DNA from: an uncultured Prevotellaceae bacterium
GTDB taxonomy: Bacteria; Bacteroidota; Bacteroidia; Bacteroidales; Bacteroidaceae
Assembly (NCBI GenBank): GCA_900315095.1
Contig: OMXS01000007.1
Location: 62,001-126,000, forward strand
Direction of reading: 5' to 3'
DNA: 64,000 bases
Shown here: positions 1-64,000 of the stretch, piece by piece
Layout: each line of letters starts with the position of its first letter
Position numbering within the stretch: the first letter of the stretch is position 1
Notes under the pieces: model-generated
What the model was told of the DNA's origin: nothing
What the model saw: the letters and a program-made list of their open reading frames with translations, nothing else
Database searches by the model: none
Made by a program: the position numbers and the translations under genes

Positions 1-1890
1 GATGTTGGTTGGCATGAACTTCATGTTCTCGGCCATTGTAATCTCGTATGTGATGGCGTTGCCGTCAACGGGCTCTGCGTGTGTCTGTCCGTCGTTGTTT
101 GTCACCTGCGTCATCACCACGCCCTCTACTGTTCTGGTGCCGCCGTACTTCAGCAGACTGCCCAGAGTCATATTGTCTGAGGTTATCGATGTCGCTACGT
201 CAGATGTTATCACGGCAGCCTCTGCTGCGCCTGTGTTGAAGTTCCATACAATCTGTGCACTGGTGCCTTCCTCCTCAATGGGGTCGTCGGGTGTGTTGCC
301 GTTGACGTCAACCATCACGCACTCGGGGTAATACTCATCCACGGGTGTCTCGGCATCGGCGTTGCCGTCCTTCATGATGTCCTCCACGAGACTGTTGCAG
401 TAAACCTCGATATTGGTGTACCATCCCCTCGGGTCAAGGTCGTAGCCGCCAGGTGTGAGATTGCCTCCGTTGGCTGTCTCCCATTCGTCTGCCATACCGT
501 CATTATCTGCGTCGAAGTCAGCGCCGCGCACATTGCTCTCGAGTTCATAAGTGCCCTGGTCTCTCACGAAGTCGATGATGCCAGGACGGTGGGTGACGCT
601 GCCGCCAGTTCCCGTCTGGGTTGCTGTGCCGATGTATGTGGTGGTGCCGTTCTCTGCCTCGTCCATGTAGCGGGCATCAACAGCGTCGCGGAAGAGTGAT
701 GCGCCACCGTTGCCGAGCACCTTCTGGAATGCTGTCTGTGCGGTGTGTGTGGTCACCGTTCCTGTCTCTATCGGATTGTCCATTTTCACGCGTATGCAGG
801 CTGTGCCGTTATAGTCCTCATATGTCTCCGACTCTCCGTATTTATGGTCTGCATCAGGGATGTATTTCTCGCCGTTGATGGTCACAAGACCGTTGTCATA
901 GATCACGCCTTTCCAGTCATAGTTTTCCGCGCTTCTACCTGCTGCTGTAACGTAGTTGCCGTTGATGTAGTAGCGGCTGGCATATCCCATGAAAGGAGAG
1001 CCCGAAGCGTTGTCGCTTGTTGCCACAGACACCTGTGTCACGCGTGTTTTGTTAACTGTGGCAGGGCCTGCTTTGTAGTAGTTGTTCACGATGTTTATCT
1101 GACCGCCGCCAGTGCCTCCGTAGCATCCGTTGCCGTTGCCCCAGTTGTACATCACGCAGTTGCGGAAGTCCACGCGCTCTGCCTGAATGGTGTTGCCGTA
1201 TGTGCTCTGGTCGTAGCCTGCCCAGTTGTAGCGTGCTCCGCAGAATCGTGGCGCACGGTTCTGAACATGTGCTATGAAGTTGTGGTGGAACGAGGCGTTC
1301 TTTCCTCCCCAGATGCCACCAAAACTATGCTCGTTCTTTGTGTGTCCGGCATTAGCAAGAGCCTCGCCGAGGGTGCACCATTGCATGGTGAAGTTCAGGT
1401 TGTCATAGAACGATGCTATCTCGTCGATGCTCCATGAGAACGAGCAATGGTCGAGAATAAGGTTCTGCTTGTTGGAGTTCCATATAGCGTCGGCACCGTC
1501 GTTCACATCCTTCTCCTCTCCGCGTCTTACGCGAATGAAACGAATGATGTTGTTGTTGCCTGGGCGCACGGTCCTGTAGCGCAGAGTTATGCCAGGGTAG
1601 GGTGCTGTCTGTCCCTCGATGGTTGTGTTGTCGCCGATGGAGAGGTCGCTTTGAAGTTCAATAATTCCCGATACATCGAAGACCACAATCTTCTTGCTGC
1701 TGCCGCTTACTGCTGCTCTGAGCGAGCCGGTACCGCTGTTGTTGAGGTTTGTCACATGTATGACTGTTCCCCCGCGTCCTCCAGTAACGTTACGTCCGAA
1801 ACCTTCTGCTCCAGGGAATGCCGGTGTCTGTGCCAGCGCAACGGCAGAGCACAGCATAGCGGCAAATAATGATAGTAAACTTTTTCTCAT
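1..1890 (-). CDS. pectate lyase family 1 protein (secreted, 3' end outside window)
   Basis: The reading frame starts at ATG 1890 and is still open at base 1, giving 630 residues without the C-terminus. Residues 1-20 are a signal peptide ending in ALA-Q. The mature protein opens with AFPGAEGFGRNVTGGRGG, the typical start of Bacteroidetes family 1 polysaccharide lyases. It continues with parallel beta-helix sequence, including LDHCSFSWSIDE (about 146-157) and NRAPRF (211-216), which carries a conserved arginine. Around residue 458 there is a DADNDGMADEWE segment resembling a calcium-binding thrombospondin type 3 repeat. Lyases of this family cleave homogalacturonan by beta-elimination, leaving 4,5-unsaturated ends. 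The gene lies 91 bp downstream of the GH28-GH105 gene on the same strand, so co-transcription is likely. The region after about residue 530 is an extra domain I do not recognise. Confidence 0.85.
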   Translation of the reverse strand, partial: MRKSLLSLFAAMLCSAVALAQTPAFPGAEGFGRNVTGGRGGTVIHVTNLNNSGTGSLRAAVSGSSKKIVVFDVSGIIELQSDLSIGDNTTIEGQTAPYPGITLRYRTVRPGNNNIIRFIRVRRGEEKDVNDGADAIWNSNKQNLILDHCSFSWSIDEIASFYDNLNFTMQWCTLGEALANAGHTKNEHSFGGIWGGKNASFHHNFIAHVQNRAPRFCGARYNWAGYDQSTYGNTIQAERVDFRNCVMYNWGNGNGCYGGTGGGQINIVNNYYKAGPATVNKTRVTQVSVATSDNASGSPFMGYASRYYINGNYVTAAGRSAENYDWKGVIYDNGLVTINGEKYIPDADHKYGESETYEDYNGTACIRVKMDNPIETGTVTTHTAQTAFQKVLGNGGASLFRDAVDARYMDEAENGTTTYIGTATQTGTGGSVTHRPGIIDFVRDQGTYELESNVRGADFDADNDGMADEWETANGGNLTPGGYDLDPRGWYTNIEVYCNSLVEDIMKDGNADAETPVDEYYPECVMVDVNGNTPDDPIEEEGTSAQIVWNFNTGAAEAAVITSDVATSITSDNMTLGSLLKYGGTRTVEGVVMTQVTNNDGQTHAEPVDGNAITYEITMAENMKFMPTNI

Positions 1891-1981
1891 ATTTTTTTTC
1901 GTTTTAGTAGTTTCCTTTGCTTTTAGTTATTTCGTAATGTTGTTATTCCGTTATTCCGTAATCCCGATATTCCGACATTTT
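1891..1981. repeat. short A/T-rich tandem-like spacer
   Basis: The 91-bp gap between the two pectin genes holds staggered copies of a TTATTCCG/TAATCCCG word (about 1935-1978). Similar simple flanking repeats border the four-helix-bundle gene at 25.2-25.7 kb. I see no promoter or strong terminator here, which fits read-through from the upstream GH28-GH105 gene. Confidence 0.4.
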
Positions 1982-4549
1982 TTATAAATTATAAGTCCCG
2001 AATCCCAGCATCTCCATCTCGAGCGATGCCCAGATGAACGGTCCCACGCCCTTTGCATCGTTGTCTCTTATCGGCTCGCTGATGTAATAGTCGAAAGAAC
2101 CGTCGCGACGTGGGTTGTTCTCAGGTCCCAGTCCACTTACCTCGCAGCACTTCGTGAGGCTGATGGTTTTGTCGGGGTTTATCTTCACAAACTCCTTTAT
2201 GATGCCCTTGTATGCCTTGATGCCAGCCTCCTTCATGTCGTCGCCCACATAGCCGAGGCGTGCTGACTTCAGCAGGCAGTATGCAAACATGCTGCTGCAT
2301 GTGGCTTCGAGATAGTTTCGCGGGTCGTTGACATCGAGAACGTCATACCACAGCCCTGTCTTCTCGTCCTGGTATTTTACTGTGTTGCGCAGCACTTTTG
2401 CAAGCAGGTCGATAACCTCCTGACGACGTGCGTAGTCCTTTGGCAGAGCATCGAGAATCTCCACGAGCGCCATAGCAAACCATCCCTGTGCCCGTCCCCA
2501 AGTGTGCTGGCTGAGTCCTGTCTGCTTGTCTGCCCAGAACATGTTGTGAGTCTCGTCCCATGCGTGCTTCCAGAGGCCTGTCTTCTCGTCGAAGGTGCGC
2601 TGGTCGGTCTTTGTAACCTGCATCACGGCGTCGTCATACACCTTCTTGGTGTCCTTGCCGAGGAAAGGGGCAGCGGCGGTATAGAAAGGCAGTCCCATGA
2701 AGATGCCGTCGAGCCATACCTGCTTCTGGTAAATGGCCTTGTGCCACCACACTCCCTCGTTTGTGCGCGGCTGCTTCTCAAGTTGTCTGAAGAGAGTTTT
2801 TATGGCTGCGAGGTTCTTCTTCTCAGGATAGAGCTGCTGCCAGCGCAGCACGAATTTTCCCGTGCGCACTTGGTCGAGATTGTAGTCCTCTATCTTGTAA
2901 GTCTTGATGTCGCCCTTCTCGTCAATCATCTCCTTACAGTATTCTTTCAAATACGCAATAATGCTCTGATCGTTGTAAACCAGAGCAGTATTGAGCATCC
3001 CTTCCATTTCTATTCCCATGACGTAACTCCACCTCGGCTTTTTCGCAAAGTCAAGCATGTAGGGGTGATGAACTCGCTGCATTTCAGAGTGTGTCATCCA
3101 CATGCTGTATGTGGGGTAGGGGAAATCACTTAACACCAGGCTGCCGTTAATCATCAGATTATCCCAATGCAACTCTTGTGCGTGTCCTATCTGGTGGACT
3201 CCCTCGTCAGTAACACCGTCGAACTTGCAGTTCTTCACATAAATGTTGTTCACGGTGTAGGCGAGTTTCTCGTCCTCGTATCCCACTATCATAATGCCGT
3301 ACTGGCTCTTCTTGCATGTCACGTTCTCCATATATACGTTCTGCACCGTAGGGTAGAATCCGCGGCAGCATACCTCTTTCGGCTCGTAGTCGGTGTTTAT
3401 CTTCAGCACAGCCTCCTGGCATTGTCCCACCTCAACGTTACGGAAATAGATGTTCTCGATGACACCGCCACGGCAAGAGTTTGTCTTGATTCGGAGCACG
3501 CGCTCAAGGTTAGGAGAGTCCATCTTGCAGTTCTCTACAAACACATTCTTGCAACCGCCGGAAATCTCGCTGCCTATGACAACACCGCCGTGACCGTCTT
3601 CCATAGTGCAGTTCCGGACGATGAGGTTACGGCTCGGAATGCCGGCATATTTACCTGTGCCGCCAGCACGTCCGTCAGCATTGCGACCGCTCTTTATTGC
3701 TATGCAGTCGTCACCTGTATGGAATATGCAATCCTCGATAAGCACATTCTCGCAACTCTCTGGGTCACAGCCGTCTCCGTTAGGTCCTTCGTTCCATACT
3801 TTAACATCTTTCACGGTGATGTTTTTGGAGAGCAGAGGGTGGATAACCCAGAATGGAGAGCGCAGCAAAGTGACGCCCGAGATGAGAATGTTCTCGCATT
3901 GGTTGAAGTTGATGAGCTGCGGGCGCAGTCCGTTGCCCTTGCCAAAGCGACGCTCGTCCATAGGCACACCGTCCTCAGCCGACTGCAGCAGACGTGCACG
4001 GCTGCCACCGTTTTGACGCTCCTTCACGTTAGGGTTCTCGGGGTAACCTTTCTTTGCGCTCATTGCCCACCATGTTTCAGGTGTGGCTGCACCGTCTATT
4101 GTTCCCTTGCCAGAGATGGCAATGTTCTTCTCTTGGTATGCGTAGATGCATGGCTGGTAGTTCCAGAGGTCAAGACCTTCCCATCGTGTTGGCACGAGAG
4201 GGTAGAGGTCGGTGTCGAACTCGAACAGTAGTGTCGCGCCTTCTTCCACCACGAGGTTCACGTTGCTCTTCATGGTAATGGCGCCAGTCTTCCATGTTCC
4301 TTCAGGGACGATGACATAGCCGCCGCCTCTTTTCGACACTTTCTCAATAGCCTTGTTTATTGCCTTTTGGTTTTTTGCTGCTGTTGCCGATGTCTTGGCT
4401 CCGCACTTTGTGATTGCCACTCGGTAATCGGGGAACTCAGGTGCTTTGATTGACTGCTCAATCTCCTTGTAAGTTTTTTCCCACGCTTGCGCTGCCACGC
4501 ATTCTGGCATTATTACTGCCAATAACAGCAGATAGAAAAATTTCTTCAT
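1982..4549 (-). CDS. GH28 polygalacturonase fused to GH105 unsaturated galacturonyl hydrolase
   Basis: This is an 855-residue secreted protein with a signal peptide at 1-20 (cut after AQA). Residues about 40-480 are a GH28 right-handed beta-helix. The family's catalytic signatures are all present: NGDGCD at 257-262, GDD at 279-281, GHGG at 319-322 and RIK at 353-355. Residues about 505-850 are a GH105 (alpha/alpha)6 barrel with VWLDGIFMGLPFY (611-623), whose D614 matches the usual catalytic aspartate, and HTWGRAQGW (about 682-690). GH28 removes galacturonate from pectin. GH105 removes the unsaturated uronate left by lyases such as the product of the next gene. Having both in one chain would couple the two trimming steps, probably in the periplasm or at the surface. 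A Bacteroides-type promoter lies 60 bp upstream. Confidence 0.93.
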   Translation of the reverse strand: MKKFFYLLLLAVIMPECVAAQAWEKTYKEIEQSIKAPEFPDYRVAITKCGAKTSATAAKNQKAINKAIEKVSKRGGGYVIVPEGTWKTGAITMKSNVNLVVEEGATLLFEFDTDLYPLVPTRWEGLDLWNYQPCIYAYQEKNIAISGKGTIDGAATPETWWAMSAKKGYPENPNVKERQNGGSRARLLQSAEDGVPMDERRFGKGNGLRPQLINFNQCENILISGVTLLRSPFWVIHPLLSKNITVKDVKVWNEGPNGDGCDPESCENVLIEDCIFHTGDDCIAIKSGRNADGRAGGTGKYAGIPSRNLIVRNCTMEDGHGGVVIGSEISGGCKNVFVENCKMDSPNLERVLRIKTNSCRGGVIENIYFRNVEVGQCQEAVLKINTDYEPKEVCCRGFYPTVQNVYMENVTCKKSQYGIMIVGYEDEKLAYTVNNIYVKNCKFDGVTDEGVHQIGHAQELHWDNLMINGSLVLSDFPYPTYSMWMTHSEMQRVHHPYMLDFAKKPRWSYVMGIEMEGMLNTALVYNDQSIIAYLKEYCKEMIDEKGDIKTYKIEDYNLDQVRTGKFVLRWQQLYPEKKNLAAIKTLFRQLEKQPRTNEGVWWHKAIYQKQVWLDGIFMGLPFYTAAAPFLGKDTKKVYDDAVMQVTKTDQRTFDEKTGLWKHAWDETHNMFWADKQTGLSQHTWGRAQGWFAMALVEILDALPKDYARRQEVIDLLAKVLRNTVKYQDEKTGLWYDVLDVNDPRNYLEATCSSMFAYCLLKSARLGYVGDDMKEAGIKAYKGIIKEFVKINPDKTISLTKCCEVSGLGPENNPRRDGSFDYYISEPIRDNDAKGVGPFIWASLEMEMLGFGTYNL

Positions 4550-4608
4550 AATTATGTTTTAGTAATTAGTTGCAGTTTGATTTTGCCGTAAAACGGTGTT
4601 TCATGCTG

Positions 4609-4639
4609 CAAAGATAAAAATAAAAATCGACATACCAAA
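4609..4639 (-). promoter_or_regulatory. Bacteroides-type promoter for the pectin genes
   Basis: Read on the minus strand, TATCTTTG (4609-4616) is the -7 box and TTTG (4636-4639) the -33 box, separated by 19 bp. The expected start site is near 4605, leaving about 55 bases of leader before ATG 4549. Confidence 0.65.
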
Positions 4640-4751
4640 CACAACGATTGTGTTTTTCTCCGTAAAGGATTACGTTATGACTGAAACGCGGTTTATGGAG
4701 GTGGAGAATGTGGGGCGAAATGTTAAAAAATGAACTTTTTCATCAAAAAAC

Positions 4752-4782
4752 TTGCATTTATCATTTATTTACTCTATTTTTG
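4752..4782 (+). promoter_or_regulatory. promoter of a candidate small RNA
   Basis: A TTG-containing -33 region (4752-4754) lies 20 bp before TATTTTTG (4775-4782), a good match to the Bacteroides -7 box. No open reading frame of note follows. The next structures are two hairpins, the second ending in a T run. Confidence 0.5.
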
Positions 4783-4786
4783 CAAC

Positions 4787-4860
4787 ATCTTTATTTGCGA
4801 TTTCGGAATTATCGAAATCATTTGTTTGGGTTGGTGCGTCCTGCATCAACCCCTTTTTTA
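4787..4860 (+). ncRNA. candidate small RNA with intrinsic terminator
   Basis: About 70 bases follow the promoter at 4752-4782. A perfect 7-bp hairpin, GATTTCG/CGAAATC (4799-4805 with 4813-4819), comes first. A 10-bp stem, GGGTTGGTGC/GCATCAACCC (4828-4837 with 4843-4852, one G-T pair), follows and is trailed by six T (4854-4859). Promoter, structured body and rho-independent terminator at this spacing are what a trans-acting small RNA or a leader attenuator would look like. Since rpsP has its own promoter further down, an independent small RNA is the better reading. No known RNA family is recognised. Confidence 0.45.
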
Positions 4861-4947
4861 TGCCTTTTCAGGGCGTGTTTCATGCTGTTATGAAGAACTT
4901 CCGACTAAAAAAAGTTAATAATCAACTGCATTTTTGCTGTAAAATAA

Positions 4948-4976
4948 TTGTATTTCAAAGAAAAGTTGTACCTTTG
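4948..4976 (+). promoter_or_regulatory. rpsP promoter
   Basis: ATTG at 4947-4950 and TACCTTTG at 4969-4976 are separated by 18 bp. The predicted leader to ATG 5037 is about 56 bases. Confidence 0.7.
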
Positions 4977-5036
4977 CAGCCGCTACCACGAGATGGCAGC
5001 ATAAAATTCAAACCTAATTTAAATTAAAAACAAAAA

Positions 5037-5582
5037 ATGGCAACAAAAATCAGATTGCAGCGCGGCGGTCACAAAGGTTATGCTTTCTATCGCATCGTTA
5101 TCGCTGACGCAAGAGCACCACGTGATGGTAGGTTTACTGAGAAGATTGGTACTTACAACCCTAACACCAATCCAGCCACAGTAGATTTGAATTTCGACCG
5201 TGCCCTTTACTGGGTTGAGGTTGGAGCACAACCAACAGACACTGTTCGCAACATTCTCAAGAATGAAGGCGTTTACCTGATGAAGCACCTCCGCGGTGGC
5301 GTTAAGAAGGGCGCATTCGACGAGGCTGCTGCTCAGAGCAAGTTCGACGCTTGGAAGAGTGCTAAGGAAAAAGGCTTCGACGCTATTCGTGAGACTGAGG
5401 CTAAGGCTAAGAAAGAGGCTGTGGCTAAGGAACTCGATGCAGAGAAGAAGATTAACGAGGCAATAGCAAAGAAGGTGGCAGATAAGAAAGCCGCTGAGGC
5501 TGCTGCCAAGGCTGAGGCTGAAGCTGCAGAGAACGCTGCAGAAGAGGCACCAGCAGCAGAGGAAGCACCTGCTGAGGCTTAA
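5037..5582 (+). CDS. rpsP: 30S ribosomal protein S16
   Basis: Residues 1-80 are a standard S16, starting [20 protein letters not shown] and containing [11 protein letters not shown]16 binds 16S rRNA and is needed for 30S assembly. The remaining 100 residues are an Ala/Glu/Lys-rich tail that is probably helical or disordered. S16 in most bacteria is only 80-90 residues, but the Bacteroidetes version is typically near 180, so the length is normal for the group. The gene stands alone between its own promoter and a strong terminator, convergent with rho. Confidence 0.97.
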
Positions 5583-5605
5583 ACCCCTTTTTCAAGAAAA
5601 AGAAA

Positions 5606-5640
5606 CGGAGCATTTCCATGTGGAATGCTCCGCTTTTTTT
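5606..5640 (+). terminator. rpsP terminator
   Basis: CGGAGCATTTCCA pairs with TGGAATGCTCCG (5606-5632, one bulged T) and is followed by seven T, 24 bp after the rpsP stop codon. Confidence 0.85.
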
Positions 5641-5649
5641 ATGTCTAAG

Positions 5650-5755
5650 AATATAGAGTTAAAGATTAGAGTTATGATTACCTTTTAAGAACAGGCGTAT
5701 CATGCCTTGTTCATAGAAGTAATCATAACTCTAAACTATATACTTTCAACTCTTA
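5650..5755. repeat. palindromic element between rpsP and rho
   Basis: A perfect 15-bp inverted repeat, TAGAGTTATGATTAC (5667-5681) with GTAATCATAACTCTA (5719-5733), extends imperfectly outwards to about 5650 and 5752. An inner AACAGGC/GCCTTGTT pair lies near the centre. It sits exactly between two convergent genes. It may serve as a bidirectional terminator or may be a small repeated element of the genome. The last bases touch the rho stop codon. Confidence 0.6.
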
Positions 5756-7723
5756 AGAGTTCATGGTGAGCAGGAACTCGTCGTTGTTCCTGGTGCGCTC
5801 GATGCGGTCGTGGATGGTGTCCATTGCTTCCAGAGAAGTCATGTCTGCGATGTACTTTCTCAGTATCCACATGCGGTCGAGAGTGGTCTTGTCTTGCAGC
5901 AGGTCGTCGCGGCGTGTGCTTGATGCCACGAGGTTTACTGCAGGGAAGATGCGCTTGTTGCTCAATGAACGGTCGAGCTGGAGTTCCATGTTTCCTGTTC
6001 CCTTGAACTCCTCGAAGATCACCTCGTCCATCTTAGAACCAGTATCGATGAGTGCTGTGGCGATGATGGTGAGCGAGCCGCCGCCCTCAATGTTACGGGC
6101 AGCACCGAAGAAGCGCTTTGGCTTCTGCAGAGCATTTGCGTCAACACCACCAGTAAGCACCTTGCCACTTGCGGGGGCAACAGTATTGTATGCACGAGCC
6201 AGACGGGTGATGGAATCAAGGAAAATCACTACGTCATGACCGCACTCAACCATTCTCTTTGCCTTCTCAAGCACGATGCCTGCAATCTTCACATGGCGCT
6301 CTGCTGGCTCGTCGAAGGTAGAGGCAATAACCTCTGCGTTAACGGTGCGGGCCATATCGGTAACCTCCTCAGGGCGCTCGTCGATGAGCAACATCATGAG
6401 GTATGCCTCGGGATGGTTGGCAGCGATGGCGTTGGCGATATCCTTCATGAGGATTGTCTTACCAGTCTTCGGCTGCGCAACTATCAGCGCGCGTTGTCCC
6501 TTGCCTATAGGTGCGAAGAGGTCAACGATGCGGGTGCTGAGATTTGTTGTTTTCGGGTCGCCGCAGAGTTCGTATTTCTCGTCAGGGAAGAGTGGTGTGA
6601 GATGCTCGAAAGCCACACGGTCTCTTACCTCAGACGGCTCCCTGCCGTTGATTTTGTCGATGCTTGTAAGCGGGAAGTATTTCTCTCCCTCGCGTGGAGG
6701 ACGCACATTACATTGCAGCACGTCACCGGTCTTCAGTCCGTAGCGCTTCACCTGTGCCTGAGAAACATACACGTCATCGGGTGACGAGAGGTAGTTGTAG
6801 TCGCTTGAGCGAATGAAGCCATAGCCGTCGGGCATTATCTCGAGTACGCCGTTAGCCTTGATGATGTCGGCGAAGTCGTATTCCTCTTCGTCGCTGGCCT
6901 CGCTTTGTACAGGAGCCATTGGCTGAACTGAAGGCATGATGGGTGTGGTGGGGTTGTCGAACATGTCGTACATAGGCATAGCCGACTGGTCCTCGATGGG
7001 GAGGTCGATGGAAATAATGAAGTCTGTACCGTCACCCGGGTCGCCTTCCCATACGCTGTCTTCCAGCATGTCGCGTCTCATGTCCTCGCCTTCGTTGTGG
7101 GCATTCACCTTTGCCTGGAGTTGCTGTATGAGGTTGGTTTCCTCTTCGTTCTCCTCGTCAGGATTGCTTGTTGCAAACTCCTGTTCAGGAATGAAGTCCT
7201 CGCCGCCGTTGTCCTCAGGAGCAGTTTCCTCGTTTACTAAAGGCATTTCATCCTTTTCGGCAGCCTCCTCCTCTTCTTTTTGTTTCTGCTCTTCCAAGGC
7301 CTTTGCTTCAGCCTCCATCGCAGCGAGTTCTGCCTTTGACTTTCTGCCGCGTTTCTTTGGAACTTTCACGGGTTCCTCAGGTGCGGCCTCAGCCTCTGCT
7401 GGCGCTTCTGGTTCAGCTGGTTGCTCAGGAATATCCTTGAAGAGTTGCTGCGGCTCAGCAGCCTTTTGTTTCTTAGTGTCGAAATTCTCACCATCCTTGC
7501 CGTTGACAGAATAAACCCTGTCGGTGTCTTTCTTCTGGATGCGTGTTCTGCGGCGCTTTGTTCCAAGTGGATTTTTCTCACTTTCCACAACTGCCTGCTT
7601 ATCCAGAATGGCATAGATGAGGCTCTGCTGATCTGCTCCGTCAGGAGTGTCAGCGCCAATTTCTTTTGCGATATTTACCAGTTCGGAAATATCTTTAGAT
7701 GATAATTCGTCTATTGTGTACAT
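5753..7723 (-). CDS. rho: transcription termination factor Rho with large N-terminal insertion
   Basis: The protein has 656 residues, against about 420 in E. coli. Residues 1-45 are the Rho N-terminal helical domain. Residues about 55-285 are a highly acidic, Glu/Ala/Pro-rich insertion containing a basic AT-hook-like patch, KKRGRKSK (123-130). The cold-shock RNA-binding domain starts near [14 protein letters not shown] (292-305). The ATPase core has the Walker A QPKTGKT (417-423) and [10 protein letters not shown] (501-510). Rho is a hexameric RNA helicase that ends transcription of untranslated RNA. Such insertions are a recurrent feature of Bacteroidetes Rho and may bind nucleic acid or drive condensation. 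The start at ATG 7723 keeps the N-terminal domain intact; a promoter-like TACCTTTG lies 80 bp upstream. Confidence 0.97.
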
Positions 7724-7802
7724 ACGTAAAATTTATATGCAAAATTGTGATTGATTGTTTGTTTCTCGAATGGAAACAAGGGCGTGTTTTCTAAAAACGA
7801 TG

Positions 7803-7810
7803 CAAAGGTA
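7803..7810 (-). promoter_or_regulatory. rho promoter -7 box
   Basis: CAAAGGTA on the + strand reads TACCTTTG on the minus strand, 80 bp before the rho ATG. No clear TTTG is seen at the -33 position. Confidence 0.45.
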
Positions 7811-7917
7811 CAAACTTTTTTCCGAAATCTGCATTCATCGCTGTCTTTTGTTATTGGCAACGGCTTGTTTTAGTGATTTTTAACAAACCGCACTCGCGCA
7901 GAGTTATCCTTTGATGT

Positions 7918-8060
7918 TGCGAAAGATGTCCTTCTGCACTCTCAAAGATGTCTTTTGGGAGTATCAGATGTATACAAGTGAGGATGCCAGGAAGCACAAG
8001 TGAGGATGCCAGGAAGCACATCTGAGGAGGCTAGGAGGCTTATGCAGAGTCTCCTCAAGT
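7918..8060 (+). repeat. 22-bp-period degenerate repeat array 1
   Basis: Six consecutive units are each exactly 22 bp long: 7918-7939, 7940-7961, 7962-7983, 7984-8005, 8006-8027 and 8028-8049, with a partial unit after. Units 4 and 5 share ATGCCAGGAAGCACA and differ only in the next three bases. Others carry AAAGATGTC or AGATGTATAC at the same phase. Each unit has a purine-rich core and ends in G-rich bases on the + strand. The array fills the space between the ABC-F stop codon and the rho promoter region. Related arrays occur at 21227, 42764 and 56281. No reading frame spans it. Confidence 0.75.
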
Positions 8061-8072
8061 GTTAAGTGCAGC

Positions 8073-9893
8073 TTATTTCCCTATCTCAGAGAGTTCGAGC
8101 CAACGGAAACTCTTCTCGTCGAGTTCTTCTTTAAGTTTCGGCAGACGTATGCTCTTCTCTGTCAGTTCCTCCACGCTCAGTTTTCCGCTGCATAGTTCTT
8201 CTTCCAGCATGCGTTGCTCAGCCTCCAGAGCCTCGATGTCTTTCTCTAGTTGCTGCATCTCGCGCTGTTCCTTGAACGAAAGGCGTCGGGGACGGGAGTT
8301 TGGTTCGCGCTCTGCGGTTGCCGATGTTTTTTGTGTGTTCTTTTTCTTCTCGGTCTTTTCTTCCTCCTTGCTTTGTAGTGCCGACCATTGGCGATACTGG
8401 GTGTAATTGCCGGGGAAGTCCTTGATAGCGCCATCGCCTTTGAACACAAGCAGATGGTCGACCACCTTGTCCATGAAATAGCGGTCGTGACTTACTACGA
8501 TAACACATCCTGCAAAGTCCTGAAGATATTCCTCAAGTATCTGTAGCGTCTGTATGTCGAGGTCGTTGGTGGGCTCGTCGAGAACAAGGAAGTTGGGGTT
8601 GCGCATCAATACCGTGCAAAGATACAGCTTGCGCCGCTCACCTCCAGAAAGTTTGTACACATAGTTGTGCTGCTGCTCGGGTGTGAAGAGGAAGTGCTGC
8701 AAGAACTGCGATGCCGTTAGATGGCGCCCACTTCCGAGGTCGATATACTCGGCAATGTCTCTAACCACGTCTATTACCTTCTGCTGCTCGTTGAACTGCA
8801 AACCCTCTTGCGAGAAATATCCGAAGCGTACGGTCTCGCCGATGTCAAACTTCCCGCTGTCAGGCTTCTCGATGCCAAGAAGGAGTTTTATGAAGGTGCT
8901 CTTTCCTGTTCCGTTGTTGCCTACGATTCCCATCTTCTCATAACGGGCGAAGTTATAGTAGAAGTCCTTTAGGATTGTTACCGATGACTGCTCGTTGCCG
9001 AAAGACTTAGAGACATACTGGCACTCGAAAATCTTGCTGCCTATGTAAACGTTGCTGCGGCGCAACCTCATCTGGCGTTCCTCGATGCGTTGCTTTGCCA
9101 CTCGTTCAAGGTCGGCAAAAGCCTCTTCGCGATAGCGCGCCTTGTGGCCTCGTGCCTGCGGCTGCCGTCTCATCCATTCCAGTTCTCTGCGGTACAGGTT
9201 GTTTGCTCGTGCTATTTCCGCCCGTTTGTTGTCAATACGCTCCTGACGTTTCTCAAGATAGTAACTGTAGTTGCCTCGGTAGGTGTATATCGTCTGGTCG
9301 TCGAGTTCCATTATGATGTTGCACACTCGGTCGAGGAAGAAACGGTCGTGAGTGACCATCAGCAGAGTCTTGTTTCCACGGCTGAGGAACCCCTCGAGCC
9401 ATTCAATCATTTCAAGGTCGAGGTGGTTGGTGGGCTCGTCAAGGATAAGAAGGTCTGGCTCTGTGATGAGAACATTGGCAAGAGCCACGCGTTTCTGTTG
9501 GCCGCCGCTCAGTTCGCGCATTGGCTGCTCGAGGTTTCTTATCTTCAGTTTTGTGAGGATTTGCTTTGCTTTCAGCATTTTCGCATCCCTTTCAGCCCTG
9601 TCGTCATCCTCTTTTATAGTGGTGCGGAAGCATGCGTCAAGAACGCTCTCGTCGGGATTGAAATTAGGCGACTGCATGAGGTATCCCACTCGAAGGCCCT
9701 TTCTGAAAATGATGTCGCCGCTGTCATAGCCCTCGTTGCCGTTAATAATAGAAAGGAGAGTGCTCTTGCCTGTTCCGTTCTTGGCAATAAGTCCCACACG
9801 CTGCCCCTCGCCAATGCTCATGTTAAGGTTTTCAAAGAGCAATAGTTCTCCGAAGGACTTCGTAAGGTTCTGTATGTCAAGATATGGGTTCAT
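8073..9893 (-). CDS. ABC-F family ATPase, Uup-like
   Basis: The 606-residue protein has two ATP-binding cassettes and no membrane segment, the layout of ABC-F proteins that act on the ribosome or on branched DNA. The first cassette has Walker A GLIAKNGTGKSTLL, signature LSGGQQKR and LLILDEPTNHLD. The second has GIVGNNGTGKSTF, LSGGERRK and LVLDEPTNDLD. The linker between them contains the basic ARGHKARYREEAF stretch. The last 100 residues form a charged coiled coil, which points to the Uup branch. It starts 2 bp after the engB stop codon, so the two are surely co-transcribed. It could also be an antibiotic-resistance ABC-F, but the coiled coil and chromosomal setting argue for housekeeping. 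Confidence 0.9.
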   Translation of the reverse strand: MNPYLDIQNLTKSFGELLLFENLNMSIGEGQRVGLIAKNGTGKSTLLSIINGNEGYDSGDIIFRKGLRVGYLMQSPNFNPDESVLDACFRTTIKEDDDRAERDAKMLKAKQILTKLKIRNLEQPMRELSGGQQKRVALANVLITEPDLLILDEPTNHLDLEMIEWLEGFLSRGNKTLLMVTHDRFFLDRVCNIIMELDDQTIYTYRGNYSYYLEKRQERIDNKRAEIARANNLYRRELEWMRRQPQARGHKARYREEAFADLERVAKQRIEERQMRLRRSNVYIGSKIFECQYVSKSFGNEQSSVTILKDFYYNFARYEKMGIVGNNGTGKSTFIKLLLGIEKPDSGKFDIGETVRFGYFSQEGLQFNEQQKVIDVVRDIAEYIDLGSGRHLTASQFLQHFLFTPEQQHNYVYKLSGGERRKLYLCTVLMRNPNFLVLDEPTNDLDIQTLQILEEYLQDFAGCVIVVSHDRYFMDKVVDHLLVFKGDGAIKDFPGNYTQYRQWSALQSKEEEKTEKKKNTQKTSATAEREPNSRPRRLSFKEQREMQQLEKDIEALEAEQRMLEEELCSGKLSVEELTEKSIRLPKLKEELDEKSFRWLELSEIGK

Positions 9894-9894
9894 G

Positions 9895-10497
9895 CTATCC
9901 AGCCACTTCTTTGTTTATCTGGTCGATATAGTCGAGAATCTCGTCCCGCCCGTATGCTTTCTCTGCACTTGAAATGAAGTAGGGCGGCAGTATCTCCCAT
10001 GTGTCTTCGAGTTTAGACATGTAGGCCTCTGCCTGTTGCTTCATCTTGCTTGGCGCCAGTTTGTCAGCCTTGGTGAATATCAGGGCAAATGGTATCTCGC
10101 TCTTTCCCAGCCAGTCGATAAACTCGCGGTCTATCTGCTGAGGGTCGTGCCTGATGTCCACAAGCACAAAGACGTTGGTGAGTTGGCGGCGCTGCAGGAT
10201 GTATGACGATATCATCTGCTCCAGTTTGTCGCGCTGTGTCTTTGAGCGCTTGGCATAACCATAGCCGGGGAGGTCAACCAGATACCACTCGTTGTTGATG
10301 ATGAAATGGTTGATGAGCAGAGTCTTTCCTGGTGTTGATGATGTCTTGGCAAGGCCTTTGTGGTTGCAGAGCATGTTGATAAGGCTCGACTTGCCTACGT
10401 TGCTCCTTCCTATGAAGGCATATTCAGGCTTGGTGTCCTTTGGGCATTGGCTCACCGTGGCGCTGCTGATGCTGAATTCTGATTTCGTTATTTTCAT
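9895..10497 (-). CDS. engB: ribosome biogenesis GTPase EngB (YihA/YsxC)
   Basis: This is a 200-residue GTPase with G1 [10 protein letters not shown]3 DLPGYG and G4 TKAD motifs, ending in a short C-terminal helix. Members of the family are needed for assembly of the 50S subunit. I place the start at ATG 10497 (MKITKSEF). A longer frame to TTG 10512 exists, but that TTG overlaps the -7 promoter box at 10510-10517 and so cannot be translated from this promoter. The leader is then only about 9 bases. The ABC-F gene follows at once. The recR promoter faces the other way about 50 bp upstream. Confidence 0.95.
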
Positions 10498-10509
10498 ATA
10501 TTTTTGCTG

Positions 10510-10517
10510 CAAAGGTA
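10510..10517 (-). promoter_or_regulatory. engB promoter -7 box
   Basis: Reads TACCTTTG on the minus strand. It decides the engB start: the ATG at 10497 lies 13 bases from the end of the box. Confidence 0.65.
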
Positions 10518-10561
10518 CGAAATTAATTCTTATTTCTTAATCTATAGTAATAAATATTTAG

Positions 10562-10569
10562 TAACTTTG
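10562..10569 (+). promoter_or_regulatory. recR promoter -7 box
   Basis: TAACTTTG, 20 bases before ATG 10590, divergent from the engB promoter. Confidence 0.65.
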
Positions 10570-10589
10570 CAGCCGAAATAAACGTTCAG

Positions 10590-11204
10590 ATGACTCAACA
10601 ATACCCATCATTACTGCTCGAGAAGGCAGTCAGCGAAGTGTCTAAACTGCCCGGCATAGGCAGGAAGACGGCCTTGAGGCTTGTGCTGCATCTGCTGAGG
10701 CAGGAAGACGGGGCGGTTGACGAACTGACGGCTGCGCTAAGCAAGCTGAAGCACGAGGTGCGCCATTGCCGTATATGCCACAACATCAGCGACAGCGATG
10801 TGTGCCCGATATGCTCCGACCAGCGCCGAGACAGCACCACCATTTGCGTCGTTGAGAACATTCAGGACGTTATGGCGATAGAGAATACCCAGCAGTATCA
10901 TGGACTCTATCATGTTCTCGGCGGCATCATCTCGCCCATCGACGGCATCGGGCCGAGCGACATAGAGGTTGAGTCTTTGGTTAAGCGGGTGTCCGAAGGT
11001 GGCGTTTCGGAAGTGATAATGGCTCTGAGCAGCACGATGGAAGGAGACACTACTGCCTTCTATATCTTCAGGAAACTCGCTCCTTACGAAGTGAAGCAAA
11101 GCGTGATAGCACGCGGCATCAGCGTAGGCAACGAACTGGAATATACCGACGAAATAACCCTTGGGCGCAGTATACTGAACAGAGTGCCCTACGATAAATT
11201 ATGA
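10590..11204 (+). CDS. recR: recombination protein RecR
   Basis: The 204-residue protein has the helix-hairpin-helix [12 protein letters not shown] near the N-terminus, the C4 zinc finger [16 protein letters not shown], and a Toprim domain ([14 protein letters not shown]). RecR with RecF and RecO loads RecA at gaps in DNA. The length matches the family. It overlaps the next gene by 4 bp (ATGA), and is first in a run of four tightly packed genes. Confidence 0.97.
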
Positions 11205-11608
11205 ATAACAGATTGAAAGTCTTATTTTGGGCATCAATAGCGGTTTCTTTAGTGTTGGTCTTGCTTTTCGAGACAAACGTGCTGCTGCCTGGTGCACTTG
11301 CCGACGAGGTGAGTGTGCAGTTTGTGGTCGTTACATTATTAGAGTTGCTTACCATTTGCTGCATCCCGCTTGCTGTGCGCATGTTCCGTTTCAAGAAGAT
11401 ACGTGGCGACATCAAGAACGGTCATTACATGAAGTGGGCCTTCTTGCGCCTTTCGTTGCTTGCGCTATTGCTCGTATGTAACACCTTATTATATTATATA
11501 TATATGAACGTGGCGTTTGGATATTTGGCTATCATCGTATTAATATCTATGATTTTCATCTATCCATCGGAGTCACGAATGAAAAGTGAAACGACTATAG
11601 AAGAATGA
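11201..11608 (+). CDS. small integral membrane protein, unknown function
   Basis: The 135-residue protein has about four hydrophobic segments (near 9-26, 34-55, 75-95 and 98-117) and a short charged tail. I recognise no family. It is translationally coupled on both sides by ATGA overlaps, with recR before and the glycosyltransferase after. That suggests a fixed membrane partner role in this gene set rather than a spurious frame. Confidence 0.75.
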
Positions 11609-12798
11609 AACTTACGGTAATCATAGTAAGTTATAATGTTAGGCATTACGTGGAGCAATGCCTTAACAGTCTTTACCGCGCCCTTAATGGTATCGAGGCA
11701 GAGATTTATGTCGTGGATAACCACTCTAGGGACGATACTGTTGAGGCTCTCACACGCTCTTATCCTGATGTTAATTTAGTGGCAAGCAACCATAACTTGG
11801 GTTTTGCTCGTGCCAACAACATAGCCGTAAAACAGTCGGAAAGCGAGTATGTGCTTCTTATAAACCCTGACACCTTTGTCGGCGAGGGAGTCATATCAGA
11901 ATGCTTGAAGTTCATGGATGAGCATGCCGATGCTGGCGCTCTAGGCGTGCGCATGATAGACAGCAACGGAAATGTGGCGCAGGAGAGTCGCCGAGGATTG
12001 CCCACGCCGATGACAGCGTTCTACAAGATGTGCGGTCTTTGCAAGCGTTTCCCCAAGAACACCCGTTTCGGAAAATATTATATGGGATATCTTCCGTGGG
12101 ACAAGCCTGTAGAGATTGAGGTGGTCAGCGGTGCTTTCTTCATGATGCGACGTGCTTCCCTTGAGAAAGTAGGATTGCTTGATGAAGACTTCTTCATGTA
12201 TGGCGAGGATATAGACCTCAGTTACAGATTGCTAAAGGCGGGACTACATAACTGGTATTATCCCGCAACCATCCTGCACTATAAGGGAGAGAGCACGCAG
12301 AAGAGTAGTTTCCGCTATGTGCACGTGTTCTATGAGGCGATGTTCATCTTCTTCAGAAAGCACTTCGGCAACATGTCGTGGCTTCTCAGCATTCCTATAA
12401 AAACGGCCATCTTCTTTAAAGCTTCGGTGGCTGCGCTGGCGTTGGCATGGGGCAGAATGCGCAAGGCACTCGGTTTCTATAAGTCACGCGACCGTTATCC
12501 CGACTATGTGTTTATTGGTCGTGAGTGCGCTATAAAGAACTGTAGGCGCATCTCAAGGAAAATGGGACTCAACGCGAGATTCTTCACAGCCGACAGCACT
12601 TCGCTGCCGGAAGGCCATAATGCAATAAAAGAGGTGTGCAGCATAAACACTCCCACCTATGTTGTTTATGATATCGATGCCTATTCTTACGAGGAGATTT
12701 TGAAGATATTCAGTACTAACCCGCTGAAGAATCTTAGCATCGGCACATTCGACATGAGGAGCAATAAGATAATAACCAATAAAGAGGTGTTGGTATGA
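11605..12798 (+). CDS. family 2 glycosyltransferase
   Basis: The 397-residue protein opens with LTVIIVSYNVRHYVEQCL, then has VDNHSRDDT (about 35-43), NPDTFVGEG and the acceptor-side EDIDLSYRLLKAG, all standard for GT2 rhamnosyl-like transferases. A hydrophobic stretch near 250-285 suggests membrane association. The last 90 residues (after RDRYPDYVFIGRECA) form an additional alpha/beta domain that I cannot assign. The donor and acceptor are unknown; a surface polysaccharide role is likely. It is coupled to genes on both sides by 4-bp overlaps. Confidence 0.88.
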   Translation: MKLTVIIVSYNVRHYVEQCLNSLYRALNGIEAEIYVVDNHSRDDTVEALTRSYPDVNLVASNHNLGFARANNIAVKQSESEYVLLINPDTFVGEGVISECLKFMDEHADAGALGVRMIDSNGNVAQESRRGLPTPMTAFYKMCGLCKRFPKNTRFGKYYMGYLPWDKPVEIEVVSGAFFMMRRASLEKVGLLDEDFFMYGEDIDLSYRLLKAGLHNWYYPATILHYKGESTQKSSFRYVHVFYEAMFIFFRKHFGNMSWLLSIPIKTAIFFKASVAALALAWGRMRKALGFYKSRDRYPDYVFIGRECAIKNCRRISRKMGLNARFFTADSTSLPEGHNAIKEVCSINTPTYVVYDIDAYSYEEILKIFSTNPLKNLSIGTFDMRSNKIITNKEVLV

Positions 12799-13310
12799 AC
12801 CAGAAACGCATCAGGTTAAGGGCATTGGAGCCAGAGGACCTTGACGAACTCTACCAGATAGAGAACGACAGACACTTGTGGGATGTCGGTCTTACCAATG
12901 TGCCTTATTCGCGTTTCGCCTTGCATGAGTATATTGCTAACTCTGCCAACGACATCTATGCAGACAAACAACTGCGGCTTATCATCGAGACGGAGGGAAA
13001 GACGGTGGCAGGCATCGTTGACCTATGCAATTATGACCCTCGCCACAATAGGGCAGAAGTGGGAATCGTAATCAAGTCTTCTTTCCGCAATCAGGGAATG
13101 GCTCATGTGGCACTTGAAGATCTGCATCGCTATGCAGGCGAGGTGTTAGGCATTTACCAACTTTATGCTGTTGTTTCAGATTCAAATGAACATTCTCTGC
13201 ATCTCTTTAAGTCGTTGGGGTATCAGCACACGGCCACACTAAAGCAATGGCTATGTTCTGGCGACGACTACCAGGATGCTTTGCTGTTGCAAAAAAAAAT
13301 AAAAAAATAG
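12795..13310 (+). CDS. GNAT family N-acetyltransferase (RimJ/RimL-like)
   Basis: This is a 171-residue single-domain protein starting QKRIRLRALEPEDLDELYQIEN. The acetyl-CoA-binding region is around VGIVIKSSFRNQGMAHVAL, followed by LHLFKSLGYQ, as in RimJ/RimL-like acetyltransferases. The substrate cannot be told. It overlaps the glycosyltransferase stop codon by 4 bp and ends the recR operon; the tRNA genes follow 72 bp on. Confidence 0.88.
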   Translation: MNQKRIRLRALEPEDLDELYQIENDRHLWDVGLTNVPYSRFALHEYIANSANDIYADKQLRLIIETEGKTVAGIVDLCNYDPRHNRAEVGIVIKSSFRNQGMAHVALEDLHRYAGEVLGIYQLYAVVSDSNEHSLHLFKSLGYQHTATLKQWLCSGDDYQDALLLQKKIKK

Positions 13311-13319
13311 CATGATTGT

Positions 13320-13351
13320 TTTGGTAGATACAAAAAAAAACTCTACCTTTG
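13320..13351 (+). promoter_or_regulatory. tRNA-Asp promoter
   Basis: TTTG (13320-13323), a 20-bp spacer and TACCTTTG (13344-13351) precede the first tRNA-Asp gene by 31 bp. Confidence 0.7.
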
Positions 13352-13382
13352 CACCCGCAATCAGAAAAAGGGCATAATGCAT

Positions 13383-13457
13383 GGTGCGTTAGTTCAGCCT
13401 GGTTAGAATGCCTGCCTGTCACGCAGGAGGTCACGGGTTCGAGTCCCGTACGCACCG
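13383..13457 (+). tRNA. tRNA-Asp (GTC), copy 1
   Basis: The 75-base cloverleaf has acceptor GGTGCGT/ACGCACC, anticodon stem CCTGC/GCAGG with loop CTGTCAC (anticodon GTC), and T-loop GGTTCGAGTCC. CCA is not encoded. It is identical to copy 2, which lies 42 bp further on. Confidence 0.96.
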
Positions 13458-13499
13458 CATAGATGTTCCTACATTGTTTCTGAAAGCAAAATCAGCGCT

Positions 13500-13574
13500 G
13501 GTGCGTTAGTTCAGCCTGGTTAGAATGCCTGCCTGTCACGCAGGAGGTCACGGGTTCGAGTCCCGTACGCACCG
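13500..13574 (+). tRNA. tRNA-Asp (GTC), copy 2
   Basis: Base-for-base the same as copy 1. It is followed directly by a terminator. Its 3' end plus that terminator is duplicated 131 bp downstream. Confidence 0.96.
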
Positions 13575-13606
13575 CATAAGGAAGTCTCAAGAGGACTTCC
13601 TTTTTT
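13557..13606 (+). repeat. direct repeat A: tRNA-Asp 3' end plus terminator
   Basis: Fifty bases, from CGAG in the T-arm through the terminator T run, recur exactly at 13688-13737. A tRNA 3' end repeated in this way is the usual mark of an integrase attachment site. Confidence 0.7.
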
Positions 13607-13607
13607 T
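13578..13607 (+). terminator. tRNA-Asp terminator
   Basis: AAGGAAGTC pairs with GACTTCCTT around a TCAAGAG loop, followed by a T run. Confidence 0.85.
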
Positions 13608-13687
13608 GTGCGTCCGCTCCTCTCACTTCGTGACCTCATCGGTCAGGGTTCTTTCTCCGCTTCGCTATGAAAGCGGCAAGCCGAGCG

Positions 13688-13705
13688 CGAGTCCCGTACG
13701 CACCG
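13688..13705 (+). pseudogene. tRNA-Asp 3' remnant
   Basis: The last 18 bases of tRNA-Asp (T-arm 3' side and acceptor strand) stand alone, with unrelated sequence replacing the rest of the tRNA. The 82 bp between the two direct repeats (13607-13687) shows no gene. Confidence 0.7.
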
Positions 13706-13737
13706 CATAAGGAAGTCTCAAGAGGACTTCCTTTTTT
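13688..13737 (+). repeat. direct repeat B: tRNA-Asp 3' end plus terminator
   Basis: Exact second copy of 13557-13606, including the hairpin terminator AAGGAAGTC/GACTTCCTT at 13709-13737. Confidence 0.7.
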
Positions 13738-13797
13738 GTAACCGTTAGTACAAAACGATTGAAATACAAAAGAAATCAGTATATTTTTAACTGAAAA

Positions 13798-13829
13798 TTT
13801 GGTTGTGCACATAAAAATGCCTACCTTTG
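13798..13829 (+). promoter_or_regulatory. tRNA-Arg promoter
   Basis: TTTG (13798-13801), a 20-bp spacer and TACCTTTG (13822-13829), 15 bp before the tRNA. Confidence 0.7.
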
Positions 13830-13844
13830 CACCCGATTTATGAT

Positions 13845-13919
13845 GGTTCCGTAGCTCAGTTGGATTAGAGCAACAGCCTTCTAAGCTGTGGGTCTTGGGT
13901 TCGAACCCCAACGGAATCA
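13845..13919 (+). tRNA. tRNA-Arg (TCT)
   Basis: The 75-base cloverleaf has acceptor GGTTCCG/CGGAATC (one G-T pair), anticodon stem ACAGC/GCTGT with loop CTTCTAA (anticodon TCT, reading AGA), and T-loop GGTTCGAACCC. Confidence 0.95.
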
Positions 13920-13934
13920 CTAAATTCAAGGAAG

Positions 13935-13971
13935 CGGAGACTGGAAGTTTATCTAGATCTCCGTTCTTTTT
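13935..13971 (+). terminator. tRNA-Arg terminator
   Basis: CGGAGA (13935-13940) pairs with TCTCCG (13958-13963), followed by TTCTTTTTG. Confidence 0.6.
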
Positions 13972-14267
13972 GTTTCAATGTAACCTCTCCAAATGCACTT
14001 TTACCTTGTCGAAACCAGCAATTAGGTGCTCCATCCTGTCATAAATGCCCTTTGAAGTGAGGTTTATGTGTTATTTTTTGAAACACCCTTTTTGCTGCAT
14101 ATGCAGTAAAAAACATCGAAAAAAGCGTTTCACATGTATTTTCGAGGCATGTGAAGGGCAGTTAGATGATGTTTATTTTGCCTTTTTACAGGTAATGAAA
14201 TCATTCTGAATTTTGACAGGATGTTGAACATGTCTGATAATCAGCCTCTTAGAAGAATATTAATTAT
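13972..14267. other. gene-free stretch left of the inverted-repeat element
   Basis: No coding frame is convincing here. The only structure noted is a perfect 12-bp palindrome, CTGCATATGCAG (14095-14106), inside a run of A and T tracts, and an imperfect GTTTCACATGT/GCATGTGAA pair (about 14127-14155). Confidence 0.4.
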
Positions 14268-14450
14268 TCGTGTGTTTCAGTTTCAGTTGTTTCAGTTATT
14301 TTTTAAGGGGTATCATTCTTGCTCTTTTACCTATTTATTATATATAATATATTGATTATTAATTAGTTATATATATATTATATGGGATTTGAAAAGTAAG
14401 CATACCTTAAAAAAACTAACTGAAACTGAAACAACTGAAACAAACGATAC
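14268..14450. repeat. MITE-like inverted-repeat element with A/T palindromic core
   Basis: The left arm (14268-14330) contains TGTTTCAGTTTCAGTTGTTTCAG and TTTTTTAAGG. The right arm (14391-14450) carries the same words inverted, in the order TGTTTCAGTTGTTTCAGTTTCAG. Between the arms lie 60 bp of almost pure A/T with TATATATA and TAATTA palindromes. No protein is encoded. The layout matches the element at 33724-33922, although the arm sequences differ. Confidence 0.65.
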
Positions 14451-14480
14451 TCACTCTTCCTCTACATGGCTTTGTTTGTA

Positions 14481-14632
14481 GACTTAGGCAGCAAAAATAA
14501 ATCTCTATTTATTTTGTATTGTTTTCGGTTTGCACTAACTCTGCGATTCCATCGCGAACTTAGGCTGCACCTCGGAAATAAAAAAGAATAAATTCTTTTT
14601 GTATTTCGCTCGCTTTGCACTAACTTTGCAGC
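14481..14632 (+). repeat. tandemly duplicated promoter region
   Basis: Two similar units, 14481-14544 and 14557-14632, each run from ACTTAGGC through an AAATAAA tract to a Bacteroides promoter. Unit 1 has TTTG (14513-14516) then TAACTCTG (14536-14543). Unit 2 has TTTG (14598-14601) then TAACTTTG (14621-14628). Both spacers are 19 bp. Unit 1 has one mismatch in the -7 box and may be a weakened copy. Confidence 0.65.
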
Positions 14633-15616
14633 ATGAAACAGATCAGATGGGGCTTTATAGGATGTGGCGAGGTTACTGAAAAGAAATCAGGACCCGCGTT
14701 CCGCGACGTGGAGGGTTCGGATATTGTTGCCGTCATGGGTCGTAATGCCGCCAAGACGCGCATGTATGCTGAGAGGCACAATATTCCGAAATGGTATACT
14801 GATGCGTCAGAATTGATTGAGGACGCTGATGTTAATGCCATATATATAGCGACACCTCCATCGAGCCACGCCACATATGCGATAATGTCTATGCGTGCTG
14901 GCAAACCTGTATATGTGGAGAAACCTCTGGCTGCAAGTTATGACGACTGTGCTCGCATCAACAGAGTGAGCGAGCAGACGGGTGTTCCTTGTTTCGTGGC
15001 TTATTACAGGCGTTATCTTCCTTATTTCATCAAGGTAATGGACATAGTCAAATCAGGCAAGATAGGCAAGATAATGGATGTGCAGATTAGTTTCTCTTGC
15101 CCTCCTCGCGAACTTGACTATTCCTCGCAGGAGAATCTCCCTTGGCGCCTTCAGCCCGATATTGCAGGAGGAGGTTATTTCTACGACCTTGCTCCTCATC
15201 AGCTTGACCTGCTTCAGTATATGTTCGGAGTAATAGTCAGGGCAGAGGGCATCTGCAGCAATCGTGGCGGGCTGTATAAGGCCGAGGACAACATAAGCGC
15301 ATGTTTCCAGTTCGAGTCGGGTGTATGCGGTAGCGGTTCATGGTGCTTCGTTGGGCATGAGTCATCACGCGATGACCGTATAAAGGTTATAGGCGATGCT
15401 GGCATGTTGTTGTTCTCGGTGTTCGATTATGCTCCTATCGACCTTATCACTAGCGAGGGTCACACGAGCATCGTGGTGGCTAATCCGCCATACGTCCAGT
15501 TACCTATTATAAAGAGCGTCATAGAGCATCTTCAGGGCCTGGATGTTTGCGAGTGTACCAGCGTCTCAGGCACTCCGGTAAACTGGGTAATGGACAGGAT
15601 ATTGGGTAAATTCTAA
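14633..15616 (+). CDS. Gfo/Idh/MocA family oxidoreductase
   Basis: The 327-residue protein starts MKQIRWGFIGCGEVTEKK, with the Rossmann GxGxxx nucleotide-binding turn at residues 8-13. It has the family EKPLA motif (about 98-102), where the lysine contacts substrate and cofactor. Such enzymes oxidise or reduce sugars, inositols or related compounds with NAD(P). The substrate is not evident. The ATG is only 5 bases after the -7 box TAACTTTG, so the transcript should have almost no leader. The Rossmann motif so near the N-terminus rules out a later start. The DUF4421 gene follows 9 bp after its stop. Confidence 0.9.
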   Translation: MKQIRWGFIGCGEVTEKKSGPAFRDVEGSDIVAVMGRNAAKTRMYAERHNIPKWYTDASELIEDADVNAIYIATPPSSHATYAIMSMRAGKPVYVEKPLAASYDDCARINRVSEQTGVPCFVAYYRRYLPYFIKVMDIVKSGKIGKIMDVQISFSCPPRELDYSSQENLPWRLQPDIAGGGYFYDLAPHQLDLLQYMFGVIVRAEGICSNRGGLYKAEDNISACFQFESGVCGSGSWCFVGHESSRDDRIKVIGDAGMLLFSVFDYAPIDLITSEGHTSIVVANPPYVQLPIIKSVIEHLQGLDVCECTSVSGTPVNWVMDRILGKF

Positions 15617-15625
15617 TATATACTT

Positions 15626-16753
15626 TTGAGAGGACTATCAAAATATATAAAGGTTGTCGCGATTCTCATAGCGATTATGTCACCTGCGTATGTTGTTGCG
15701 AGTGACTTTCTCGCCATGAACGACACCGTGGCTCCTTCCTCGCCGGAGAAAACGAAGAAGCAAAGCAGGCTGGTGAGGTTAATAAGAGAGTTCAACAGGA
15801 TAGACACCGCGTACATCGAGCCCCAGCATTACAACTACACCATAATGCTTCAGAACACCACTACATACGAGATTTACCGGTTGGTGAGCAAGGGCGGGCA
15901 GGAAATAACATTCGCACCAAAGCCGACTATGAAGGTGGGGCCTTATTTCGGATGGAGATGGGTGTTCCTTGGATACACCTTCGACATCAACCACCTCTCC
16001 AACAGCAACCGTAAGAAGGAGATAGACATTAGCCTCTATAGTTCGCAGATAGGTATAGACCTTTTCTATCGCAACACAGGCGACGACTACAAGATACGCT
16101 CTGTGACTATAGGCAAAGAGACGGTTCGTCCCAAAGACCTTTCCTTCTCAGGCATCGAGGTAGGCATCAAAGGTTTCAACCTCTACTACATCTTCAACCA
16201 TCACAAGTTCTCCTATCCTGCTGCATTCAGTCAGAGCACTATCCAGAAGAGAAGTTGCGGATCTCCGTTACTTGGAGTAAGTTACACCAACCACTCTCTG
16301 AAACTCGACTACGACATGCTTCATGATGCAATGGAGCAGATGTATGATGATTATGACAAGGAGAAGGTGGACTCAGGATTGATGTTCAACCGCGTTGATT
16401 ATGATGACTATTCCATCTCTGGCGGATATGCGTATAATTACGTGGTAACGCGCAATTTGCTTTTGGCTGCTTCTCTGTCGGTTGCTCTTGCATATAAGAA
16501 GACGGTGGGAGAGATGGAAAGCCGCTCGCTTCATTTGCGCGACTTCAGCTTCTCCAATTTTAATGTTGATGCCATAGGGCGTTTCGGCATAGTTTACAAC
16601 AACATGAAATGGTATTGTGGAGCAAGTGTGATTGTCAAGGCATACAACTACCACAAACCGCAGTTCTCCACAAACAACATCTTTGGCTCGCTTAACGTCT
16701 ATGCGGGGATGAACTTCGGAAAAATGAAAAGGTACAGGAAACCTAAAAAATAA
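15626..16753 (+). CDS. DUF4421 family envelope protein
   Basis: The 375-residue exported protein has a signal peptide (KYIKVVAILIAIMSPAYVVA) followed by beta-rich sequence (KVGPYFGWRWVFLGYTFDI, and alternating strands to the C-terminus), consistent with an outer membrane barrel. I place it in DUF4421, a Bacteroidetes family of unknown function. The start is TTG 15626: the stop TAA at 15614-15616 precedes it by three codons and no in-frame ATG upstream of the signal peptide exists. It forms an operon with the oxidoreductase before it and the DUF1460 gene 7 bp after. Confidence 0.78.
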   Translation: MRGLSKYIKVVAILIAIMSPAYVVASDFLAMNDTVAPSSPEKTKKQSRLVRLIREFNRIDTAYIEPQHYNYTIMLQNTTTYEIYRLVSKGGQEITFAPKPTMKVGPYFGWRWVFLGYTFDINHLSNSNRKKEIDISLYSSQIGIDLFYRNTGDDYKIRSVTIGKETVRPKDLSFSGIEVGIKGFNLYYIFNHHKFSYPAAFSQSTIQKRSCGSPLLGVSYTNHSLKLDYDMLHDAMEQMYDDYDKEKVDSGLMFNRVDYDDYSISGGYAYNYVVTRNLLLAASLSVALAYKKTVGEMESRSLHLRDFSFSNFNVDAIGRFGIVYNNMKWYCGASVIVKAYNYHKPQFSTNNIFGSLNVYAGMNFGKMKRYRKPKK

Positions 16754-16760
16754 GACATAT

Positions 16761-17615
16761 ATGAAATATATCGTTATCATAATGATGCTCTGCGCATCGA
16801 TAAAGATGAGTGCGGCTACAAGAGTCACTTACACCCAGATAGACAGCATTCTGGTGGTTAAACTGCTCGAGGAGGCGAAGAATGTGTATAAAGGGGACAA
16901 CCTGGTGATGCATTTTGCACGCAAGTTCACGGATATTCCTTATATTGCCCACACACTTGAGGTGAACGAGAAGGAGCAGCTTGTTGTGAACCTCCGCGAA
17001 CTCGATTGCACCACATACGTCGAGACTGTACTGGCGCTGGCGTTAACAGCAAAGGAGGGGAAGACATCTTTTGCCGACTATTGTGCCAACCTGACAAAGA
17101 TAAGATACCGTCACGGAAGGCTTGAGGACTATTCTTCGCGCCTACACTATTTCACCATGTGGATAGAGGATAATGTGGAGATGGGCATCGTCTGCGAGAT
17201 TGCAAGCGACAAGGCGCTCTTTAGTGCCGAGCAAACCGTAAGTGCCACATATATGACAACTCATAGTGACAAATACAAGATGCTGGCTGGCGACACCGCG
17301 ATGATAAGCAAGATTGCGCTTATGGAGAAACACATAAACGGAAAAAAGCACCCTTACCTGCCCATCAATAACATTCGCAACACTTGGAGTTTAAAGAATG
17401 CCATTCAAGACGGCGATGTAATTGCTATCGTTACGAGCAAGAAGGGACTTGAAATATCACATCTCGGCTTCGCCGTGTGGCGCTGGGACGGACTTCACCT
17501 CTTGAACGCGTCGTCAATACATCATAAGGTGATAGAGGAACCTATGACGCTAAGAAAGTATCTTGTAGGCCGCAAGACGGCATTAGGCGTCAGGGTGTTG
17601 CGGCTTTCTCTGTAG
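16761..17615 (+). CDS. DUF1460 N-acetylmuramoyl-L-alanine amidase-like protein
   Basis: The 284-residue exported protein has a signal peptide at 1-18. The family is an NlpC/P60-like fold from Bacteroidetes with a catalytic cysteine, here C83 in LDCTTYVE, and histidine, here H234 in SHLGFAVW. It probably cleaves peptidoglycan stem peptides or recycles muropeptides in the periplasm. It ends the operon and its last 26 bp overlap the 3' end of the convergent zinc-ribbon gene. Confidence 0.85.
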   Translation: MKYIVIIMMLCASIKMSAATRVTYTQIDSILVVKLLEEAKNVYKGDNLVMHFARKFTDIPYIAHTLEVNEKEQLVVNLRELDCTTYVETVLALALTAKEGKTSFADYCANLTKIRYRHGRLEDYSSRLHYFTMWIEDNVEMGIVCEIASDKALFSAEQTVSATYMTTHSDKYKMLAGDTAMISKIALMEKHINGKKHPYLPINNIRNTWSLKNAIQDGDVIAIVTSKKGLEISHLGFAVWRWDGLHLLNASSIHHKVIEEPMTLRKYLVGRKTALGVRVLRLSL

Positions 17616-18936
17616 AAGTTTGCTCTTTCTTCTGCTCCTTTTTCTCTTCTGCCTTCTCATCTCTGGTGAACTTCGACATGTTCATTTCTGAGATGAGACC
17701 GTCAGGATTTACCCTTGCCGTGATGTTATAACTGTTCTTCTCGCTTGCCGACTCGCTATGCATTACGTCTTGGTCGGCGGTGAACTTAACCGAATACTCA
17801 TACTTGCCGTCTCCCACTTCGCGCTTTGTTATGCGGTAGTCGTTCTTCAGACGCCATACTATTGCCGAAACGCCATCCTTGTATGAGCGGTTCATGTAGT
17901 CGATAACATCACCTTTAGAAGCGTTCTCTCTGCCGAGGAAGTTCGACATCACCTCTGCAACACTTGACGTGAGACCTCCCTCGTTCTTTGAGTTTATGCT
18001 CACGAAGAAATTGTGAAACACGCGGCTCACCATCTGCCTGTCCTCAGGACTCAGTTCTTTTGCCTTTTGCTTGTTCAGAGCCAGTTGAGCCTCGTCGTAG
18101 TGCTCTCCTGTGGCATGCTCGTCGATATATTTCTGGTATGATGCCTGAGTGTTCTCTTTGGATGCTGCATCCCAGTCGAGAGAGTCGATGCGGTGTGTCA
18201 GTTCTGTCTTGTTGGGCGAGTTGGGGTTCTCCTCGAGGTATTTCAGAATCTCTTCTTTATTGGTGCTCTTTGCTATCTTTGCCCATGCCTCGTCAATCTT
18301 CTTGAACTTTGCAAGATGAGCCATGATGCTGTCGCGGTGTGCCTTTGGCGCTTCGAGGAAGTTGTCGAGATACTGCTGCAGCACAACTGGATCGTTGCTC
18401 TTCATGGCAAACTCGTACTCTTTGTTCTCCGTATTCTCCTTAGCGTTGCTGTATGTGTAGATGAGCACCCCGCATGCCAGCACAGCCAGAATAAATGATA
18501 TGATGAGTGCCGTGAGGTTCCTTTTTTTCTTCTTGTTGCCCTCGTCCTTTTTCTCAGGCTCGATGGCGCTTTCTTTCTTTGGTTCCTCTTTTTTATCCTC
18601 TTTCTTTTTTGTTGAAAATGGCATTGGTGCAACTACCTTCGGCTCCACTCTTTCTTCTTTTGGCTGCTCTTGCTTTGGTGCAACCGTCTGCTTTGTCTCG
18701 TTTTCAGAAGGCGTTTCTTGAATTGCCTTTGCGGTCTCGTTAGTTTCTTCTCTTTTCAGGGGATAGCCATCAACTGGCTGATGACAGTTGGGGCAGAAGT
18801 GCTCGTCACGGAAAAACACTTCTCCACATCTTGTGCATTTGTTGATGTTTCCTGCTATTTCCACTCCGCAACTGGGGCATACTGGCGCCCTGTCGCTTAC
18901 CTGGTGTCCGCATTCTGGACATTTTATTATTGCCAT
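17590..18936 (-). CDS. double zinc-ribbon membrane protein
   Basis: The 448-residue protein starts with two zinc ribbons (C6, C9, C20, C23 and C34, C37, C48, C51). A charged Lys/Glu/Pro-rich linker (55-140), one membrane helix (about 141-163) and a helical C-terminal domain follow. The topology places the ribbons in the cytoplasm and the rest outside. The C-terminal part (about 320-420) resembles a domain that measures a conformational or ligand state, but I cannot name it. Function unknown. It lies 68 bp after the GH25 gene on the same strand and is probably co-transcribed with it. Confidence 0.75.
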   Translation of the reverse strand: MAIIKCPECGHQVSDRAPVCPSCGVEIAGNINKCTRCGEVFFRDEHFCPNCHQPVDGYPLKREETNETAKAIQETPSENETKQTVAPKQEQPKEERVEPKVVAPMPFSTKKKEDKKEEPKKESAIEPEKKDEGNKKKKRNLTALIISFILAVLACGVLIYTYSNAKENTENKEYEFAMKSNDPVVLQQYLDNFLEAPKAHRDSIMAHLAKFKKIDEAWAKIAKSTNKEEILKYLEENPNSPNKTELTHRIDSLDWDAASKENTQASYQKYIDEHATGEHYDEAQLALNKQKAKELSPEDRQMVSRVFHNFFVSINSKNEGGLTSSVAEVMSNFLGRENASKGDVIDYMNRSYKDGVSAIVWRLKNDYRITKREVGDGKYEYSVKFTADQDVMHSESASEKNSYNITARVNPDGLISEMNMSKFTRDEKAEEKKEQKKEQTSTEKAATP

Positions 18937-19004
18937 TTCTTATGTTAACGTTAAGTCTCTAAAACGATGATGATTTCTTTATTTTAGTGTGGCCATTAAG
19001 ACTG

Positions 19005-19721
19005 TCACCTATGTCGGAATCTAATTTCCCTCATGCTGTGAAGTCCCATGAAGCGGTCTTTGTCCACATATCCGTTCACTCCGTTGATGTGTCCCTTTCC
19101 CGTGTATTGCCACAAAACGTAGTCGCGTTCGTCGGCCAGCACAGGCTCTCTTTCGGAATACTGGGCTATCCAGAGCTTGTAGTCGTTGAGTTCTCCCACG
19201 AGATACCTGTTGTAGAAGTTGGTGTAGGTGTAAACGATAGGCTTCTGCTTGTATGCTCTCTCCACGAGATGGAGGAACTTCAGCAGCGAGTCGCACAATT
19301 CCTCAGGGCCCATTCCTGCGTTATTCTCCACGTCTATCATCGGGATGAGGTCCTGGTCGCCCGGACGACATTGCACCATGAAGTTCTCCAGTTGCTGCTG
19401 CTGTGGAGCGCGTGCTCTATAGAAGTGATATGAACCCACTTTAAGGCCGTAGCGATGGGCCATGTCTATGTTTTCCTTGTATCTTTGGTCTATTCTTGTG
19501 TCGCCCTCTGTGGCCTTGATATACACGAATGTCATCTTGCTGTTTTCTCCCACAGCCTCCCAGAAGATGTCGCCCTGGTAGTGGCTGATATCTATGCCGT
19601 GGATATGCGAGCAAGTGTCCTCGCACATCACGTCATAGACATACTGTGCATGCGCTTTGGTGATGGAAAACGTAAGAATTGTTACTACGGAAAGTAAATA
19701 TGTTGTTATATGCTGTTTCAT
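19005..19721 (-). CDS. GH25 family lysozyme
   Basis: This is a 238-residue secreted muramidase. It has a signal peptide (MKQHITTYLLSVVTILTF to AHAQ) and the GH25 motifs HGIDISHYQGDI, FVYIKATEGD and IPMIDVEN, whose aspartates and glutamate form the active site. A longer frame to 19793 exists, but it would include the promoter box at 19727-19734, so I chose ATG 19721. That leaves a leader of about two bases. GH25 enzymes cleave the glycan strands of peptidoglycan; in a Gram-negative host this may serve wall turnover or attack on other cells. Confidence 0.9.
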   Translation of the reverse strand: MKQHITTYLLSVVTILTFSITKAHAQYVYDVMCEDTCSHIHGIDISHYQGDIFWEAVGENSKMTFVYIKATEGDTRIDQRYKENIDMAHRYGLKVGSYHFYRARAPQQQQLENFMVQCRPGDQDLIPMIDVENNAGMGPEELCDSLLKFLHLVERAYKQKPIVYTYTNFYNRYLVGELNDYKLWIAQYSEREPVLADERDYVLWQYTGKGHINGVNGYVDKDRFMGLHSMREIRFRHR

Positions 19722-19726
19722 AGGTG

Positions 19727-19757
19727 CAAAGATACTAAAAAAAAAGCACCGCTCAAA
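19727..19757 (-). promoter_or_regulatory. GH25 promoter
   Basis: Minus-strand TATCTTTG (19727-19734) with TTTG (19754-19757), spacer 19 bp. The box ends 6 bases before ATG 19721. Confidence 0.7.
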
Positions 19758-19775
19758 ATATATAGGTGCTTTTTT
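19741..19775 (-). terminator. nhaC terminator, possibly bidirectional
   Basis: AAAAAGCACC (19741-19750) pairs with GGTGCTTTTTT (19765-19775). Read on the minus strand it gives a hairpin with a T run after nhaC, and it overlaps the GH25 promoter. Confidence 0.7.
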
Positions 19776-19859
19776 GATATTTTTAGTGAACAATAAGAAT
19801 TTGACCTATAACGGCAATAATGAGTCACTATGGCACGAGCTCGAGCACCCATTGCACGT

Positions 19860-21188
19860 TCAGGAGACATTGCTGTATCGTCTCGGATACCTGAAAATGA
19901 TGGAGAGCGTGCCCGCAAAGAATATTGCAATGGGGTAGTAGAGCCGCGGCACAATCTCAATTGGGTTAAGAGCGGCGAGTCCTGCTGCCATGAGTATTTG
20001 CGCCCCGTATGGTATTAGTCCCTGCATAGAGCATGAGAAGACGTCGAGAATGGAAGCGCTCTTGCGCGGGTCAATGCCGAAGCGTTCGGCTATGTTCTTG
20101 GAAATGCCTCCAACGGTAAGGATAGCAACGGTGTTGTTGGCGGTGCACAGGTCAACCACACTCACCAGAGCGGCAATAGAAAACTCGGCTCCTCGCTTGC
20201 CGTTAATCTTCTTTGTTAAGCGGCTGATAATGAAGTCGATACCTCCATTTTCTTTAACAATCTCTAAAAGACCGCCAGCCATCATCGTGATGATGATAAG
20301 CTCGCCCATTCCCACGATGCCTTCACCCATCGAACCGAACCATCCGTAAAGGTCATAAGAGCCCATGCACATGCCGATGATGCCCGTCAGAATGATGCCT
20401 ATGGTGAGTACCGTCATCACGTTGACACCCAGTACCGCCGTGACAAGAACGGCAAGATAGGGTAGCACCTTCACTATGCTTACCTCTCCCACCTCTGTGG
20501 GCTTGGCGATATCTGCTCCGATGAAGATATAGATGATAAGTATAACGATGGCGGCAGGCACCACGATGAAAGAGTTTGCCTTGAACTTGTCGTTCATCTT
20601 GCATCCCTGAGTCTGCGTGGCCACGATGGTGGTGTCGGAGATGAACGAGAGATTGTCGCCGAAGAACGAGCCTCCAACGACCACAGCCGTTATCATGGCC
20701 GCATCGGTGCCCGTCTGCTGAGCCACGCCGGCGGCAATAGGCACCAGCGCCACTATAGTGCCGACGCTCGTTCCTATTGAAAGCGATATGAAGCAGGCGG
20801 CTATGAAAAGTCCTGCCAGAATCATGTTGCTCGGAAGGATGCTTAGAGTGAGATTCACGGTGGCGTCGATGCTGCCAATGGTCTTCGCGGAGTTAGCAAA
20901 CGCCCCTGCAAGAACGAAAATCCACAGCATCAGTATCAAGTTGCCTGTGCTTGCTCCTCGGCTGAACACCTCAATTCGCCGCTTAAGAGGAATGCCGTGA
21001 AGCACGGCCACAGCATAGATGCTTGCTATCATGAACGCCACGGTGATGGGCACTTTATAGAAATCCATCGCCACAAGACTTGTGACGAGATAGATAAGTA
21101 CAAATACAAGAAGAGGCGACAATGCCAGCATGCCCCTCTTCTTGCTTATTCTCTTTTCTCCTTTCTGTCTTGTAGTGCCGTTTTCCAT
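19860..21188 (-). CDS. NhaC family Na+/H+ antiporter
   Basis: The 442-residue polytopic membrane protein has about 11 hydrophobic helices and NhaC-type motifs such as SIGTSVGTIVALVPIA, GGSFFGDNLSFISDTT and the late DLCTANNTVAIL. It exchanges sodium for protons across the inner membrane. I chose ATG 21188 (MENGTTRQKGEK). The longer frame to 21299 runs back through the 22-bp repeat array and is not credible. It follows uxaA on the same strand with the array between. Whether it serves uronate uptake or is merely adjacent is not clear. Confidence 0.87.
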   Translation of the reverse strand: MENGTTRQKGEKRISKKRGMLALSPLLVFVLIYLVTSLVAMDFYKVPITVAFMIASIYAVAVLHGIPLKRRIEVFSRGASTGNLILMLWIFVLAGAFANSAKTIGSIDATVNLTLSILPSNMILAGLFIAACFISLSIGTSVGTIVALVPIAAGVAQQTGTDAAMITAVVVGGSFFGDNLSFISDTTIVATQTQGCKMNDKFKANSFIVVPAAIVILIIYIFIGADIAKPTEVGEVSIVKVLPYLAVLVTAVLGVNVMTVLTIGIILTGIIGMCMGSYDLYGWFGSMGEGIVGMGELIIITMMAGGLLEIVKENGGIDFIISRLTKKINGKRGAEFSIAALVSVVDLCTANNTVAILTVGGISKNIAERFGIDPRKSASILDVFSCSMQGLIPYGAQILMAAGLAALNPIEIVPRLYYPIAIFFAGTLSIIFRYPRRYSNVS

Positions 21189-21226
21189 CGTGCCGTACTT
21201 TAATTTCCTACATATATTCCACTCTC

Positions 21227-21336
21227 TCGCATAACACCATCTTTCGGCTTGCAAAAGAGCACTTTTGAGGTTGTCAAAAGGCATCTCTGAGGATCCCAAA
21301 GATGCCCTTTGGCATGTTCATTTGTATACCTTTTAC
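21227..21336 (+). repeat. 22-bp-period degenerate repeat array 2
   Basis: Five units of exactly 22 bp are 21227-21248, 21249-21270, 21271-21292, 21293-21314 and 21315-21336. Typical words are CAAAAGAGCAC, CAAAAGGCATCTCTGAGG and CAAAGATGCCCTTTGG. The last unit overlaps the uxaA stop codon (21333-21335). Same family and same orientation as the arrays at 7918, 42764 and 56281. Confidence 0.7.
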
Positions 21337-22829
21337 AGCGTCACTCCATTCTTGAAGATGGAGATTTCACTATATCCGTTCTTCTCATTCTGTGCCTTCT
21401 CGCCGTTCGCAACGCTGATAATCTTATCGATGAAGCGTGCAAGAAGGTCTTTCATTGGCGTTCCCTCAACCAACTCGCCTGCGTTGAAGTCAATCCAGTT
21501 GGGCTTGTTCTTCGCGAGATTGCTGTTGGTTGAAATCTTCATGGTTGGGATGAAGGTGCCGAAGGGCGTTCCACGGCCCGTTGTGAAGAGCACAATCTGG
21601 CAACCAGCCGATGCGAGGGCGGTGGCCGCCACGAGGTCGTTGCCTGGTGCTGAGAGCAGGTTGAGTCCGTTCGTCTGCAGGCGGTCGCCATATTCGAGCA
21701 CTCCGCTCACCTGTGCGCGTCCGCATTTCTGGGTGCATCCCAGAGCCTTGTCCTCGAGTGTGGAGATACCTCCCGCCTTGTTGCCTGGCGAAGGATTCTC
21801 TCCAACGGGCTCGCCGTGACTGAGGAAATACTCCTTGAAGTTGTTTATGAGGCTTACCGTCTGATTGAACAGTTCTGGTGTCTTGCATCGGTTCATGAGA
21901 ATTGTCTCTGCTCCGAACATTTCAGGCACCTCGGTAAGTATTGATGTTCCGCCCTGTGCAACAAGATAGTCGGAGAACTCGCCAACGAGAGGGTTGGCTG
22001 TGATGCCGCTGAAGCCGTCGCTACCGCCGCACTTCAAACCTACGCGCAGTTTGTCGAGAGGGCACTCTGTGCGCTTGTCCTGACGTGCTATTGCGTAAAG
22101 TTCGCGAAGAACTTTCATGCCTTCCTCCACCTCATCGCCCACTACTTTCTGCGTGATGAGGAACTTGATGCGCTCCTTGTCGTAGTCGCCCAACAGTTGC
22201 TCGAACTGGTCAGGCTGGTTGTTCTCGCAGCCGAGGCTAAGCACGAGCACCGCTCCTGCATTGGGGTGAAGCACAATATCGCGGAGCACCTTGCGGGTGT
22301 TCTCGTGGTCGCCCGATAGTTGTGAGCATCCATAGTTATGATGCCAAGCATGAACGGCGTCTATTCCATCAAGCCCTGTTTCCTTCTCGAGCATTGAAGC
22401 CAGACGTTCGGCAATGCCGTTAACACATCCCACGGTTGGCACAATCCATATCTCGTTGCGCACACCCACCTCGCCGTTCTTGCGAACATAGCCGTTGAAG
22501 GTGCGGTTTTCCTTGGGGATGTCGAGAGCATCGTCAACGGGGTTATACTCATAGTTGAGTGTTCCCGCGAGATTAGTCTTCAGGTTGTTCTCGTTCACCC
22601 ATTCGCCGCTTTTGAGGTCGGCCATTGCGTGTCCGATGGGGTAGCCGTACTTGATGATGTTCTGCCCTTGCTTAGCGTCGTCGATAAGAATCTTGTGGCC
22701 TGCCGGGGTGTCTTGTTTCACTTCGATAGTTTTGCCGTCGATGCTGATTGTTTCGCCTTTAGCAATTGGGCGGAGGCAAACAATCACGGAATCGAGCGGA
22801 TTGATTTTGATAAATGCTGATTGTTCCAT
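21333..22829 (-). CDS. uxaA: altronate dehydratase (UxaA)
   Basis: The 498-residue protein has an N-terminal SAF-type domain (1-95, with AKGETISIDGK) and the large UxaA/GarD catalytic region. Motifs seen are GEVGVRNEIWIVPTVGCVNG, YGCSQLSGD and LSLGCENNQ. The enzyme dehydrates D-altronate to 2-keto-3-deoxygluconate in galacturonate breakdown. The product is the substrate of KdgK, encoded across the divergent promoter region. A GarD-type galactarate dehydratase is the alternative, but the KDG kinase and KDPG aldolase nearby favour altronate. It follows lacI by 72 bp with no promoter seen, so the two form an operon. Confidence 0.92.
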   Translation of the reverse strand: MEQSAFIKINPLDSVIVCLRPIAKGETISIDGKTIEVKQDTPAGHKILIDDAKQGQNIIKYGYPIGHAMADLKSGEWVNENNLKTNLAGTLNYEYNPVDDALDIPKENRTFNGYVRKNGEVGVRNEIWIVPTVGCVNGIAERLASMLEKETGLDGIDAVHAWHHNYGCSQLSGDHENTRKVLRDIVLHPNAGAVLVLSLGCENNQPDQFEQLLGDYDKERIKFLITQKVVGDEVEEGMKVLRELYAIARQDKRTECPLDKLRVGLKCGGSDGFSGITANPLVGEFSDYLVAQGGTSILTEVPEMFGAETILMNRCKTPELFNQTVSLINNFKEYFLSHGEPVGENPSPGNKAGGISTLEDKALGCTQKCGRAQVSGVLEYGDRLQTNGLNLLSAPGNDLVAATALASAGCQIVLFTTGRGTPFGTFIPTMKISTNSNLAKNKPNWIDFNAGELVEGTPMKDLLARFIDKIISVANGEKAQNEKNGYSEISIFKNGVTL

Positions 22830-22901
22830 AGATGTCTGAGTTTTTAAGTATGTTTGTTAGTTTGTTATTTTAATCTAAGTCGATATCGCTCAACGCTCAA
22901 C

Positions 22902-23966
22902 CTATACCATCGCCCTGTGATAGAAGTCAACGTTCTCTTTTGTGAGGAGTTCGATAGGCATATAGTTCACAGGTGCCACCGGCTGCTTCAGAACTATTGC
23001 GCGGAAGAGCGTGTCTATGCAGTTGTATCCTTGCACATAAGCATGCTGGGCAATGAGGAACGAGATGGAACCCTCCCTGAGGCAATGGGCGTTCTTGCTC
23101 ACCATGTCGTATCCCATTATTTGTATGTTGCTGATGCCTTTTCTGAGGAGATAGTCGCCAACAATATGTGCCTTAGAACACATGGTTATTCCGTGTCTGA
23201 TGCCCGGATTTGCTTTGAAGAACTTAGCGAGCATGGCGTCGTATCCCTTCTTGTCTTTATCCATAGGCAACTCAAGGTTGACAATCTTGATAGCGGGGTA
23301 GTGCTCGTTCATATAATGGCGGAATCCCACTTCGCGGTTCTCTTGCTGCTTGCTTGCCACCTTGCCGTTCTTGACGAGCCTCATGAGCATTATCTCCTTC
23401 TCCTCTTTTGCTATGAGCATAAGCATTCGGGCGGCGAAATAGCCGCTCTTGAAGGAGTCTTGTCCGTAGAAGCTAAGCGGCTCAAGGTCAGGCATGTAAG
23501 AGTCTAAAAGCACAAAGGGAATCTCTCGCTCATGCAGGAGGTCGGTATATCTCTTTGTCGTTTCAAGTTCGCTTGGAATGACAATCACTCCGCTTGGCTC
23601 GCTCTCAAGCACATGACTGAAGGCCGAAGAGAATGAATCGTCGTCAAAGCGTGTGTAATAGGTGAACGCCACCTCTACATGGAAGTCGCGCCTTTGCTCG
23701 CACGCCTCCCTTGCGCCTTCCTCTATCTCTTGCCAGTATGCCTCGCTTTCGTGCTTAGGCATGATGATGTGGAAGGTGTACGACTTGTTGTAAGCAAGTG
23801 CGCTGGCATACATGTTTGGCTGATAGTTAATCTCTTCCAAAACCTTTTCCACCTTTGCTCTTGCGGCGGCCGATACATTAGGACGGTTGTGGATAATCCT
23901 GTCAACTGTACCTACCGAAACGCCTGCTCTCTCGGCAATGTCTTTAATCCTAATCTTATGAGACAT
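22902..23966 (-). CDS. LacI family transcriptional regulator of uronate genes
   Basis: The 354-residue protein has the LacI helix-turn-helix at the N-terminus (IKDIAERAGVSVGTVDRIIH) and hinge helix (AAARAKVEKVLEEINYQPN). A periplasmic-binding-protein-like sensor domain follows. It probably binds a uronate intermediate such as 2-keto-3-deoxygluconate. It is transcribed with uxaA and divergently from kdgK. Near-identical palindromes lie at both promoters (24023-24036 and 24160-24173), consistent with repression of both directions and autoregulation. Confidence 0.9.
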   Translation of the reverse strand: MSHKIRIKDIAERAGVSVGTVDRIIHNRPNVSAAARAKVEKVLEEINYQPNMYASALAYNKSYTFHIIMPKHESEAYWQEIEEGAREACEQRRDFHVEVAFTYYTRFDDDSFSSAFSHVLESEPSGVIVIPSELETTKRYTDLLHEREIPFVLLDSYMPDLEPLSFYGQDSFKSGYFAARMLMLIAKEEKEIMLMRLVKNGKVASKQQENREVGFRHYMNEHYPAIKIVNLELPMDKDKKGYDAMLAKFFKANPGIRHGITMCSKAHIVGDYLLRKGISNIQIMGYDMVSKNAHCLREGSISFLIAQHAYVQGYNCIDTLFRAIVLKQPVAPVNYMPIELLTKENVDFYHRAMV

Positions 23967-24022
23967 CAGATTCCTTGTTTAAATGTAGTTTGTTGTTAAC
24001 ATTTTGTGGTTACACATGTGCT

Positions 24023-24036
24023 GTTTGCGCGCACAA
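24023..24036. promoter_or_regulatory. candidate LacI-family operator A
   Basis: GTTTGCGCGCACAA, the inverse of TTGTGCGCGCAAAC, is imperfectly palindromic around CGCG, the centre expected for LacI-family sites. It lies just downstream of the lacI start site. Confidence 0.55.
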
Positions 24037-24052
24037 GTGCAAAATTTTGTTG

Positions 24053-24060
24053 CAAAAGTA
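24053..24060 (-). promoter_or_regulatory. lacI-uxaA promoter -7 box
   Basis: Minus-strand TACTTTTG. The -33 region (about 24081-24084) falls inside operator-like site C. Confidence 0.5.
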
Positions 24061-24075
24061 CAAATAAAAAGTTAA

Positions 24076-24090
24076 TTGTGCGAATGCACA
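24076..24090. promoter_or_regulatory. candidate operator C
   Basis: TTGTGCGAATGCACA is a palindrome (TGTGC/GCACA) sharing the TTGTGC half-site with operators A and B, centred over the lacI -33 region. Confidence 0.4.
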
Positions 24091-24130
24091 GCGATTTTTT
24101 TTGCTTTTTATTTATTTTTTTGCCATTTAA

Positions 24131-24162
24131 TTTGTTTATTTGCCGTTATTGTCTTAATTTTG
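24131..24162 (+). promoter_or_regulatory. kdgK promoter
   Basis: TTTG (24131-24134), a 20-bp spacer and TAATTTTG (24155-24162). The predicted start is near 24166, within operator B. Confidence 0.65.
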
Positions 24163-24173
24163 TGCTCGCAAAC
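24160..24173. promoter_or_regulatory. candidate LacI-family operator B
   Basis: TTGTGCTCGCAAAC matches the inverse of operator A at 13 of 14 bases. It covers the end of the kdgK -7 box and the start site, a position that would block transcription. Confidence 0.55.
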
Positions 24174-24216
24174 AATAATAAATACAATCTACAAACAAAT
24201 CAAAAACAAAACAATT

Positions 24217-25239
24217 ATGGCAAAAATCGTAACATTGGGCGAGATAATGCTTCGCCTTTCTCCACAGGGAAATGACCGTTTCATACAAAGTGAAAGCTTC
24301 CGCATTATTCCTGGTGGCGGCGAGGCCAACGTGGCAATATCTGTTGCCAACTATGGTCATGATGCTTATTTCGTATCAAAGCTGCCAAAGCATGAGATTG
24401 GACAGATAGCAGTAAACGCTCTTCGCCGATATGGCGTGAATACTCAGTTCGTTGCTCGTGGTGGCGACCGTGTAGGCCTTTACTATGCTGAGACAGGTGC
24501 CAGCATGCGCCCTTCAAAGGTGATTTACGACCGCGCTCATAGTGCTATCGCAGAGGCTGATGCTTCAGATTTCGACTTTGATGCTATCATGGAAGGTGCT
24601 CAGTGGTTTCATTGGTCTGGCATCACTCCAGCCATCTCTGACAAGGCAGCCGAACTGACACGTCTTGCTTGTGAAGCAGCTAAGCGTCATGGCGTTACTG
24701 TAAGCGTCGACCTTAACTTCCGTAAGAAGCTATGGACGAGCGAGAAGGCTATCTCTATCATGCGTCCTCTGATGCAATATGTTGATGTATGCATCGGTAA
24801 TGAGGAGGATGCTGAGCTTTGCCTTGGCTTCAAACCAGATGCAGATGTTGAGGGTGGCAAGACAGATGCTAGCGGTTATGAGAAAATCTTCAAGCAGATG
24901 AAGGAGGAGTTTGGATTCAAGTATGTTGTTTCTACACTTCGTGAGTCGTTCTCTGCTACATTCAACGGATGGAAGGCACTCATCTATAATGGTGAGGAGT
25001 TCTATCAAAGCAAACGCTACGAAATCAATCCTATCATCGACCGCGTTGGTGGCGGAGACTCATTCTCAGGCGGTCTCATCCACGGCCTTCTCACCAAGAA
25101 TACACAAGGCGAGGCACTCGAGTTTGCTGTTGCAGCATCTGCTTTGAAACACACCATCAATGGCGACTTCAACCTCGTGTCTGTTGACGAAGTGGAGTCT
25201 CTGGCAGGTGGAAATGCTAACGGTCGTGTTCAACGATAG
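24217..25239 (+). CDS. kdgK: 2-keto-3-deoxygluconate kinase (PfkB family)
   Basis: The 340-residue PfkB-type sugar kinase starts MAKIVTLGEIMLRLSPQGNDRF and has the ribokinase signatures GGGEANVAIS near the N-terminus and GGGDSFSGGLIHGLL near the C-terminus, whose aspartate is the catalytic base. It phosphorylates KDG to KDPG, the step between UxaA and Eda. A longer frame to 24076 would cover the promoter and operator, so I chose ATG 24217. The leader is about 50 bases. Confidence 0.92.
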   Translation: MAKIVTLGEIMLRLSPQGNDRFIQSESFRIIPGGGEANVAISVANYGHDAYFVSKLPKHEIGQIAVNALRRYGVNTQFVARGGDRVGLYYAETGASMRPSKVIYDRAHSAIAEADASDFDFDAIMEGAQWFHWSGITPAISDKAAELTRLACEAAKRHGVTVSVDLNFRKKLWTSEKAISIMRPLMQYVDVCIGNEEDAELCLGFKPDADVEGGKTDASGYEKIFKQMKEEFGFKYVVSTLRESFSATFNGWKALIYNGEEFYQSKRYEINPIIDRVGGGDSFSGGLIHGLLTKNTQGEALEFAVAASALKHTINGDFNLVSVDEVESLAGGNANGRVQR

Positions 25240-25288
25240 ATTAATTTGACAATTTGACGATTTCACAATTTGACAATAGAATGCTGCC
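25240..25288. repeat. left flank of the four-helix-bundle cassette
   Basis: Repeated CAATTTGAC and GATTTCACAATTTGAC words. Read on the other strand they give AAATCGTCAAATTGTCAAAT, which resembles the right flank at 25661-25715. Confidence 0.5.
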
Positions 25289-25660
25289 ATGACCGAACTG
25301 GAGTTGAAGGAAAGGTTCAAACATTTCTCATTGAGAATAATAAATATGGTGGATTCTATGCCAAATACAATATCTGGCAGGGCAATTGCTGCTCAGGTTA
25401 TACGTTCGGGAACTTCACCTGCCGCGAACTATCGTGCAGCTTGTATCGGAAAGTCTGAAAAGGATTTCTTGAACAAACTGAAAATGGTGGAAGAAGAACT
25501 TGATGAAACATGCCATTGGCTTGAAGTAATCATGGATTCGGAGATGCTCCCGCGAAAGAGGGTAGAACCATTGTTTGATGAATGTGGTGAGTTGTTGAGA
25601 ATCATAGTTAGTTCTATAATATCAACTCGTAAACACCTTTCGCAAATGCCTAATCAATGA
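25289..25660 (+). CDS. four-helix-bundle protein (23S rRNA intervening-sequence / S23 family)
   Basis: The 123-residue protein has the conserved core of this family: ERFKHFSLRIINMVDSMP, then VIRSGTSPAANYRAA, SEKDFLNKLKMVEEELDET and RIIVSSIIST. The family was first seen inside 23S rRNA intervening sequences and is related to the Avd accessory protein of diversity-generating retroelements. Most members have no known function and are scattered between ordinary genes in Bacteroidetes. Here it sits between kdgK and eda, with A/T-rich repeated words on both sides, and interrupts a catabolic operon to which it has no evident metabolic link. It seems intact. Confidence 0.85.
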   Translation: MTELELKERFKHFSLRIINMVDSMPNTISGRAIAAQVIRSGTSPAANYRAACIGKSEKDFLNKLKMVEEELDETCHWLEVIMDSEMLPRKRVEPLFDECGELLRIIVSSIISTRKHLSQMPNQ

Positions 25661-25715
25661 AATCGCGAATAATAAATCGTAAAATAGTAAAATCGTAAAA
25701 TAGTAAAATATATCT
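25661..25715. repeat. right flank of the four-helix-bundle cassette
   Basis: Repeats of AATCGTAAAATAGTAAAAT (two nearly exact copies, about 25675-25710), an imperfect inverse of the left flank at 25240-25288. Confidence 0.55.
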
Positions 25716-26384
25716 ATGGCAAAGTTTGATAAAATCGCTGTATTAAAGAAGATTGGCGATACAGGTATGGTTCCTGTATTTTATAATAAAGACCTAGAGA
25801 TTTGCAAGAACGTGGTGAAGGCTTGCTACGAGGGTGGTGTTCGCGCTTTCGAGTTCACCAATCGTGGCGACTTCGCTCAGGAGGTGTTTGGCGAGCTTGT
25901 TAAGTGGGCAGACAAAGAGTGTCCTGAACTTGCTCTTGGTATCGGTAGCGTTGTAGACGCACCAACGGCAGCCCTCTACATACAGCTGGGCGCTAACTTC
26001 GTTGTTGGTCCTCTCTTCAACCCGGACATCGCACCTGTTTGCAACCGCCGTCTCGTTCCTTACTGCCCAGGTTGTGGCACACCATCGGAAATCGGCAAGG
26101 CTCAGGAGTTGGGTTGCGACCTCACAAAACTCTTCCCTGGCGATGTTTACACTCCGAAGATGGTGAAGGGTCTTATGGCACCAATGAAGTGGTCGAAGAT
26201 CATGGTTACTGGCGGTGTTGCTCCTGAGAAAGAGAATCTCGAGGCATGGTTTAAGGCTGGCGTCTTCTGCGTGGGTATGGGCTCAAAGCTCTTCCCTAAA
26301 GATAAGGTAGCAGCAGGCGACTGGCAGTATGTAACAGATAAATGCAAGGAGGCATTAGGTTACGTTGCTGAGGCACGCAAGTAA
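25716..26384 (+). CDS. eda: 2-dehydro-3-deoxyphosphogluconate aldolase
   Basis: The 222-residue class I aldolase has the Schiff-base lysine K138 in [10 protein letters not shown] and the catalytic E46 in FEFTNRG. Also present are [22 protein letters not shown] and the phosphate-binding MVTGGV. It splits KDPG into pyruvate and glyceraldehyde-3-phosphate, ending the uronate route fed by UxaA and KdgK. It probably belongs to the kdgK operon despite the four-helix-bundle gene in between. The frame of the sensor kinase gene begins within its last codons. Confidence 0.95.
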
Positions 26385-29300
26385 TAAATCATTAACAAAA
26401 GGCTTGGTATGGTTTGTAGCCATATTGGGCCTTTTGTGTTTTTCAGCCTGTCAAGACAATCCCAATAGGGCAGAAGTGGACAGGTTGAACTCTATATCTT
26501 ATGCCTACCATTACAAAAACATAGACTCTACCATTCATTATGCCAATGCTGCGTTGCTCCTTTCCGACAAATATGATGGAGGCAAGGCAGAGGCACTTAA
26601 CAATTTAGCCTTTGCAAGTATAGCAAGGATGGATTATCGTGATGCGTTCAGGCAGCTGGACAGCATCGTTGGCATTACCAACAATCAGGTGGAACTCCTG
26701 ATTTCTAACATTCAGCAAATGCGTCTTTGCCAGCGCGAGTCACACAACAAGGAATTCTACGACTATCTTGAGAATGCGCGTAAATGCCTAAAGCGTATCA
26801 ACGAGTCGCGTGACATGCTCACCGAGAGGCAACTCCATCGTATGGTTTATGCCGAGAGTGAACTGGCCATAGTTACCTCTACCTATTATTATTATGTGGG
26901 ACTTGAGAAAGAGTCGAAGGCGGCGCTTCTTGAAATAGACGCCGACGGCGAGATACAGAAAGACTCGGCGCAGCTCATGAACTACCTCTACCAGATAGGT
27001 GCCGGCGGAATAATAACTGAAGGCACGCAGGCGGAGATTTACCAAGCAGAATGGGACTATCTTGTGAGATGCTACATGCTTGCCAAGCAGAGCGGAAGTG
27101 TGTATTGGGAGGCCAATTCCCTTCAGGCAATGAGCGAGCATCTTCAAGAAAAGGCGAGCAGGGACAAACTGATAGCAGACAACCTCTCGTCGATAAAATA
27201 CATCAACGATGACAACATGCCAGACAGTCTTCTTGCTGGCAACCTCGCACAGAAGTCGCTTCAACTTTTTCAAGGACTTGGCGACGTTTACCAGACGGCA
27301 GGTTCCTATCGTACACTTGCGTCATGCTACTGGGGTGTGGGCGATTACCATTCGGCTCTTATTTGCCTTGAGGATGCGCTGAACAAGGACAAACGCATAG
27401 AGCAGGCACCCGACCTTGTTGCAAGTATTCGCGAGCAATTGTCGCTCGTATGCTCTGCTATGGATGAGAAACCGAACAGCGACTATAACAGAAACATATA
27501 TCTTGACCTTCAGGACATGACTCGTCAGGACCGTCACCTGGAGGCACGTGCGGAGCAACTCGACCGTTCTTCTCGACAACTGAACATGATGATTGCGGCG
27601 GTGCTCTTCATGATACTTTTCAGCGTTGTGCTGATGTTCCTCTTCTATTATTTAGGGCGCACGAAACAAAGGAAGAACAATCTTGACTCTCTGCTTCAAC
27701 CGCTAGAGCAATGGAGAGCCGATAATCTATTGGCCAACAACGCTTTAGACGAGAAATACGAAGAGATAAACGAGGCTTATGCTCTTAACGTTATCCACAT
27801 AGCAAATAACAAGAAGCAGAACCTTGAAAACCGCGCAAAGATATTCCTTGTGAACAGCATCATGCCTTTCATCGACCGTATGATTCATGAGGTGAACAGG
27901 CTTAAGAATGCTGACGAACCAGCCAATGTGAGGGCAGAGAGATATAATTATGTGGCAGAACTGACCGACAAGATAAACGACTATAACAACGTTCTCACGC
28001 AATGGATTCAGTTGCGAAAGGGCGACCTTAGCATGCATGTTGAGAGTTTCCCGCTTCAAGAGACTTTTGATGTGGTGCAGAAGGGCCGAATGTCGTTCCA
28101 GTTGAAGGGCATAAACCTCGAAATAGAACCTACAGAACTCACCGTTAAGGCCGACCGCGTGCTCACGCTCTTCATGCTGAACACCCTTGCTGACAATGCG
28201 AGGAAATTCACTCCGGAAGGCGGCACCGTGAACATCTTCTCTTCCTCGACAGACGAGTATGTGGAGATTTCCGTCAAGGATACAGGCAAGGGAATGTCGG
28301 CGGAGGAACTTTCTGGCATCTTCGACCATAAGGTTTATAACGGTCATGGATTTGGCCTTATGAACTGCAAGGGAATCATAGAGAAATACCGAAAGATGAG
28401 CCAGATTTTCAACGTATGCAAACTATCGGCAGAAAGCGAGGAAGGCAAGGGCAGCCGTTTCTTCTTCCGCTTGCCTCATGGTGTTGTGCGAATGGTTATG
28501 GTGCTCTTTATGGCTTTCTCTGCCCAATATATGTGTGCCGTTGAATCACCTCAGAAAAAGGCTTCTGTCTATGCCGATAGCGCCTATTATTCAAACATCA
28601 ACGGCAATTACGAGAAGACTCTACAGTTCTCCGACAGCGTGCGCAAGTACCTCAATCTTAGGTACAAGCAGTTGAAGCCGGAGGGGAAGATGCTTATGGC
28701 AAGAGACGGCGACACCAAAACAGAACCAGCCGAGATTACATGGTTCCGCGATGGCATTGACATCGATTATGACGTGATACTCGATATTCGCAATGAGAGT
28801 GCCGTGGCGGCACTTGCCCTGCATGACTGGTCGCTTTACAGATACAACAACCGCATCTACACCATGCTGTTCAAGGAGAAGTCGGCAGACAAGAGTCTTG
28901 CGGAGTATTGCCGAGCCATGCAAACGTCTGAGTCGAACAAGTCTATCGCCGTGGTAATGCTTGTGCTGCTGCTCATTCTCATACTGATAGCTTACTATTT
29001 CCTCTACTATCGCCATCGCATTAATTATAGTTATTGCATGGAACAGGTGGGATACATAAACGACATATTGCTAAGCGAGCGAAGCGACGAGGAAAAACTG
29101 TCGCTCATCAAGCCTATCTCTACAAGCAAGTATCCCGAGTCTTTACGCGAAATAGTGGGCAAGGTGAGGGCAGCGCTTGAGTCGTCGGTGAAGAACTCCA
29201 AGGAGAAGCAGGACATCATAGAACTGGCGGAAGACGAGCGCAGGCGTGCCGAACTCGAGGACGACAAGCTTCATGTGAGTAATAATGTACTCGACAACTG

Positions 29301-29877
29301 CCTTAGCACCTTGAAACACGAAACTATGTACTATCCATCGCGCATACGCCAGATTGTTGACGAAATGAACGATGGGAACACATCGGAAGAACCCAAGCGT
29401 CTGCAGGCGATTGACGAACTGGTGGCTTATTATAAGGAACTCTACGGCATACTCAGCGCTCAGGCAATGAGACAGGTGAACGCCGTGAAGAATAAGTGCC
29501 AGGTGGTGAGTGTGAACGAGATAATGAACACCAAGGAAGAGGGTGTCTATGCTATGGGCGACCCACTCATGTTGAAGCATCTTTTCGACACCTTGCAAAA
29601 GCAGAACAATGCGCCGTTTGCTAGTGTCAGCATCACTCAGAAAGAGGGCGACTATCTAGTGTTCCGCCTTGGAATGGAGAACCTTAAGTTCCGCGAGTTC
29701 TTTGTTCCGTCGATGCAGAACATTCCTTTCCTGATATGCCGTCAGATAGTGAGAGAGAACAGCGAAAGCACCAACCGAAGAGGATGCGGCATTGTGGCTC
29801 AGCCGTCGGATACAGGTGGCTCAATAGTAACCGTCACTCTGGCCGCCGCAAAGGGTAAACAACATACAAATAATTAA
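26365..29877 (+). CDS. large membrane histidine-kinase-like lipoprotein (DUF5112/DUF5113 type)
   Basis: The 1170-residue protein has a lipobox (LCFSAC, C29) and then TPR-like helices to about 400. A membrane helix (408-431), a coiled coil, and a GHKL ATPase domain follow, the last with N box [10 protein letters not shown] (606-615), DTGKGM (639-644) and GHGFGL (660-665). A second hydrophobic segment (706-725) looks like a signal peptide. Next come a periplasmic part, a third membrane helix (861-885) and a second cytoplasmic part. The first half shows no obvious H box; [12 protein letters not shown] (H985) in the second half does. The second ATPase-like end lacks clear N and G boxes. The start appears to be TTG 26365, overlapping eda by 20 bp, because only this start supplies charges before the lipobox. 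The response regulator follows. Confidence 0.75.
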
Positions 29878-29910
29878 CTCAAGTTTCGCATGTTAATAAG
29901 AAGATATACG

Positions 29911-30034
29911 AAGATAAAGGGAGATAGTCGCCTGACGGCGACGGGAGATAGAGGACATCGCCTTGGTTGCGTTTATCACGCGGCAAAACTAATGTCTTTT
30001 ACCTCCCTCTATCTGCTTTTATCTCCCTCTATCT
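29911..30034. repeat. inverted-repeat element between kinase and regulator genes
   Basis: The left arm (29911-29958) is built on AAGATAAAGGGAGATAG and GGGAGATAGAGGACAT. The right arm (29992-30034) carries ATGTC, TACCTCCCTCTATCT and TTATCTCCCTCTATCT, its inverse. Inside the left arm is a perfect hairpin, GTCGCC/GGCGAC (29927-29942). A further GCAAG/CTTGC stem lies at 30039-30053. No coding frame is present. Confidence 0.55.
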
Positions 30035-30103
30035 ACAGAGCAAGCGAAGCTTGCGAAAGTTGAAACAATTAAAACTTGAAGAATCAAAAAAACTAATATA
30101 TCT

Positions 30104-30835
30104 ATGGAAAATTTTAAAGTGATTATCGTCGAGGATGTGGCACTCGAACTTAAAGGCACCGAAGGAATATTCCGCAACGACATTCCCGAGGCAGAGATAA
30201 TAGGAACAGCAGACAGCGAGGTGGCTTACTGGAGGCTCATGAAGCAGCAGAAGCCCGACATGGTGTTGCTCGACCTTGGACTTGGAGGCTCAACGACCGT
30301 GGGCGTGGAGATATGCCGGCAGACAAAGGAGATGTATCCTGCAATCAAGATACTGATATTCACGGGCGAGATTCTCAACGAGAAACTATGGGTTGACGTG
30401 CTCGATGCAGGTTGTGACGGTATATGCCTGAAGAGTGGCGAACTGCTCACACGCGGCGATGTGGTCAGCGTGATGGCAGGCAAGAAGATGGTGTTCAACC
30501 AACCCATTCTCGAGAAAATCATCGAGCGCTTCAAGCATAGCGTGAGCAACCAGCTGATGAGGCAGGAGGCACTCGTGGATTATGAGATTGACGAATACGA
30601 TGAGCGTTTCCTTCGCCATCTTGCTCTTGGCTACACTAAGGAGCAGATAACTAATCTCAGGGGAATGCCTTTCGGAGTGAAAAGCCTTGAAAAGCGCCAG
30701 AACGAACTTGTGCAGAAACTGTTCCCCTCGGGGCGTGGTGTGAACGGTGCGGGAATCAACGCTACAAGACTTGTTGTAAGGGCTCTCGAACTGCGCATCA
30801 TCGACCTTGACAACCTACAGCCAGACGAAGAATGA
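30104..30835 (+). CDS. response regulator with C-terminal helix-turn-helix-like domain
   Basis: The 243-residue protein has a receiver domain at 1-125, with acidic pocket E10-D11, phosphoacceptor D57 in VLLDLGLGG, T87 in IFTGE and K110 in ICLKSGE. A divergent LuxR-like helix-turn-helix follows (about 163-207, DERFLRHLALGYTKEQITNL). It is the likely partner of the kinase-like protein upstream, and its DNA targets are unknown. It overlaps the next gene by 4 bp, which ties that membrane protein to the same signalling unit. Confidence 0.85.
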   Translation: MENFKVIIVEDVALELKGTEGIFRNDIPEAEIIGTADSEVAYWRLMKQQKPDMVLLDLGLGGSTTVGVEICRQTKEMYPAIKILIFTGEILNEKLWVDVLDAGCDGICLKSGELLTRGDVVSVMAGKKMVFNQPILEKIIERFKHSVSNQLMRQEALVDYEIDEYDERFLRHLALGYTKEQITNLRGMPFGVKSLEKRQNELVQKLFPSGRGVNGAGINATRLVVRALELRIIDLDNLQPDEE

Positions 30836-31437
30836 CACTAAAAAAGACCATAACCGTTGCATGCGTGGCGATACTGATTGCCAACCTGCTGCTCGTGCTG
30901 CTCTCGTGGATAATAAGCGCCATAGGAGTGGCTGGGGTGCGCTCGTTGATAAGCAGCGAAGGTCTCAGGTGGTTTCTCAGCCGTTACGTCGACATCATTG
31001 CCACGCCATTGCTGGCATGGTTTCTGCTGCTTTCCATTGCCTATAGCTGTTATGAGGGAAGCGGATTGTCGCTGGCGTTATGCCGAGCGCTGAAGGGAGA
31101 GAAACTGGAGTTCAAGCAGAGGCTCGGAATAAGGGTTGCGCTGATAGTGCTTGTGGTAATCATAGCCAACACGCTGCTTCTGCTGCTCACTCCGCATGCC
31201 GTTCTGCTTAGTCCTTCAGGCGATATTTTCCCGTCGCCTTTCAGCAAAAGCATTGTTCCGATTGTTGCGGGTGCTGTATCCTTGGTCTCTTTCGCTTATG
31301 GCCTTGCAGGCGGTACCATAAACAACATTGATACCGCCTTCAAGACACTTTATTGTAAGTTACCGTCGTTGTTGCCGGTACTCATTCTCTATATCTTTGC
31401 CGCGCAGTTGTACGCCTGCATCTGCTTTGTGTTCTGA
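30832..31437 (+). CDS. half-length AbgT-like membrane protein
   Basis: The 201-residue protein has about five hydrophobic helices. The second half (SPFSKSIVPIVAGAV, then FAYGLAGGTINN and ILYIFAAQLYA) follows the pattern of AbgT-family p-aminobenzoyl-glutamate transporters, which are normally about 500 residues. Either this is a short relative that works as an oligomer or a remnant, though the frame is clean and translationally coupled to the regulator gene. The match is from memory of the family pattern, so the assignment is tentative. The stop codon directly abuts the convergent gene. Confidence 0.6.
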   Translation: MTLKKTITVACVAILIANLLLVLLSWIISAIGVAGVRSLISSEGLRWFLSRYVDIIATPLLAWFLLLSIAYSCYEGSGLSLALCRALKGEKLEFKQRLGIRVALIVLVVIIANTLLLLLTPHAVLLSPSGDIFPSPFSKSIVPIVAGAVSLVSFAYGLAGGTINNIDTAFKTLYCKLPSLLPVLILYIFAAQLYACICFVF

Positions 31438-32196
31438 CTATTTTAATCTATAGAACACGCCGATAGTGCCGTAGATAGGGTAGAGGGTTTGCTCAACGGT
31501 TTTGAAGTCTTTCTTGAAGATGCCGTTGAGACCCCAGTTGAGGTCGGCCGATACACCGAAGCGTTGGCTGAACTGCCAGTCAACACCAGCCGCAATGCCG
31601 AACTGAAGGCTACGCATGTCGTCGCTGAAGTCGTAGGTGGCACGCTCGTCTTCCTTGCTGCCCATGGTCACCTTAGGACCCGTCGGGTCGCCCTGGCGCA
31701 GATAACCGTCATATACGTAACCCTCGAAACTCTTGTCAAGAAGAACCGACATGTAAGGGCCTGCCTTCAGCAGCACCTTCTCGCCAATGCTATAGGTGGC
31801 CTCTACGGGTATGGTTATCATCCATTCTCTAGACCTTTGGCGCACGCGGCCGGTATACATACCGTCGAGCATGCTGTCGCCCTTCTTCACCTCCATGTGG
31901 TACATCTTAGTGGTTATCTCGACGTTCAGCGCCTTGTTCTCAACGCGAAAACCTGCCATCACGCCAAAGTTGTTCTTGATTGGCATCCATGCATCGCCGC
32001 CAGCCATAAACGAAGGTGTGAGGCAGAATTTGTCGAGGCTTCTGATAGAGGCGGGCATGCCTAACGGGGCGGTGCCTCCGAGGTTGTATCCAAAACGAAG
32101 TTTCAGGCCCAGGTCGTCGCCTATATTGCCTGCCATAGTGCGGCATTGCCATTGCATCGCGAGCAACGCGAACATCAGTATTATAGTCTTTTTCAT
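31438..32196 (-). CDS. PorT-like outer membrane beta-barrel protein
   Basis: The 252-residue exported protein has a signal peptide (MKKTIILMFALLAMQWQC) followed by amphipathic strands and a C-terminal strand ending in GTIGVFYRLK, typical of small eight-strand outer membrane barrels in Bacteroidetes. Phrases such as EWMITIPVEATYSIGEKVLLKAGPYM and FGVSADLNWGLNGIF fit the PorT/outer-membrane-beta-barrel family. Function unknown. Its ATG overlaps the stop codon of the upstream PCMD lipoprotein gene by 4 bp, so the two are made together. Confidence 0.8.
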   Translation of the reverse strand: MKKTIILMFALLAMQWQCRTMAGNIGDDLGLKLRFGYNLGGTAPLGMPASIRSLDKFCLTPSFMAGGDAWMPIKNNFGVMAGFRVENKALNVEITTKMYHMEVKKGDSMLDGMYTGRVRQRSREWMITIPVEATYSIGEKVLLKAGPYMSVLLDKSFEGYVYDGYLRQGDPTGPKVTMGSKEDERATYDFSDDMRSLQFGIAAGVDWQFSQRFGVSADLNWGLNGIFKKDFKTVEQTLYPIYGTIGVFYRLK

Positions 32197-33380
32197 TGCT
32201 TGCCCTCCTCTTCTAAATCATCATTTTTTTCTATAGATATATCCACATCGTCTATATAAAGCGTGCTGCCAATGGCTCCGCAGAAGAGTGCTCCGTCCTT
32301 GCTCGACGAGAACACCAGAGCCAGATTGTATCCGTAATTATCAAGCAGGTTGTCGTCGACAGGGGCGATTTCTTCGAAGAACATCTCGAACGGCTTCCAT
32401 GTTTCGGTAGGCGGTAGCGACTCCACTCGAGCCTTGCTCACAACATACTTGCTTGTCAGCACGTTGCCGCCATCGAGAACCACGGGGTTGCCGTTTTCGT
32501 CCTTGTTGCGGTAGAGCACGGCGTAGATGTCTGCCTCGTCGGTCTTTCCCGGCACAACATCGTTCACCTCGTTGCGGTAAACAGGGCCTGGAGTGTATTT
32601 ATAGTATCCCTTCACTTTCAGCGGTTTTGCCGGGAATGCGAAGTCCTTGCCCATAAGTGTCGATTCGAGTGAACTTGTGAGCGCCTTGTCCACGTCGAAG
32701 GCGCCGATGAAGAGGTTGCCGGCTGCCATGTATTTCTTAAGGGCCTCTGCCAGTGGGCCAGCGGATAATGTCCTCATGCGCACGCATTTGCCTTCATGTC
32801 CGTTGTCAAATGGCACTGTGGGGTATTCATCGGGAGAGAGATTGCTGTTGCCCATGCCGAATCCCTGGTTTCCTGTTGCCCAAACGCTGCGTTTGTTGCC
32901 GCTGCGGTCATACTCGAACCAAGAGTAATATTTGTAGTTGATGAACAGCATGCTGCCGTCCACTATTTCGTAATTCTCGAAGTCGAACTCCACTTTTGGC
33001 ATCTCAGCCTCGCGGAATTCAACGGTATAAGTTCTCGACCACTGGCCGTCCTCCGATGTCACCTTGTATGTCACGGGACCGTTGCTGAAGTCCTGCATAG
33101 AACCGTTGGCAGGCTCTATAGTGGCTCCCGGCGTGAGTGTGAACTGAAGAGGGATTTGGGGCAGCGACAATAGCGATTTAACGTTGAAAACGATTTGGCT
33201 GCTGCTCGCCAGCACATTGTCCTGACGCATGTCTGTCTCGGGCTGGTAGAAGCAGTCCTTGTAGTCGTCGCCTTCAACCCAGACGCTCAGGATGTCGCAT
33301 TCTGCATTCTTCGCCTCGTCCTTGAAGCACGAAGTAAGCAGCAGCGTTGAAAATAGCAATATTACTGTTAAGTATCTCAT
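32193..33380 (-). CDS. PCMD domain lipoprotein
   Basis: The 395-residue lipoprotein has lipobox LLTSC (C18). The N-terminal third is Ig-like, with PATTERN-type strands such as TPGATIEPANGSMQDF, and the C-terminal region resembles the putative carbohydrate metabolism domain. It contains WKPFEMFFEEI, LALVFSSSKDGALFCGA and a final GSTLYIDDVDI, the usual ending of this domain. It is probably surface-exposed and may bind glycans. It is the first gene of a two-gene operon with the beta-barrel gene, which could be its outer membrane partner. Confidence 0.8.
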   Translation of the reverse strand: MRYLTVILLFSTLLLTSCFKDEAKNAECDILSVWVEGDDYKDCFYQPETDMRQDNVLASSSQIVFNVKSLLSLPQIPLQFTLTPGATIEPANGSMQDFSNGPVTYKVTSEDGQWSRTYTVEFREAEMPKVEFDFENYEIVDGSMLFINYKYYSWFEYDRSGNKRSVWATGNQGFGMGNSNLSPDEYPTVPFDNGHEGKCVRMRTLSAGPLAEALKKYMAAGNLFIGAFDVDKALTSSLESTLMGKDFAFPAKPLKVKGYYKYTPGPVYRNEVNDVVPGKTDEADIYAVLYRNKDENGNPVVLDGGNVLTSKYVVSKARVESLPPTETWKPFEMFFEEIAPVDDNLLDNYGYNLALVFSSSKDGALFCGAIGSTLYIDDVDISIEKNDDLEEEGKQ

Positions 33381-33407
33381 TGTTAATGTAAGGTTTTAAA
33401 TTGTCCG

Positions 33408-33439
33408 CGAAGTTAACGCTTTTTATCCGATTGTGCAAA
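33408..33439 (-). promoter_or_regulatory. PCMD operon promoter, variant -7 box
   Basis: Minus-strand TAACTTCG (33408-33415) with TTTG (33436-33439), spacer 20 bp. The C in place of T in the -7 box is shared with a less certain site upstream of the plug-like gene (63660-63667). Confidence 0.5.
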
Positions 33440-33723
33440 TTAATGGTGATTTTTGTGGTATATCATTCCCATTTATGCATGTTTTGCTCCGTCATTGCAT
33501 ACTAGTGAGGGGACGAAAGGTGCCGAATAGGGAGTTCAAGGGGCATCAGTTAATTTACTGCAAAGTTACAACGAGAAATGTGAAATGCCAAAAATCGGGC
33601 GGTCGCAACTTGTAAAAATATATTAAAGAAATGGTATTTTACTCTTAAAAATTATAAAATATTCTATAATTCACACGATGCCATGGACTTGCGTGAATCT
33701 CAAAAATGCAGCAGTGGGGACTC
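33440..33723. other. gene-free stretch left of the second inverted-repeat element
   Basis: No coding frame is convincing. An imperfect TTCACACG/CGTGAA pair (about 33670-33697) is the only structure noted. Confidence 0.35.
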
Positions 33724-33922
33724 GATTACATTCATTACATAAAATTTTCAGCCCCCACTATCCTGCATACTTATAGTTAATTATAATATAATAATTATAT
33801 ATTATAATTATATTAATTAATTTATATATTATAATTTTATGATACTAAATTTCTTCAGATTGAAACAGTCACTAGATATGTACCCCCGAAAAAACAATGT
33901 AATGAATGTAATGGATGTAATG
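33724..33922. repeat. inverted-repeat element 2 with A/T palindromic core
   Basis: The left arm has ATTACATTCATTACAT, an A/T tract and GCCCCCAC (33725-33757). The right arm has TACCCCCGAAAAAACAATG and GTAATGAATGTAATG (33880-33914), its inverse. The 70-80 bp between are nearly all A and T with TATAATATA and TTAATTAA palindromes. Same architecture as 14268-14450. It lies between the PCMD operon promoter and tamL. Confidence 0.6.
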
Positions 33923-34083
33923 ACAGGATGCTTCGAGTGCTTTTGTTCATTCAATAAAAAAGTCTATCCTGTGCCTGTTTCTGCTAACATGCTAATAGCG
34001 TGGGAGTTATGCGCATTTTTGCATTTTTTAATGGTTTATGAGCTGTTTCTTAATATATTTTTACAAGTTATGACCGCCCGTTT

Positions 34084-34115
34084 TTTGGTACTCCTCATGA
34101 TTTGTTGTAACTTTG
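34084..34115 (+). promoter_or_regulatory. tamL promoter
   Basis: TTTG (34084-34087), a 20-bp spacer and TAACTTTG (34108-34115). The -7 box ends 9 bases before ATG 34124, which decides the start. Confidence 0.7.
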
Positions 34116-34123
34116 CACTTGTT

Positions 34124-36346
34124 ATGAGAGAAAGAATACTCAAGGCATATTCCCAACTAGTTGTGGCTCTGGTCATTATGTTGATGACAGCGGCTTGTTC
34201 GACACAAAAGTTTGTGCCGGAAAAGGAGTATTTGCTCTCAAAAGTGGAGGTGAAGAGCGATGTCGACGAACTGGATGCCAGCATGCTGCACCAGTATATC
34301 CGCCAGAAGGCGAATTCCAAGTGGTTCTCCTTGTTCAACGTTCCGCTCGGAACCTATTCGCTTGCTGGCCGTGACACCACGAAATGGATAAACCGCACGT
34401 TGAAGAACATTGGCGAGAAACCCGTGATTTACGACAGCGTGCAGGCACGCCTCTCATGCCAGGACCTCATCACGGCGATGCAGAACATGGGCTACATGCA
34501 TGCCTCGGTGACGCTGAGCAAGAAGATTAAGGGCAAGAAACTTGCGCTGCGCTATGACGTGCATCCGGGCGAGCCTTTCTATATAAGGAACGTGAACTAT
34601 GAGATTGACGACCCTGTGATTGAGAAACTGCTCGGGTTGCGCGACTCTGCCAACTGGGGGCTTCACAAGGGAATGAAGTTCACCGTGGCTCATCTCGACA
34701 ACGAGCGGAAGCGCATCACCAACCTTCTGCAGAACGAAGGATACTATAGGTTCAATAAGGACTTCATACGCTTCACCGCCGACTCTACATCGTCTCTGCG
34801 CGAGGTGGATGTGACACTCCACCTGCTTAGGTACAAGCCGCACAACAACGCCGAGGACACCCTTCACCCAAGATATTTTATCGGTTCGGTGAAGCATGTT
34901 GAAATGGGAGGAGACAGCGTTCATCTGCGCCGAAAGGTGCTCAACGACATCACGATGATTGAAGTGGGGCACCCATACAGCGTGAAGAACTTGCAGAGGA
35001 CTTACAACAACTTCGGTAGCCTGGCTGCTTTGGGATATACCAACATCAGTTTCGCCGAGCGCAAGGACACCACTCTTCTTGACTGTACAATCCACACAAG
35101 CCGCAAGAAGCCGAACACCATAAGTTTCCAGCCAGAGGGCACCAACACCGCAGGAAATCTCGGTGCTGCCGCATCGGTGACATGGACAAACAGGAACCTG
35201 TTCCGTGGCTCGGAGCAGCTGAGCATCGAGGTGAGAGGCGCTTTTGAGGCCATTACAGGACTTGAGGGATACCAGAATCAGAACTACACGGAGTTTGGCG
35301 TGGAGACGCGACTGGAGTTTCCTCGCTTTGTCGCCCCGTTCCTCTCGCGCTCTTTCCGACGCAACTCTAGAGCAACAAGCGAACTCTCAGTCAGTTACGA
35401 TATGCAGAACCGCCCTGAGTTCCATCGCCGCGTGTTCTCTGCCGCATGGAGGTATAAGTGGAGCGATGCCCACCATTTCACAACATATCGCTTTGACCTG
35501 CTCGACCTCAATTACATCTACATGCCGTGGATTTCGCCAACGTTCAAGACCGAGTATCTCGACAATGCAAGCAGCAGAAATGCCATCCTGAGGTACAACT
35601 ATGAGGACCTGTTTATCACTAAGATAGGTTTCGGACTTAACTATAACAACGGAATACGCGCATTCAGGGCTAACATCGAGACATCGGGCAATGTGCTTAG
35701 CGCGTTTTCGCACATCTCGAAAGGGAAGAAGAATGAGAACGGACAATATACCTTATTTAATATAGCGTACGCGCAATACGTCAAGTTCGATGTTGACTAT
35801 TCACGCGTGTGGCGCTTTGACAAGCACAACTCCTTTGCCGTTCATGGTGCGTTGGGCATTGCCTATCCATACGGCAACAGCATGGTGCTGCCATTTGAGA
35901 AACGTTATTTCGGCGGCGGCGCCAACTCTGTGCGCGGATGGAACGTGCGCGGTCTCGGACCGGGTAGGTTTAAGGGAACCAACGGCGCCATCGATTTTAT
36001 TAACCAAACGGGCGACCTGAAGCTTGACCTTAGTGCAGAATACCGCACTTATCTCTTCTGGAAAATTGACGGTGCCGTGTTTGTAGATGCCGGAAACATC
36101 TGGACATTGCGTGAATATGAGGACCAGCCTGGCGGACAGTTCTCATTCAGCGAGTTCTACAAGCAGATAGCTGTGGCTTATGGTGTTGGTTTCCGTCTGA
36201 ATTTCGGTTATTTCATCTTGCGTTTCGACATGGGCATGAAGGCAATAAACCCCGCTTACGAAACAACAGAGGAGCATTATGCCATCATTCACCCGAAACT
36301 CAGTCGCGACTTTGCTTTTCACTTCGCGGTAGGCCTTCCATTCTGA
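34124..36346 (+). CDS. tamL: TamL-type BamA-family outer membrane lipoprotein
   Basis: The 740-residue protein has a lipoprotein signal (lipobox MTAAC, C25), then POTRA-like repeats (to about 330). A 16-strand Omp85 barrel follows, with FGGGANSVRGW and GPGRFKG around the conserved lid-lock motif region and a C-terminal HFAVGLPF. BamA-family proteins insert or export outer membrane proteins; a lipidated TamA-like member is the Bacteroidetes TamL, which works with TamB in the inner membrane. No tamB lies next to it here. A frame running back to 33839 passes through the A/T element and the promoter and is rejected. Its 3' end overlaps the next gene by 47 bp. Confidence 0.85.
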   Translation: MRERILKAYSQLVVALVIMLMTAACSTQKFVPEKEYLLSKVEVKSDVDELDASMLHQYIRQKANSKWFSLFNVPLGTYSLAGRDTTKWINRTLKNIGEKPVIYDSVQARLSCQDLITAMQNMGYMHASVTLSKKIKGKKLALRYDVHPGEPFYIRNVNYEIDDPVIEKLLGLRDSANWGLHKGMKFTVAHLDNERKRITNLLQNEGYYRFNKDFIRFTADSTSSLREVDVTLHLLRYKPHNNAEDTLHPRYFIGSVKHVEMGGDSVHLRRKVLNDITMIEVGHPYSVKNLQRTYNNFGSLAALGYTNISFAERKDTTLLDCTIHTSRKKPNTISFQPEGTNTAGNLGAAASVTWTNRNLFRGSEQLSIEVRGAFEAITGLEGYQNQNYTEFGVETRLEFPRFVAPFLSRSFRRNSRATSELSVSYDMQNRPEFHRRVFSAAWRYKWSDAHHFTTYRFDLLDLNYIYMPWISPTFKTEYLDNASSRNAILRYNYEDLFITKIGFGLNYNNGIRAFRANIETSGNVLSAFSHISKGKKNENGQYTLFNIAYAQYVKFDVDYSRVWRFDKHNSFAVHGALGIAYPYGNSMVLPFEKRYFGGGANSVRGWNVRGLGPGRFKGTNGAIDFINQTGDLKLDLSAEYRTYLFWKIDGAVFVDAGNIWTLREYEDQPGGQFSFSEFYKQIAVAYGVGFRLNFGYFILRFDMGMKAINPAYETTEEHYAIIHPKLSRDFAFHFAVGLPF

Positions 36347-36761
36347 CCTTCCATGTGTTGCCCTCTTTCACCAGCGTGATGTCGAAGACGCCCTCGTCAA
36401 CGATGTGCCCTGTCTTGCCTATGGTGTCGGCCTCGAAAAAGTTGCTTACTATTACTTTTGCATGGCACTCGGCATCGTCGCCGCTGACGTTCTCCACCTC
36501 GACCGAAGCCTCCTCCTCAAGCCCTCTCAGACTCTTGATGTCGTCCTCGTTGATTTGGCTTGCCGCGAAACTTATCCATTGTTCGCTCTCCTTGGTGCAG
36601 TACTTTAGAGAGTTCTTATATCTGAGATTAAAATAACTCTCCGCGAATGCATTTGCCACATCCTCGGCATCGCTGGGGTTAACCGACGACACGAAATTGC
36701 ATGACGCACAAACAAGCAGTAACAATAGTGTTGCAATATGAAATTTGAAGAGTCTCAGCAT
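36300..36761 (-). CDS. small lipoprotein, DUF4878/lumazine-like fold
   Basis: The 153-residue lipoprotein has lipobox VCASC (C21). The rest is a single cone-shaped alpha+beta domain (AFAESYFNLRYKNSLKYC, then VEVENVSGDDAECHAKVIVSN and GNTWKVRM) like the NTF2/DUF4878 proteins common in Bacteroidetes envelopes. Function unknown. It converges on tamL, with 47 bp shared by the two coding regions. Confidence 0.75.
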   Translation of the reverse strand: MLRLFKFHIATLLLLLVCASCNFVSSVNPSDAEDVANAFAESYFNLRYKNSLKYCTKESEQWISFAASQINEDDIKSLRGLEEEASVEVENVSGDDAECHAKVIVSNFFEADTIGKTGHIVDEGVFDITLVKEGNTWKVRMEGLPRSEKQSRD

Positions 36762-36813
36762 AATTTTTAGTCATTGAATGTTTAAAAAACTTATATTTAG
36801 AATAAAATCAGTG

Positions 36814-36821
36814 CAAAGATA
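36814..36821 (-). promoter_or_regulatory. promoter -7 box of the DUF4878-like lipoprotein gene
   Basis: Minus-strand TATCTTTG, 53 bp upstream of ATG 36761. Confidence 0.55.
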
Positions 36822-36831
36822 GTGAAAATCT

Positions 36832-36862
36832 TTTGTACATTCTCTTTTTTTGAGTACTTTTG
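36832..36862 (+). promoter_or_regulatory. MBL hydrolase promoter
   Basis: TTTG (36832-36835), a 19-bp spacer and TACTTTTG (36855-36862). It excludes a start at ATG 36822. Confidence 0.65.
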
Positions 36863-36881
36863 TATCAAAATACACACATTA

Positions 36882-37682
36882 ATGTTGAAATTCATCTCTT
36901 TTGGCAGCGGGAGCAGCGGTAATTGCTATTATCTGTTTACCGAGAACGACGGCATTCTTATAGATGCCGGCGTGGGAGTCAGTATTCTTAAGAAATGGTT
37001 TGCGGATTATGGTCTTTCAATGTCAAACATTCATAACATACTCATCACTCATCACCATGCCGACCATGTGAAGTGCGTGGGCAGTCTCAGCAACGACTTG
37101 AAGGTGCCTGTTTATGCTACGCGTCAAGTTCATGTTGGAATAGACAACAATTATTGTGTAAGATACAAAGTGAATGGTGCTAATAGAAAATATATAGAAA
37201 AGGGATCGACCTTTTCTATAGGAGATTTCCGCATAACAACATTCGAAATTCCACACGATTGTGATAATGTGGGGTTTATGCTTGAGCATAAAGGTATTAC
37301 ATTTTGTTTGATGACTGACGTGGGGCACGTGACAGAAGAAATGAAGACCTTTATTTCCCGCGCAAATTATCTTGTAATTGAAGCTAATCATGAGGACGAA
37401 ATGTTGAAGGCAGGACCATACCCTGAATTTTTAAAAGAAAGGGTTGCAGGAGAAAACGGACATCTTTCTAATAGAATGTGTGCCATAGCGTTGGCAGAGA
37501 ACGTAACTGAAAAACTAAAACATGTTTGGCTATGCCATATTAGTGACGTAAACAACGATCCTGTTCTTGCAAGAAAAACAGTAGAAATAATTCTTGGCAG
37601 TTATGGCATCGTGGCGGGAAAGGATTTCATGCTTGAAGTGCTAAAACGCAAAACACCAAGTAATCTGTTCGATTTGATATGA
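36882..37682 (+). CDS. metallo-beta-lactamase fold hydrolase, YycJ/WalJ-like
   Basis: The 266-residue protein starts MLKFISFGSGSSGNCYYL, the usual opening of the YycJ branch. It carries the metal-binding HHHADH motif, CLMTDVGHVTEEM and a late HISDVNND. This branch groups with nucleases and phosphodiesterases; the cell role is linked to DNA or wall homeostasis in other bacteria. The earlier ATG at 36822 lies upstream of the promoter and is rejected. Confidence 0.88.
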   Translation: MLKFISFGSGSSGNCYYLFTENDGILIDAGVGVSILKKWFADYGLSMSNIHNILITHHHADHVKCVGSLSNDLKVPVYATRQVHVGIDNNYCVRYKVNGANRKYIEKGSTFSIGDFRITTFEIPHDCDNVGFMLEHKGITFCLMTDVGHVTEEMKTFISRANYLVIEANHEDEMLKAGPYPEFLKERVAGENGHLSNRMCAIALAENVTEKLKHVWLCHISDVNNDPVLARKTVEIILGSYGIVAGKDFMLEVLKRKTPSNLFDLI

Positions 37683-37760
37683 AATTGATGCTTCCAGCAA
37701 GCATAAACAGAGGTAAAACTCAAAAAAAAACTTAATTGTCAATATTAATAAAAGAAATAT

Positions 37761-37791
37761 TTTGTTAATTCGGGAAAAGTTTGTAATTTTG
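37761..37791 (+). promoter_or_regulatory. rpmB operon promoter
   Basis: TTTG (37761-37764), a 19-bp spacer and TAATTTTG (37784-37791). About 45 bases of leader. Confidence 0.7.
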
Positions 37792-37839
37792 CACCCTGTT
37801 TGGAATAAGTATCAAAAAATCAGAAAAAAGTAGATAGAA

Positions 37840-38103
37840 ATGTCGAAGATTTGTCAGATTACGGGAAAGAAGGCGCAGATTGGCAACAACGTTTCCCACT
37901 CAAAGCATCGCACAAAGCGTAGTTTTGATGTAAACCTGTTCAGCAAGAAGTTCTACTATGTAGAGGAGAGCTGCTGGATAAGCCTTAAGATAAGCGCAGC
38001 AGGCTTGCGCCTAATTAACAAAATTGGTCTCGATGCAGCTCTTAAGCAGGCAGTTGCCAAAGGATACTGTGACTGGAAGGACATTAAAGTTATAGGAGAA
38101 TAA
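37840..38103 (+). CDS. rpmB: 50S ribosomal protein L28
   Basis: The 87-residue protein starts [29 protein letters not shown] and ends with [23 protein letters not shown]28 is a non-essential 50S protein that binds near the L1 side of the subunit. First gene of rpmB-rpmG-DUF4295, an arrangement conserved in Bacteroidetes. Confidence 0.97.
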
Positions 38104-38108
38104 TCATC

Positions 38109-38297
38109 ATGGCAAAAAAAGCAAAAGGCAATAGAGTACAGGTTATACTTGAATGCACAGAGATGAAGAATAGCGGTCTGCCAGGAACAAGCCGCTATAT
38201 CACTACAAAGAACCGCAAGAATACACCTGAGCGCATGGAGTTGAAGAAGTACAACCCCATCCTTAAGCGTATGACTGTTCATAAGGAAATTAAATAA
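38109..38297 (+). CDS. rpmG: 50S ribosomal protein L33
   Basis: The 62-residue protein has [21 protein letters not shown] and [14 protein letters not shown]. It lacks the paired CxxC zinc ligands (a single cysteine remains), so it is the zinc-free form of L33, common in this phylum. Five bases after rpmB. Confidence 0.95.
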
Positions 38298-38313
38298 TAA
38301 ATAAAGAAAGAAG

Positions 38314-38472
38314 ATGGCAAAGAAAACTGTCGCAACCCTCCACGAAGGTTCTAAGGACGGGCGTGCATACACAAAGGTTATAAAGATGGAAAGAAGCCCT
38401 AAGACAGGTGCTTACATCTTTAACGAGCAGATGGTTCCTAACGAAGCTGTTAAGGATTTCTTTAAGAATTAA
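38314..38472 (+). CDS. DUF4295 family small basic protein
   Basis: The 52-residue protein begins MAKKTVATLHEGSKDGRAY and ends NEAVKDFFKN. It follows rpmG by 16 bp and is found at this place throughout the Bacteroidetes, which hints at a ribosome-linked role. The function is unknown. It is too short for many automatic gene callers. Confidence 0.88.
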   Translation: MAKKTVATLHEGSKDGRAYTKVIKMERSPKTGAYIFNEQMVPNEAVKDFFKN

Positions 38473-38496
38473 TTTTCTTATAATCACTATAGAATT

Positions 38497-38533
38497 AAGC
38501 CGCAACATGTTTTATGTTTGCGGCTTATTTTTA
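38497..38533 (+). terminator. terminator of the rpmB operon
   Basis: AAGCCGCAACAT pairs with ATGTTTGCGGCTT around GTTTT, with a weak T-rich tail. Confidence 0.65.
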
Positions 38534-38565
38534 TGCTCGTTTACAAGCAAAAAACAATTCGTATA

Positions 38566-38597
38566 TTTGCTATTGTGAAAGATTTGATGTAATTTTG
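38566..38597 (+). promoter_or_regulatory. ftsY promoter
   Basis: TTTG (38566-38569), a 20-bp spacer and TAATTTTG (38590-38597), 17 bp before ATG 38615. Confidence 0.65.
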
Positions 38598-38614
38598 TAC
38601 GCAAAATAGATATT

Positions 38615-39571
38615 ATGGGTATTTTCGGATTATTTAATAAAAAGAAGAAAGAGACACTCGACAAGGGTCTTGAGAAGACAAAGGAGAGCGTGTTCTCTAA
38701 ACTGGCGCGTGCCGTTGCGGGCAAGTCAAAGGTTGACGATGACGTGCTCGACAATCTCGAAGAGGTGCTTATTACAAGTGATGTCGGTGTTGACACCACA
38801 TTGAAGATAATTGAGAAGATTGAAAGCAGAGTGGCGCGAGACAAGTATGTTTCCACTTCTGAACTGAACGGTATATTAAGAGAGGAAATCGCTGACCTCT
38901 TGGCAGAGAACAATACCGAAGACAACGACAACTGGGACCTGCCCGCCGATCATAAGCCTTACGTTATTCTGGTGGTTGGCGTGAACGGAGTGGGCAAGAC
39001 AACAACCATCGGTAAACTTGCGTATCAGTTCAAGAATGCCGGCAAGAAAGTGTATCTTGGCGCTGCTGACACCTTCAGGGCGGCTGCCGTAGAGCAGTTG
39101 TGCATCTGGGGAGAGCGCGTGGGATGTCCCGTGATAAAGCAAAAAATGGGAAGCGACCCCGCGTCTGTTGCCTTCGACACTCTGAGTTCTGCTAAGGCAA
39201 ACGACGCCGACGTTGTTCTTATTGACACCGCCGGGCGTCTTCATAACAAGGTGGGACTCATGAACGAGTTGAAGAAGATAAAGGACGTTATGAAGAAGGT
39301 GGTTCCCGATGCACCCGATGAGGTTATGCTTGTTCTGGATGGAAGTACCGGTCAGAACGCTTTTGAGCAGGCGAAGCAGTTTGCAGCCGTGACACAGATA
39401 ACGAGTCTTGCTATAACAAAGCTCGACGGCACGGCAAAAGGTGGTGTGGTAATCGGCATAAGCGACCAGCTTAAAGTGCCCGTGAAATACATCGGTCTTG
39501 GAGAGGGCATGGAAGACCTGCAACTCTTCAACCGTCGCCAGTTCGTAGATTCTCTTTTCAGCAATAACTAA
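38615..39571 (+). CDS. ftsY: signal recognition particle receptor FtsY
   Basis: The 318-residue SRP GTPase has an N domain (ETLDKGLEKTKESVFSKL) and the G domain with GVNGVGKTTTIGKLA, DTFRAAAVEQL, DTAGRL and TKLDGTAKGG. It docks ribosome-SRP complexes at the inner membrane. The acidic A domain of the E. coli protein is absent, as is usual in the phylum. rimO follows 16 bp on. Confidence 0.97.
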   Translation: MGIFGLFNKKKKETLDKGLEKTKESVFSKLARAVAGKSKVDDDVLDNLEEVLITSDVGVDTTLKIIEKIESRVARDKYVSTSELNGILREEIADLLAENNTEDNDNWDLPADHKPYVILVVGVNGVGKTTTIGKLAYQFKNAGKKVYLGAADTFRAAAVEQLCIWGERVGCPVIKQKMGSDPASVAFDTLSSAKANDADVVLIDTAGRLHNKVGLMNELKKIKDVMKKVVPDAPDEVMLVLDGSTGQNAFEQAKQFAAVTQITSLAITKLDGTAKGGVVIGISDQLKVPVKYIGLGEGMEDLQLFNRRQFVDSLFSNN

Positions 39572-39587
39572 TTATAGGAGTGTTGTT

Positions 39588-40889
39588 TTGAAGCGCAATC
39601 ACGTTGACATAATCACCCTTGGCTGCTCGAAGAATCTTGTGGACAGCGAGATTCTGATGAAGCAGTTTGAGAATAACGGATACTCGTGCGACCACGATAG
39701 CGAGAATCCGGAAGGCGAGATTGCAATTATAAATACCTGCGGTTTTATCGGAGATGCCAAGGAAGAGAGCATAAACACGATATTGGAGTTTGCCGAACGG
39801 AAGAAGAAAGGCGAACTGAAGAAGTTGTTCGTAATGGGATGTTTGTCGCAACGTTATAAGAGTGAGCTTGAGAACGAACTCCCGGAGGTGGACAAGTATT
39901 ATGGAAAGTTCGACTACAAGCAGGTTCTTGTTGACCTCGGTGTTGTTCAGTCGATTCCCGAAAGTGGCAGCCGCGTGATAACCACTCCTAACCATTATGC
40001 CTATATTAAAATAAGTGAAGGATGCGACAGGCATTGTGCTTATTGTGCCATACCTATCATTACGGGCAAGCACATCAGCCGACCAAAGGATGAAATCCTA
40101 TGCGAGATTAAAGAACTTGTTAGCCAGGGAGTTAAGGAGTTCCAGATAATTGCCCAGGAACTGACATTCTACGGGAGGGATTTTGACGGCAAGTCGCATA
40201 TCGCGGAACTTGTAAGCGATATTTCAGACATTGAAGGTGTTGAGTGGATAAGGCTCCACTATGCCTATCCAGCACAGTTCCCGCTCGAGTTGCTCGATGT
40301 CATTCGCGAAAAGAAGAACGTTTGCAAGTATCTCGACATCGCCTTGCAACACATCTCCGACCACATGCTTTCGGCGATGCACAGGCATATAACGAAAGAG
40401 GAAACTTATAAACTCATTGAGGAAATACGCCGAAGAGTGCCTGGAATAACCTTGAGAACTACGTTGATGGTGGGATTCCCAGGCGAGACGGAGCAGGACT
40501 ATGAGGAACTGAAAGAGTTCACTCGATGGGCGCGTTTCGAGAGAATGGGCGCGTTTGCATACTCTGAAGAGGAGGGCACTTATAGCGAACAGCATTATAA
40601 AGACGATGTACCTGAAGACGTAAAGGAGGCAAGGCTTTCAAAACTGATGATGATTCAGCAGAAGATAAGTGCTGAACTCGAAGAGAAACGCGTTGGCACC
40701 ACGATGAAAGTCATCATCGACAGGAAAGAGGGTGATTACTATGTGGGAAGAACGGAGTTCTCTTCGCCTGAAGTAGACCCCGAGGTGCTCGTCCCTGCAG
40801 AAGAAAAGCAGTTGACCATCGGCCAGTTCTACGATGTCAAGATTGTTGGTTCTGAGGAGTTCGACCTTTATGCTACAACTATATACTAA
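39588..40889 (+). CDS. rimO: ribosomal protein S12 methylthiotransferase RimO
   Basis: The 433-residue protein has an N-terminal UPF0004 domain (IITLGCSKNLVDSE), the radical-SAM cluster CDRHCAYCAIP and a C-terminal TRAM domain (GDYYVGRTEFSSPEVDPEVLV). It methylthiolates an aspartate of ribosomal protein S12. The start is TTG 39588, preceded at 7 bp by AGGAG, a true Shine-Dalgarno sequence and unusual in this window. It is probably co-transcribed with ftsY. Confidence 0.95.
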   Translation: MKRNHVDIITLGCSKNLVDSEILMKQFENNGYSCDHDSENPEGEIAIINTCGFIGDAKEESINTILEFAERKKKGELKKLFVMGCLSQRYKSELENELPEVDKYYGKFDYKQVLVDLGVVQSIPESGSRVITTPNHYAYIKISEGCDRHCAYCAIPIITGKHISRPKDEILCEIKELVSQGVKEFQIIAQELTFYGRDFDGKSHIAELVSDISDIEGVEWIRLHYAYPAQFPLELLDVIREKKNVCKYLDIALQHISDHMLSAMHRHITKEETYKLIEEIRRRVPGITLRTTLMVGFPGETEQDYEELKEFTRWARFERMGAFAYSEEEGTYSEQHYKDDVPEDVKEARLSKLMMIQQKISAELEEKRVGTTMKVIIDRKEGDYYVGRTEFSSPEVDPEVLVPAEEKQLTIGQFYDVKIVGSEEFDLYATTIY

Positions 40890-40909
40890 AAGAAGAAAAC
40901 ATCATAAAC

Positions 40910-41203
40910 ATGAATAATAAAGACTTCATACACCAATTGTCATTGCGGCTGGGCATCACTCACGAAGAGGCACAGGCCACAATGAACAAGACAATAGACA
41001 TCATGGGCGATGTCTTTCAGGAAGGTGACTCAATACAGATGCCTAACTTTGGCACTTTCGAGGTGAAGAAGAGACTCGAGCGTATAGTTGTTAATCCAGG
41101 CACAAAACAAAGGATGCTCGTTCCGCCCAAACTCGTGTTGGGGTTCAAACCCGTTGCTTCTTTGAAAGAGAAACTAAAGAATGGAGGGGCAGGCAATGAG
41201 TAG
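40910..41203 (+). CDS. HU/IHF family DNA-binding protein
   Basis: The 97-residue protein has the HU dimer fold: NNKDFIHQLSLRLGITHEEA at the N-terminus and MPNFGTFEVKKRLERIVVNPGT in the beta arm. It bends DNA in the nucleoid or at specific sites. It overlaps the next gene by 8 bp, and that gene also begins with an HU domain. The pair may form a heterodimer. Confidence 0.9.
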   Translation: MNNKDFIHQLSLRLGITHEEAQATMNKTIDIMGDVFQEGDSIQMPNFGTFEVKKRLERIVVNPGTKQRMLVPPKLVLGFKPVASLKEKLKNGGAGNE

Positions 41204-42749
41204 AATATCCATACAAGAGTTCGCAGAGCGACTTGCCGAGAGAAAAGGCATGAGCGTCTCCGATGCCCAGCAGTTCCTGACGGCTATGCTCGACACTATT
41301 AACGAGGGTCTTAAGGACGATAAAACCGTTAAGGTGAAAGGGCTTGGAACGTTCAAGGTAATTGACGTTAAACAGCGCAAGAGCGTGGATGTTAACACCG
41401 GCGAGGAGATTATAATTGAAGGCAGAGGGAAAATAACGTTCACCCCCGATTCGATTATGAAAGACCTGGTGAACAAACCCTTCTCGCAATTCGAGACGGT
41501 GGTGCTTAACGAAGGTGTTGACTTCTCCGAAATTGACTCTATGGAGGGCGAAGATGAAGAACCTACGGATGATGTTGAAATAACAGAAAATGAAGAGCAG
41601 CACGAAGAAATAATAGAGACAAAAGCAGATGAAGTGCCTCATGTTGCCGCGATTATGGGTAGCGAGGTGCCTGAAATAGAACCCGAAACAGGCGAAGAGG
41701 TAAGCAACGATGCTCCCGAAGCCGTTTCTGATGAGTCGTTCAGCGAGGCTTTGCTCGTGCTGGATTACATCAACGGAAAAGAGATGCCGCAGGAAACACC
41801 TGCAGAAGAGCCGAAGGAAGAGGGCCTTGATGCGACGGATGAGGCCATCGCTGATGCTTTGTTCGTGGTGCACTCGCTTGATGGGGAAAAGGCTGAGAAA
41901 GTGGAAGTGCCCGTTGAAACTATAGAAGAAACGGAAGAGGCACCAGAAGTCGTAGCAGAAGAACCCTTAGAGGAAACACAGGAAGAAATTCCAGATGAAG
42001 TTACTGAAGAGCCTTCAATTACCGAAGAGCCAGAACCCGTTGCGGAAGAACTGGAAGAACCGGTCAAGGAAGCTATCGTTGAGGAAGAAGAGAAACCAGA
42101 ATCCGTTGAAACGCCAACGGAACAAATATATGACAATAGTGATGACGAGGAACCGTCGAGCACGTGGAAACGCTGGCTGATAGCCATTGCGTTGATAGCC
42201 GTTGTCGGTCTATTGTCATATTATTGCATCAATTTCTTCAACCACAAGGAGTCACTTGCCAACGAGGAACTTAACAATAATGCCTTAGCGGTTGATAGTC
42301 AGAAGGTGGCAAACGAGCATCCGTCTGATTCCGTAGCCTCCGTTGACTCTCTGGCAATAATGAAACGTGAGAAGGAAATCGAAGATTCTATCACGGCAGT
42401 TGCAATGAAGAATAAGGCCGAAGGCGCTAAAAAGGAAACTGTAGCGAAGCCCGAGCAAAAGCCCGTGGCCGTAACTCCTGCACCAAGCAAGCCGCAACAA
42501 GCCGCTCCAACTACAAATAAGGAGCTTGAATACGCTAAAAGGCTTGTGCAATATGGCGCTTATAACATTGTAGGAACCGACAAGGTAATTACCGTTAAGA
42601 AAGGACAGACAATGACATCTGTCGCAAAGGCTTATCTTGGACGCGATATGGCGTGCTACATCGAAGTGCATAACGGCACCACAACATTGATAGAAGGACA
42701 AAAACTCAAGATACCTAAACTTCAAACAAAAAAGAAGTCAAGAAGATAA
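41196..42749 (+). CDS. HU-domain protein with acidic linker, membrane helix and LysM-like C-terminus
   Basis: From ATG 41196 (517 residues), residues 1-90 are an HU-like DNA-binding domain (AERKGMSVSDAQQFL, then VKGLGTFKVIDV). Residues about 95-325 are a very acidic Glu-rich stretch with the repeated element EALLVLDYI/DALFVVHSL. One membrane helix follows (about 327-349). The C-terminus has VKKGQTMTSVAKAYLGRDMA and GQKLKIPKL, a LysM-like module. The predicted topology puts DNA binding inside and a wall-binding module in the periplasm. An alternative ATG at 41181 adds five residues; GGAGG between the two favours 41196. The 3' end is followed by repeat array 3 and a terminator. Confidence 0.85.
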   Translation: MSRISIQEFAERLAERKGMSVSDAQQFLTAMLDTINEGLKDDKTVKVKGLGTFKVIDVKQRKSVDVNTGEEIIIEGRGKITFTPDSIMKDLVNKPFSQFETVVLNEGVDFSEIDSMEGEDEEPTDDVEITENEEQHEEIIETKADEVPHVAAIMGSEVPEIEPETGEEVSNDAPEAVSDESFSEALLVLDYINGKEMPQETPAEEPKEEGLDATDEAIADALFVVHSLDGEKAEKVEVPVETIEETEEAPEVVAEEPLEETQEEIPDEVTEEPSITEEPEPVAEELEEPVKEAIVEEEEKPESVETPTEQIYDNSDDEEPSSTWKRWLIAIALIAVVGLLSYYCINFFNHKESLANEELNNNALAVDSQKVANEHPSDSVASVDSLAIMKREKEIEDSITAVAMKNKAEGAKKETVAKPEQKPVAVTPAPSKPQQAAPTTNKELEYAKRLVQYGAYNIVGTDKVITVKKGQTMTSVAKAYLGRDMACYIEVHNGTTTLIEGQKLKIPKLQTKKKSRR

Positions 42750-42763
42750 ATATATGCTTTTAT

Positions 42764-42895
42764 AATGCAAGAGATGTCCTTTCGCATTCTCATTGATGGT
42801 CTTTCGGGTGCTGAAAGGTATACTTTTGGGGTGCTAAAAGGTATACAACTGAGCGCTGAAAGATATACTTCTGAATGCTGAAAGACACGCTTTCG
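42764..42895 (+). repeat. 22-bp-period degenerate repeat array 3
   Basis: Six units of exactly 22 bp run 42764-42785, 42786-42807, 42808-42829, 42830-42851, 42852-42873 and 42874-42895. Common words are GCTGAAAGGTATACTTTTGG and GCTGAAAGATATACTTCTG, whose AAAGGTATACTTT core is nearly palindromic. It lies between the HU-LysM stop codon (14 bp before) and the terminator at 42933. Confidence 0.75.
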
Positions 42896-42932
42896 GCCAC
42901 TTGTTGCAAACGACTTTAAGGGTATTAAACAT

Positions 42933-42968
42933 AAAGTTTCTTAAAAGTAAGTTTTAAGAAACTTTTTT
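42933..42968 (+). terminator. terminator after the HU-LysM gene
   Basis: A perfect 14-bp stem, AAAGTTTCTTAAAA (42933-42946) with TTTTAAGAAACTTT (42952-42965), and a T-rich tail. Confidence 0.85.
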
Positions 42969-43013
42969 AATACTTTTTAGTCGCGTTTTTTCGGTTATCA
43001 GATGTGAAATTAT

Positions 43014-43021
43014 TACTTTTG
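43014..43021 (+). promoter_or_regulatory. moxR-Bat operon promoter -7 box
   Basis: TACTTTTG, 39 bp before ATG 43061. It argues against a start at 43004. Confidence 0.55.
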
Positions 43022-43060
43022 CATCTGATTAAAGAACATAACTATATAAAAGACAAAAAT

Positions 43061-44056
43061 ATGGCAGAAGCTTTTGATATACGCGAGTTGAACAACCGTA
43101 TAGAGCAGCAGAGTTCGTTTATTAGTACCCTTACCGCGGGTATGGATCGTGTGATAGTAGGACAGAAGCACTTGGTGGATTCTCTCCTTATAGGACTTCT
43201 TAGTGACGGACACATACTTCTTGAGGGTGTGCCTGGTCTGGCTAAGACTCTTGCTATCAAAACATTGGCACAACTAATCGATGCCGATTACAGCCGCATA
43301 CAATTCACTCCAGACTTGTTGCCGGCAGACGTTATCGGAACATTGATATACTCTCAGAAAGACGAGAACTTCCATGTGAAGAAAGGTCCGGTATTTGCTA
43401 ACTTCGTATTGGCAGACGAAATCAACCGCGCTCCAGCCAAGGTGCAGAGCGCTTTGCTTGAGGCAATGCAGGAGCACATGGTCACTATAGGAAGCGAGAC
43501 ATTCAAACTTCCCAACCCATTCCTCGTTATGGCAACGCAAAACCCGATAGAGCAGGAGGGTACATACCCGCTCCCGGAGGCTCAGGTGGACCGTTTCATG
43601 CTGAAGGTTGTTATTGACTATCCTTCAATAGAGGAGGAGAAACTGATTATTCGCGAGAATCTTCAGAGTTCGTTGCCTACAGTTACGCCGGTAATCACTT
43701 CAGAGGAAATTCTCAGTGCCCGTGATGTGGTTCGCCAGGTGTACATCGACGAAAAGATTGAGCAGTATATCGCCGACATCGTTTTTGCAACACGTTATCC
43801 TGAAAAGTACAACCTTACGTCGCTTAAGGACATGATTACGTTCGGCGGTTCTCCGCGTGCGTCCATCAATTTGGCAAAGGCAGCCCGCGCTTATGCCTTC
43901 ATCAAGCGCAGAGGATATGTAGTGCCTGAGGATGTACGCGCTGTTGCCCATGACGTTCTTCGTCATCGCATCGGATTGAGTTATGAAGCTGAAGCAAGCA
44001 ATGTCACCAGCGAGGAAATCGTAAGCAAGATTATCAACAAGGTTGAGGTGCCCTGA
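43061..44056 (+). CDS. MoxR family AAA+ ATPase
   Basis: The 331-residue protein has Walker A GVPGLAKT, Walker B ADEINRAPAK and sensor 1 ATQNPIEQEGTYPLPEAQ, as in MoxR chaperone-like ATPases that work with VWA proteins. It opens the Bat operon and probably remodels or activates the VWA proteins encoded downstream. The start ATG 43061 gives MAEAFDIRELN, and a longer frame from 43004 crosses the promoter. First of a run of co-directional genes reaching 56.3 kb. Confidence 0.95.
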   Translation: MAEAFDIRELNNRIEQQSSFISTLTAGMDRVIVGQKHLVDSLLIGLLSDGHILLEGVPGLAKTLAIKTLAQLIDADYSRIQFTPDLLPADVIGTLIYSQKDENFHVKKGPVFANFVLADEINRAPAKVQSALLEAMQEHMVTIGSETFKLPNPFLVMATQNPIEQEGTYPLPEAQVDRFMLKVVIDYPSIEEEKLIIRENLQSSLPTVTPVITSEEILSARDVVRQVYIDEKIEQYIADIVFATRYPEKYNLTSLKDMITFGGSPRASINLAKAARAYAFIKRRGYVVPEDVRAVAHDVLRHRIGLSYEAEASNVTSEEIVSKIINKVEVP

Positions 44057-44109
44057 TGATTCCCGTTGTTGGCAAAACAGTTTGTTTTATACCGTAAATT
44101 AGAATATAG

Positions 44110-44979
44110 ATGGAAACATCGGACATACTGAAAAAGGTTCGTAAGATTGAAATAAAGACACGAGGCTTGAGTCGCAATATCTTTGCCGGCCAGTACCATT
44201 CGGCTTTCAAAGGCCGCGGTATGGCGTTCAGCGAGGTGCGCGAATACCAGTTTGGTGACGATGTTCGTGATATTGACTGGAATGTCACCGCACGTTTTCA
44301 TCGCCCTTATGTAAAGGTTTATGAGGAGGAACGTGAACTTACGGTGATGCTGCTCATTGATGTCAGCGGCTCTCTCGATTTCGGAACGAAGAAGCAAATG
44401 AAGCGTGATATGGTAACGGAAATAGCCGCAACGCTTGCATTCAGCGCCATTCAGAACAACGATAAGATTGGAGTGGTGTTCTTCTCGGACAAGGTTGAGA
44501 AGTATATTCCGCCCAAGAAGGGCAGAAAGCATATCTTGTACATCATACGAGAGATGCTCGATTTCCAGGCTTCAAGCAAGAAGACCAATCTTAAAAATGC
44601 CGTTGAGTTCCTCACAGGTGTCACCAAGAGACGTTGCACAGCTTTCGTCTTGAGCGACTTCTTCGACCAGAGCGACTATGAGAACGCCCTTACTATATGC
44701 AACAGAAAGCATGATGTAGTGGCTATTCAGGTGTACGACCAGAGGGCGAAGGAACTTCCTGACGTGGGCATAATGAAAGTGTTGGATGCCGAGACGGGGC
44801 ATGAGATGTATATCGACACCAGCAGCAAGAAACTACGTGCTGCCCATCACAATTATTGGCTCAAACGTCAGAGGCTTCTGAACGAAACTTTCGTGAAGAG
44901 CAGAGTGGACAATGTTTCAATCTCGACTACTGATGATTATGTGAAATCTCTTATGCAACTGTTTGCTATGAGAGGCTGA
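44110..44979 (+). CDS. DUF58 domain protein (Bat operon)
   Basis: The 289-residue protein has the DUF58 start RKIEIKTRGLSRNIFAGQYHSAFKGRG and a VWA-like core with LLIDVSGSLDFG, a degenerate metal-ion site. It is the usual second gene of moxR-Bat operons and probably contacts MoxR. 53 bp after moxR. Confidence 0.92.
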   Translation: METSDILKKVRKIEIKTRGLSRNIFAGQYHSAFKGRGMAFSEVREYQFGDDVRDIDWNVTARFHRPYVKVYEEERELTVMLLIDVSGSLDFGTKKQMKRDMVTEIAATLAFSAIQNNDKIGVVFFSDKVEKYIPPKKGRKHILYIIREMLDFQASSKKTNLKNAVEFLTGVTKRRCTAFVLSDFFDQSDYENALTICNRKHDVVAIQVYDQRAKELPDVGIMKVLDAETGHEMYIDTSSKKLRAAHHNYWLKRQRLLNETFVKSRVDNVSISTTDDYVKSLMQLFAMRG

Positions 44980-45017
44980 AATTAAAGATAGATATTATAA
45001 GTGAACGTTGATTATAA

Positions 45018-46124
45018 ATGTTTATTGATTTGAAGAAGATATCATTCGTAATACTGCTGATGCTGAGCGTGTTGCCGATAAAGGCTCAAGTAGAAGTGAA
45101 AACGCAGATCGACTCTACGGAGATACTTATCGGACAGCAGGCGCACATCACTCTTGACGTTACGCTTAAGTCAGGAATGAAACTTGTTCTTCCTGAATTT
45201 AAACCCCAGCAGAACATCACTCCTGGCGTGGAAGTGGTGGAGCAGAGTGTTGCCGACACCTCTTCTTTGGGAGACGACAAACTAAAGATATCACGAGTTT
45301 ACACTCTCACTTCCTTTGACGAGAACATCTACTATATCCCTGCAATGAATGTGAAGGTGGACGGCAAGGACTATAAGAGTAAGGAACTTGCTCTGAAGGT
45401 GCTTACCGTAGAGGTTGACACGCTTCATCCTGAAAAGTTCTACCCCCCGAAAGATGTGCAGAACAATCCATTCAAATGGGAGGATTGGAGCACCATATTC
45501 TGGATGGGCATGATTCTTACTGCTCTCGTCATTCTTGCATATTATCTCTATACAAGATTCAAGGAAAACAAGCCTATCATTGCTAAGGTTAAGTTCGTCA
45601 AGCGATTGTTGCCGCACCAGAAGGCGATGAACGAGATTGAGCGCATCAAGGCAAACAATCTTGTGTCTTCTGACAACCAGAAGGAGTATTACACGCAACT
45701 GACGGACACCCTGCGAAAATACATAGAAGAACGCTTTGGTTTCAACGCTATGGAGATGACAAGTTCTGAGATAATCTCAAGTCTTAAGTCTCATGGCGAC
45801 AATGAAATGATTAGCGAACTCAATCAACTGTTCGAGACGGCAGACCTCGTGAAGTTTGCCAAGTATTCAACGTTGATTAACGAGAACGATAATAATCTTG
45901 TGAACGCTATACAATATATCAACTCCACTAAGATGGAAGACCAGCCTCAGGTGGAGAGGGTGGAGCCGGTGCTTACCAACCAAGAGAAGCAGGATATTCG
46001 CTCTAGAACAATCCTGAAATGGGTGATTGGCATTCTGGCTGTCATTTGTCTGGCGATATTGGTATATATTATTTATAACTCGGCAGTACTTCTGTCGTAC
46101 GAACTTGAAACATGGACTTTCTAA
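45018..46124 (+). CDS. Bat operon membrane protein, BatD-N-like
   Basis: The 368-residue protein has a signal peptide (to IKA-QVEV), a periplasmic Ig-like segment (IDSTEILIGQQAHITLDV), a membrane helix near 157-177, a cytoplasmic part and a second helix at 334-355. The periplasmic part resembles the first domain of BatD, so it is probably a structural component of the same complex. Its 3' end overlaps the batA start by 13 bp. No separate gene name is known to me. Confidence 0.78.
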   Translation: MFIDLKKISFVILLMLSVLPIKAQVEVKTQIDSTEILIGQQAHITLDVTLKSGMKLVLPEFKPQQNITPGVEVVEQSVADTSSLGDDKLKISRVYTLTSFDENIYYIPAMNVKVDGKDYKSKELALKVLTVEVDTLHPEKFYPPKDVQNNPFKWEDWSTIFWMGMILTALVILAYYLYTRFKENKPIIAKVKFVKRLLPHQKAMNEIERIKANNLVSSDNQKEYYTQLTDTLRKYIEERFGFNAMEMTSSEIISSLKSHGDNEMISELNQLFETADLVKFAKYSTLINENDNNLVNAIQYINSTKMEDQPQVERVEPVLTNQEKQDIRSRTILKWVIGILAVICLAILVYIIYNSAVLLSYELETWTF

Positions 46125-47110
46125 ATAAAGAGTGCTTCCTGTTGTTGTTGCTGCTTGTACCGTATTTCTTATGGTACATGCTCTATCGTAAGAAGAGCGA
46201 GCCGACAATGAAGATGAGCGACACCAACGTCTATCGCTTTGCTCCTAAGAGCATGAAGATGCGTTTGATGTGGCTCCCTGATATGCTTCGAGTGCTCACT
46301 TTTATACTTATAGTTATCATTTTAGCACGTCCCCAGACGCATACTTCATGGGGCAGCCGAACCGTTGAAGGCATTGACATTATGCTTGCAATGGATGTCT
46401 CTACCAGTATGCTTGCCGAAGACCTTAAACCAAACAGAATCGAGGCGGCAAAGGACGTTGCCACAGAGTTCATTTCCGACCGTCCAGATGACAATATCGG
46501 CCTGACCGTTTTTGCTGGCGAGGCATTTACACAATGCCCAATGACCACCGACCATGCTTCACTTCTTAATCTGCTTAAGAATGTGCGTACAGATATCGCC
46601 GCGAGAGGACTCATTGAAGACGGAACGGCAATAGGTATGGGACTGGCAAATGCCGTCAGCCGACTCAAGGAAAGCAAAACCAAAAGCAAGGTTGTTATCC
46701 TGCTTACCGACGGTAGTAATAACATGGGTGACATCTCACCATTAACGGCCGCCAATATTGCCAAGAGTCTTGGAATTCGTGTTTATACAGTCGCTGTCGG
46801 TTCTAAAACTGTTGCTCCTTATCCTGTACAGATAGGTGGAACCACACAATATGTAAATGCCCGTGCAGACATTGATACTAAGACGCTTAGTGACATTGCC
46901 GCTACGGCCGACGGCCATTTCTATCGCGCCACGAACAATACTGAGTTGAAACAGATATATAAAGATATTGACCAATTGGAAAAGACGAGGCTCGACGTGA
47001 AGAAGTTCTCGCGTCATTATGATGCTTACCAGCCGTTTGCTTTGGCTGCTTTGGTGTCATTGTTACTTGAGATATTCTTGCGTCTTGTTGTATTCCGTCG
47101 CATACCATAA
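46112..47110 (+). CDS. batA: VWA domain membrane protein BatA
   Basis: The 332-residue protein has membrane helices near 5-20 and 52-70, a von Willebrand A domain with metal site DVSTSM and LLTDGSNN, and a C-terminal helix. It is involved in aerotolerance in Bacteroides, where the bat genes were first described. Thirteen bp separate it from batB. Confidence 0.92.
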   Translation: MDFLNKECFLLLLLLVPYFLWYMLYRKKSEPTMKMSDTNVYRFAPKSMKMRLMWLPDMLRVLTFILIVIILARPQTHTSWGSRTVEGIDIMLAMDVSTSMLAEDLKPNRIEAAKDVATEFISDRPDDNIGLTVFAGEAFTQCPMTTDHASLLNLLKNVRTDIAARGLIEDGTAIGMGLANAVSRLKESKTKSKVVILLTDGSNNMGDISPLTAANIAKSLGIRVYTVAVGSKTVAPYPVQIGGTTQYVNARADIDTKTLSDIAATADGHFYRATNNTELKQIYKDIDQLEKTRLDVKKFSRHYDAYQPFALAALVSLLLEIFLRLVVFRRIP

Positions 47111-47123
47111 ATATAGATAGCAA

Positions 47124-48170
47124 ATGTTCAGATTCGAGAATCCTATATATTTATACCTATTGGTGCTTATTCCGATGCTGGTTCTTCTTAGAAGAGTCAT
47201 GCAGAAGAACAGGAAAAAGAGGCTTAAGAAGTTTGGCGACCTTGACCTTCTTAAGTCTTTGATGCCTGATGTTTCCAATACTCGACGTGCTGTAAAGTTC
47301 TGGTTGTTGATGGCGGCGCTCGCTCTGATAATAGTGATGCTTGCGAGACCTCAGATGGGTTCCAAAATAAGCAATGAGACACGCAACGGAATAGAGGCGA
47401 TTATCGCTCTCGACATAAGCAATTCGATGATGGCAGAAGATGTTGTCCCATCGCGTTTGGACAAGAGTAAGATGCTCATAGAGAACATGGTGGACAACTT
47501 TACAAACGACAAGGTGGGCCTTGTTGTGTTTGCCGGAGATGCTTTCATTCAACTCCCGATAACAAGCGACTATGTTTCTGCCAAGATGTTCATGCAGAAC
47601 ACCACTCCTTCCCTTATCGCTTCTCAAGGTACAAACATAGCAGAGGCAATCAGAATGGCATCGAGCAGTTTCACGAAAGCAGAGAATATAGGGCGTGCCA
47701 TCATAGTAATTACCGATGGAGAAGACCATGAGGGTGGGGCAGAAGAGGCCGCCGCTGCCGCTAAAAAGAAAGGAATCAACGTTTTCGTTCTTGGCGTCGG
47801 CTCGACAAAAGGCTCTCTTATACCTGATGGACAAGGTGGTTATATGAAAGACAATACAGGCACCGAGGTGATGTCTTCACTTAATGAGAACATGTGTAAG
47901 CAAATTGCTGAAGCAGGCGGTGGCGGCTATATTCATGTTGACAACACAAATGTAGCACAGGAAAAGCTTAATGCCGCTTTGGCAAAACTTCAAAAGGGAG
48001 AGATAGACAGCGTGATATATAGCGAGTTCGACGAGCAGTTCCGTGCTGTCGCCATCATCGTTTTGATATTGCTTATAGTAGAGGTGTGCATAATGGAGAG
48101 CCGCAATCCATTGCTGAAGGATGTGAAACTCTTCAAGAGCAGGAACAAAGTAAAGGAGAATTTGCAATGA
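47124..48170 (+). CDS. batB: VWA domain membrane protein BatB
   Basis: The 348-residue protein has two N-terminal helices and a VWA domain with DISNSM and VITDGEDHEGG. A helix near 305-325 precedes a charged tail. It is a paralogue of BatA with the same topology. The stop overlaps the batC start (ATGA). Confidence 0.92.
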   Translation: MFRFENPIYLYLLVLIPMLVLLRRVMQKNRKKRLKKFGDLDLLKSLMPDVSNTRRAVKFWLLMAALALIIVMLARPQMGSKISNETRNGIEAIIALDISNSMMAEDVVPSRLDKSKMLIENMVDNFTNDKVGLVVFAGDAFIQLPITSDYVSAKMFMQNTTPSLIASQGTNIAEAIRMASSSFTKAENIGRAIIVITDGEDHEGGAEEAAAAAKKKGINVFVLGVGSTKGSLIPDGQGGYMKDNTGTEVMSSLNENMCKQIAEAGGGGYIHVDNTNVAQEKLNAALAKLQKGEIDSVIYSEFDEQFRAVAIIVLILLIVEVCIMESRNPLLKDVKLFKSRNKVKENLQ

Positions 48171-48856
48171 GAAATATTGTTGTATTCATACTCTTGATGA
48201 TTGCTTCGGTGGCGTTCGCTCAGAATGACCGCGATTATATAAGAAGCGGAAACAGGCTCTATAGAAACAAGAGCTTTGACAAGGCAGAGGTGGAGTACCG
48301 CAAAGCTGTATCAGCAAATGCCGAGAATCCGCAAGCCGTATATAATCTCGGATGTTCAATGATGATGCAGCAAAAGGATTCTGTTGCCATACAGTACTTT
48401 GAACGCGCATCAAAGTTGGAGACAAACAAACTTCGCCGTGCTAAGTCTAATCATAACATTGGGGTTATACTGCAGAACCACAAGATGTACGACAAGGCAA
48501 TTGAAGCATATAAGCAGGCGCTTCGCGACAATCCTAATGATGATGAAACGCGCTATAACCTTGCTCTTTGCAAGAAACTTCTGAAGAACAATCCTGATAA
48601 CAACAAGCAAAACAAGAATCAGGACAAGGACAAGAATCAAGATAAGAACAAGGAAGAGAACAAAGACAACGATAAGGATAAAGACAAGAACAAAGATAAA
48701 AAGGACCAGCAGAATCCTCCTCCTCAGGAACAGATGAGCAAGGATAATGCAGAACAACTTCTCAACGCGGCGATGCAGAACGAGAAACAAACTCAACAGA
48801 GACTTCAGAAAGCTATGCAGCAGCCGAGAAAAACTCGTAGTCAGAAGAATTGGTAA
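48167..48856 (+). CDS. batC: TPR protein BatC
   Basis: The 229-residue exported protein has a signal peptide (MRNIVVFILLMIASVAFA) and TPR helices at about 25-145 (AEVEYRKAVSANAENPQAVYN). A very charged Lys/Asp/Asn tract (about 145-190) and a Gln-rich end follow. TPR repeats probably link the Bat proteins in the periplasm. A longer frame from 48086 lies inside batB; the ATGA overlap marks the true start. Confidence 0.9.
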   Translation: MRNIVVFILLMIASVAFAQNDRDYIRSGNRLYRNKSFDKAEVEYRKAVSANAENPQAVYNLGCSMMMQQKDSVAIQYFERASKLETNKLRRAKSNHNIGVILQNHKMYDKAIEAYKQALRDNPNDDETRYNLALCKKLLKNNPDNNKQNKNQDKDKNQDKNKEENKDNDKDKDKNKDKKDQQNPPPQEQMSKDNAEQLLNAAMQNEKQTQQRLQKAMQQPRKTRSQKNW

Positions 48857-48873
48857 ACATAAAAATAAGTTAT

Positions 48874-51435
48874 ATGAGGCGATTATATACACTTTTATTA
48901 TGTATTGTTATGTTTGTGGCGGCAAAGTCACAGACACTTACCGTTAATGCTCCTTCCCATGTGACAACTGGCGAGAATTTCCGCTTGACATATACTACCA
49001 ATACTCAGAACGTAGGTGATTTAAGTTTAGGAAATCTTCCAGAAGGACTCGAACTTATTGCGGGACCTTATAAGTCGTCACAGTCGAGTTTTCAAATGGT
49101 AAACGGGCATACTAGCAGCAGCAGTTCCGTTACCTTTACTTTTATAGTAAGTGCCAATAAGGCGGGCAACTATACCATTCCTGCAGCCCACTTGAATACT
49201 GGTGGCAAAACAATTAGTTCATCTGCCGCGAGACTATCGGTATCAGGAACCGCCGCTAATACAGGAGGCGCACCTCGTATGCATGATGACAGCGAGCCTT
49301 CAAGAGGCGTTCGTAATGCAGGAACTCCTATTTCTGGCAGCGATTTGTTTATAAAGGTAAGTGCCAACAAGACTCGAGTATATGAGCAAGAGCCTGTTTT
49401 GTTGACTTATAAGGTTTACACTCTCGTTGAACTTACGCAACTTGAGGGAAAGATGCCAGACCTTACAGGCTTCCATACACAAGAAGTGAAATTGCCGCAG
49501 CAGAAGTCTTTCCATATTGAAAACGTGAACGGAAAGAATTATCGTTGCGTTACTTGGAGCCAATACGTGATGTACCCGCAAATGACGGGAAAGCTTGAGA
49601 TTCCGAGCATCACGTTCAACGGTACCGTAGTTCAGCAGAACAGGAACGTTGATCCTTTCGAGGCGTTCCTCAATGGAGGCTCTGGATATGTTGAAGTAAA
49701 GCGAAGCATAAACGCACCAGGCGTAACAATACAGGTAGATCCTTTACCCGAAAAGCCTGAGAACTTCTCTGGCGGAGTGGGAACATTCAACATTTCTGCC
49801 CAGTTGGATAACAAGGAGATTAAGGCGGGAACGCCTTTGGCATTGCGAATCATCGTTAGTGGAAACGGTAACCTGAAACTCTTGAAGCAGCCAGTAGTGT
49901 CTTTCCCTAAGGATTTTGACAAATATGACCCAAAGGTAACAGACAAGACGTCGCTTACAAGCAACGGTCTTGAAGGCAGTATGATATACGATTACCTTGC
50001 TGTTCCTCGCAACCAAGGTAACTTTACAATACCACCTGTGGAGTTTACTTATTTCGACACCTCTTCAAAGTCATATAAGACAATAAAGACTCAACCGTTA
50101 AATATAACCGTGGAGAAGGGTGATGGCACCAGCGATTCTGAGGAATTCTTTGATGTGAAGAATCAGGATATTCACCAGATAAAGACTGGCGACACCAAGG
50201 TTGTTGCCCCAGACGCGTTCTTCTTCGGCTCTATAAAATACTTGTTGATTATCGGTATTATCTTCATTTTGTTCCTTGCGCTCTTACTGGTGTTCAGAAA
50301 GAGGGCGATAGACAACGCCAATGTTGTGATGATGAAGGGCAAGAAAGCCAACAAGGTGGCAACAAAGAGACTCCAGTTGGCCAAGTCGATGATGATGAGC
50401 AACCGTTCTTCAGAGTTCTACGACGAAGTGCTTAGAGCCTTGTATGGATATGTTGGCGACAAGTTTAATCTTCCTGTTGAGCATCTGTCACGCGAGAACA
50501 TAAGCGAGCTCCTTACCGCTAAGGGCGTAGAAGATGCTACAATAAAACAGTTTGTAGGTGCTATTGACGAATGTGAGTATGAGAGATATGCTCCAGGTGA
50601 TGCCAAGGGAAATATGAATAAGACATTTGAGTCGGCAATGACAGCCATTATGAATATCGAAGAAACAGTCAAGAAGGGCAAGAAATCGGCAACTGTGGTG
50701 CTTCTGATGTTGCTCGTTCTCATTCCTTCCTCTTCATTTGCGCAAAAGTCATTGAAGGCTTTAGGCGATGAGGCATACGGCAAGGGTAACTACCAGCAGG
50801 CAATAAACGATTATGAACAACTGCTTAAGCAGGGTGTAAGCGCCGATGTTTACTACAATCTCGGCAATGCATATTACCGTTCGGAGAATATCACTAAGGC
50901 GATAATTAATTATGAGAGAGCGTTGCTCTTGTCGCCTGGTGACGAGGACATTCGCTTCAATCTGCAACTTGCCCGTTCAAAGACGATAGACAAGATAACG
51001 CCTGAGAGCGAGATGTTCTTTGTCACTTGGTATCGCTCTTTGGTAAATATGACGAGCGTGGACGGCTGGGCTTATATTGCTCTTGTTAGCCTTTTGGCGG
51101 CTTTGTGTCTTGCACTTGTCTATCTCTTCGCCTCTAAAGTATGGCTTAGGAAGATAGGTTTCTTTGCCGGAATACTTATGGTCGTGCTGTTCATAGTGTC
51201 TAATATCTTCGCATATCATCAAAGAAGAATACTCGACAACCGCACAAGTGCCATTGTCATAGCACCTTCTGTAAATGTCAAGACCACACCTGAGGCAGCC
51301 GCAAAAGACGCATTCCTCATTCACGAAGGCACAAAGGTGGAAATCACAGACGACTCGATGAACGACTGGAAGTGCATACATCTTGCCAACGGTAAGGAAG
51401 GATGGGTTTCAACAAAGGTGCTTGAAAGAATTTAA
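48874..51435 (+). CDS. batD: BatD-BatE fusion protein
   Basis: The 853-residue protein has a signal peptide (MRRLYTLLLCIVMFVAA), Ig-like BatD repeats to about 430, a membrane helix near 455-475 and a cytoplasmic part. An internal signal-peptide-like helix (VVLLMLLVLIPSSSFA, about 607-622) leads into a BatE-type region of TPRs (630-700), two membrane helices and a C-terminal SH3-like domain ending GKEGWVSTKVLERI. In Bacteroides, batD and batE are separate genes; here a single frame joins them without a stop. The ATG at 48850 inside batC adds eight residues and is less likely. The PAP2 gene follows 5 bp on. Confidence 0.88.
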   Translation: MRRLYTLLLCIVMFVAAKSQTLTVNAPSHVTTGENFRLTYTTNTQNVGDLSLGNLPEGLELIAGPYKSSQSSFQMVNGHTSSSSSVTFTFIVSANKAGNYTIPAAHLNTGGKTISSSAARLSVSGTAANTGGAPRMHDDSEPSRGVRNAGTPISGSDLFIKVSANKTRVYEQEPVLLTYKVYTLVELTQLEGKMPDLTGFHTQEVKLPQQKSFHIENVNGKNYRCVTWSQYVMYPQMTGKLEIPSITFNGTVVQQNRNVDPFEAFLNGGSGYVEVKRSINAPGVTIQVDPLPEKPENFSGGVGTFNISAQLDNKEIKAGTPLALRIIVSGNGNLKLLKQPVVSFPKDFDKYDPKVTDKTSLTSNGLEGSMIYDYLAVPRNQGNFTIPPVEFTYFDTSSKSYKTIKTQPLNITVEKGDGTSDSEEFFDVKNQDIHQIKTGDTKVVAPDAFFFGSIKYLLIIGIIFILFLALLLVFRKRAIDNANVVMMKGKKANKVATKRLQLAKSMMMSNRSSEFYDEVLRALYGYVGDKFNLPVEHLSRENISELLTAKGVEDATIKQFVGAIDECEYERYAPGDAKGNMNKTFESAMTAIMNIEETVKKGKKSATVVLLMLLVLIPSSSFAQKSLKALGDEAYGKGNYQQAINDYEQLLKQGVSADVYYNLGNAYYRSENITKAIINYERALLLSPGDEDIRFNLQLARSKTIDKITPESEMFFVTWYRSLVNMTSVDGWAYIALVSLLAALCLALVYLFASKVWLRKIGFFAGILMVVLFIVSNIFAYHQRRILDNRTSAIVIAPSVNVKTTPEAAAKDAFLIHEGTKVEITDDSMNDWKCIHLANGKEGWVSTKVLERI

Positions 51436-51440
51436 GTTAT

Positions 51441-52130
51441 ATGAACGAAATAATAAATATCGACCAGAGCATATTGTATCTGCTCAACGGAAGCCACTCG
51501 CTTTACGTTGACACGCTTATGACGGTATTCACAAATGCCTTCACATGGGTGCCTTTATATCTGGTACTGATATTTGTTATTATCAAGAACAACGAGACAA
51601 TGCCACAGATACTTCTTGCTATCGGCGGCGCTGTCTTGTGCGTTTTGATTACCGACTTGATAGCAGACTTTATAGTAAAGCCTTATGTTGAGCGTTGGAG
51701 ACCAACCCAGGACCCGTTTATTAAATATACAGTTGATGTGGTAAATGGTATTAGAGAGACAAAATACGGTTTCTTCTCTGCCCATGCGGCAAATACTTTC
51801 GGCATCGCCGTGTTCGTTTCTCTGCTTGTAAGAAGCAAGATGCTGACGTGGATGATGTGCCTTTGGTCGTTGCTCAACTGCTATACGCGCCTTTATCTTG
51901 GCGTTCATTATCCTGGAGATATTCTTGTAGGATTGTTCTGCGGGGCAGTAGTGGGCGTGCTGGTTTATTTTGCATACTTCAAGATATATAATAAGATTTC
52001 CCCCAATCTTAACTATATCTCAACTCAATACACATCGACTGGATATAGTCATAATGACATCCATCTGGTCTTTAACATCATGATGTACACAATAGTCGTT
52101 GTTTCTATATGTGCCATCTTTGTTAGATAA
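51441..52130 (+). CDS. PAP2 family membrane phosphatase
   Basis: The 229-residue protein has six hydrophobic helices and the three PAP2 signatures: KPYVERWRPT, SAHAANTFG and TRLYLGVHYPGD. It probably dephosphorylates undecaprenyl pyrophosphate or another lipid phosphate in the inner membrane. The histidine-bearing motifs are all present. It is tightly packed with batD before and queA after. Confidence 0.88.
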   Translation: MNEIINIDQSILYLLNGSHSLYVDTLMTVFTNAFTWVPLYLVLIFVIIKNNETMPQILLAIGGAVLCVLITDLIADFIVKPYVERWRPTQDPFIKYTVDVVNGIRETKYGFFSAHAANTFGIAVFVSLLVRSKMLTWMMCLWSLLNCYTRLYLGVHYPGDILVGLFCGAVVGVLVYFAYFKIYNKISPNLNYISTQYTSTGYSHNDIHLVFNIMMYTIVVVSICAIFVR

Positions 52131-52141
52131 AAAGATAAATA

Positions 52142-53380
52142 ATGAATACAAAGAATATCAGAATAGAGGATTACAATTACGATTTGCCCGACAATCGCAT
52201 CGCAAAGTTCCCTTTGCCCAAAAGAGATAACAGCAAACTGCTTATCGACGACAAGGGAACGATAGGGGAGGATGTGTTCTATAATCTCCCCAAGCACATC
52301 CCGAGCGGTTCATTGATGATATTCAACAATACGAAAGTCATACAGGCAAGACTTCATTTCCGAAAGGCTACAGGCGCCATGATTGAGGTCTTCCTGCTCG
52401 AGCCATACATCCCTGCCGACTATGAGCGCATTTTCCAACAAACAAAAACATGCTCTTGGCTATGCATGATAGGCAACTTGAAGAAATGGAAGGGCGAGGT
52501 GCTCGAGCGCAAGATAACCATTGGCGATAGAGTCGTTACTTTGACTGCCGAGAAAAAGGAGAAACCGCAGTCGTCACAATATGAGAACGTATGTTTTGCA
52601 TGGGACGATGAGAACCTCTCTTTTAGCGAGTTGCTTGAGGCGGTGGGCGAACTGCCTATTCCGCCATATCTCAACCGCGAGACAGAGGAAAGTGACAAGA
52701 CCACATATCAGACTGTTTATAGCAAGATAAAAGGTAGTGTAGCGGCTCCGACGGCAGGCTTGCACTTCAGCGAGGATGTGCTTAGAGCGCTTGACAACAA
52801 TAATGTGGAGCGTAAGGAGGTCACCCTTCATGTGGGTGCAGGCACATTCAAGCCCGTTAAGTCGGAAGAGATAGGCGACCACGACATGCATACCGAGTAC
52901 ATCTGCGTTAAGCGCGAGGTGCTTGAAAGCATATTAAAACATAACGCAGAGGTAATTGCTGTAGGAACCACAAGTGTCCGAACGCTTGAAAGCCTCTACT
53001 ACATGGGTTGCAAACTGGCCGAGAATCCCGATGCCACAGAGGAACAACTGCATGTCAACCAATGGGAACCGTACGACAAGGAATATGCCCTGTCGCCCGT
53101 TGAGGCCATTCAGAACATCATCGGCTATCTTGACAGGAACAATCTCTCGTCCCTGCACACAAGCACGCAGATAATAATTGCGCCAGGATATAAATATAAA
53201 TATGTGAAGAAACTCATAACAAACTTCCACCAGCCTCAAAGCACTTTGCTTCTGCTTGTTAGTGCTTTCCTCAAGGGACATTGGCGAGAGGTTTACGATT
53301 ATGCCCTTTCTCACGATTTCAGATTCCTGAGTTATGGAGACAGCAGTCTCCTGATACCACCATCAGACGATAAACAATAA
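52142..53380 (+). CDS. queA: S-adenosylmethionine:tRNA ribosyltransferase-isomerase QueA
   Basis: The 412-residue protein contains DYNYDLPDNRIAKFPLPKRDNSKLL, NNTKVIQARL, GSVAAPTAGLHFS and HVGAGTFKPV, typical of QueA. It makes epoxyqueuosine in tRNA anticodons with Tyr, His, Asn or Asp. It is about 50-60 residues longer than the E. coli enzyme, through insertions in the middle, as often seen in this phylum. Confidence 0.95.
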   Translation: MNTKNIRIEDYNYDLPDNRIAKFPLPKRDNSKLLIDDKGTIGEDVFYNLPKHIPSGSLMIFNNTKVIQARLHFRKATGAMIEVFLLEPYIPADYERIFQQTKTCSWLCMIGNLKKWKGEVLERKITIGDRVVTLTAEKKEKPQSSQYENVCFAWDDENLSFSELLEAVGELPIPPYLNRETEESDKTTYQTVYSKIKGSVAAPTAGLHFSEDVLRALDNNNVERKEVTLHVGAGTFKPVKSEEIGDHDMHTEYICVKREVLESILKHNAEVIAVGTTSVRTLESLYYMGCKLAENPDATEEQLHVNQWEPYDKEYALSPVEAIQNIIGYLDRNNLSSLHTSTQIIIAPGYKYKYVKKLITNFHQPQSTLLLLVSAFLKGHWREVYDYALSHDFRFLSYGDSSLLIPPSDDKQ

Positions 53381-53391
53381 AGGATATACCT

Positions 53392-55335
53392 ATGAAATAC
53401 GGCTTTATAACTGTTGCTTCCGCGATACCTTCAGTTAAGGTCGCCGATTGCAGATATAACACAGACGAGATAATACGTCTCATCGATGAGGCAGACGGTA
53501 AGGGCGCCGAGATTATTGTGTTCCCTGAACTGAGCATCACGTCTTACACCTGTCAGGACCTTTTCCATCAGAACATTCTCCTTGAAGAGGCAGAAAGGTC
53601 GGTGGAAAGGATAATCGGTCACAGCCAGACATCTGACATTATCGCCATCGTGGGTGTTCCTGTGGTGGTAGGCTCGCTAACGCTTAACTGTGCTACCGTT
53701 ATCCAGCGAGGCGAACTCTTGGGCATTGTGCCTAAGACATTCTTGCCTAATTACTCGGAGTTCTATGAGAAGCGCTGGTTCTCTTCGGCTCGCGACATCC
53801 CATACGACACAACGATTCGTTATGCAAACAAGGAGGTTGTGATTTCTAAGAAACCCACCTTGTTCAGCACAAGCGAGGGAGCAACGTTCGGAATAGAGAT
53901 ATGTGAAGACCTCTGGGCACCTGTTCCGCCAAGCAACACCTTGACCGTTCAGGGTGCTGACATCATCTTTAATCTCTCCGCATCAGACGAACTGATAGAC
54001 AAACACAAATATCTGCTGAACCTCATCTCGCAACAGAGCGCAAGAAACATGAGCGGTTATGTTTATAGTTCGTGCGGTTTCGGCGAGAGTACGCAAGACG
54101 TGGTGTATGCAGGTAATGCTTTGGTGTTCGAGAACGGCAAGATGATTGCCCAGAACGAGCGTTTCTCGCTTGAACCACAACTTGTTGTTGCACAGATAGA
54201 TATCGAGCGCTTGCGTGCTGAAAGGAGACTTAACAGCACCTTCGCTACCGCAGAAGCACTTGCTAAAGACGAGCCGAGAGTTATCGGGTGCGTTAAGCCT
54301 GCTTTCGACAACAAGCCCTTTGAGTTGCTCCGAGAGATTAATCCTACACCTTTTGTGCCGTCAACGCAGATAATGCAAGACAGATGTGAGGAGATATTCA
54401 ACATTCAGGTGATGGGTCTCGCCAAGCGTTTGGTTCACACAAGAAGCAAGCGTGTGGTGATAGGTATTAGCGGAGGACTCGACAGCACGTTGGCTTTGCT
54501 TGTGTGCGTGAAGACATTCGACAAACTCGGAATGCCTCGCAAGGGCATCCTCGGAGTAACTATGCCAGGTTTCGGAACTACAGACAGGACATACAAGAAT
54601 GCTTTGTCCCTGATGGAATCGTTAGGAATAGACATGCAGGAGATAAGCATCGCCGATGCCGTAAGACAGCATTTCAAGGACATCGACCATGATATTAACA
54701 ACCACGATGTGACCTACGAGAACTCGCAAGCACGCGAGCGCACCCAGATTCTCATGGACTTGAGCAACAAGGTGGGCGCTCTTGTGGTTGGTACAGGCGA
54801 CCTTTCGGAACTCGCTCTCGGATGGGCGACATACAACGGAGACCACATGTCGATGTACGGAGTTAACGCCAGCATCCCCAAGACGCTTATCCGTTACCTC
54901 GTAAGAAGCGTGGCCGAGAGCGAGGGAATCGACAAGAAATCGCACGACACCTTGCTTGATGTCATTGATACTCCTATAAGTCCTGAACTCACTCCTGCCG
55001 ACGAGCAGGGCAACATCAAGCAGAAGACGGAAGACCTGGTTGGTCCATACGAACTGCACGACTTCTTCCTGTATTATATGTTGCGTCACGGATTCACTCC
55101 AGAGAAGATTCTTTTCTTGGCTAAACATGCGTTTAAAACGGGTACAAAGGAAGAGAAGTACGACGAGGAGACCATAAAGCGCTGGCTCGGAGTGTTCATG
55201 CGCCGATTCTTCTCGCAACAGTTCAAGCGCTCATGTCTGCCCGACGGACCAAAGGTGGGTAGCGTGAGTCTAAGCCCGAGAGGCGACTGGCGAATGCCGT
55301 CGGATGCTTCTGGCGAATTGTGGAAACTCGACTAA
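53392..55335 (+). CDS. nadE: glutamine-dependent NAD+ synthetase
   Basis: The 647-residue protein has an N-terminal nitrilase-type glutaminase (PELSITSY, then GIEICEDLWAP with the catalytic cysteine) and a C-terminal synthetase with the ATP-binding GISGGLDSTLAL. It amidates nicotinic acid adenine dinucleotide using ammonia from glutamine. Full length for the two-domain form. Eleven bp after queA. Confidence 0.96.
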   Translation: MKYGFITVASAIPSVKVADCRYNTDEIIRLIDEADGKGAEIIVFPELSITSYTCQDLFHQNILLEEAERSVERIIGHSQTSDIIAIVGVPVVVGSLTLNCATVIQRGELLGIVPKTFLPNYSEFYEKRWFSSARDIPYDTTIRYANKEVVISKKPTLFSTSEGATFGIEICEDLWAPVPPSNTLTVQGADIIFNLSASDELIDKHKYLLNLISQQSARNMSGYVYSSCGFGESTQDVVYAGNALVFENGKMIAQNERFSLEPQLVVAQIDIERLRAERRLNSTFATAEALAKDEPRVIGCVKPAFDNKPFELLREINPTPFVPSTQIMQDRCEEIFNIQVMGLAKRLVHTRSKRVVIGISGGLDSTLALLVCVKTFDKLGMPRKGILGVTMPGFGTTDRTYKNALSLMESLGIDMQEISIADAVRQHFKDIDHDINNHDVTYENSQARERTQILMDLSNKVGALVVGTGDLSELALGWATYNGDHMSMYGVNASIPKTLIRYLVRSVAESEGIDKKSHDTLLDVIDTPISPELTPADEQGNIKQKTEDLVGPYELHDFFLYYMLRHGFTPEKILFLAKHAFKTGTKEEKYDEETIKRWLGVFMRRFFSQQFKRSCLPDGPKVGSVSLSPRGDWRMPSDASGELWKLD

Positions 55336-55364
55336 GATAGTGTTACATTATAAATAAGAATGAT

Positions 55365-56279
55365 ATGCGCCATTTCATAAGAATTACATTACTGCTTCTC
55401 GTCTCCCTCCAATGCTATTCCCAAAGCATGAGGAAGAACGCTGCATACGAAAGATATATCGGACGGTATGCCGAGATAGCTGTTGAGCAGATGAAACTTC
55501 ATGGAATTCCAGCAAGCATCACTCTCGCCCAGGGATTGATAGAGAGTGGAGCAGGGCAGAGCGAACTGGCGCGTAAGGGCAACAATCATTTCGGAATAAA
55601 GTGTCACGGATGGCAAGGACGCAAGGTGTATCACGACGATGACCTCAGCGGAGAGTGCTTCAGAGCATACGCTACAGCCCGACAGAGTTACGAAGACCAT
55701 AGCATGTTCCTCGTGAACGGGCGCAGATACCAGAGTCTCTTCTCTCTTTCTATCAAGGACTACAAAGGATGGGCGCGCGGACTTAAGGCTGCCGGCTATG
55801 CCACAAATCCCTCTTATGCCGAAGCCCTGATAAGAATCATCGAACTATACGAACTCTATAAGTATGACGGAGGCAAGGTTATTAAGCATGAGGGACGGCA
55901 TCAACACACACAACCCACGCCTGTCGAAGAAGAGAAGTTCGGCATCTTCGTGCGCAACAAGACTCCTTATGTCGTAGTAAGGAACGGAGAGACGCTTTCA
56001 TCGATAAGCCGTATGACGGGCATCTCGGTGAGAAGGCTCGCCAAGTATAACGAGATGCCGAAGAATGCTGTGCTAAAGCAGGGCGCTCCTATCTATCTTG
56101 AGAAGAAGCAGAAGAAAGCATCTAAGGAGTATAAGGGCAAGTATCATGTTGTGAAAGCAGGCGAGAGCTTCCATTCTATAGCACAAGACTATGCAATGAG
56201 AGTGGAGACACTCTATAAGGTTAACCACCTCTCGGGCGACTACTCTTTGCAGGTGGGCGACCGTTTGCGCATCCGTTGA
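55365..56279 (+). CDS. glucosaminidase (GH73-type) with two LysM domains
   Basis: The 304-residue exported protein has a signal peptide (MRHFIRITLLLLVSLQCYS). The catalytic part has ASITLAQGLIESGAGQSELA, with the catalytic glutamate, then GNNHFGIKCHGW, SYEDHSMFL and AGYATNPSYAEALI, as in mannosyl-glycoprotein endo-beta-N-acetylglucosaminidase-like proteins. Two LysM modules (VVRNGETLSSISRMTGISVR, then VVKAGESFHSIAQDYAMRVE) bind peptidoglycan. It probably acts in wall turnover or division. Repeat array 4 begins 2 bp after the stop codon. Confidence 0.92.
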   Translation: MRHFIRITLLLLVSLQCYSQSMRKNAAYERYIGRYAEIAVEQMKLHGIPASITLAQGLIESGAGQSELARKGNNHFGIKCHGWQGRKVYHDDDLSGECFRAYATARQSYEDHSMFLVNGRRYQSLFSLSIKDYKGWARGLKAAGYATNPSYAEALIRIIELYELYKYDGGKVIKHEGRHQHTQPTPVEEEKFGIFVRNKTPYVVVRNGETLSSISRMTGISVRRLAKYNEMPKNAVLKQGAPIYLEKKQKKASKEYKGKYHVVKAGESFHSIAQDYAMRVETLYKVNHLSGDYSLQVGDRLRIR

Positions 56280-56280
56280 T

Positions 56281-56434
56281 TCCCAATGATATACCTTTCG
56301 GGTTGCGAAAAGCCATCTTTGGGAGTGTCAGGAAGCACATCTGAGCACCTCAGATGTATACAACTGGCAACCTCAGGAAGCACAAGTGGCGTTCTCAGGT
56401 GATACTCCTGACTGCCTTAGGTGATAATCCCGAC
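56281..56434 (+). repeat. 22-bp-period degenerate repeat array 4
   Basis: Seven units of exactly 22 bp run 56281-56302, 56303-56324, 56325-56346, 56347-56368, 56369-56390, 56391-56412 and 56413-56434. Words shared with array 1 include TCAGGAAGCACATCTGAG and CAGATGTATACAA. It starts 2 bp after the glucosaminidase stop codon and ends in a C-rich stretch before vsr. Confidence 0.78.
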
Positions 56435-56486
56435 AGGACAGGCAACCCCATCACTCCCATTCATCACATAAATCCCATTTCCCTAT

Positions 56487-57059
56487 ATGGACACGATGAC
56501 TCCTGAACAAAGGCACAGATGCATGGCGGCAATTAAGGCGAAGAACACCAAGCCGGAATTAATTGTCAGGCGATATCTGCATGCTCGCGGTTTCAGGTTT
56601 CGTCTTAACCATAAGCGTCTGCCTGGGCATCCCGACTTAGTGCTAAGGAAATACCGCACTTGCATATTCGTGAACGGATGCTTCTGGCACGGACACGGGA
56701 CGACGGTAGAAGGAGGAGAACTGCTGGAAACAAACCTCCAACACCCAACATCCATCACTCAACAGCCAACATGCACCTTTTTCAAGTTGCCAAAGAGCCG
56801 AACTGACTATTGGAGAGACAAGATAATACGCAACAAAACGCGCGACGTGAAGACTCAGAAGCAACTGGCGGCAATGGGATGGCACACAATTACGGTATGG
56901 GAATGTGAACTGAAACCCGCTCGCCGACAAGAAACTCTGGAGTCGCTTGCCTTCACTTTGAATCGCATATTTCTGAAGGACCACGAGGTGAGATATGCTG
57001 ACGTAATGGAACTTGATAACGACAGAATTATGGCTGCTGAAGAATGGAATGAACGATAG
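56487..57059 (+). CDS. vsr: very short patch repair endonuclease with insertion
   Basis: The 190-residue protein has the Vsr motifs LPGHPDLVLRKYRTCIFVNGCFWHGHG, with D50 the metal ligand, C65 and H68/H70, and late WECELK with C140. Between H70 and C96 lie about 25 extra residues (71-95) not found in the E. coli enzyme, where the histidines and cysteine are nearly adjacent. The remaining zinc ligands are kept, so activity is possible. Vsr nicks T-G mismatches made by deamination at 5-methylcytosine and is normally next to a cytosine methyltransferase gene; none is seen here. It may be a stranded part of a restriction-modification system. Confidence 0.85.
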   Translation: MDTMTPEQRHRCMAAIKAKNTKPELIVRRYLHARGFRFRLNHKRLPGHPDLVLRKYRTCIFVNGCFWHGHGTTVEGGELLETNLQHPTSITQQPTCTFFKLPKSRTDYWRDKIIRNKTRDVKTQKQLAAMGWHTITVWECELKPARRQETLESLAFTLNRIFLKDHEVRYADVMELDNDRIMAAEEWNER

Positions 57060-57127
57060 TGGCAACCCTTTTTCCTATAAATGCTATTTTTTACCCTCAA
57101 ATGTTTTCACATGTCGAAAAAAAATAG

Positions 57128-57135
57128 TAACTTTG
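57128..57135 (+). promoter_or_regulatory. gyrA promoter -7 box
   Basis: TAACTTTG, with a poor TTTT (57104-57107) at the -33 spacing. The leader of about 85 bases has GGCG/CGCC pairing near 57168-57182. Confidence 0.55.
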
Positions 57136-57223
57136 CCATGTTTTTTGAGGCATCAAAATCGCTTAGAGGGCGTTTAAAGCGCCTCAGACGGCATTTTAAA
57201 GGAAATTAACAATGTAAAATAAG

Positions 57224-59899
57224 ATGGACGAAAATCAGACATTTGACCAGGACAGGATTATTAAAATCAACATCGAGGAGGAGATGAAGACCTCCTATAT
57301 CGACTATTCTATGTCGGTAATCGTGGCTCGTGCGCTTCCAGATGTGCGTGACGGATTCAAGCCCGTGCATCGACGCATACTCTATGGTATGAAGGGTATC
57401 AACAACGTTAGCAGCCAGCCGTATAAGAAGTGTGCACGCGTGGTAGGTGAGGTGCTTGGTAAGTACCACCCACATGGTGACAGTTCGGTTTATGGAGCGT
57501 TGGTACGCATGGGACAGGAGTGGAACATGCGCTACACACTTGTTGACGGACAAGGAAACTTTGGTTCTGTCGACGGAGACTCGCCAGCCGCTATGCGTTA
57601 TACCGAGTGTCGCCTCTCGAAGATGGGAGAGCACATCATGGACGACCTGGAGAAGGATACTGTCGACATGGTCAATAACTTTGACGACTCGCTTACTGAG
57701 CCCAGCGTGATGCCAACGAAAGTACCTAACCTGCTGGTAAACGGAGGTAACGGTATCGCCGTTGGTATGGCTACCAATATGCCGACACATAATCTTGGCG
57801 AAGTGATTGACGGTTGCTGCGCATTTATCGACAATCCCGATATCGATACAGAGGGATTGATGAAGTACATACCTGCTCCCGACTTCCCAACAGGCGCATA
57901 TATTTATGGTCTGCAAGGCGTTAAGGAGGCATACGAGACAGGTCGAGGCCGTATAATGATGCGCGCTAAGGCTGAGATTGAAAGCGATGAAAACCACGAT
58001 AAGATTGTTATTACCGAGATACCTTACGGCGTCAACAAGGCACAACTTATCGAGTATATTGCCGACCTCGTAAAAGACGGAAAACTGGACGGCATCTCTA
58101 ACGCTAACGATGAAACCGGCCGTCAGGGCATGCGCATCGTTATCGATGTGAAGAAAGATGCTAATGCCAACGTGATATTAAACAAGTTGTTCAAGATGAC
58201 GGCTCTACAGAGCTCATTCTCAGTAAATAACATCGCGTTGGTTCCAAGCAAGAACGACCATTCTAAACTCTATCCGCGACTCCTTACTTTGCGCGAGTGC
58301 ATCAGCTACTTTGTTGAGCACCGCCATGAGGTGACCATCCGCCGCACCAAGTTTGACCTGAAGAAGGCACAGGAACGTGCTCATATTCTGGAAGGACTTA
58401 TCATCGCCTGCGACAACATCGACGAGGTGGTTCACATCATTCGTGGTTCTAAGACTCCAACCGATGCTCAGCGTAACCTGGAAGAGCGCTTCAACCTCGA
58501 CGAATTGCAGTCAAAGGCTATCGTTGACATGCGTCTTTCTCAGTTGACAGGCCTCCGTATGGATCAGTTGCATGCTGAGTATGACGACCTGATGAAGCAG
58601 ATAGACTACCTGCAGAGCATTCTCGACGATCCAGAACTTTGCAAGAAGGTGATGAAGGACGAACTTCAGGAGGTTAAAGAAAGATATGGTGACCCACGCC
58701 GCACGCAAATCGTGCCAGACGAGCATGAGTTTAATGCGGAGGACTTCTATCCAAACGACCCAGTTGTTATTACTGTTAGTCATCTCGGTTATATCAAGCG
58801 CACTCCTCTGTCGGAGTTCCGCGAGCAGTCGAGAGGTGGAGTAGGAAGCAAGGGAGCACGTAGCCGTGAGCAAGACTTCACAGAGTATATCTACCCGGCA
58901 ACGATGCACCAGACGATGATGTTCTTCACCCGCAAGGGCCGTTGCTACTGGCTGAAGTGCTATGAGATACCTGAAGGCGACAAGAACTCGAAGGGCAGGG
59001 CAATCCAGAACATGCTCAACATCGAGCCAGACGACCAGGTTAACGCATTCATGCGCCTGCGCAACAAGGGACTTGACGACCAGGAGTTCATCAACTCTCA
59101 CTATGTTGTATTCGCAACAAAGAATGGTATCGTCAAGAAAACATCGCTTGAGGCTTACTCCAGACCACGTGCCAACGGAGTGATTGCCATCAACATACTT
59201 GAAGGCGACGAGGTTGTAGATGTGAGATTGACAAATGGCCGTAACGAACTCATCATAGCTAACCGTAACGGCAGGGCCGTGAGATTCCATGAAAGCGCAA
59301 TCCGCGCTATGGGACGTGTGGCAACTGGTGTTATCGGCATGCGTCTCGATGGAGGCGATGATGCTGTGGTTGGTATGGTTGTTGTTAACAAGCCGGAAGA
59401 GGAAACCATCATGGTGGTTAGCGAGAACGGTTATGGCAAGCGCTCACAAGTTGAGGAATATCGCAAGACCAACCGCGGAACGAAGGGTGTAAAGACTCTT
59501 AACATTACCGAGAAGACAGGCCGTTTGGTAGCCATTAAGAACGTTACCGACCAGAACGACCTTATGATTATAAACAAGAGCGGCATCGTCATCCGACTTG
59601 CTGTTAGCGAGTGCCGAGTGATGGGACGAAACACACAAGGCGTACGTCTGATTAATCTTTCTAAGAAAAACGACGTCATAGCAAGTGTATGTAAGGTGAT
59701 GAGTTCAGAACTGGAGGCTATCGTAGAGCAGAAGAGCCGTGAGGCATTTGCCCAGAACACCGATGCTTTCAAGAGCGAACTTGGCCAGACGCAGGACTCT
59801 TTGACTCCTTCTGACAACGAAGCAGATGAAGTTGATGAGGACAATAATGATAACGCTCCTCTTGTTGACTTTGACGAGCCTACAGAGGATAATCAATAA
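57224..59899 (+). CDS. gyrA: DNA gyrase subunit A
   Basis: The 891-residue protein has catalytic tyrosine Y126 in AAMRYTE and the quinolone region HPHGDSSVYGALVRMGQ (82-98). S87 matches the E. coli S83 position and G91 the D87 position. Six C-terminal beta-pinwheel blades are present, including the GyrA box QSRGGVGSKGA. An acidic tail ends the protein. Gyrase supercoils DNA with GyrB, which is not in the window. Two TPR genes follow on the same strand. Confidence 0.97.
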   Translation: MDENQTFDQDRIIKINIEEEMKTSYIDYSMSVIVARALPDVRDGFKPVHRRILYGMKGINNVSSQPYKKCARVVGEVLGKYHPHGDSSVYGALVRMGQEWNMRYTLVDGQGNFGSVDGDSPAAMRYTECRLSKMGEHIMDDLEKDTVDMVNNFDDSLTEPSVMPTKVPNLLVNGGNGIAVGMATNMPTHNLGEVIDGCCAFIDNPDIDTEGLMKYIPAPDFPTGAYIYGLQGVKEAYETGRGRIMMRAKAEIESDENHDKIVITEIPYGVNKAQLIEYIADLVKDGKLDGISNANDETGRQGMRIVIDVKKDANANVILNKLFKMTALQSSFSVNNIALVPSKNDHSKLYPRLLTLRECISYFVEHRHEVTIRRTKFDLKKAQERAHILEGLIIACDNIDEVVHIIRGSKTPTDAQRNLEERFNLDELQSKAIVDMRLSQLTGLRMDQLHAEYDDLMKQIDYLQSILDDPELCKKVMKDELQEVKERYGDPRRTQIVPDEHEFNAEDFYPNDPVVITVSHLGYIKRTPLSEFREQSRGGVGSKGARSREQDFTEYIYPATMHQTMMFFTRKGRCYWLKCYEIPEGDKNSKGRAIQNMLNIEPDDQVNAFMRLRNKGLDDQEFINSHYVVFATKNGIVKKTSLEAYSRPRANGVIAINILEGDEVVDVRLTNGRNELIIANRNGRAVRFHESAIRAMGRVATGVIGMRLDGGDDAVVGMVVVNKPEEETIMVVSENGYGKRSQVEEYRKTNRGTKGVKTLNITEKTGRLVAIKNVTDQNDLMIINKSGIVIRLAVSECRVMGRNTQGVRLINLSKKNDVIASVCKVMSSELEAIVEQKSREAFAQNTDAFKSELGQTQDSLTPSDNEADEVDEDNNDNAPLVDFDEPTEDNQ

Positions 59900-59934
59900 G
59901 AATATAATATCAAACCTTTTAAAACTTAAGAATT

Positions 59935-61104
59935 ATGAAGAAATTAATGATGATGGCAGTTGCTGTTCTTTTTGCGGCATCAGCCAATGCACAAGGTGAC
60001 ATCGTTAAGCTTATCAAGAAGGCTAAGACCTACAGCGATGCCATGCAGCTTGTTAATCAGGGCGTTTCAGCCTTGAGCAACGAAGACAAGGCAAAGGTTT
60101 ATACTAAGGTATGCGACCTTGCCGCTAAGGAGTTCTCTACCGAGCAGGACAACTACATCAAGAAGGATCTTAACCCTGGAGGTTATGACGTGAACAACGC
60201 TTATACAGCAGCTCAGAACCTCATCAAGTCAGCCCTTTCGCTTCGTGATGCTGATCCAAAAGCTGCAATCAAGTACATCGACCCTGTGAATAAGGCTCGT
60301 GAGATGATGCTCAATGCAGGCCAGGAAGGTCTTGACAAGAAGGACTTCAACCAGATTCTGTCGAATCTCGGACTTTATGTTGACGCTGCAAATGTTGTGT
60401 ATGACGGCAAAGTTGATATGGACCCCAACGTTCCACAGATTTCTTACTTCGCAACATGGGGCGCTTCTGAGCTCAACGACGCAGAAAACGTGATGAAGTA
60501 TTCGCAGTATGCTCTTAACGATTCAGCATATGGTGCACCTGCTATGGCACTCATGCTCAACTCTATGGAGAAGAAAGTTGCTTCTAAGCAGGACTCTGTT
60601 GAGTTCGTTAATAAGTTGAAGGGCATGATTGGAAAGTATCCTGGCGGTCAGGCTGATGGCGCTATCCTCGGCAAGATCACCACTTTCTATGGTGCTCCTC
60701 AGTATGCAGGCGAGGTTAACAAACTGCTCGACGAGACCATCGCAGCTAATCCTAACAACAAGATGGCATGGGCTCTGAAGGGACAGACCGCACTCAACAA
60801 CATGGATTACGAAACTGCAATTGCTGCCAACAAGAAAGCAATTGAGCTTGATCCTAAGTTCACCCAGGTGCGTTTCAACCTTGCTACAGGTCAGAGAGAG
60901 AAGGCTATGGCTATGATTGATGCTGCTAACGGTAACGTTACTCCAGAGGCTAAGGCTCTTGTTAACGAGGCTCTTGCTAACCTCAACCAGATTCGTGAGG
61001 AAGATCCAAACCACGAGCTCGTTCAATGGAAGTATCCTTTGGCACAATGCTACTACATCCTTGGCGAGCAGGCTAAGTACGATGAAATCATGGCTCTGCC
61101 ATAA
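59935..61104 (+). CDS. exported TPR protein downstream of gyrA
   Basis: The 389-residue protein has a signal peptide (MKKLMMMAVAVLFAASANA) and helical repeats; WALKGQTALNNMDYETAIAANKKAIELDP is a clear TPR motif. It is probably periplasmic. Function unknown, but its place after gyrA is conserved in Bacteroidales in my recollection. It forms an operon with the next TPR gene, 28 bp on. Confidence 0.8.
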   Translation: MKKLMMMAVAVLFAASANAQGDIVKLIKKAKTYSDAMQLVNQGVSALSNEDKAKVYTKVCDLAAKEFSTEQDNYIKKDLNPGGYDVNNAYTAAQNLIKSALSLRDADPKAAIKYIDPVNKAREMMLNAGQEGLDKKDFNQILSNLGLYVDAANVVYDGKVDMDPNVPQISYFATWGASELNDAENVMKYSQYALNDSAYGAPAMALMLNSMEKKVASKQDSVEFVNKLKGMIGKYPGGQADGAILGKITTFYGAPQYAGEVNKLLDETIAANPNNKMAWALKGQTALNNMDYETAIAANKKAIELDPKFTQVRFNLATGQREKAMAMIDAANGNVTPEAKALVNEALANLNQIREEDPNHELVQWKYPLAQCYYILGEQAKYDEIMALP

Positions 61105-61132
61105 TATCTGAAAGAATATAGAGTATTAAAGA

Positions 61133-62341
61133 ATGACACTTAAGAAGCAATTGTTATTATTATTGCTTCTCTTGATAACCTTAAGTCCGTGCGTGAACGC
61201 TCAAAAGAAAGAGATTGCTCAGGCACGGACTTATATTAAGAGCGGCAAGAATCTTGATAAGGCAGAACAGTCGATGAGAAAACTACTCCTCGATAGTGCC
61301 AACGTGAGGAATATTAGGATATACACTACACTTGCTGAAATTGTAAGAAAGCAATATGAACAAGTGAATGAGAAGGTGTATCTAAAGCAACCTTACGATA
61401 CTGCCGTGTTCTTTAATACCGCAAAAAAACTCTTCGACACATATTATAAATTAGACAGCGCACTTATCAATTATGGTGTTAAGCCAGACGCTAACGAGAG
61501 GATAAGGGAGCGTAACTCAGAATACCTGAACACATACCGCATCAATCTTTATAATGGCGGTTTGTATTGGCTTAGAAAGAATGACTTTAAGAAGAGCAAG
61601 GCTATGCTCGACTCATATCTCGACTGTCATAACCAGCCGTTGTTCTCAAGCCTTAATCTAGTCGAAAGCGATAGCGTTGCTCCTCTGGCGGCATCACGCA
61701 ACCTCTATTGTGGGTACAGAATGCAAAACACAAGTGTGGTGATGCGCAATAAGGATTATGCCCTTAAGGACACGGTAATGCTGGAGCGCACTCTCCAGTA
61801 TTTGGCCGAGACATACTCGTTGATGAATGATACAGAAGGGTATGTAAGCACTTTAACTGAAGGCATAAAGCGTTTCCCGCGTTCAAATTATTTCATCACT
61901 CATCTTATTGATTATTATAGCAAAGCGAGTGATTACGAGCAGGCGCTAAAAGTGGCCGATAACGCTTTGGCTCTTGACAGTTGTGAGACTCTATACCTGT
62001 ATGCCAAGAGCAACATCTTGCTAAACATCGGTAAGAATGACGAATGCATCGCCTTGTGCGAAAAGATTATTTCCTTGAACGACTCTATGCCCGAAGCATA
62101 TTATAATGCCGGAGTGGCGTATATCAACAAGGCCTTTGCGATGGAGAAGGTCAGAGCGAACAACAAGAAAAGACAGCAGATAAAGAACAACTACTCTATG
62201 TCTTTGAAGTACATGGAGAAGTATAGAGCCATGCGGCCAGAAGACAAAGACAGGTGGGCAGCAGCTCTCTATAATATCTATTTGAAGCTAAATATGGGTA
62301 AAGAGTTTGAGGAAATAGACAAGATGCTACGCCATTCTTAG
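61133..62341 (+). CDS. exported TPR protein
   Basis: The 402-residue protein has a strongly hydrophobic signal peptide (LLLLLLLLITLSPCVNA) and TPR-like helices, for example NIGKNDECIALCEKIISLNDSMPEAYYNAG. It is a second member of the pair with the preceding gene, with the same export and fold. Function unknown. Three bp separate its stop from the convergent plug-like gene. Confidence 0.78.
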   Translation: MTLKKQLLLLLLLLITLSPCVNAQKKEIAQARTYIKSGKNLDKAEQSMRKLLLDSANVRNIRIYTTLAEIVRKQYEQVNEKVYLKQPYDTAVFFNTAKKLFDTYYKLDSALINYGVKPDANERIRERNSEYLNTYRINLYNGGLYWLRKNDFKKSKAMLDSYLDCHNQPLFSSLNLVESDSVAPLAASRNLYCGYRMQNTSVVMRNKDYALKDTVMLERTLQYLAETYSLMNDTEGYVSTLTEGIKRFPRSNYFITHLIDYYSKASDYEQALKVADNALALDSCETLYLYAKSNILLNIGKNDECIALCEKIISLNDSMPEAYYNAGVAYINKAFAMEKVRANNKKRQQIKNNYSMSLKYMEKYRAMRPEDKDRWAAALYNIYLKLNMGKEFEEIDKMLRHS

Positions 62342-62344
62342 CCG

Positions 62345-63598
62345 TTATTTGTACTGGACGTTCTGGTACCCCACAAGACGGTCGTATCTCTCTCCTTGTC
62401 CTTTGTAATAGACATATGCCTGATAGGTGTTCTCGGTTTGATAGAAGCTGCCTTCTGTCGGCATAATGCGGGAGACGCCTTTCTCGTCCAGCATAATGTA
62501 TTGATAGCTGTAGTAACCCTGCTTTTGCATGACAACCGCCTCATAGCAGCCCTTTTCTTCGTTATATTCCATTTTATACTTGGGCAGGAAACGGTTGTTT
62601 GTCCACACTCCATCGATATATACATCACCACTAACCTTCTGAGGGCAGTATAGAGTATAGTGAACAAGCACATATTCTGAAGTCCTGTCGTTTTCTATAT
62701 TATCGCTGTTTCTTATATAGAAAGCACCATTAGCGTCCTCGTCGTATATATAGTTTAACCTTTCCTTTGAAGAGAAAGGATATACATTATAGTTCTCCCC
62801 GTCCCATTCGAGATAATCTATGCCCATCGTGGGGTGGTGAACATCCAGGATTTCGTATTTGTGATACTCGTTGCCGGCATCGAAAATCAATTCCCTGTTA
62901 TGCTCCCATCTCAGTCCGTCGTGCATGATATATTGTGGAACGGCGTTTATCTTGCAGTTGTCCCATCTCTGGTTCTGTGTCACCACGGTCTTTATCTGGT
63001 CGCGTGGGTTGTTTATCGTCATGCCGTTATAATTCACTATCATGTTCACTTGCTGATGACTGTTGTTGATGTCGATATCTGTATTGGTTGTCACTTCAAG
63101 CGAAACGCCCATTTGCGGTTCAACAACCATGAAGCAAGCGGTAAACATCGGTTCACGGTCAGCATTGTCATCATAAACGGTAACCTTGTAGTTCCCGCTC
63201 AGTTTCAGTCTGCAATAGTTGTTGGGAATCGTGAGAGAGTAGTGGTTATACAAGATGTTAGTATTCAGCGACTCTTCGATGTCGTCGATGGTGTTGCCTT
63301 CTGCAAATCCTTCCACGTAGTCGCTTGAGAACAACTCATCAGAAACCGTCCAGTCAGATTCACAATGCTCTATGGTGTATGTGTACCTGTGATAGACGTG
63401 TGTGAGGTCGTCAAAGGAAATATGAATATAATTGGCGTCGCTCATGCTGTGCAACTTGATTATAGGAGGCAGCAGCCAGTTCTCTCCGGCAACAACCTGA
63501 AGAGAAGCAATCCTGTCGTTATAAATCTCGTTTCTTTGTGCCAGCGTCTTTATTGGCAGCAGTATCGCGAGGAGAAAGATGTAGACGATTTTATTCAT
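62345..63598 (-). CDS. type IX secretion plug-like protein (DUF5103)
   Basis: The 417-residue exported protein has a signal peptide (MNKIVYIFLLAILLPIKTLA). The beta-rich sequence HVYHRYTYTIEHCESDW, then LTIPNNYCRLKLSGNYKVTVYDD and the C-terminal half fit DUF5103, the family of the plug protein that seals the SprA channel of the type IX secretion system. No other T9SS gene is in the window, and many Bacteroidales keep this family without a full system. The start at ATG 63598 gives a good signal peptide. Confidence 0.8.
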   Translation of the reverse strand: MNKIVYIFLLAILLPIKTLAQRNEIYNDRIASLQVVAGENWLLPPIIKLHSMSDANYIHISFDDLTHVYHRYTYTIEHCESDWTVSDELFSSDYVEGFAEGNTIDDIEESLNTNILYNHYSLTIPNNYCRLKLSGNYKVTVYDDNADREPMFTACFMVVEPQMGVSLEVTTNTDIDINNSHQQVNMIVNYNGMTINNPRDQIKTVVTQNQRWDNCKINAVPQYIMHDGLRWEHNRELIFDAGNEYHKYEILDVHHPTMGIDYLEWDGENYNVYPFSSKERLNYIYDEDANGAFYIRNSDNIENDRTSEYVLVHYTLYCPQKVSGDVYIDGVWTNNRFLPKYKMEYNEEKGCYEAVVMQKQGYYSYQYIMLDEKGVSRIMPTEGSFYQTENTYQAYVYYKGQGERYDRLVGYQNVQYK

Positions 63599-63659
63599 AT
63601 TTTTTTCTTTATATAACGTAGTTATACCAATTTTTATTGTAACTTTGCGACAAAACTCG

Positions 63660-63667
63660 CGAAGTTA
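63660..63667 (-). promoter_or_regulatory. possible variant -7 box of the plug-like gene
   Basis: Minus-strand TAACTTCG, the same variant as at 33408-33415. A -33 box is not clear, so this is weak. Confidence 0.3.
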
Positions 63668-63699
63668 AGGCATCCCTGCATAAAAAGAAACAAGTTTTC

Positions 63700-63730
63700 T
63701 TTGTTCTGCACTCGATTTTCCGTAACTTTG
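63700..63730 (+). promoter_or_regulatory. promoter of the DUF4375-type gene
   Basis: TTTG (63700-63703), a 19-bp spacer and TAACTTTG (63723-63730), 24 bp before ATG 63754. A second TAACTTTG at 63640-63647 may be an upstream promoter but lacks a -33 box. Confidence 0.65.
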
Positions 63731-63753
63731 CACGAGAATTGAAATAAGTCGTT

Positions 63754-64000
63754 ATGATTCAGGTAGAAGTTAAAGACGTAGATCTTCAAAATGCGGCAGC
63801 AAAAGGGATGGATGAGTTCCTTCAAGTCTTTGTTGACGGCATATATAGTGCAATAGGAGGTGAGATTACCCAGGAATCATTAAGTAGTCTCAATTCCGAC
63901 CAAATTACGTTGCTGGCATACTTCTTGCTCAGGGACGAGGTGATGGATGGCGGTTTCGTACAGTTAATCCATAACGGCTACGGCGGCTTTATCTTTAAGA
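63754..64000 (+). CDS. DMP19/DUF4375-like protein, 5' part only
   Basis: The frame is open from ATG 63754 to the window end, 82 residues. It reads MIQVEVKDVDLQNAAAKGMDEF and later LLAYFLLRDEVMDGGFVQLIHNG. The DEVMDGGFVQL pattern is that of the DUF4375 (DMP19) family, some of whose members mimic DNA. The rest of the gene lies outside. Function unknown. Confidence 0.7.
   Translation, partial: MIQVEVKDVDLQNAAAKGMDEFLQVFVDGIYSAIGGEITQESLSSLNSDQITLLAYFLLRDEVMDGGFVQLIHNGYGGFIFK

Follow-up and report, generated by a model that had tools for sequence, protein, structure and literature searches.

Intergenic arrays of quasi-palindromic units in Prevotella seem to keep a 22-bp spacing while their sequence is replaced

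The dRS3/NIME repeats of Neisseria are short inverted repeats with conserved ends and a variable middle that build mosaic intergenic arrays, and in this they are like the arrays described here; unlike the latter, they form one 20-bp family and no fixed-period lattice. They are targets of a phage recombinase. REP and BIME elements, mobilised by REP-associated tyrosine transposases (RAYTs), share other traits with our arrays: they are small extragenic palindromes in high copy, clustered and divided into many families (PMC3733652, PMC6006769). The arrays here differ in being fixed 22-bp rows, with several unrelated families of one geometry, and a Y1_Tnp gene flanked by the repeat, as in REP/BIME systems with a RAYT, is not seen. 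The word Prevotella is absent from the main text of both papers, and the main text of PMC2267715 lacks the words Bacteroides, Porphyromonas, Prevotella and tandem. The nearest described object known to us is BrickBuilt of Porphyromonas gingivalis, an intergenic minisatellite from the same bacterial order with a 23-nt unit whose number varies between strains (PMC4596501). It is one MITE family, with a leader, a tail and terminal repeats like those of IS5-family elements, and counts 19 elements in one strain (PMC4596501). Its consensus is also alike in dyad symmetry (D 0.70 versus a permuted-column mean of 0.49, p = 0.0044); a dyad-symmetric tandem unit is thus common to BrickBuilt and to the present arrays, though not in every genome, and the available text of the BrickBuilt paper yielded no mention of a palindrome or hairpin. 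The BrickBuilt unit, AGAYCATARTATCCTCTCRTRTG, is however unrelated to the class A and class E units described below, and while BrickBuilt copies share leader and tail, 89 of 111 array flanks in our genome resemble no other array's flank. Because defining features of BrickBuilt and of REP/BIME were tested and are not found here, we file the arrays under neither. Among the matches listed in the open-access literature, no title or abstract opening describes such arrays in Prevotella.

The window studied here is the whole 64,000-nucleotide stretch of DNA, from a rumen-type Prevotella genome (G000, below also the own genome), and the arrays are rows of units in its intergenic regions. All four arrays of the original prediction are present. 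Array 1 (7918..8060, plus strand) has units at 7942-7958, 7964-7981, 7987-8003 and 8009-8025, with degenerate units on both sides and start steps of 22, 23 and 22 bp. It stands between rho (5753-7723, minus strand) and an ABC ATPase gene (8073-9893, minus strand), of the ABC-F type by our reading. Array 2 (21227..21336, plus) consists of units 21251-21268, 21274-21290, 21296-21312 and 21318-21335, with steps of 23, 22 and 22 bp; it lies downstream of an altronate dehydratase-like gene (21333-22829, minus) and upstream of a Na+/H+ antiporter gene (19860-21299, minus), whose listed start overlaps the array. The degenerate array 3 (42764..42895, plus), with units near 42790, 42812, 42835 and 42857, is found downstream of an HU-domain protein gene (41181-42749, plus) and upstream of a MoxR-type AAA ATPase gene (43004-44056, plus). 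Array 4 (56281..56434, plus) has two degenerate left units followed by units 56328-56344, 56350-56367, 56373-56389, 56395-56411 and 56417-56433, in steps of 22, 23, 22 and 22 bp, downstream of a glucosaminidase-LysM gene (55365-56279, plus). A gene for a vsr-like DNA mismatch endonuclease (56487-57059, plus) comes directly after it. The layout is as described, each array lying downstream of a gene, on the minus strand in two cases and on the plus strand in the other two; the neighbouring genes are of ordinary kinds.

Tandem Repeats Finder alone reported only parts of arrays 1 and 3. A scan of the window for self-similarity at fixed lags returned two arrays at lag 22, one at lag 24 and none at the other lags from 18 to 26; 20 first-order Markov copies of the window gave no array at lags 22 and 23. 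Array 3 was found by this lag scan: its dyad is not significant (p = 0.54), and it is missed by R2, a two-unit covariance model built from 56 stretches, whose best match in the window is the pair of units at 7987..8025 (plus; 40.8 bits, E 5.1e-8). At the gathering threshold, Rfam matched the window only at three tRNA genes, with no match at the arrays; the tRNA genes stand in a row at 13383-13919 (RF00005).

The arrays had been described as keeping a strict 22-bp spacing without indels. This holds for 9 of the 13 steps in the window; the other four, one per array, are 23 bp. Each step of 23 comes after an 18-bp core, containing TATAC in arrays 1, 3 and 4; there is one exception to the pairing, as the 18-bp core at 42835 precedes a step of 22. 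The 5-bp linker between exact units is better conserved than the period. Other parts of the description stand: the words CAGGAAGCACA and AGATGTATAC recur across distant arrays (they are seen in arrays 1 and 4), and the period outlasts the drift of the sequence. The arrays are not CRISPRs either, as their units vary and their cores are separated by 5-bp linkers only, without near-identical repeats and unique spacers.

We call the units of these arrays class A. Each reads S-TCA-NNN-core-NNN-TGA-S, with S mostly G or C, then three more bases; in other words, a dyad unit of 19-20 bp is followed by a 3-bp spacer. From TCA to TGA the unit measures 17 bp, with GCAC or a similar centre, or 18 bp, with the centre RTATAY. 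In the own genome, 97 of 104 pairs of neighbouring exact units have 5 bp between TGA and the following TCA, so that a 17-bp core gives a period of 22 and an 18-bp core one of 23. Across 546,558 bases of the own genome, comprising the window and stretches picked around arrays, the start distance between exact TCA(11-12)TGA units is 22 bp in 54 cases and 23 bp in 40; every other distance from 17 to 43 occurs at most twice. A chance origin of this spacing is excluded. Variable periods elsewhere, against which the original prediction had been staked, appear only to the extent of 22 and 23.

The inner triplets of class A come from a small set (CTT 80, GGA 78, GAT 31 and GAA 23 of 288 arms), and CTT paired with CTT is absent among the 30 arm combinations listed. 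Units of other sequence stand in register inside class A arrays: class B, like GTGATTAGGCCCTAATCAC, and likewise class C, ACAAAGTTATTAACTTTGT, both of 19 bp plus 3. It is possible that a protein sits on each dyad unit.

Among 56 called arrays, 40 are scorable for orientation (two or more oriented arms), and 36 of these keep one orientation throughout; inverted units are more frequent at array ends (23/126) than inside (10/161, p = 0.0024). The four window arrays had been given one common orientation, which was linked to the direction of replication. Arrays 1 and 4 do agree, but the other two have no defined orientation by arm count, and what is shared may be chance. Across the genome, orientation leans with local GC skew, though not significantly: plus arrays are found in 17 skew-positive and 5 skew-negative places, minus arrays in 16 and 13 (Fisher p = 0.14), with skew measured within stretches mostly 7-20 kb long, where a weak bias could escape. 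Single contigs such as C37 carry arrays of both orientations. That they are replication-oriented sites is, on these data, the least credible of the readings that we weighed, with very little in its favour. Orientation shows no link to the direction of tandem genes either (p = 1.0).

Dozens of further arrays were expected in the genome, and they are there: R2 gives 160 matches in the own genome (150 of 1628 candidates scored), in at least about 60 places counted by eye among the matches listed. Among 61 genomes, the own and 60 relatives, R2 matches only G000 and G028, the latter treated here as one genome with Prevotella sp. UBA4330; it has no match in 35 other genomes of the genus, several of them incomplete. 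In a draw of 151 genomes of the family, own included and G028 not a positive among them, the own genome alone matches. An exact 19-letter pattern, searched over named genomes, was found at 22 loci. Prevotella sp. UBA4330 accounts for 18 of them and Prevotella sp. RGIG7809, which comes from water-buffalo reticulum, for two; Ktedonospora and Methanosarcina have a single locus each, and these we take as chance. One exact pattern searched against viral_contigs had no match.

Since units of other sequence sit in register inside class A arrays, we turned to a scan that is blind to sequence, counting 40-bp windows with at least 27 matches at a lag between 19 and 25, or at least 29 at a stricter cut. 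Arrays at lag 22 occur in six of the seven other genomes of the genus that were sampled, and in four of seven at the stricter cut. The own genome has 36 arrays at lag 22, 15 at 23, 6 at 21, 4 at 24 and 3 at 20. G026 (480 kb) has 43 at lag 22, 12 at 23, 3 at 21 and 1 at 24; G016 (400 kb), 15 at 22 and 1 at 21; G024 (400 kb), 9 at 22, 3 at 24 and 1 at 25. Among smaller samples, G010 (80 kb) shows 2 at lag 22; G003 (80 kb) 2 at 22, 2 at 21 and 1 at 23; G004 (80 kb) one each at 22 and 23; and G008 (63 kb) none at 22, with 6 at 21, 2 at 20 and 2 at 24. The stricter cut leaves 21 lag-22 arrays in the own genome, 11 in G016, 6 in G024, 2 in G010 and 7 in the first 80 kb of G026, and none in G003, G004 and G008. 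The own-genome sample was picked around arrays. Pooled rates are biased by G026, whose sampling was deepened once it looked rich. No array at lag 22 occurs in 362 kb from five genomes of other families; G060 does have arrays at lags 21 and 28, and G038 and G057 have theirs between 33 and 39. Four other genera of the same family (78 kb) gave one lag-22 array, L261 10071.

The units behind this common lag look unrelated in sequence. The family of G016 is like GTAACTTGACGCAGATTAC and that of G024 like CGTTTCTACGATCAAACG; in G026 we count at least seven unrelated families, for example AAAACGTACCTCCGTTTT, TTGGACAAACGTGTCCAA and GTATAATTNGTTATAC, by eye, and some may be distant versions of one another. 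Several unrelated sequence families thus share one period, within the genus and within a single genome. Arrays selected for period alone often have a dyad as well (column-permutation p < 0.05): 30/43 in G026, 7/15 in G016, 2/2 in G010, 1/2 in G003 and 1/1 in G004. In G024 it is only one of nine, the other eight being not significant, and in the own genome, where periods of 22 and 23 mix, 8 of 36, with 28 not significant. The best explanation of these observations is that geometry, not sequence, defines these extragenic tandem arrays of quasi-palindromic units: a dyad of about 19 bp, or 20 in some class A units, and a spacer of about 3 bp, occurring about 3 to 10 times in a row. G026 has a pair of different 22-bp families next to each other, always in one order, at three places (L206 15812-16024, L241 7619-7855 and L249 113-336), and composite arrays seem to be dispersed there too.

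With genes called by a simple longest-ORF rule, 19 of the 56 class A arrays lie in convergent gaps, 28 in tandem and 7 in divergent ones, and 2 inside predicted ORFs. The lag-22 arrays are distributed as follows: in G026 (n = 43), 18 convergent, 15 tandem, 1 divergent, 6 in ORFs and 3 at edges; in G016 (n = 15), 7, 3 and 3, with 2 in ORFs; in G024 (n = 9), 3, 4 and 0, with 1 in an ORF and 1 at an edge; in the own genome (n = 36), 10, 19 and 2, with 5 in ORFs. Compared with all gaps of at least 130 bp, the context differs in G026 (p = 0.0015) and G016 (p = 0.028; convergent against divergent, p = 0.10), and for own class A arrays p = 0.065 (convergent against divergent, p = 0.024). Convergent gaps are preferred and, as gaps with arrays are mostly convergent or tandem, the arrays mostly lie 3' of at least one gene. 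The excess in convergent gaps and the shortage in divergent ones are what one would expect of transcription terminators, or of insulators between convergent genes. Gene ends next to arrays, however, have hairpins resembling intrinsic terminators about as often as other ends, or more often: at convergent ends, 10/30 versus 18/70 in G026, 8/38 versus 12/80 in the own genome and 4/14 versus 17/58 in G016; at tandem ends, 7/26 versus 14/145 in the own genome, 3/12 versus 18/142 in G026 and 0/3 versus 12/119 in G016. Hairpin frequency is not lowered beside arrays, hence they do not replace terminators, and we regard a terminator or insulator role as improbable.

The position of quasi-palindromes 3' of genes, with complementary outer arms, also suits RNA elements, that is rows of small hairpins in 3' UTRs that would stabilise mRNA. 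Untrimmed alignments show positive covariation in G026 (914/1369 versus 858.2) and in the own genome (651/1301 versus 582.7), weakly so in G016 (197/308 versus 185.8), but none in G024 (25/48 versus 26.5). In the two genomes covered by the trimmed test, the signal is gone, because it came from degenerate end rows: 789/1072 cells are paired versus 792.7 after shuffling in G026, and 174/272 versus 172.0 in G016. In class A, 59.1% of cells are paired versus 58.7% shuffled, though the alignment puts some 18-bp units out of place; arms within a unit are identical in 26 of 144 cases versus 24.4 expected, with no excess. Sense-strand mismatches show no G.T bias, G.T and A.C being about equally frequent (47 and 48 in G026, 43 and 47 in the own genome); without orientation, trimmed G026 arrays have 99 G.T and 65 A.C. 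The window arrays have no Rfam match, and altogether we think RNA elements an unlikely answer, about on a par with terminators. Most trimmed units, then, lack arm covariation; this allows a dimer site, and is no proof of one.

The sister genome lets us follow individual sites. Around 11 orthologous arrays, a set partly picked by class A matches in both genomes, the flanks of G000 and UBA4330 are 78-98% alike. The arrays themselves range from almost identical (L064/L112), through gain or loss of whole units or of class B units, to different along their entire length. The G028 copy of array 1 has one additional 22-bp unit. A separate and small set, of seven own-genome sites, was sought in G028 by flanks alone, and class A is kept at four of them: window arrays 2, 3 and 4 and L063 5738. 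The region of array 2 forms a single unbroken alignment (it is the alignment, not the letters, that tells this), array 3 is about one unit shorter, and array 4 has about one extra unit and changed arms. At L063 5738, UBA4330 keeps class A with unit changes and a class B unit. In addition, a class E array comes immediately behind the upstream gene, and the class A array is preceded by about 3.5 kb that has no match in G000. This stretch encodes two unnamed predicted proteins and a repeat-rich protein, BspA-like by our reading; all but about 550 bp of it was inspected by eye for a driver gene beside the class E array, and no recombinase was seen. At L084 4029 and L063 18219, UBA4330 carries class E rows instead of class A, and the gap of L084 15640 contains four class C units there, whose position does not correspond base for base to that of the G000 array.

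The class E unit is AGT-NNN-N7-NNN-ACT plus three bases. Its grammar is like that of class A, with fixed outer triplets, few inner triplets and a 3-bp spacer, and at the loci examined no start spacing up to 60 bp other than 22 and 44 occurs. G028 has 37 class E matches, both strands listed, at about 20 places by eye; the whole own genome has none at E 0.01. Across Prevotella species, it seems, the spacing is kept while the sequence is replaced. The TCA/TGA frame diverges little between the two species (5/234, versus 321/3088 in near flanks). This looks like purifying selection, but we do not count it, because the units were picked for having that frame.

Arrays that are rewritten by whole units, some of them riding in composite repeats, bring a neutral reading close behind the protein model that we favour. 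The arrays would then be neutral or selfish minisatellites, short hairpin-prone sequences duplicated by replication slippage or template switching and dispersed in larger composite repeats, and their period a constraint of copying rather than a function; we find this conceivable, if somewhat doubtful. Apart from units gained and lost between orthologues, it draws on the local expansion of near-identical units at L022 and L029 and on flanks that resemble another array's flank (22/111 in the own genome, 50/85 in G026, 4/30 in G016). Moreover, L066 5379-5706 is a minisatellite, TTGGACATAAAGACATGTTTTG, with a 22-bp unit and no significant dyad (p = 0.15), and some arrays lie within a dispersed composite repeat, together with a REP-like pair and another minisatellite, that is present in G028 and was not found at the orthologous gap of the own genome. 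On the other hand, plain slippage explains neither the 22 bp common to unrelated families nor the 5-bp linkers, nor why rows of one family stand where the sister species has a different one.

The composite repeat just mentioned is about 700 bp long and joins a GGACATAAAGACATA minisatellite, the REP-like pair, a class A/B array and further inverted repeats. We located it at L073 3600-4420, L066 5560-6300, L123, L125, L131, L133 and L142, with several copies in UBA4330; the own-genome gap in which it was not found is the one orthologous to L142. A sequence similar, by eye, to its REP-like pair flanks the single Y1_Tnp (RAYT-like) gene of the own genome, L031 1360-1899 (G000 C26:61351-61890), as the inverted pair GTAGGGGCGTACC..GTGTGCGCCC.

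Small extragenic palindromes clustered near gene ends, in a genome with one Y1_Tnp gene, recall REP/BIME elements mobilised by a RAYT. Yet that gene is flanked by this different REP-like pair and not by array units; there is no Y1_Tnp match at E 0.001 in G024, nor in the most array-rich genome, G026; and G038 and G060, with six and four such matches, have no lag-22 arrays in 80-kb samples. Unscored inspection by eye of the G026 consensus list and of classes A and E revealed no common GTAG or CGTC end tag of the REP kind. A RAYT is thus unlikely as the general maker of the arrays: the idea is largely refuted, and we leave it only a slim chance.

Our preferred reading, to which we give a probability of roughly 0.4, is that each family represents the sites of one member of a putative family of dimeric DNA-binding or DNA-processing proteins with shared geometry and diverging specificity. 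We infer this model from the arrays; the proteins themselves are putative, and might resemble transposases or recombinases or bind cooperatively. A two-turn footprint of about 22 bp, common to all members, would fix the geometry, and their diverging sequence specificities would leave the sequence free. Arrays would be copied into tolerated gaps between genes, then lengthen or shorten by unequal exchange or slippage of whole units. One footprint with diverging specificity would yield many sequence families and their turnover between species. A point against the model is that many families per genome would require many proteins.

A bolder version, which we put forward tentatively and consider rather doubtful, would make the arrays a mobile or self-amplifying element defined by geometry only: dyads of about 19 bp at a two-turn spacing, written by putative proteins that measure about 22 bp, with new families that arise and, from one sister species to the other, supplant the old at the same intergenic sites, and BrickBuilt as a distant member.

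The usual classification of extragenic palindromes goes by sequence and links them to one transposase; here, the recurring thing is the spacing, and the sequences that come and go are unrelated. If true, this would be a bacterial repeat system that can be found by its period alone. The pair of G000 and UBA4330, with class E absent from the one and present in the other, turns the search for the protein into a finite comparison of gene content.
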